From Actinomycetes bacterium (GTDB taxonomy: Bacteria; Actinomycetota; Thermoleophilia; Gaiellales; Gaiellaceae): a stretch of DNA of 37,769 nt. The stretch covers positions 1-37,769 of the forward strand of contig JAHEXT010000003.1 of NCBI GenBank assembly GCA_023251945.1. Reading direction: 5' to 3'. A model generated the notes under the pieces. It was not told the DNA's origin, ran no database searches, and saw only the letters and a program-made list of their open reading frames with translations. The position numbers were made by a program, and so were the translations under genes. Positions 1 to 37,769 of this stretch are shown here, one piece after another; positions within the stretch are counted from its first letter, which is position 1; the number at the start of each line of letters is the position of its first letter.

Positions 1-30
1 AGAAGGAGCTGATCTGCAGGGTAATCGCGA

Positions 31-103
31 AGCCCTCTGACGGACTCGAACCGTCGACCCCCTCCTTACCATGGAGGTGCTCTACCGACTGAGCTAAGAG
101 GGC
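31..103 (-). tRNA. tRNA-Thr (anticodon GGT)
   Basis: Reverse complement folds as a cloverleaf: GCCCTCT/AGAGGGC acceptor, TTCGAGT T-loop, anticodon loop ATGGTAA between CCTCC/GGAGG; no encoded CCA. Confidence 0.93.
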
Positions 104-142
104 GGAGCCCGGAGTGTAGCCCCACCTCGGGCCTGCCTCGCC

Positions 143-1342
143 TCACCCGGGAGGGGCGCCCGGCTCCTTCGGCGGCGGCGGCGGGAGGGCGCCGCCGGCA
201 CCGGGGACGGTGGCGCAGTCCACGTCTCCCGCCGCGACGAGGGCGACGGCGGCCTTGAACGCCTGGTAGGAGGCCTTCTCCGTCCCGTCGCGCCAGAGGA
301 CGCCGGACTGCCACCCGGCGAGGCGGTCCTCGTCCAGCAGCTCGAAGTTGAAGAACGCACCCACGCCAGGCTGGCAGCGCGCGAGAAACAGGGCGTCGCG
401 GAGCTGGTGCGCCTGGTCGCGCACTGACGGATCGGCGCCCTTCCCCGCGAGCGGGGGCACGACGAAACGGTCGGTCTCCTCGCCCGTGTAGAAGCGTCGT
501 TTCGTGCGGGGCACCGTCGTCTGGAAGCCGGTCTCGAGGTACCAGATGGTCGTCCTCCCCTCGCCCGGCAAGGGCTGTGCGGTTCCCTCGAACGCGTCGC
601 GGATCGCGCGGAGGAGCCGCTCGAGGTCACCTTGGCCGACGGTTCCAGGGTCGTCGTGCTCCACCCACGGCGGCTCGGACGCATTGTTCGGGTACGGGTT
701 GTGCCCGAAGGTGTCGAGGATAGGGTGCAGGCGTCCGCGCTCGCGGTACGCGTCACCCAGTGCGCGCACGAAGCCGGCCGGGTCGTAGTGCGCCGCGGTC
801 GTGCTGATGACGTTGATGTCGCGACGGAGCGGGTGCAGGCGTCGGTAGCACGCGGCGAGGAGTGCCTCGTACGCCGGCGCGCCGGCGGACGCGGGCCAGA
901 ACTGCGGCGAGTTCGCCTCGTTCCAGACGACGACGTCGCGGAAGGGGATGCGGACGAGGACGTAGTGGAGGAAGTCGCAGTACTGCTTCCTGCTCCTTGC
1001 GTCGAGCGGGGCCTCCGACGGCTTGCCGAAGACGGAGATCACCACCCGCTGGCCGCGGGCGACCAGCGACGCCGCGCGGTGCAGGTACGTGCCTACGAGC
1101 GTCGTGGCACGCGTCCGTCCGCGGCGCCAGCGGATCGTGACCCGGACGGCGTCCAACCCGAGGTCGCGGTACTTCGCAAGCAGTCCGTCCGGCCGCGCGA
1201 GCCACTTCGAGTGGTCGTCGTCGATGCCGACGAGGAAGGCGGACGTGGGGGCCGTGGGGACAGGCCCTGGATCGGCGGAGGCCGCGAGCGGCAACACCGC
1301 GAGCGCGCATGCTCCGACCGCCAGGAGAGCTCCCGTTTTCAC
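143..1342 (-). CDS. secreted GH-A clan (TIM-barrel) glycosidase-like protein
   Basis: 399-aa ORF with signal peptide; VVWNEANSPQFW (acid/base NE motif) and WYLETGFQT (candidate nucleophile Glu). Confidence 0.75.
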   Translation of the reverse strand: MKTGALLAVGACALAVLPLAASADPGPVPTAPTSAFLVGIDDDHSKWLARPDGLLAKYRDLGLDAVRVTIRWRRGRTRATTLVGTYLHRAASLVARGQRVVISVFGKPSEAPLDARSRKQYCDFLHYVLVRIPFRDVVVWNEANSPQFWPASAGAPAYEALLAACYRRLHPLRRDINVISTTAAHYDPAGFVRALGDAYRERGRLHPILDTFGHNPYPNNASEPPWVEHDDPGTVGQGDLERLLRAIRDAFEGTAQPLPGEGRTTIWYLETGFQTTVPRTKRRFYTGEETDRFVVPPLAGKGADPSVRDQAHQLRDALFLARCQPGVGAFFNFELLDEDRLAGWQSGVLWRDGTEKASYQAFKAAVALVAAGDVDCATVPGAGGALPPPPPKEPGAPPG

Positions 1343-1347
1343 GCCAG

Positions 1348-1429
1348 TGCAGGGGGGAGGATTCGAACCTCCGAAGGCTGAGCCAGCGGGTTTACAGCCC
1401 GCCCCCTTTGGCCACTCGGGAACCCCTGC
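1348..1429 (-). tRNA. tRNA-Tyr (anticodon GTA), class II with long variable arm
   Basis: Reverse complement GCAGGGG...CCCCTGC acceptor, GCGGG-CTGTAAA-CCCGC anticodon arm, GGTTCGAATCC T-arm. Confidence 0.93.
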
Positions 1430-1515
1430 GGGCGGGCGCCATTGTAGCCGCGGCTTCGCCCGGGGCCGACCGCCTGACGATCACTTGAGACGGGGTCGAC
1501 GCCGCTCGTGTCGGG

Positions 1516-2733
1516 CTACAAGCCGAGTGCCGCTCGACCAAGCCCCCTCGACCGCAGCAGCTCCATGGGGTGAGCGGCGAACCACGCCAGCATTCGTCGG
1601 CGAGGGAGATGGGACTCGAGGATGGCGAGGACGAGATCGGTCGGCAGGCTTCGGAGCAGACGGAGGCTCGCGTTCCACTCGGCGTCACCAAAGCGCGAGA
1701 GCCGTCGATTGATCATCTCGCCGACCCTCAGGTCGCGGTCGAACTCGCGGTGGAATCGGCGCTCGTAGGCGCCTAGCTCGTCGCGCGTCGTACGCCCCCG
1801 TTTCAGGGCCTCGCTGATCGCCTCGCCTGCGATCTCGCCTGCGCGAATTCCGATGCGGATTCCCTCGCCGACGACGAGTGTCGCGTGGCCCGCGGCATCT
1901 CCCACGGCGACGAGACCGTCGGCGGCGACCCGTCTGGGCCTGCCTTCGGCCGGAACCAGGCCGAAGTGGGACTCTCGCACGGACGCCGATGTCAGGTCGA
2001 GGCGGAAGGCAGCCGCGGAGGCGAAGAGCCTGCGGAGCTCCAGGCGCGGGTTGTTGCGCACGTCCGCATGGTGGACTCCGACGCCGAGCCGGGCGCGACT
2101 CTGTCCCCAAGGAAACAACCACGCGTATCCGCACGGGGCAAAGCGTTCGCTGAGGACGATGACGGCCTCGTCTTGCGCTACCCGAGGCGCAATCAGCTCG
2201 TATTCGGCGCCCACGCCGAACCGGCTGAAGCCGCGATGCAGGCGCGCCTGCTTCGAGATCACGGCGCGGTAGCCGCTCGCATCCACGACCACGCGGGCAG
2301 CGACTTCGATCTGATCCCCGCCGAGGTCGAGGGAACAGCCGACCACCGCGCCTCCGGACGTCCGGACCTCCGTTGCGCTCGCGCCTGTGAGGATCTCGGC
2401 GCCGGAGGCCGCGGCCCGATCGGCGAGCCAGCGATAGAAGCCGCGGACGTCGAGGACGCAGAGGGGCCGTGGGTCGCACTCCAGGATGACGTCGTCGTCA
2501 AGGGTCGAGAAACGCAAGCGCCCGAGCTCGTGCCAGAGCCAGGCGGGGCACCCCAGCTGCGCCGGCGTCCTGAGCGCGGTCACGCCACTTGTGCGGACTC
2601 GCTCGCCCACGCTTTGCTGGCGCTCGACGACAAGCGTCGTGTAACCGGCGGAAGCCACCGTGTGAGCCGTCGACAGACCTGCGGGCCCACCGCCCACCAC
2701 AAGAACGTCCGTGTCGACCCGACCGGATCTCAT
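1516..2733 (-). CDS. FAD-dependent oxidoreductase, geranylgeranyl-reductase-like family
   Basis: 405-aa ORF; N-terminal VLVVGGGPAGLSTAHTVASAGYTTLVVER Rossmann motif, VAVGDAAGHATLVVGEGIRIGIRAG C-terminal FAD motif. Confidence 0.85.
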   Translation of the reverse strand: MRSGRVDTDVLVVGGGPAGLSTAHTVASAGYTTLVVERQQSVGERVRTSGVTALRTPAQLGCPAWLWHELGRLRFSTLDDDVILECDPRPLCVLDVRGFYRWLADRAAASGAEILTGASATEVRTSGGAVVGCSLDLGGDQIEVAARVVVDASGYRAVISKQARLHRGFSRFGVGAEYELIAPRVAQDEAVIVLSERFAPCGYAWLFPWGQSRARLGVGVHHADVRNNPRLELRRLFASAAAFRLDLTSASVRESHFGLVPAEGRPRRVAADGLVAVGDAAGHATLVVGEGIRIGIRAGEIAGEAISEALKRGRTTRDELGAYERRFHREFDRDLRVGEMINRRLSRFGDAEWNASLRLLRSLPTDLVLAILESHLPRRRMLAWFAAHPMELLRSRGLGRAALGL

Positions 2734-3565
2734 TGCAAGGCCAGCACGAACGTCGCGATCGGTACGACCACCTGCACGAGATAAATCAGCGCTTCGGCCG
2801 GCGAGTAGATCCAGACGCGAGTGTGCTCGAGCTCGCCTAGGAAGGAACGCGCCCGCTGTGTCTGCGGATTAGCGTTGATGACGAACCGGTCGATCCATTG
2901 GCGCGGCTCCTTGGCTCGTAACGCACTCGCGGTCTCGACGACGAGCTCGTCACGCGTCCTCGCTAGCGCGAAATGCGCAAGCACCTCCGGAAGAACGATC
3001 AACGTGATACCCAGGACGCCGAGCGCGACCAGCACGGCGGCAACCGGGTACGTCACGTCCTTTGCGAAGAACGCAGCAGCAAGCGTGGCGGCCACGGACC
3101 ACCCTACGCCCGTCTTCAAGCCGAATAGGGTGATCGGTCGCAACAGGTACGGGCGAGGTTCGGCGCGAGCGCCAGCGGGTGCTCCAGGGCTCTCTGAGCG
3201 AAGTGGACGTAGTTCGCGAATCCCCAGAGCATCGTCATGAAGAGCGGTGAGGCGATGGCGAAATAGAAGGTGAGGACGACCCGACGCAACGCCGAATGGA
3301 TCGCCGTCGGAAGAGCGCGAAGCGCGTCCGTGCTCCAGGCGCCCCAACCGAAGACCCACCCGATGGCGACGGCGAGCGCGGCGATCTGTGGCGTTGTCAC
3401 ATAGCTGAGCCCGAAATCGCCGGCGAGTGCCATGAGCCAGCCAATCCCGTAGACCAGTAGCGCGACAAAGATCGCGGGCTGGACGTAGCGGGACTCCGTT
3501 GGCCACCATTCGAACAGCCATCCGATCCACGAGGTCGGTCTCGTCTTCCGACGCCGCCATCGCAT
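2730..3565 (-). pseudogene. integral membrane protein split by a frameshift
   Basis: N-terminal hydrophobic half in ORF 3116..3565 ([21 protein letters not shown]...) and C-terminal hydrophobic half in the 2730..3641 frame (...YLLRPITLFGLKTGVGWSVAATLAAAFF...). The two frames exchange protein-like character around 3135-3175. Confidence 0.6.
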
Positions 3566-3694
3566 CCGCCCACCTTAACCCGCACCGGACGGTCTCAACT
3601 CGCATGGGGTGGCTCGGAGCCTGACCTTCCGCGCGGCTCATCCCGTGACCTCAAGCGGCGCCTTGCCCGTGCCGATGCACGATGCAGCTCCGCC

Positions 3695-4075
3695 ATGAAC
3701 ACGGCCGCCGCCGCCTTCGTCCTCGCCCCAGCTCTGGCTCTCGGCAGCTTCTTGAACGTCGTCGCCGTCCGCGTACCCGCCGGCCGGTCGATTCTCCGGC
3801 CGCCATCGTCGTGCGGGAGCTGCGGCAACGAGATCCTCTGGCGGGACAACATCCCCGTTCTGTCCTACCTCCTTCTTCGTGGACGCTGCCGCCACTGCGA
3901 CGACCGGATTTCGCCCGTGTATCCACTCGTCGAGGCTGTGACCGCCGCGCTCGTCGCCGCGTGCGTCGCCGTCTTCGGGCCGACGCCGTACGCCGCCCTG
4001 GCAGCGGGCTTCTGCGCCGTGCTCGTCACGCTGTCGGCGATCTACGCGCACCGCCGGATCGTTCCCGACCCATGA
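3695..4075 (+). CDS. truncated prepilin peptidase: N-terminal DiS_P_DiS domain only
   Basis: 126 aa; [41 protein letters not shown] matches the prepilin peptidase N-terminal domain. Ends at [11 protein letters not shown] before the A24 catalytic region. Confidence 0.8.
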
Positions 4076-4080
4076 CGCGT

Positions 4081-4473
4081 CTACGCGCAGGTTGTGTTGT
4101 TCTCGTAGTCCGAGCTGGAGGGATCGGGACCCGCCACGCTCCAGCTGTGCGAGCTCACGGTGTCCGTCAGGCAGTAGGTCGTGGCCGTCACCGAAGCGAC
4201 CGTGAGGGTCGAGGAGATACCCGAGTCGAGCGCGAGGAGGTCGGTCGCGTCCATGCCGGCGTACGTGCCGTTGTCCGCGTGGTAGGCCTCGGCCGAGGGC
4301 AGTGCCGCCCGCAGGTTCGACTGCGCCGCGTTGTTCGCAACGCGATCGCGAAACCCGAGGTACGACGGGACTGCGATCGCGAGCAGGATGCCGATGATGA
4401 TCATGACGACGAGAAGCTCGATCAGCGTGAAGCCCCGCTCGACGTTCCCGTCGTGCCGGATCCGCTTGAGCAT
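4081..4473 (-). CDS. type IV pilin-like/pseudopilin with class III-type N-methylation motif
   Basis: MLKRIRHDGNVERGFTLIELLVVMIIIGILLAIAVPSYLGFRDRVANNAAQSNLRAALPSAEAYHADNGTY. Confidence 0.93.
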   Translation of the reverse strand: MLKRIRHDGNVERGFTLIELLVVMIIIGILLAIAVPSYLGFRDRVANNAAQSNLRAALPSAEAYHADNGTYAGMDATDLLALDSGISSTLTVASVTATTYCLTDTVSSHSWSVAGPDPSSSDYENNTTCA

Positions 4474-4637
4474 TGCGTGCTCCTTCCGCAGTTGGGTGCC
4501 GAACACGCATCGGCGCCTGCGAACTGAGTCCCTACCCCAATTTGGGTGATCCGTGGGTGAGGCAACGGGGGACGGCGCGGCGCAAGCTCGTCCGCGCCGA
4601 CGCAGCCGCCGACGAACCCCTGGGCTACGCTGGCTCT

Positions 4638-5285
4638 GTGACCGAGCGGGCGCTGGCACACCCGTCCATCGTCGCTTCCGGCGAGGAGCGTGTCCGGCTC
4701 CAGCGGAAGGCACGCCTCCTCGCCTGGGGCGGCAACGTCTGGCACCTCCTGGAGGGCGCGATCGCACTCGTCGCGGGTATCGCCGCAGGCTCGATCGCGC
4801 TCATCGCCTTTGCGATCGACAGCATGATCGAGACACTCGCGGGCTTCGTGATCGCCTGGCGCTTCGCGCCCTCGCGGGCGCACAGCGAGCATGCGGAGCG
4901 CCGTGCGCAGCAACTGATCGCCGGGAGCTACGCGATCCTCGCCGTCTACGTCACGGTCGAGGCCGTGAGGTCGCTTGTCGAGCGTGAGAAGCCAGCGGTG
5001 AGCTGGATCGGCATCGCGCTCGTGATCGCGGCCGCGGTGTCGATGCCGCTCCTCGCGCGCGCGAAGCGGAAGGTCGGGAGGGCACTCCACTCACACGCCA
5101 CCGTCAGCGAGGCGTCCCAGAACCAGATCTGCGCATACCTGGCCCTGACGACGCTCGCCGGCCTTGGCGCGAACGCGCTCTTCGGCTGGTGGTGGGCCGA
5201 TCCTGTCTCGGCGCTCGCCATTGCCGGGATCGCTGCCTGGGAAGGCGTCCGCGCGTGGCGGGGCACCATCTGCGACGAGTGCTGA
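4638..5285 (+). CDS. cation efflux/CDF-family transporter (transmembrane domain)
   Basis: GTG start in the 4473..5285 ORF frame; VWHLLEGAIALVAGIAAGSIALIAFAIDSMIE and WWADPVSALAIAG motifs. Confidence 0.8.
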   Translation: MTERALAHPSIVASGEERVRLQRKARLLAWGGNVWHLLEGAIALVAGIAAGSIALIAFAIDSMIETLAGFVIAWRFAPSRAHSEHAERRAQQLIAGSYAILAVYVTVEAVRSLVEREKPAVSWIGIALVIAAAVSMPLLARAKRKVGRALHSHATVSEASQNQICAYLALTTLAGLGANALFGWWWADPVSALAIAGIAAWEGVRAWRGTICDEC

Positions 5286-5350
5286 CCGCGCCCGGGCAGC
5301 TCGCGCAGTAGCCGCCACCCTCGCCCCAAGGCGACGTACAGTGCGGCGGC

Positions 5351-6259
5351 GTGCGCCGACTCGTCGCCGGGGTCCTCGTTGCCGCCTCGCTCGCTGCAGC
5401 CGCGGGCTGCGGCGGCGAGTCCCGCGACGCGGCTCCTCCGGAGACCCAGCCTCTTGCGGAGACGTCCCCGCCTTCGCCGGCTCCCTCACCGCTCCCTCCA
5501 CCCTCGCGGCCGATGTCGTGGGCCACGGCCGGCGCGTTCGTCTGGCACGAGACCGACGTCTCACCCGAGGTCCTCGGCGAAGAGCTCAGGGACAACGGGT
5601 TCGGGTGGGTGGCCATTCTCCTCCATGACGGCCTCGTGGAGGATCCGGTGGAGGGCGACTGGGTGGCCCGCTTCCGGCGTGCCAGCGGGTTGCCCGTAGG
5701 CGGCTGGGGCGTCCTCCGCGCGCAGCCGGTCGAGGAGGCCGTCCTCGCAGACACCCTCGTCGGGCGGTACGGGCTCGATTTCTACATCGCGAATGCCGAG
5801 GCGGAGTACGCCTACAGCGGGACGGACGGACCGAACGACGAGCGGTTCGGCCGCTCACGGCGGTTCGTGGAGACATTCCGTGCAGTCCGGCCCGCCCTGC
5901 CGGCGGGCATCTCCTCGTACTGCAGCCCCGATCGCCACGACCTCGACTGGAACGCCTGGAGCTCAGCGGGGTTCGTCTTCCTCCCCCAGGCATACGTGAA
6001 CGACTTCGGCGCGGCTGTCGCACCCGAGGCTTGCGTGCGCGCCGCGCGCGCGTACTTCCCGACGACGGCCGTCCATCCCACGATCGGGATGTATCCCGGC
6101 GTCCGCCGGTCGCTTCGGGCAGCGGGCTACACGCGGCTGCTGGATCGTGCCGGCACCGTCGGCTTCTCCGTCTATCTCGCCGAGACGCGCATGACCGGGG
6201 ACGAGTGGCGCGATCTGGGCGAGGCGATCGAGAAGCTCGGGATCGCCCGTCCCTCCTGA
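5351..6259 (+). CDS. secreted lipoprotein, putative TIM-barrel glycosidase-like
   Basis: 302 aa; lipobox-like LAAAAGC; TIM-barrel-like alternation (FVWHE, GWVAILLHDG, FYIANAEAEY). Confidence 0.55.
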   Translation: MRRLVAGVLVAASLAAAAGCGGESRDAAPPETQPLAETSPPSPAPSPLPPPSRPMSWATAGAFVWHETDVSPEVLGEELRDNGFGWVAILLHDGLVEDPVEGDWVARFRRASGLPVGGWGVLRAQPVEEAVLADTLVGRYGLDFYIANAEAEYAYSGTDGPNDERFGRSRRFVETFRAVRPALPAGISSYCSPDRHDLDWNAWSSAGFVFLPQAYVNDFGAAVAPEACVRAARAYFPTTAVHPTIGMYPGVRRSLRAAGYTRLLDRAGTVGFSVYLAETRMTGDEWRDLGEAIEKLGIARPS

Positions 6260-6365
6260 CTGGGCGCTCCGACGCGTCAGGGTTTTCCGGTAGGCGGGAT
6301 CCGTCGCCGCACTGATGCGCCGACGCGTCGGCGGCGCCACGATCCGTTCGAGAAAGGAGGGAAGG

Positions 6366-6785
6366 ATGACCACGCTGGTCAAGTGGGCGCCCTTCCAGGA
6401 TCTCGACGTCATCGAGCGGCGCATGCGCCGGATGCTCGAGGACTTCGGGGTCGCACCTGCGGCGCTTCCAGCAGCCGACATGTACGAGACCGAGAAGGAG
6501 CTCGTCGTCGAGCTCGACGTTCCGGGCTTCGACGAGAAGGAGCTCGCGCTCGAGGTCTCGGACTCGACGCTCACGATCAAGGGTGAGCGGACGAAGGAGA
6601 AGGAGGAGAAGGAGAAGAGCTTCTACCTCCACGAACGGCTGGAGAAGCACTTCGAGCGTCGCTTCAAGCTGCCGCCCGAGGCCGACCTCGACCACGTCGA
6701 GGCGAAGTTCCACACGGGCGTCCTCGAGGTGCACGTCCCGAAGATCGAGCAGGTGAAGGCCCGCACGATCGAGATCAAGGCGTAG
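6366..6785 (+). CDS. small heat shock protein Hsp20/alpha-crystallin family
   Basis: ATG preceded by AAAGGAGGGAAGG; ELVVELDVPGFDEKELALEVSDSTLTIKGER ... ERRFKLPPEADLDHVEAKFHTGVLEVHVPK. Confidence 0.95.
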   Translation: MTTLVKWAPFQDLDVIERRMRRMLEDFGVAPAALPAADMYETEKELVVELDVPGFDEKELALEVSDSTLTIKGERTKEKEEKEKSFYLHERLEKHFERRFKLPPEADLDHVEAKFHTGVLEVHVPKIEQVKARTIEIKA

Positions 6786-6806
6786 CCCGACACACAACCG
6801 AGACGC

Positions 6807-6832
6807 GCGCCCGGCCACCTCCGACCGGGCGC
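6807..6832. terminator. candidate bidirectional hairpin between convergent hsp20 and zur-like gene
   Basis: GCGCCCGG (6807-6814) / CCGGGCGC (6825-6832), 10-nt loop, between convergent stops; no U-tract. Confidence 0.4.
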
Positions 6833-6840
6833 CGCGCCGT

Positions 6841-7287
6841 TCAGGCCTGGAGTTGAGCCCTGCAGTCCTCGCAGGCGCCGCGCACGACGACGTCGTGCGC
6901 GGCAGCCTCGTAGCCACGGCCGCCTGCGACGCGCTCCAGAGCGGCCTCGAGGGCGATGTCCTCGAACGGCTCCACCTTGCCGCAGTCGTCGCAGACGAGA
7001 TGGTGGTGGTGGTCGCCCCTGGGGTCCGCGGGCTCGAAGCGCGCGACGCCGTCGCCGAAGTCCACTCGTTGCACGAGGCCGAGCTCGTCGAGACTCTCGA
7101 GGGCACGGTAGACGCTCGCGATTCCCACTCTTTCGCCGTCGGCACGAACCCCGTCGTGGATCTCTTGTGCGGAGAGGCAGCAGTCCTGGCGCCCGAGGAA
7201 CGCGACGACTGCGCGGCGCGCCCCGCCGCTCCGGCCCGTCGCGGACCGCATGCGCCCGAGGGCACTCTCGATCCAGGCTTCTACCAT
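6841..7287 (-). CDS. zur: Fur-family metalloregulator, probably Zur
   Basis: 148 aa; DHHHHLVCDDCGKVEPFED and CEDC motifs; divergent from zinc ABC transporter genes. Confidence 0.85.
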   Translation of the reverse strand: MVEAWIESALGRMRSATGRSGGARRAVVAFLGRQDCCLSAQEIHDGVRADGERVGIASVYRALESLDELGLVQRVDFGDGVARFEPADPRGDHHHHLVCDDCGKVEPFEDIALEAALERVAGGRGYEAAAHDVVVRGACEDCRAQLQA

Positions 7288-7308
7288 CGACGATAATGAT
7301 ATCCGTTC
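7288..7308. promoter_or_regulatory. candidate Zur/Fur box in the divergent promoter
   Basis: ACGATAATGATATCCGT resembles the AT-rich Fur/Zur inverted repeat (GATAATGATATC core) in otherwise GC-rich DNA. Confidence 0.55.
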
Positions 7309-7336
7309 TCAGAGACGTGCTACCGTGGCGCCCGGC

Positions 7337-8155
7337 ATGCGGGTCGTCGCCCTCCTCTTCGCCACCGTCGCGCTCACTGGATGCGGCGGGGCCGACCACG
7401 CGGAAGAAGCCACGACGGTCGTCGCCGCGTTCTACCCGCTGGCGTGGGCGGCGGAGCAGATCGGCGGCGAGGAGACTCATGTCGTCAACCTGACGCCTCC
7501 CGGGGCCGAGCCGCACGACATCGAGCTCTCCCCTCGCGACGTCGAGGCCGTCCGCGGCGCGGACCTCGTCGTCTACGTCGGCTCAGGGTTCCAGTCCGCC
7601 GTCGAGGACGCGGTTGCGCAGCGGGACGGCTCGTCCCTCGATGTCTCAGGCGGTGATCAGGACCCACACGTCTGGCTCGATCCCGTGCGCTTCGCGAGGA
7701 TCGCCGAGGAGATCGGCGATGCGCTCGGTCGTCCCGAGGCGGGGCGAGAGCTGGCCCGCCGCCTTCGGGGCCTGGACCGGGACTACATGACCGGTCTCGC
7801 GCACTGCGAGCGCCGCACGCTCGTGACGACGCATGCTGCGTTCGGACACCTCGCAGCCCGCTACGGCCTGACGCAGATCCCCCTCGCCGGACGCTCGCCG
7901 GAGGCCGAGCCGTCGCCGCGCGAGCTGGAGCGGTTGGTCGACGAGGTTCGGGAGTCGGGAGCGACGACGGTGCTCGCCGAGCCGCTCGTCTCCAGCCGCC
8001 TCGCCGAGACCGTGGCGCGTGAGGCCGGCGCGAAGGTCGCGGTCCTCGATCCCATCGAGGGGCTGACCGAAGAGCAGCTCGCCGGTGGGGAGGACTACCT
8101 CTCCGTGATGAGGCGGAACCTTGCGACCCTGAAGGAGGCGCTCGGATGCGGGTGA
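7337..8155 (+). CDS. znuA: zinc ABC transporter substrate-binding lipoprotein (ZnuA-like)
   Basis: ALTGCGG lipobox; VVAAFYPLAWAAEQIGGE, LTPPGAEPHDIELSPRD, DPHVWLDP motifs of cluster A-I metal-binding proteins; start could be GTG 7325. Confidence 0.88.
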   Translation: MRVVALLFATVALTGCGGADHAEEATTVVAAFYPLAWAAEQIGGEETHVVNLTPPGAEPHDIELSPRDVEAVRGADLVVYVGSGFQSAVEDAVAQRDGSSLDVSGGDQDPHVWLDPVRFARIAEEIGDALGRPEAGRELARRLRGLDRDYMTGLAHCERRTLVTTHAAFGHLAARYGLTQIPLAGRSPEAEPSPRELERLVDEVRESGATTVLAEPLVSSRLAETVAREAGAKVAVLDPIEGLTEEQLAGGEDYLSVMRRNLATLKEALGCG

Positions 8156-8871
8156 CGCCGGCGGTCGAGCTCGACGACGTCTCGTTCGGCTACCGGCCGG
8201 GCCAGCGGGTGCTCGAGGGCGTCACACTCCGCCTCGGCGAAGGCGAGTTCGTCGCCGTCGCCGGGCCGAACGGCGGTGGGAAGACGACGCTCGTCCGGCT
8301 GATCCTCGGCCTCGAGCGGCCCGGGGACGGCCGAGCGCTCCTCTTCGGCGAGCCGGCGCATCGCTTCTCGCAGCGGAGGACGCTCGGCTACCTCGCGCAA
8401 CGGTTCGAGCTCGGCGGCGACGCACCGGCCACCGTGCGCGAGGTCGTCTCCGCGGGCAGGCTGGCCGCGGGCGGCCTGATCGGACCCATGCGAAGGCGCG
8501 ACCGAGAGCTCGTCGCGGAGGCAATCGAGCGAGTCGGACTCTCCGAAAGAGCCGACGCTCCGCTCCGCACGCTCTCGGGAGGCCAGCAGCAGCGAGCGTT
8601 CATCGCGAAGGCGCTGGCAGGAGAACCGTCTCTCCTCGTCCTGGACGAGCCCACGACGGGGGTCGACGCGGAGACGCAGGAGTCGCTCGCCGCGCTCCTC
8701 GACCGTCTCCACTCCGAGCTCGGGGTGACGATCGTCTACGTCTCTCACGAGTTCGGTGCGGTCGAGCGTTTCGTTCAGAGGCTCGTCCTCGTGCGGCGCA
8801 CGATCGTCTTCGACGGATCCCCGCAAGAGCTCCCCGGCATCTGGCACGACCCGTCGCACGTCCATGCTTGA
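8146..8871 (+). CDS. znuC: zinc ABC transporter ATPase (ZnuC-like)
   Basis: Walker A GPNGGGKTT, LSGGQQQR signature, LLVLDEPTTGVD Walker B. Confidence 0.92.
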   Translation: MRVTPAVELDDVSFGYRPGQRVLEGVTLRLGEGEFVAVAGPNGGGKTTLVRLILGLERPGDGRALLFGEPAHRFSQRRTLGYLAQRFELGGDAPATVREVVSAGRLAAGGLIGPMRRRDRELVAEAIERVGLSERADAPLRTLSGGQQQRAFIAKALAGEPSLLVLDEPTTGVDAETQESLAALLDRLHSELGVTIVYVSHEFGAVERFVQRLVLVRRTIVFDGSPQELPGIWHDPSHVHA

Positions 8872-9661
8872 GTCCGAGTTCATGCGGCTCGCGCTCGGCG
8901 CCGGCATCGTCATCGGCGTCCTGGCTCCCGCGGTCGGCTTCTTCCTCGTCCAGCGCAGGCAGTCGCTGATCGGTGACGGAATCGGCCATGTCGCATTCGC
9001 CGGGGTCGCGGCGGGGATCTTGCTCGACGTGTCTCCGGTGCTGACCGCACTCGTTGCGGCCGTGCTCGGCGGCGTCGTGATCGAGGTCCTCCGCTCGCGC
9101 GGCGGCACCGCCGGCGATCAGGCGCTGGCGCTGGTCTTCTACACGGGGATCGCCCTCGGGGTCGTTCTCATTTCCACGGCCGGAGCCTTGAACGTCGACC
9201 TCTTCCAGTACCTGTTCGGCTCCATCCTGACGGTCACGCGGACCGACCTCGTGGTGATCGCGGCGCTCGGGGCAGTCGGGCTTGCCACGGTCGGACTTCT
9301 CTATCGTGCGCTCGCCGCGGTGGTCGTCGACGAAGAGGGAGCCCGGGTCGCCGGAGTTCCGATCGGTGGGCTCAACATCGCCGTCGCGGCGCTCGCCGCC
9401 GTCACGGTGGCGCTCTCGATGCGGGTCGTCGGGATCCTGCTCGTCGCCGCGCTCATGGTCCTTCCGGTGAGCGCCGCAGGCCGGATGGCGTGGAGCATGC
9501 GCTCGACGTTCGTCCTCGCGATGGCGATCGGCCTCGGCTCGTCGCTCGTCGGCCTCACGATCTCGTACTACGCGGACCTACCGCCCGGTGGGACGATCGT
9601 CCTCGCCGCGGCCGTCGTCTTCGGAACGGCCGTGGTGGTGAGCGCTGCCCGGGGACGCTAG
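8864..9661 (+). CDS. znuB: zinc ABC transporter permease (ZnuB-like)
   Basis: [54 protein letters not shown]-3 family; start overlaps the znuC stop. Confidence 0.9.
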
Positions 9662-10257
9662 GCGGCGGCGAGCGCGGCGTCTGCGCCCGGCTCGTGGCAG
9701 CCCCTGCAGCGCGCCTCGTACTGCTCGGCAGACCCCACGAGCACCGTCTCGCCCGAGTACGGAGCGGGCCGCCCGTCGACGAGCCGCTGCGTCGTGGTTG
9801 CCGGGCCGCCGCAGCGGTGGCAGACGGCCTGGAGCTTGTCGACGAACTCCGCGTGCGCGAGGAGCTCCGGCATCGGCCCGAACGGAAGCCGACGAAAGTC
9901 CCGGTCGAGCCCTGCGGCGATCACGCGCGCGCCGCGGTCGGCCAGCTCGAGCGCCGCTCCCGCGATCGAGGGCTCGAAGAACTGCACCTCGTCGATCCCG
10001 ACGACGTCGAACCCGTGCGTGCGGGCGGTGAGCTCGCCGACCGAGGAGACGGGCACCGCTCGCATGCGAATCCCTGCATGGCTGACGATGTCGCTCGCGT
10101 CGTAGCGGTCGTCGATGCGCGGCTTGAAGATGACCACGCGCTGACCGGCGATCTCGGCACGCCGCAGCCGCCGGATCATCTCTTCGCTCTTCCCGCTGAA
10201 CATCGGCCCGCAGATGACCTCGAGCCAGCCGCCTTGCTGCGGGGCGATGCGGATCAC
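9658..10257 (-). CDS. tdk: thymidine kinase
   Basis: [25 protein letters not shown]-loop, [16 protein letters not shown]...CRGCH zinc site; stop overlaps the znuB stop. Confidence 0.95.
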
Positions 10258-10339
10258 GCGGCGATGCTAGTGGGGCAGTCGGCCGGCGCGCACTGCTCCC
10301 AAGAAGGCCTTCGCGCCACTGCTACACTCTTGCGCGCGC

Positions 10340-10413
10340 GGCGGCGTAGCTCAGTTGGTTAGAGCAGCGGAATCATAATCCGCGTGTCGTAGGTTCGAGT
10401 CCTACCGCCGCTA
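10340..10413 (+). tRNA. tRNA-Met (anticodon CAT)
   Basis: GGCGGCG TA GCTC ... GCGGA-ATCATAA-TCCGC ... GTAGG-TTCGAGT-CCTAC CGCCGCT; Ile2 cannot be excluded by sequence reading alone. Confidence 0.9.
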
Positions 10414-10466
10414 CTCGCACCTCTTCTTTATCTTCCGTATCGCAACCCCGAGAACGACAACGAAGA

Positions 10467-10628
10467 ATGGCAACCGGAGTCCGAGTCGCGATCACGCTCG
10501 CCTGCACGGAGTGCAAGCGGCGCAATTACCAGACGCAGAAGTCGAAGCGGAACTCGCCTGACCGGGTGGAGTTCCGGAAGTACTGCCGCTGGTGCGGTCG
10601 CCATACACCGCACAGGGAGACGAGGTAG
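10467..10628 (+). CDS. rpmG: 50S ribosomal protein L33
   Basis: Not in the ORF track (short); [53 protein letters not shown]. Confidence 0.95.
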
Positions 10629-10632
10629 CGCC

Positions 10633-10953
10633 GTGGCACGCGAGACACGCAGGCAGCGCCGCGCCGCCCGAGCCGCCGCCGGAGACGGCGCTCCGACCCC
10701 CCGCCGCGGCCGCCAGGCTCAGGTCCGGCCGGCTCAGCAGCCCGTCAAGCAGCAGACTGGACGCCGCGCGGAGCACCCTCGCGGGCAGTTCGTCCGCGAG
10801 TCGTACGCGGAGCTCAAGAAGGTCGACTGGCCGACCCGGCGCCAGACGCTCCAGGGCGTCGTCGTCGTCATCATCGCGTGCGCCATCGTCGGTGCGTACC
10901 TCTGGGGACTCGACCAGGTCATCCGCCCCTTCGTCGACCGCGTCCTGCTCTAG
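10633..10953 (+). CDS. secE: preprotein translocase subunit SecE
   Basis: [45 protein letters not shown] start; basic N-terminal extension. Confidence 0.93.
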
Positions 10954-11011
10954 GAATGCAGTTGAATGCCACATACACCGCGGCCGCGAAGCGGACGCCT
11001 TCAGGGATTTT

Positions 11012-11051
11012 CGCGCGAGCGGAATCGGCGCTAGCCGATTCCGCTCGCGCG
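11012..11051. promoter_or_regulatory. 18-bp perfect hairpin in the secE-nusG gap
   Basis: CGCGCGAGCGGAATCGGC (11012-11029) / GCCGATTCCGCTCGCGCG (11034-11051), 4-nt loop GCTA. Confidence 0.8.
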
Positions 11052-11066
11052 CACTAGGAGCTCCGC

Positions 11067-11600
11067 ATGTTCCGCTGGTACGTGATCAACACCTACTCCG
11101 GGCACGAGAACAAGGTGAAGACCAATCTCGAGCACCGGATCGTCTCCATGAACCAGCAGCCGGCCTTCCGCCGCGTCGTCGTACCCACCGAGCAGGTGAT
11201 CGAGACGAAGGACGGCCAGAAGGTGCAGACCGAGAAGCGCGTCCTCCCGGGCTACGTGCTCGTCAACATGAACATGTCGGACGAGTCGTGGACGGTCGTG
11301 AAGGGGACGCCCGGCGTCACCGGCTTCGTCGGCGCGGGAACGAAGCCCGTGCCGCTCTCGCAGCCCGAAGTCGACCGCATTCTCCACCACGGTGTGCCCG
11401 CCGGCGGACAGGCCCAGAAGGCGCAGGTCGAGTTCTCGCTCGGCGAGTCGGTGAAGGTGACGTCCGGACCCCTGTCCGACTTCGACGGCGAGATCGTCGA
11501 TGTCAACCCCGACCAGCAGAAGCTGAAGGTGCTCGTCGACATCTTCGAGCGCCAGGTGCCCGTCGAGCTCGGCTTCGACCAGGTGAAGAAGATCGACTGA
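11067..11600 (+). CDS. nusG: transcription termination/antitermination factor NusG
   Basis: [25 protein letters not shown]...[12 protein letters not shown]...[35 protein letters not shown]. Confidence 0.97.
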
Positions 11601-12025
11601 TGGCCAAGAAGGTACTTACCCTCATCAAGCTCCAGATCCCGGGTGGGCAGGCGAACCCGGCCCCTCCGGTCGGGCCCGCGCTCGGTCAGCACGGGGTCAA
11701 CATCATGGAGTTCTGCAAGGCGTTCAACGCGCAGACGGCGCAGGAGAACGGACGCATCACCCCGGTGGAAATCACGGTCTTCGAGGACCGTTCGTTCACG
11801 TTCATCACGAAGACGCCGCCGGCCGCCGTGCTCATCAAGGAGGCGCTCGGGCTCGAGTCCGGCTCCGGTGAGCCGAACCGCAACAAGGTCGGCCGTCTCA
11901 CTCATGCCCAGCTCCGCTCGATTGCCGAGACGAAGATGCTCGACCTGAATGCGCGCGACGTCGAGGAGGCGATGAAGGTCATCGCCGGGACGGCCCGCTC
12001 GATGGGCGTGGAGACGGACGTATGA
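11600..12025 (+). CDS. rplK: 50S ribosomal protein L11
   Basis: ATG overlaps the nus[47 protein letters not shown]. Confidence 0.97.
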
Positions 12026-12160
12026 GCACCGCTCGCCTTCGGCTCGCGGTCGTGGGGGAAACCATGTTTCCCCCACGTGCCCCCTTCTTCCTGAGAGCGT
12101 GGGGAACCTCCCGGTTCCCCATACCCCTCCACGCTCATAGGCCGGGGACCGGCCTATGAG
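12023..12160 (+). repeat. family-1 intergenic structured repeat, copy A (rplK stop to rplA start)
   Basis: 138 nt from TGA of rplK to ATGAG of rplA; hand alignment to 31479-31616 gives 16 differences and no gaps; multiple hairpins. Confidence 0.9.
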
Positions 12161-12887
12161 CGCGCACGGCAAGCGCTACCGCTCCGCCCGCGAGCAGATC
12201 GAGCGGGAACACGCGTACACCCCGCTCGAGGCGGTCCGGCTGCTCAAGGGGATCGAGGGTGCCCGCTTCGACGAGACCGTCGAGGCGCATTTCCGCCTCG
12301 GACTCAACGTACGCCACGCGGACCAGCAGCTTCGTGGGACGATCATGCTCCCGCACGGAATCGGCAAGGACGTCCGCGTCGCCGTGTTCGCCGAGGGCGA
12401 GAAGGCTCGTGAGGCGGAGGACGCAGGTGCCGACGTGGTCGGCGCCGCCGATCTCGCCTCGCGCATCGAGGAGGGGTTCCTGGACTTCGACGTCGCGATC
12501 GCCACGCCCGACCAGATGGGGGTTGTCGGGAAGCTCGGCCGAGTGCTCGGCCCGAGGGGTCTCATGCCGAACCCGAAGACCGGGACCGTGACCCTCGACG
12601 TCGGCAAAGCCGTTCAAGACTCGAAGGCCGGAAAGCTCGAGTACCGGACCGACCGCGGCGGCAACGTCCATCTCCCAATCGGGAAGCGGAGCTTCGAGGA
12701 GCGGGCGCTCCTCGAGAACTACGCGGCCCTGGTCGAGGAGATCGTGCGCGCCAAGCCCTCGGCTGCGAAGGGTCGCTACATCAAACAGATCACCCTGACC
12801 ACGACCATGGGCCCGGGCATCCGCGTCGACTCGGCGAAGACGCGCGATATCGCAGACGAGCTCGAGGGAGCTACAGTTTCGGCCTAG
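12156..12887 (+). CDS. rplA: 50S ribosomal protein L1
   Basis: [33 protein letters not shown]...[15 protein letters not shown]. Confidence 0.97.
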
Positions 12888-13018
12888 CTACCGACTAGCA
12901 CCCGCCTGAGACAGCTGGCAGCCCATCGGGGCAGAGGTCCAGCCGAGGTAGGTTCCGCGGCCTCGTTGCCGTCCGGGCCCGCCTCGTGCGGGTCTAGTCG
13001 TTTCCGGAGGAAACGACT
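12888..13018 (+). promoter_or_regulatory. rplJ leader (position of L10 leader) with SD-containing hairpin
   Basis: 131-nt leader with several potential hairpins; AGTCGTTTCC (12996-13005) GGA GGAAACGACT (13009-13018) perfect 10-bp hairpin holding GGAGG. Confidence 0.65.
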
Positions 13019-13705
13019 TTGCTGAAAACGGACAAGGAACGGATCGTCTCCGAGCTCGCGGCCGAGCTCGGCTCGGCGGAGACCCTGATCGTCGCCGACT
13101 ATCGCGGCCTGACGAACAAGCAGCTCGAGGCGCTGCGCGACGAGCTGATCGAACACGGTGCGCGCTTCCGCATCGTCAAGAACACGCTGACGCGCCGTGC
13201 GGCTGAGCTGGCCGGCGCCGAGGCGCTGCTCGTGATGCTCGACGGGCCGACGGCGATCGCATTCATCGAGTCTGCGGGGGACCCTGCCGCAGTTGCCAAG
13301 GCGCTCGCGACGGCGGCCAAGGAGACCAACGTCCTCATGCTGCGGGGCGGGATCCTCGAAGGGAAGGCACTGTCCGGCGACGAGATCGCGGAGCTTGCGA
13401 CGCTGCCGCCCATGGACGTCTTGCGCGGGCAGCTGGTCGGCGCCGTCGTCGCTCCGTTGACGCAGCTCGTGGCGCTGGTGTCGGCGCCGCTGCGCGACCT
13501 GCACGGCGTGATCGATGCCCGGATCAAGCAGTTGGAGGAGCAGGGACAGGTCGTCGAGCCAGTCGACGAGGCAACGGAGGAAGCGGACACGGCAGATTCA
13601 CCGGCAGATTCGGCTGAGGCCGAATCTGCCGCCCAACAAGGTTCGGCGGATCCCACGACTGCTGATACGCCCGCTGAGCAGACTGAAGGAGAAGAGGAGG
13701 AGTAA
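13019..13705 (+). CDS. rplJ: 50S ribosomal protein L10
   Basis: TTG start; [42 protein letters not shown]; acidic low-complexity C-terminus. Confidence 0.96.
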
Positions 13706-14097
13706 TGGCGACGGACGTCCAGAAGGTGCTCGACACGCTCGGCAAGATGACGGTGCTCGAGCTTGTCGAGCTGAAGAAGTCGATCGAGGACGAGTGGGGC
13801 GTCTCCGCCGCCGCTCCGGTCGCGGTCGCCGCCCCCGGTGCGGCTCTCGCGGCCGCCGGTGAGGGTGCCGCCGAAGCGGAGGAGAAGGACTCCTTCGACG
13901 TCGTGCTCACCGCCGTCGGGGACAAGAAGATCCAGGTCATCAAGGTCGTCCGGGCGGTGACGGGCCTCGGTCTCAAGGAGGCGAAGGACCTCGTCGACGG
14001 CGCTCCCGGTGCCGTCAAGGAGGGCGCCGCGAAGGAGGAGGCCGAGTCCGTCAAAGCCCAGCTCGAAGAGGCGGGCGCCAGCGTCGAGTTGAAGTAA
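13705..14097 (+). CDS. rplL: 50S ribosomal protein L7/L12
   Basis: [33 protein letters not shown]...[43 protein letters not shown]. Confidence 0.98.
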
Positions 14098-14100
14098 CCC

Positions 14101-14157
14101 GGGGTCAGGTCTCGTTTGTTGCACGTAGGTCGTGTGCAACAAACGAGACCTGACCCC
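14101..14157. repeat. family-3 palindrome, copy 1 (REP/RAYT-type inverted repeat)
   Basis: GGGGTCAGGTCTCGTTTGTTGCAC / GTGCAACAAACGAGACCTGACCCC, 24-bp perfect arms, 9-nt spacer GTAGGTCGT. Confidence 0.95.
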
Positions 14158-14303
14158 AGCTTGCCTCGTGCGCTATCCTTCTTGGACGCATTCCATCCGC
14201 TCCGACGGCGGTTGCGGTGGGTTGTGCTCGTGCGCTATCCTTCGGGGTTCCGCCGAGGCTTCGCCCGTCCAACTCTGCATGCATTTAAGGGAGGCTGTCA
14301 CAT

Positions 14304-17915
<3,612 letters not shown>

Positions 17916-17958
17916 TCCCTCAAATCACGGAACCGAGAGAGAGGTTCGAGACGCTCTG

Positions 17959-22530
<4,572 letters not shown>

Positions 22531-22536
22531 ACGCTT

Positions 22537-22593
22537 GGGGTCAGGTCTCGTTTGTTGCACGGCCAGGCCGTGCAACAAACGAGACCTGACCCC
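22537..22593. repeat. family-3 palindrome, copy 2
   Basis: Same 24-nt arms as 14101-14157 with a different 9-nt spacer GGCCAGGCC; starts 6 nt after the rpoC stop. Confidence 0.95.
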
Positions 22594-22602
22594 CTTAAGA
22601 CG

Positions 22603-24390
22603 ATGCACCGGCTTCCGCTCCTCATCGCGTGCGTCCTCGCCGTTTCGCTCGCCCTCGGCGGATCAGCGGGGGCCGGCTCGGCGGAGCTTTCATGCGGCGT
22701 TCCCGAGGCGCAGCCCGTCTGGATCGACTTCGCGGACAGCTCGGTCGCCTTCTGGCGCGAGCGGTTCGCGCGGCCCGGCGTCGTCGTCGCCACGAACGGG
22801 CCGGAGCTCGCCGAAGAAGCGCGGGCCGCGGGCGCCGCGACCGTCCACTGGGACATGCATCTCCGCAGGCGGGTGGGCACTCCCCCGGTGCCGGCGGATC
22901 CGGGACTGATCGAGCAGCGCGCGGACTCTCTCTTCGACAACGCGGTGTCTGTGACGGGCTGCGCCCGGCCGCTGATCGCGCTCAACGAACTCTCGGGCGC
23001 ATGGTCGCCCACGCCCCTCACGGAGACGATCGAGCGGTACCGGGCGAACGTCCTCCGCTTCGTCTCCCGGCTCGCCGAGCGCGGAGGCCGCCCCGCCCTC
23101 CTGGTCGCGGGCAAGCCCTTCACCGGTGGCGACGCCGCAGCGTGGTGGAGATCGGTCGGCCAGATCTCGGATCTCGTCCTCGAGAACTACCCCGACGCGA
23201 ACGTCGTCTGGCGGCAGGGGCCGATCGACGGGTCGCGTCAGCTTCGAATGAGATATCGGCGCAGGGCCGCCGGGCTCCTCGCCGTCGGTGTCCCTCCGTC
23301 TCGGATCGGGCTCATGATCGGCTTTCAGACCGGGCTCGGAAGCGGAGGGCGCGAGGGCCTGAAGCCCCGCTCACGCTGGTTCGAGGTCGCGAAGCTCCAG
23401 GCGCTTGCCGCACGGCAGGTCGCGCGCGAGTTCAAGCTCGCCCACATCTGGTCCTGGGGGTGGGCGATGCGCAACGAGCGATCGAACGACCCCGACAAGA
23501 CGTTTGCCGCATGCGTGTGGCTGTGGGCGCGGGACGAGGGTCTCTGCGACGCACCCGGGCTCCTCGGCCGGGAATTCGACGCCGACCGGCGCGCCGGTCA
23601 GATCGATCTCCCGGCGGGCGTTCGCTGCGTCTACGGACGCAGTGAGATGACCGCTGCGAGCGTCGCTGGGCTCGCCAAGGTCACCGGTGACAGGGAGCTC
23701 GCGCTGACCGCGCTTGTGGCTCGCGCCATCGAGCGCGAGCGGACCCACGTTCGGGGCCACGAGACGCTTGCCGCGGAGCGGCGTATCGTGGCGGCACGCT
23801 TCGGCGGTAGCCAGGCGGCGTACGAGTCAGCGCTCGCGCAGGCTGGTGCGAGTATCTCCGTCGCGCGCGGGATCATCGGTGACGAGCTCCGCCGACATGA
23901 GATTCTGAGCCGGGATTCGACGACGCCCCCGTCGTCGGCGGACGTCGATCGCTTCCGGGCCACGTACGCGCAGGTGCTCGCTCGGCGCGTGATCGTCTCC
24001 CCGGCACCAAGCTGGCTCCCGGAGGGCAGCGGCGTTGTGCTGGCCACCTCCGCGCCGCCGTCGGTCTTCCGCTTGCCGACGGGCCGAGCCGCCACGGTAC
24101 GCACCGCGGAAGGCCGGTTCACGGTGCGCGCACTCGACGTTCCGGAAGCGCTCGGGGCTATCCAGGTCGCTCTCGCTCGACCCGCGATAGCCCGTGAGCT
24201 GGTCGCCGAGCGCGGCGCGGAGGCATATGCGGCTTGGACGCTCCAGAAGCAAAGGGGGGCGGAAAGCCGCCTCGTGTGCGAGCGCGACCGCCTGCCCGAG
24301 GCGGGTGTCGTGACGCTCTCGAGCTTCGTTCCGTTCCTCGCCCTCGATGAGGGCGAGGCGGCCGGCTGGGCGACGTCGCGGGTGCCGTAG
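22603..24390 (+). CDS. secreted protein with GH-like N-terminal region and possible SurA-N-like C-terminal helices
   Basis: Signal peptide MHRLPLLIACVLAVSLALGGSAGA; LIALNELSGAWSP, HIWSWGWAMRNERSNDPDK; LAAERRIVAARFGGSQAAYESALAQAGASISVARGIIGDELRRHEIL. Confidence 0.6.
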   Translation: MHRLPLLIACVLAVSLALGGSAGAGSAELSCGVPEAQPVWIDFADSSVAFWRERFARPGVVVATNGPELAEEARAAGAATVHWDMHLRRRVGTPPVPADPGLIEQRADSLFDNAVSVTGCARPLIALNELSGAWSPTPLTETIERYRANVLRFVSRLAERGGRPALLVAGKPFTGGDAAAWWRSVGQISDLVLENYPDANVVWRQGPIDGSRQLRMRYRRRAAGLLAVGVPPSRIGLMIGFQTGLGSGGREGLKPRSRWFEVAKLQALAARQVAREFKLAHIWSWGWAMRNERSNDPDKTFAACVWLWARDEGLCDAPGLLGREFDADRRAGQIDLPAGVRCVYGRSEMTAASVAGLAKVTGDRELALTALVARAIERERTHVRGHETLAAERRIVAARFGGSQAAYESALAQAGASISVARGIIGDELRRHEILSRDSTTPPSSADVDRFRATYAQVLARRVIVSPAPSWLPEGSGVVLATSAPPSVFRLPTGRAATVRTAEGRFTVRALDVPEALGAIQVALARPAIARELVAERGAEAYAAWTLQKQRGAESRLVCERDRLPEAGVVTLSSFVPFLALDEGEAAGWATSRVP

Positions 24391-24410
24391 AAGTCGGGCA
24401 TGCCTCGCCC

Positions 24411-25526
24411 CTACGGCCAGTCGGCCTCGAGGCGGTCCTTGTCCGCGCGCTTCGCGCGGCTGACTGCCGCGGACGCGCGCGCGTCGAGTGACTCCCGGGT
24501 CTCGTTCGGGCGCCACTCGACGAGGCCGGCCGAGAACGTCATCCGGCCGACGTGCGTGAACGCGGTCCCGGCGACCTCGTCGCGGGCGCGGTCGTAGAAC
24601 TGGCGAGCCTCGTCACCAGCCGTTTCGGGGAGCAGGATCGCGAACTCGTCACCGCCACGACGACAGACGGTGTCGGTCGCGCGCGCGAGACGCGCGAGCA
24701 GGGCGGCGTACTCCTGGAGCACGAGGTCGCCGCCCGGGTAGTCGAAGCGCGCGTTGACCTCCTTGAAGTCGTCGAGATCGAGGAGGAGGAGAGAGAGAGG
24801 ACGGCCGGTACGGCGCGCACGGGCGACCTCTCGCTCGAGCTCGTCGTCGTATCCCCTCCGGTTGCGGACGCCCGTGAGCGCGTCGGTCACCGCGCGAAGC
24901 TCGGCCTCGGCATAGCGACGGGCGTTCCCGAGCCCGGGCGCGGCCTCGTCGACAAGCGCCTCGAGTGCCTGGGCGTGCTCGGGCCGGAACGCGCCCGAGG
25001 CCCGCGCGAACGCAGCCAAGGCGCCGGTCTCGCCACCGTCCTCGAGGATGGGGACGACGAGTGCGGAACGGAACAGCCCCGCGTCTCCCTCGGCCATGGG
25101 CGCGTAGCTCCACGCGAGCGTCAAGGCGCGGAACGGCCGCGCGTCGGGGGGGCCGAGCGCGGCCTCGAGCAGCGCCGCGCCGTCCTCGACTCCGAACGAC
25201 GCTGTCGCATGGAACTCCCCCGGGCCTCGGACGCGAACCGCGGCGGCCTGGGCATCCGTTCGCAGTGCCGCCTCCGCCACGAGGCGGTCGAGCAGCTCGC
25301 CGAGGTCGAGGGTCAGGCCGAGCTCGCCTATGCCCGTCGTGCGAGCGTCCTGCGAGCGCTCGACTGCGCGCTGGAGGTTCTCCGAGATCGCCTCCATGTG
25401 GTGGTCGAGCTGCCCGAGCACGGCCTCGAACCGGCGCTCGGACCGCGCGCCCGCCAACCGGACGGCGATCACCACCGCCGCCAGAATTGCCACCGCTGAA
25501 GCGGCGGCGACCACCGCAGTCACCAT
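24411..25526 (-). CDS. GAF-like + GGDEF diguanylate cyclase, membrane anchored
   Basis: N-terminal TM segment; [44 protein letters not shown] ... [15 protein letters not shown]. Confidence 0.92.
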
Positions 25527-25693
25527 CGCAAACCCAACACTCCCCTAGACCCTCACTGTATTCAGGGATACAGCTCTGCGCTACGGCCGTGGCGGCGGCT
25601 TCTTTGCTACCATCACGCCGCCCGGTTGGCGGGCGCGTTCGCCCGCCGGCCTTTCTGTGTGAAGAAAGCAAACGACCCGTCGTAGGAAGCAGC

Positions 25694-26062
25694 GTGCCCA
25701 CCGTCAACCAGCTCGTACGCAAGGGCCGGAAGGCCCCGGAGTCGAAGACGAAGACCCCGGCTCTCCGGGGAGCGCCGCAGAAGCGCGGCGTCTGCACGCG
25801 CGTGTACACGACAACGCCCAGGAAGCCGAACTCCGCGCTGCGTAAGGTCGCGCGCGTCCGTCTCACAAATGGGATGGAAGTCGGCGCATACATCCCCGGC
25901 GAGGGGCACAACCTCCAGGAGCACTCCGTCGTGCTCGTCCGCGGCGGCCGTACCGCCGACCTCCCGGGTTTTCGCTACCGGGTGGTCAGGGGCGGCCTCG
26001 ATGCGGCTGGGGTCTCGGAGCGCCGCCAGGGCCGCTCCAAGTACGGCGCGAAGAGGCAGTAG
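25694..26062 (+). CDS. rpsL: 30S ribosomal protein S12
   Basis: GTG start; [59 protein letters not shown]. Confidence 0.97.
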
Positions 26063-26074
26063 GGGAAGCAGAGA

Positions 26075-26545
26075 GTGCCGCGCCGCGCCGAAGTCCAGCC
26101 TCGCACGCCCGAGCCCGACGCCGTCCACGGCTCGGTTCTCGTCGCGCAGCTCGTCAACCGGATGATGCTGAACGGGAAGAAGTCGGTTGCGGAGCAGATC
26201 GTCTTCGATGCGCTCGCAATCGCGTCCGAGAAGACCGGCAAGCCGGAGCTCGAGGTGCTCGAGCAGGCGGTGAAGAGCGTGACCCCGGTGCTCGAGGTCC
26301 GCTCGCGCAGGGTCGGCGGCGCCAATTACCAGGTTCCCGTCGAGGTGCCGCAGCGCCGCGCCCGCACGCTCGCTCTCCGCTGGCTGGTGCAGAACGCGCG
26401 TGACCGGCGTGAGAAGGGCATGCCGCAGAAGCTCGCGGCCGAGCTCGTGGACGCCCTCAACCAGCAGGGTGGCGCGTACAAGAAGAAGGATGACATCTAC
26501 CGGATGGCGCAGGCCAACAAAGCCTTCGCCCACTATCGCTGGTAG
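26075..26545 (+). CDS. rpsG: 30S ribosomal protein S7
   Basis: [47 protein letters not shown]. Confidence 0.97.
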
Positions 26546-26553
26546 CCGGAGCG

Positions 26554-28647
26554 ATGACGACAGTTGCCACACCGGTTGCGCTGGACCGCGTCCGGAACAT
26601 CGGGATCATGGCCCATATCGATGCGGGCAAGACGACGACGACCGAGCGGATCCTCTTCTACACCGGGCGCACCCACAAGATGGGCGAGGTCCACGAGGGC
26701 GCGGCGACTATGGACTGGATGGCGCAGGAGCAGGAGCGCGGAATCACGATCACGTCGGCCGCGACGACGGCGTTCTGGCGCGAATATCGGATCAACATTA
26801 TCGATACGCCCGGGCACGTGGACTTTACCATGGAGGTCGAGCGCAGCCTGCGCGTCCTCGACGGCGCGGTTGCCGTGTTCGACTCGGTCGCGGGCGTCCA
26901 GCCGCAGTCGGAGACGGTCTGGCGGCAGGCAGACCGCTATCGCGTTCCCCGCATCGCGTTCATCAACAAGATGGACCGAACCGGCGCGGACTTCGATGCG
27001 GCGGTGCAGTCGATGCGCGACCGGCTCGGCGCAACACCCGTCCCGATCCACGTCCCGATCGGCCACGAGGACGACTTCTCGGGGCTCGTCGACCTCGTCG
27101 AGATGAAGGCCGTCACCTACACGAACCCGCTCGGCACGGAGTTCGCGGTCGGCGAGATCCCGGCCAGGCTCGGGGCGAAGGCGCAGGAGGGCCACCACAG
27201 CCTCATCGACGCGATCGCCGAGTTCGACGACGAACTCATGGAGACGTATCTCGAGGACGAGAGCGCGGTCACGCCGGAGATGATCCGGCGGGCGCTTCGC
27301 ACGGGTACGCTCGCCGGTCGGATCACGCCCGTTCTCGCGGGCTCGGCGTTCAAGAACAAGGGGGTGCAGCCGCTCCTGGACGCCGTCGTCGACTACCTGC
27401 CGAGCCCCGTGGACGTCCCGCCGGTCCGGGGCATCGACCCGAAGAGCGCGGGAGAGGCGACGCGCGAGGCGACGCCGGACTCACCCTTCTCGGCGCTCGC
27501 GTTCAAGGTCATGACCGACCCGTACGTCGGCAAGCTCACGTACTTCCGCGTGTACTCGGGCCAGGTCAAGGCCGGGGACCGCGTCCTCAACGCGACGAAC
27601 GGGAAGACGGAGCGGATCGGCCGCATCCTCCAGATGCACGCGAACCACCGCGAGGAGCGGGAGGAGATCGGAGCGGGCGAGATCGCTGCGGCTGTGGGGC
27701 TCAAGTTCACGACGACCGGCGACACCCTCGCCGTCGACTCGGCCCCGATCGTGCTCGAGTCGATGGCGTTTCCGGACCCAGTCATCTCGGTGGCGATCGA
27801 GCCGAAGACGAAGGGAGACCAGGACAAGCTCGGCCAGGCACTACAGCGGCTCACGGAGGAGGACCCGACGTTCCGCGTCTCCACGGACGAGGAGACGGGC
27901 CAGACGATCATCGCCGGCATGGGCGAGCTCCACCTCGAGATCATCGTCGACCGCCTTCTGCGCGAGTTCCGGGTCGAGGGGAACGTCGGCCGCCCGCAGG
28001 TCGCCTACCGGGAGACCATCGGCCGGCCGGTCGAGAAGGTCCAGGGGAGGTTCGTCCGGCAGACGGGCGGCTCGGGCCAGTACGGGGACGTGGTCCTCAA
28101 CCTTCTCCCGCAGCAGCCGGGCGGGGGCTACGAGTTCGTGGACAGGATCGTCGGCGGGAAGATCCCCAAGGAGTACATCCCGGCGACCGACGCGGGCATC
28201 CAGGAGGCGATGAGCGCGGGCATCCTCGCCGGGTACCCGGTCGTGGACGTCAAGGTCGAGCTCGTCGACGGGTCGTACCATGACGTCGACTCGAGCGAGC
28301 GGGCCTTCAAGATCGCCGGCTCGATCGCGTTCAAGGAGGCGATGAAGCGAGCGAAGCCGAAGCTGCTCGAGCCGGTCATGGCGGTCGAGGTCGTCACGCC
28401 GGAGGAGTACTTGGGTGACGTGATTGGTAACCTGAACGGGCGTCGCGGCCGGGTCGAACACCTCGAGCCGGTCGGCGGGTCGCAGTCGATCCGCGCGAGC
28501 GTTCCGCTCGCGGAGATGTTCGGCTACGCGACCGATCTGCGCTCCATGACGCAGGGCCGCGCGACGTTCACGATGCAGTTCAACCGCTACGAGGAAGTTC
28601 CGGCCGCGATCGCCGAGGCGCTCGTGGTCGGCGACAAGACAGCGTAA
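26554..28647 (+). CDS. fusA: elongation factor G
   Basis: [43 protein letters not shown]; 697 aa. Confidence 0.98.
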
Positions 28648-28664
28648 ACCGGAGGGCATACCCC

Positions 28665-29855
<1,191 letters not shown>

Positions 29856-29894
29856 GGCAGAGGCATGCCTCGCCCCTCATCCACGTAACAGACC

Positions 29895-30203
29895 ATGCCG
29901 CAACAGAAGATCCGAATCCGACTGAAGGGCTACGACCACCAGCAGGTGGACCGCTCCGCGTCCCAGATCGTGGAGACGGCGCAGCGCACCGGCGCAACTA
30001 TCACGGGGCCGGTTCCTCTGCCCACGGAGCGAAACGTCTACTGCGTGATCCGCAGCCCGTTCAAGGACAAGGACTCGCGGGAGCACTTCGAGGTGCGCAC
30101 GCACAAGCGGCTGATCGACATCCACAGCCCGACCCCGAAGACGGTCGACTCGCTCATGCGGCTCGACCTCCCGGCGGGCGTCGACATCGAGATCAAGCTG
30201 TGA
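29895..30203 (+). CDS. rpsJ: 30S ribosomal protein S10
   Basis: [45 protein letters not shown]. Confidence 0.98.
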
Positions 30204-30820
30204 TGGCCAAGGGCATCCTCGGACGCAAGCTCGGCATGAGCCAGGTCTTCGACCCGGAGACGGGGACGATGACCGTCGTCACCGTGATCGAGGCGGGACC
30301 CTGTCCCGTCGTCCAGGTGAAGACGGTCGACACGGACGGCTACGACGCCGTCCAGCTCGCGTTCGAGCCCGTCGCCGAACGGAAGCTCTCGAAGCCGGAG
30401 GTCGGCCATCTTCGCAAGGCGGGCGTTGGACCTCACCGGCACCTCGTCGAGGTGCGCGGCGAGAGCGGCCTCTCGGTCGGCGAGACGGTCACCGTCGAGG
30501 CGTTTGCGCCTGGCGACCGGGTGAGGGTGTCCGGGATCTCGGTCGGCAAGGGCTTCCAGGGAACGATCAAGCGGCACGGATTCACGCGCGGGCCGGTCTC
30601 GCACGGCTCGCACAACATCCGCAAGCCGGGATCCATCGGCGCGTCGGCGACACCGTCGCGCGTCTTCAAGGGGATGCGGATGGCCGGCCGCATGGGCGGC
30701 ACTCGCCGCACCCAACCGGGGCTCGTCGTGCACGAGGTCGATACCGACCGCAATCTCCTCCTCGTGAAGGGCTCGGTCCCCGGCCCGGCGAGTGGGATCG
30801 TGGAGATCAGGGGGGCCTGA
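30203..30820 (+). CDS. rplC: 50S ribosomal protein L3
   Basis: ATG overlaps rps[25 protein letters not shown]...[30 protein letters not shown]. Confidence 0.97.
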
Positions 30821-30824
30821 GCAA

Positions 30825-31481
30825 GTGGTCGCTTCGACAGCACCGAAGGTGCCCGTTCTGGGCGGATCGGAGGCCAAGGAGGTCTCGCTCGAGGCCGCAG
30901 TCTTCGCGGCCGAGCTCAAGCCACATCTCGTTCACGAGACGGTCCGGGCGGAGCTGAACGCCGCCCGCGCCGGCACGCGCGGCGGGAAGAGCCGGGGCCT
31001 CGTCGCCGGCGGACGCTCCAAGCCGTGGCGCCAGAAGGGCACCGGCCGTGCTCGCCAGGGGACGACGCGCGCGCCCCACTGGACCGGGGGCGGCATGGCC
31101 TTCCCGCCGGGGATGCGCAACTTCGACGTGAAGGTCAACCGCAAGGCGCGCCGAGCGGCGTTGCGCGGCGCCCTGTCGAACCACGTCGCGAACGGCACCC
31201 TCGCTCTGCTCGACGGGTCGCAGTTCGAGAGCCCATCCACCAGGCAGGCCGGGGCGCTGCTGGACGGCTGGGACGCGACGCGTCCAACCCTGGTCGTTAC
31301 GACGGAGGACGAAGAGGCACTCGTCAAGTCGTTCCGCAACTTGGAGAAGGTGCTCGTGACGGTGCCTGCCGAGCTGGAGGTCGCTACCGTTGTCTGGGCC
31401 CGCTCCGTACTCGTGAGCGAGGCGGCGCTGCCGTCGGTGCTCGCGCGTGCAGGCGCCGAGAGGGAGGAGGGAGACCAGTGA
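30825..31481 (+). CDS. rplD: 50S ribosomal protein L4
   Basis: GTG start within ORF 30792..31481; [50 protein letters not shown]. Confidence 0.95.
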
Positions 31482-31616
31482 GCAACGCTCACCTTCGGTT
31501 CGCGTTCGCGGAGGAAACAACGTTTCCCCCGCGTGCCCCCTTCTTCTTGAGAGCGTGGGGAACCTCCCGGTTCCCCACACCCCTCCACGCTCATCGACCG
31601 GAGGCCGGCCGATGAG
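31479..31616 (+). repeat. family-1 intergenic structured repeat, copy B (rplD stop to rplW start)
   Basis: 138 nt, same length and boundaries (stop TGA to ATGAG) as 12023-12160. Confidence 0.9.
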
Positions 31617-31908
31617 TCTTCACCCCAATCAGGTCTTGCTTGCCCCCGTCGTCTCGGAGAAGAGCTACTCGCTCATCACGGACCGCAAGTACACGTTCAA
31701 GGTGCACGAGGATGCGCACAAGACCCAGGTCCGGCAGGCCGTCGAGGAGCTCTTCGACGTCGAGGTCCAGAGCGTGAACATCCTCAAGGTTCAGCCGAAG
31801 CCGAAGCGGCGCGGGCTCACGCGTGGTCGCCGGCCCGGCTGGAAGAAGGCGATCGTCCAGCTCAAAGAGGGTCACGAGATCGAGATCTTCGAGGGGGCGT
31901 CCGTCTGA
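31612..31908 (+). CDS. rplW: 50S ribosomal protein L23
   Basis: [50 protein letters not shown]; upstream part of ORF 31447..31908 is the repeat. Confidence 0.96.
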
Positions 31909-32753
31909 TGGCACTGAAGAAGTACAAGCCGACGAGTCCGGGGCGCCGCTTCATGGCCGTGTCGGGGTTCGAGGAGATCACGAAGTCCGAGCCCGAGAAG
32001 TCGCTCCTCGAGCCCGTCAAGAAGAGGGGCGGTCGCAACAATCGCGGCCGGATCACGACACGCCACCAGGGCGGAGGCCACAAGCGCCGCTACCGCACGA
32101 TCGACTTCAAGAGGACGAAGGACGGCGTGCCGGCGAAGGTAGCGGCGATCGAGTACGACCCGAACCGGTCGGCGCGCATCGCGCTCCTCCACTACGCCGA
32201 CGGCGCGAAGTCGTACATCCTCGCGCCCGCACGGCTGCGTGTCGGCGCGGTCGTCGAATCCGGTCCCGACGCGGATATCAAGCCCGGCAACGCGCTCCCG
32301 CTCGCGAACATCCCCACGGGAACGCTCGTGCACTCGGTCGAGCTCAAGCCCGGCCAGGGCGGTCGAATGGCGCGCTCTGCAGGCTCATCCGTTCAGCTTG
32401 TCGCGAAGGACGGTGACCACGGCGTGCTGCGGCTGCCCTCGGGCGAGCTGCGCCGCGTGCTTCTCGCGTGCCGGGCGACGGTCGGCCAGGTGGGGAACTC
32501 CGACCACGCGAACCAGGCGAGCGGCAAGGCCGGCCGGAGCCGCTGGCTCGGTAAGCGGCCGACGGTGCGCGGCTCGGCAATGAACCCCGTCGACCACCCG
32601 CACGGCGGTGGAGAGGGCAAGTCGAAAGGCGGCCGTCACCCCGTCACCCCGTGGGGCGTGCCGACGCTCGGCAAGCGCACGCGCCGCAAGCACAAGGAGT
32701 CCGACAGGCTGATCGTCCGCGGCCGACGCCGTGGCAAGGAAAGGAAGCGGTAG
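31908..32753 (+). CDS. rplB: 50S ribosomal protein L2
   Basis: [63 protein letters not shown]. Confidence 0.98.
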
Positions 32754-33041
32754 GTGTCGAGGTCTTCCAAGAAGGGCCCGTTCGTCCAGGACCGGCTTCT
32801 GAGCCGGATCGAGGCCATGAACGCCTCCGGGGAGAAGCGGATGATCCGCACCTGGTCGCGGGCCTCCACGATCTTCCCCGAGATGGTCGGGCACACGATC
32901 GCGGTCCACGACGGCCGCAAGCATGTGCCCGTCTTCGTGACCGAGCAGATGGTCGGGCACAAGCTGGGTGAGTTCGCGCCCACGCGGACCTTCCGCGCGC
33001 ATTCCGGCGACCGGCAGACCCAGGTGAAGAGGCGCGCGTGA
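32754..33041 (+). CDS. rpsS: 30S ribosomal protein S19
   Basis: [54 protein letters not shown]. Confidence 0.97.
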
Positions 33042-33529
33042 ACGCCGTGGCGACCGACGACCGCATGAGGGTGCGCGCGCAGGCGAAGTGGGTGCGCATG
33101 TCCGCGCGCAAGGCGCGGATCGTGCTCGATCACATTCGAGGCAGGACCGTGCCGGAGGCGCGCACCATCCTCGCCTTCACGCAGCGCGCCGCCGCGATCG
33201 ACATCGAGAAGGTGCTCCGGTCCGCGGTCGCGAACGCCGAGGCGAACCACGGCCTCGACGGCGACGACCTCGTCGTGGAGGCAGCGTATGCGGACGAGGG
33301 CCCGACGCTGAAGCGCTGGAAGCCGCGCGCCCGCGGTCGGGTGAACAGGATCCGCAAGCGAACCTGTCACGTGACCCTCGTGCTCGCCGAAGTACCGCAG
33401 CCGACGTCGAGGCCGCGGCGAAGGGCCAAGAGCGAGGCGGCCGTTGAGGAAACGCGTCCGGAAGAGACAACCGTCGCCTCGGAGCCGAAGGCTTCGCGGC
33501 GACGTAAGAAGGAAGGAGTAGCCGCGTAA
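33038..33529 (+). CDS. rplV: 50S ribosomal protein L22
   Basis: [34 protein letters not shown]; charged C-terminal tail. Confidence 0.95.
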
Positions 33530-34482
33530 TGGGCCAGAAGGTGCACCCCGGCGGGTTCCGCGTCGGCGTCATCCACGACTGGAAGTCCAACTGGTGGACC
33601 GGGAAGCAGGAGTTCGCGGACTACCTGCTCGAGGACGTCAGCATCCGCCGGCACATTCTCGACAAGCTCTCCCACGCGGGCCTTTCCGACATCCTGATCC
33701 GAAAGGACAAGCAGCGGATCACCGTCGACATCTACACCGCCCGCCCGGGCATCGTGATCGGCAAGTCCGGAGTCGAGGTCGACGCCCTGCGCCGCGAGCT
33801 CCATGCGATCACGAAGAAGAACGTCCACATCAACATCAACGAGATCAAGCGTCCCGAGCTGGATGCGAAGCTCGTCGCCCAGTCGATCGCCGAGCAGCTC
33901 GAGAACCGCGTCAGCTTCCGTCGCGCGATGAAGCGCTCGCTGGCGTCGGCGATGCGCTCCGGCGCGCAGGGGATCAAGATCAAGGCTGCAGGCCGTCTGG
34001 GCGGCGGCGAGATGAGCCGCCGCGAGATGTACTCCGAAGGGCGCGTGCCGCTGCACACCATCCGCGCGGATATCGACTACGGCCTCGCCGAGGCGAGAAC
34101 GACCTTCGGCGCGATCGGCGTCAAGGTCTGGATCAACAAGGGCGAGATCATGCCCGAGGGCTACGAGGGAGCCGGAGGCCGCGACGCACGCCTCGGCGAC
34201 CAGGATCAGGCCCGCCGCCGACGCGGAGCCTCCGCCGAAGGGCTTGGCGCCTCGCGTGAGGGCCGCGGCCGCGGTGTCGACCGCGAGGGCCTCGGGATCG
34301 TCCCGCGCCGGCGAAAGGGGCAACGGCCCGGAGGGCGCCCCGGACAGCGCCCGAGCCGCGACGCGCAGGCTGAGGCTCCGGTCGAGCCGACGCCCGAGAC
34401 CGAGACACAGCCCGTCGAGCCGGAGACGCCGGCCCCCGAGGTCGCTCCTGAGCCGAGTCCAGAAGGCGCAGGTGAAAGCTGA
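33529..34482 (+). CDS. rpsC: 30S ribosomal protein S3 with ~100-aa C-terminal extension
   Basis: [23 protein letters not shown]...; tail after [18 protein letters not shown] is basic then [31 protein letters not shown]. Confidence 0.96.
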
Positions 34483-34907
34483 TGCTGATGCCGCGGAAGA
34501 CGAAGTTCCGCCGCCACCACCGCGGCCGCCGCGCCGGTATCGCGAAGGGCCAGACGACCGTGCAGTTCGGGGACTACGGGCTCAAGGCCCTCGAAACCGC
34601 GTGGGTCACGAACCGGCAGATCGAGGCCGCCCGCATCGCGGCCACGCGGAAGATCCGCCGGAGCGGCAAGGTCTGGATCAACCTGTTCCCGGACAAGCCG
34701 GTCACGAAGAAGCCCGCAGAGACACGGATGGGCTCGGGCAAGGGTTCCCCCGAGGGCTGGGTGGCGGTCGTCAAGCCGGGCCGTGTCATGTTCGAGCTGG
34801 CCGGCGTTCCCGAGCCCCTCGCGAAGGAGGCGCTCCGCCTGGCCGGCCAGAAGCTGCCGCTGAGGACGAAGTTCGTGAAGAGAGAGGCTGACCTCTTTGA
34901 GAGCTAG
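34482..34907 (+). CDS. rplP: 50S ribosomal protein L16
   Basis: [38 protein letters not shown]. Confidence 0.97.
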
Positions 34908-35094
34908 GGACCTGCGTGGGATGACCGACGACGAGCTCGACCAGAAGATGGCGGAGACGCGCCAAGAGCTCTTCCACATCCACTTCCAGTCAGCGACCGG
35001 CGTGCTCGAGAACAATGCCCGCCTTCGGCATGCCAAGCGCGATATCGCCCGCATCCTGACAGTCAAGAACGAGCGCGCACGAGGAAAGAGCTAG
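34897..35094 (+). CDS. rpmC: 50S ribosomal protein L29
   Basis: TTG start; [55 protein letters not shown]. Confidence 0.93.
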
Positions 35095-35098
35095 CGAG

Positions 35099-35644
35099 AT
35101 GACCGACGATAACAGCGCTTCTGCTGACGCAGAAGCGCTAGCAGACGAAGACAACACGATCGAGGTCGGCGAGCCGGCGGAAGCCGAGGTTTCCGAGGAA
35201 GCGACGGCCCAGGGCGAGCCGGCAGCGGAGGCTGACGCCGACGAGCCTCCTGCCGCCGGCGCTCAGCCGGAGGTGGAGCGCAAGCCGAAGCGCAAGCGGC
35301 TTCCGAGGAGCCTACGCCCCCAGCGGACGAGGCCGACCCGGGAGAAGCCGAAGGAGCGGAGGCCGATCGTCCGGCTACCCAAGCCCGAGCACGTGCGCGG
35401 GCGAAGTCAGGAACGCCAGGGCACCGTCGTCTCCGCCGCCGCGGACAAGACGATCGTGGTCCGCGTCGACGTCGTGAAGATGCACCCGAGGTACAAGAAG
35501 GTCATTCGCCGGAGCACGAAGTTCCACGCGCACGACGAGCGGAACGAGGCGAAGGTGGGGGACATCGTCCGGATCGTCGAGACGCGGCCGCTCTCGCGGA
35601 TGAAGCGCTGGCGCCTGCAGGAGATCGTCGAGGCCGCGAAGTAG
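35099..35644 (+). CDS. rpsQ: 30S ribosomal protein S17 with ~100-aa N-terminal extension
   Basis: Core [70 protein letters not shown]. Confidence 0.94.
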
Positions 35645-35655
35645 ATGGAGGTTCG

Positions 35656-36024
35656 GTGATCCAGCAGGAATCCCGTCTCCGGGTTGCGGACAACACGGGA
35701 GCGCGCGAGCTCCTGTGCATCCGCGTGCTCGGCGGTTCGCACCGCCGCTACGCGCGGGTCGGGGACGTGATCGTTGCTACCGTGAAGTCCGCCACGCCTC
35801 AGGGCGCGGTGAAGAAGGGCGAGGTCGTGCGGGCGGTCGTCGTTCGCACGAAGAAGCCCTACAGTCGCGACGACGGCACGCTCATCGGCTTCGACGAGAA
35901 CGCCGCCGTCCTGATCGACAACCAATCGAACCCGCGCGGGACGCGCATCTTCGGACCCGTCGCGCGCGAGCTCCGCGAGAAGAACTTCATGAAGATCGTC
36001 AGCCTTGCCCCGGAGGTCCTCTAA
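35656..36024 (+). CDS. rplN: 50S ribosomal protein L14
   Basis: [48 protein letters not shown]. Confidence 0.97.
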
Positions 36025-36193
36025 GTGCCCCCTCACGCAATGTCCTCCCAGTCCCTGGCGGCTGCAAAGCTGCGCCATGCTGCGTCCTCGGTCGCGCCCA
36101 TATCTCGACCCGATATGGGCGCTCCCTGCGTCCTTGCCTGGCTTGCTTTTCGCTCGCCAGGAACGGGGCAACATCACCTGAGGGGACACTGAA
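36024..36193 (+). repeat. family-2 intergenic structured repeat, copy C (rplN stop to rplX start)
   Basis: Shares CTGCGCCAyGCTGC...GTCCTCGGTCGCrCCC...GCGCTCCCTGCrTCCTTGC with 36566-36728; terminal arms pair with each other. Confidence 0.88.
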
Positions 36194-36565
36194 GTGCCAG
36201 TGAAGATGAAGGTCAAGAAGGGCGACCTCGTCCAGATCCTCACCGGGAAGGACCGCGGCAAGCAGGGCCGCGTCCTCGAGGCGCGTCCGGCCGAGCGCAG
36301 GGTCATCGTCGAGAACCTCAACGTCGCCAAGCGGCATACGCGGCCAAAGCCGATCAAGGACTCGTCCCGCATGGGCGGGACTCAGATCGTGCCCGGCGGG
36401 ATCGTCGAGAAGGCGGCGCCGATCCCGGTGTCGAACGTCATGGTCGTCTGTCCCGTTTGCTCGACGCCGACCCGGGTCGGGATCGTGGAGAAGGAGATCA
36501 AGGGCGAGACGATGCGCGTTCGCGTGTGCAAGCGCGAGGGCTGCGGCCAGGACATCGACCGGTGA
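36194..36565 (+). CDS. rplX: 50S ribosomal protein L24 (zinc-binding C+ form)
   Basis: [47 protein letters not shown] ... CPVCS...CKREGCG. Confidence 0.96.
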
Positions 36566-36728
36566 TTTCGGTGGCCTCCGTCGCACCTCGCACCCTGCGC
36601 CACGCTGCAACGCATCGCATCGCTGCGTCCTCGGTCGCACCCGTACCTTCCAGGTACGAGCGCTCCCTGCATCCTTGCGCTGCTCGCGTTTCGCGGGCGC
36701 ACGGCGCGATCTGCTCCGGAGGACACCG
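36566..36728 (+). repeat. family-2 intergenic structured repeat, copy D (rplX stop to rplE start)
   Basis: Homologous core to copy C, same ordering of hairpins, terminal arms CGGTGgCCTCCG / CGGAGGaCACCG. Confidence 0.88.
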
Positions 36729-37316
36729 GTGAGCACCGCTGCGCCGACACTCGAGACGTACGTCCCGCGCCTCAAGCAGCGCTACGACACGGAGATCCGC
36801 GCGCAGCTCAAGGAGGAGCTCGAGCTCCCCTCGGTCATGCAGGTCCCCCGCGTGACGAAGGTGACGCTGAACATGGGCGTGGGGGAGGCGAAGACCGACG
36901 CGAAGGCGCTCGATGCCGCGATCGACGAGCTCACCGTGATCTCCGGCCAGCGGGCGCAGGTCCGCCGGGCGAAGAAGTCGATCGCGAGCTTCAAGCTCCG
37001 CGAAGGGATGCCGGTCGGCGCCCGCGTCACGCTCCGGGGTGCGCGCATGTACGAGTTCCTCGATCGCCTCGCGTCGATCGCGCTTCCCCGGATTCGCGAC
37101 TTCCGTGGTCTCGATCCGGGCGCGTTCGACGGGCGCGGCAACTACTCGATCGGGATCAGGGAGCAGATCATCTTTCCCGAGGTCGACTACGACAAAGTTC
37201 CGTCCATCCGCGGCCTCGACGTCGCAATCACCACCTCCGCGCAGTCGGACGAGCACGGGCACGCGCTCCTCGCCGCGCTCGGCCTGCCGTTCGCGGGAGA
37301 GAGAAGGGATCAGTAA
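36729..37316 (+). CDS. rplE: 50S ribosomal protein L5
   Basis: GTG start; [40 protein letters not shown]...[21 protein letters not shown]. Confidence 0.97.
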
Positions 37317-37502
37317 GTGGCCAAGACGTCCCTCAAGGTCAAGCAGAAGCGTGAGCCGAAGCACAAGGTGCGCGCCTACACGCGCTGCAACAGGTGCGGT
37401 CGGCCGAGGGCGGTCTACCGGAAGTTCGGCCTGTGCCGGATCTGCCTGCGCGAGCTCGCGCACCAGGGCGCCGTTCCGGGCATGACCAAGTCGAGCTGGT
37501 AG
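37317..37502 (+). CDS. rpsZ: 30S ribosomal protein S14 type Z (zinc-binding)
   Basis: 61 aa; [44 protein letters not shown]. Confidence 0.97.
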
Positions 37503-37513
37503 GAGGAACGACG

Positions 37514-37769
37514 TGCTGACCGACCCGATCGCCGACATGCTCACGCGTATCCGCAACGCCAACCGGGCGTTGCACGACTCGGCGTCAATGCCGACGTCCC
37601 GGATGAAGGAGGAGATCGCGCGCATCCTCAAGGACGAGGGCTACATCAAGGACTACCGCGTCGTCGAGACGAAGGACAAGAAAGATCAGCCGCTGCCGTA
37701 CCGCACGCTCGTGATCGAGCTGAAGTTCGCCAAGGACCGGCGCCGCGTCATCACCGACCTCAAGCGCGT
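37514..37769 (+). CDS. rpsH: 30S ribosomal protein S8, 3' truncated by window end
   Basis: GTG start after [55 protein letters not shown]. Confidence 0.95.

What the first reader, a model, noticed from the sequence alone, without database searches (positions are those of the whole stretch)
36566..36728. Family-2 second copy before rplE keeps the fold while changing the sequence, including the SD/anti-SD arms
Copy D shares the core with copy C but its helices have different sequences: terminal arms CGGTGgCCTCCG (36569-36580)/CGGAGGaCACCG (36717-36728) versus AGTGcCCCCTCA/TGAGGGGaCACT, with a single opposed mismatch in a similar position; central hairpin CGTACC-TTCCA-GGTACG versus CATATC-TCGACCC-GATATG; 3' hairpin TGCGC...GCGCA versus CCTGGC...GCCAGG. 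In D the 3' terminal arm contains GGAGGA, the rplE SD, 5 nt before GTG 36729. Conserved architecture with replaced paired bases argues for an RNA-level role. Copies in two successive gaps (rplN-rplX, rplX-rplE) suggest tandem use.
Basis: seen in the sequence. Interest (0 to 1): 0.88.

Follow-up and report, generated by a model that had tools for sequence, protein, structure and literature searches.

The report
Mobile RNA hairpin between ribosomal genes
The feature is one copy of an apparently undescribed family of small (about 165-letter) mobile palindromic repeats, spread through Thermoleophilia and some other actinobacteria, that lands next to stop codons and, when it lands between two touching genes, brings the second gene a ribosome-binding site folded into its own hairpin.

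Summary
C and D fold as long imperfect hairpins (z about -5.3 each) and their terminal arms differ but still pair. Across 31 copies there are 368 doubly compensated cells against 144±10 in shuffles. The interpretation changes in two ways. (1) It is not a resident rplE leader: relatives lack it in both gaps, while other species carry copies in other gaps. It is a dispersed, insertable repeat, with 1 to more than 150 copies per genome, found across Thermoleophilia and in one family of another class. (2) The fold is one extended hairpin; the separate 3' hairpin is not conserved. Most copies touch stop codons (155 of 242 genes reading into an element stop within -5..+4 nt of its edge); about a quarter abut a start. 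Where a copy fills a stop-start junction it is almost always sense (39 to 6), and its 3' arm usually has an SD-like motif (29/39 versus 40/196 elsewhere) paired to an anti-SD. Best reading: an ERIC/Correia-like non-autonomous element that can rebuild the stop, supply a masked SD and probably keep the separated genes translationally coupled. Mobility is shown by comparison of genomes; coupling is inferred; the transposase is unknown.

The parts
36569..36728 (+). Copy D of the repeat, arm to arm, between rplX stop and rplE start
   Evidence: covariance-model match 36570-36727, 109.7 bits; fold z -5.27
36569..36580 (+). D 5' terminal arm (contains CCTCC, anti-SD)
   Evidence: sequence; pairs with 36717-36728 in the predicted fold
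36717..36728 (+). D 3' terminal arm containing GGAGG (36718-36722), the SD of rplE
   Evidence: sequence; SD unpaired probability 0.01
36622..36638 (+). D conserved core, left part GCTGCGTCCTCGGTCGC
   Evidence: near invariant across copies
36642..36658 (+). D apical hairpin CGTACC-TTCCA-GGTACG
   Evidence: covarying stem (helix 4)
36660..36678 (+). D conserved core, right part GCGCTCCCTGCATCCTTGC
   Evidence: near invariant across copies
36024..36190 (+). Copy C of the repeat, between rplN stop and rplX start
   Evidence: covariance-model match, 152.8 bits; fold z -5.25
36563..36565 (+). rplX stop codon TGA, 3 nt before the D 5' arm
   Evidence: ORF 36194-36565
36729..36731 (+). rplE start codon GTG directly after the D 3' arm
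   Evidence: rplE conserved in 35 of 41 genomes
36559..36565 (+). CCGGTGA, left member of a 7-nt direct repeat (right member 36726-36732); possible target duplication
   Evidence: sequence; not a general rule over 243 copies
36023..36029 (+). AAGTGCC, left member of a 7-nt direct repeat around C (right member 36192-36198)
   Evidence: sequence

Best explanation
D is one copy of a family of non-autonomous mobile palindromic elements about 165 nt long (an ERIC/Correia-like MITE). Shown by comparing genomes: copies are present or absent at orthologous junctions of related species, and many ends overlap the upstream stop codon. Shown statistically: the arms change together, copies that fill a stop-start junction are almost all sense, and their 3' arms are rich in SD-like motifs. 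Inferred: in such places the left end can complete a stop codon and the right end gives the downstream gene an SD; the SD is held in the terminal stem, and a ribosome terminating at the adjacent stop covers the 5' arm, exposes the SD and keeps the two genes translationally coupled. Also inferred: movement is by a transposase acting in trans that I did not identify.
For: Both gaps lack the element in relatives; copies at rplE-rpsN, rplW-rplB and rpsQ-rplN in other species where this genome has none. Dispersed: 22-49 copies in several genomes, 154 or more in one. Covariation. Of 242 genes reading into an element 155 stop within -5..+4 nt of its edge; 5 of 259 copies lie inside a called gene. TA exactly at the left end in 95, the right end in 106 and both in 55 of 247 copies. 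Orientation 39:6 in tight junctions, p 5e-7; SD-like 4-mer in 29/39 against 40/196, p about 1e-10. SD unpaired probability 0.01 in D, 0.47 when 12 nt past the stop are covered.
Against: No transposase with matching ends found. Ends vary while the core is constant, the reverse of ordinary MITEs. Exact TA at both ends in only 22% of copies. Arms are near mirror images in SD content, so SD supply does not explain the sense bias. The ribosome model opens the SD only partly (median 0.30). Some insertions are shared by related species, so function for the host is not excluded.
Confidence: 0.72

Rival explanations
1. A resident cis-regulatory RNA of ribosomal-protein operons (leader or autoregulatory element) that occurs in several places.
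For: Many tight sense copies precede ribosomal-protein genes, also in another class; SD masked in the fold; a few sites shared by congeners (rplW-rplB in G003 and G004).
Against: Position not conserved; many copies beside unrelated genes, antisense, or between convergent genes; no Rfam match. Part of the sample was fetched through D or rplE, which favours ribosomal operons.
Confidence: 0.08
2. A mobile element recognised by its hairpin structure and core (as integron attC sites or IS200/IS605 ends are) rather than by fixed terminal repeats.
For: Arms covary freely while the core is near invariant; several unlike terminal sequences share one core.
Against: No recombinase or HUH enzyme tied to it, none searched for; TA at many ends and near-symmetric use of both ends at stop codons suit a TA-targeting transposase.
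Confidence: 0.15
3. Transcription terminators or generic stem-loops with no common ancestry.
For: Strong hairpins next to stop codons.
Against: Shared near-invariant core across genera and classes; no run of T after the stem in C or D; copies lie inside operons of essential genes.
Confidence: 0.02

Closest known systems
ERIC/IRU/RU-1 repeats of enterobacteria (reviewed in PMC2229807)
   Same: Small (127 bp) dispersed intergenic palindrome, TA at the ends, long RNA stem-loop, found inside transcripts, orientation-dependent effect on mRNA reported
   Different: Unrelated host phylum, about 165 nt; core constant but ends variable and covarying; end overlaps stop codons, arm carries the SD. No sequence comparison with ERIC was run
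Correia/NEMIS (Neisseria) and RUP (pneumococcus)
   Same: MITE size, terminal inverted repeats, TA at the ends, RNA hairpin
   Different: RUP has a matching IS630 partner in the literature; here none was found
BOX elements of Streptococcus pneumoniae (PMC3049150)
   Same: Dispersed structured repeats co-transcribed with genes
   Different: BOX is modular (A, B, C); this family is one hairpin with a single core
Ribosomal-protein leader RNAs
   Same: Structured RNA with a masked SD ahead of ribosomal-protein genes
   Different: Position not conserved, copies beside unrelated genes, no Rfam match

Membership tests
ERIC/Correia/RUP-type MITE | Small size, about 100-200 bp, many dispersed copies | tested here: met
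   about 165 nt; 22-49 copies in several genomes, 154 or more in one
ERIC/Correia/RUP-type MITE | Terminal inverted repeats | tested here: met
   pairing arms at nearly every copy
ERIC/Correia/RUP-type MITE | TA at termini and target duplication | tested here: inconclusive
   TA exactly at one or both ends in 146 of 247 copies, both ends in 55; length of the duplication unresolved
ERIC/Correia/RUP-type MITE | Presence/absence at orthologous sites | tested here: met
   filled and empty junctions
ERIC/Correia/RUP-type MITE | Ends shared with an autonomous IS | tested here: inconclusive
   five IS630-type loci in seven genomes, none with matching ends of its own; other IS families not examined
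ERIC/Correia/RUP-type MITE | Transcript forms a long stem-loop | tested here: met
   (prediction and covariation; no RNA data)
Ribosomal-protein leader RNA | Conserved position ahead of orthologous genes | tested here: not met
   relatives lack the element in both gaps
Ribosomal-protein leader RNA | Match to a known RNA family | tested here: not met
   no Rfam match at E up to 1
Hairpin-recognised elements (attC, IS200/IS605) | Cognate recombinase or HUH transposase | not tested
   no search for these enzymes was made

The most novel reading that the evidence does not exclude
A class of operon-compatible mobile RNA modules: elements recognised by fold and core rather than by fixed ends, which enter stop-start junctions in sense, rebuild the stop, supply a self-masked SD and turn touching genes into a ribosome-gated, translationally coupled pair.
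Probability: 0.22. Interest if true: 0.85.

Novelty: new variant of a known kind. Interest (0 to 1): 0.62.

Why it matters
Palindromic repeats of this kind are well known in enterobacteria, Neisseria and pneumococcus; I found no description in Thermoleophilia in the papers searched. This family shows how a mobile element can enter tightly packed, essential operons without breaking either gene. Its arms are a natural experiment in RNA pairing, and its sense bias makes the question whether such repeats act through RNA directly testable.

Tried and rejected
Rfam at gathering threshold and at E up to 1: nothing for the element. The separate 3' hairpin: not conserved. A long (5-10 nt) target duplication as a general rule: 18 copies share 6 nt or more between the 5' end region and the downstream flank against 6.6 expected, but there is no common register over 243 copies, so this is left open. 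IS630 (DDE_3) as autonomous partner: five loci in two of seven genomes, none with ends of its own matching the element; the IS630 in L376 only abuts element copies. Paper searches for repeats in Thermoleophilia, Gaiella, Solirubrobacter: nothing relevant. A protein-family search on untranslated flanks failed on stop codons.

Full report
What was checked. The arms, apical hairpin, SD and coordinates given for copy D are in the sequence as stated. D and C align through a common core and each folds better than all shuffles, z -5.27 and -5.25. The predicted fold is one long imperfect hairpin closed by the terminal arms. The bases assigned to a separate 3' hairpin pair instead with the 5' half, and that local hairpin is not kept across copies.

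A family. D finds 10 places in its own genome and matches in 25 of 41 genomes. An alignment of 31 copies, made by sequence alone, gives 75.9% standard pairs against 60.0±0.6 in shuffles, 368 doubly changed cells against 143.7±9.6, and a covariation score of 0.361 against 0.136; sliding the partners lowers the score to 0.134 or less. Shuffles do not control for relatedness and the structure was derived from these same sequences, so these figures flatter it somewhat, but the margin is large. A covariance model finds 13 matches in the 1.28-Mb partial genome of the window, including one very weak match and one reverse-strand reading of a copy already counted. It finds 22 to 49 in four genomes of the family, 28 in one of the order, and at least 154 in one 4.6-Mb Thermoleophilia genome. 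A pattern scan of public genomes returned 117 stretches before its limit; the records listed are titled Actinobacteria/Actinomycetota, Thermoleophilia, Gaiellasilicea or Solirubrobacterales. In a sample of the class 25 of 61 genomes match. In a sample of the phylum 12 of 150 match, seven of them in one family outside the class. There, two copies lie directly before genes whose first codons read as rpsC and rpsD. One class-level match (G120) has no recognisable core and is probably false.

It moves. In relatives the rplX-rplE junction has a gap of 0 to 15 nt or an overlap, and the rplN-rplX junction at most about 23 nt apart from unrelated inserts of 71 and 110 nt in two genomes. Other species carry copies at rplE-rpsN (G005, G008, G011), rplW-rplB (G003, G004) and rpsQ-rplN (G011, G019), where this genome has none. 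This filled/empty pattern is the main reason to call it a mobile element rather than a resident regulator. A few sites are shared by congeners, so some insertions persist.

Where it sits. Genes around 259 unique copies were called with a simple codon-usage method of my own; starts are approximate. Five copies lie within a called gene. Of 242 genes reading into an element, 155 stop within -5..+4 nt of its edge. As a rough yardstick, 24% of non-coding TA dinucleotides in the same DNA lie in stop codons. A typical junction reads T|AGTG...CACT|A|ATG: the element's AG completes a TAG stop and the start codon follows one base after the 3' end. Of 228 outgoing ends 65 abut a start codon, so placement at gene starts is a minority pattern.

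Orientation and SD. Between co-directional genes copies are sense 124 times and antisense 50 times (p 1.9e-8). Touching both stop and start: 39 to 6 (p 5e-7). Touching neither: 26 to 17, not significant. The counts include some orthologous sites, and part of the sample was fetched with D or with rplE. In tight sense copies 29 of 39 have an SD-like 4-mer in the 3' arm against 40 of 196 other copies (p about 1e-10); the 5' arms carry the complementary motif equally often. Subfamily history could contribute, because some subfamilies have SD-like arms throughout. The calculated unpaired probability of the SD is 0.01 in D and 0.00 in C; it rises to 0.47 and 0.32 if 12 nt past the stop are blocked, as by a ribosome.

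Mechanism. Shown: presence/absence, compensated arms, stop overlap, sense bias, SD content. Inferred: that a terminating ribosome opens the 5' arm and exposes the SD. Since both ends carry SD-like motifs alike, SD supply does not explain the sense bias; something in the asymmetric interior must matter in the transcript, for example processing, termination or a bound factor, and I could not identify it. An orientation-dependent effect on mRNA is reported for ERIC (PMC2229807), which makes this plausible by analogy only.

What remains odd. Ends vary and the core is constant, the reverse of ordinary MITEs: unlike terminal sequences (TAGTGCYCC, TAAGAACTCG, TAGGAGGGCTTG, TAGCAGGCTGTTGAAG) surround one core. 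No transposase could be tied to it. C, D and a few other sites show direct repeats of 5-7 nt or more that span the start of the downstream gene; there is no settled explanation.

Noticed in passing
window 14091-14167 and 22537-22593: Two copies of a near-perfect palindrome GGGGTCAGGTCTCGTTTGTTGCAC / reverse complement (28-nt perfect arms, 1-nt loop, at 22537-22593), a second and different repeat family.
   Followed up: no
L376 1358-2551 (G041:C1, about 3676000-3677200): An IS630-type element with a frameshifted transposase and ends TAGTGTCCTGAG lies directly between an intact copy of the repeat and a truncated one, joined through TA dinucleotides.
   Followed up: partly
L280, L283, L275 (G041): Head-to-tail tandem copies of the repeat a few bases apart, some nearly identical, suggesting local duplication.
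   Followed up: no
L388, L392, L393: A longer subfamily (about 180 nt, ends AGAATCTATCTCAAAAGGC, longer apical stem) in another family of the class, 31 matches in one genome.
   Followed up: no
window 36023-36029/36192-36198 and 36559-36565/36726-36732; L119, L069: Direct repeats of about 7 nt flank C and D, and TGATCC flanks the rpsQ-rplN copies of two genera; they span the start of the downstream gene and run into the element's 5' arm.
   Followed up: partly
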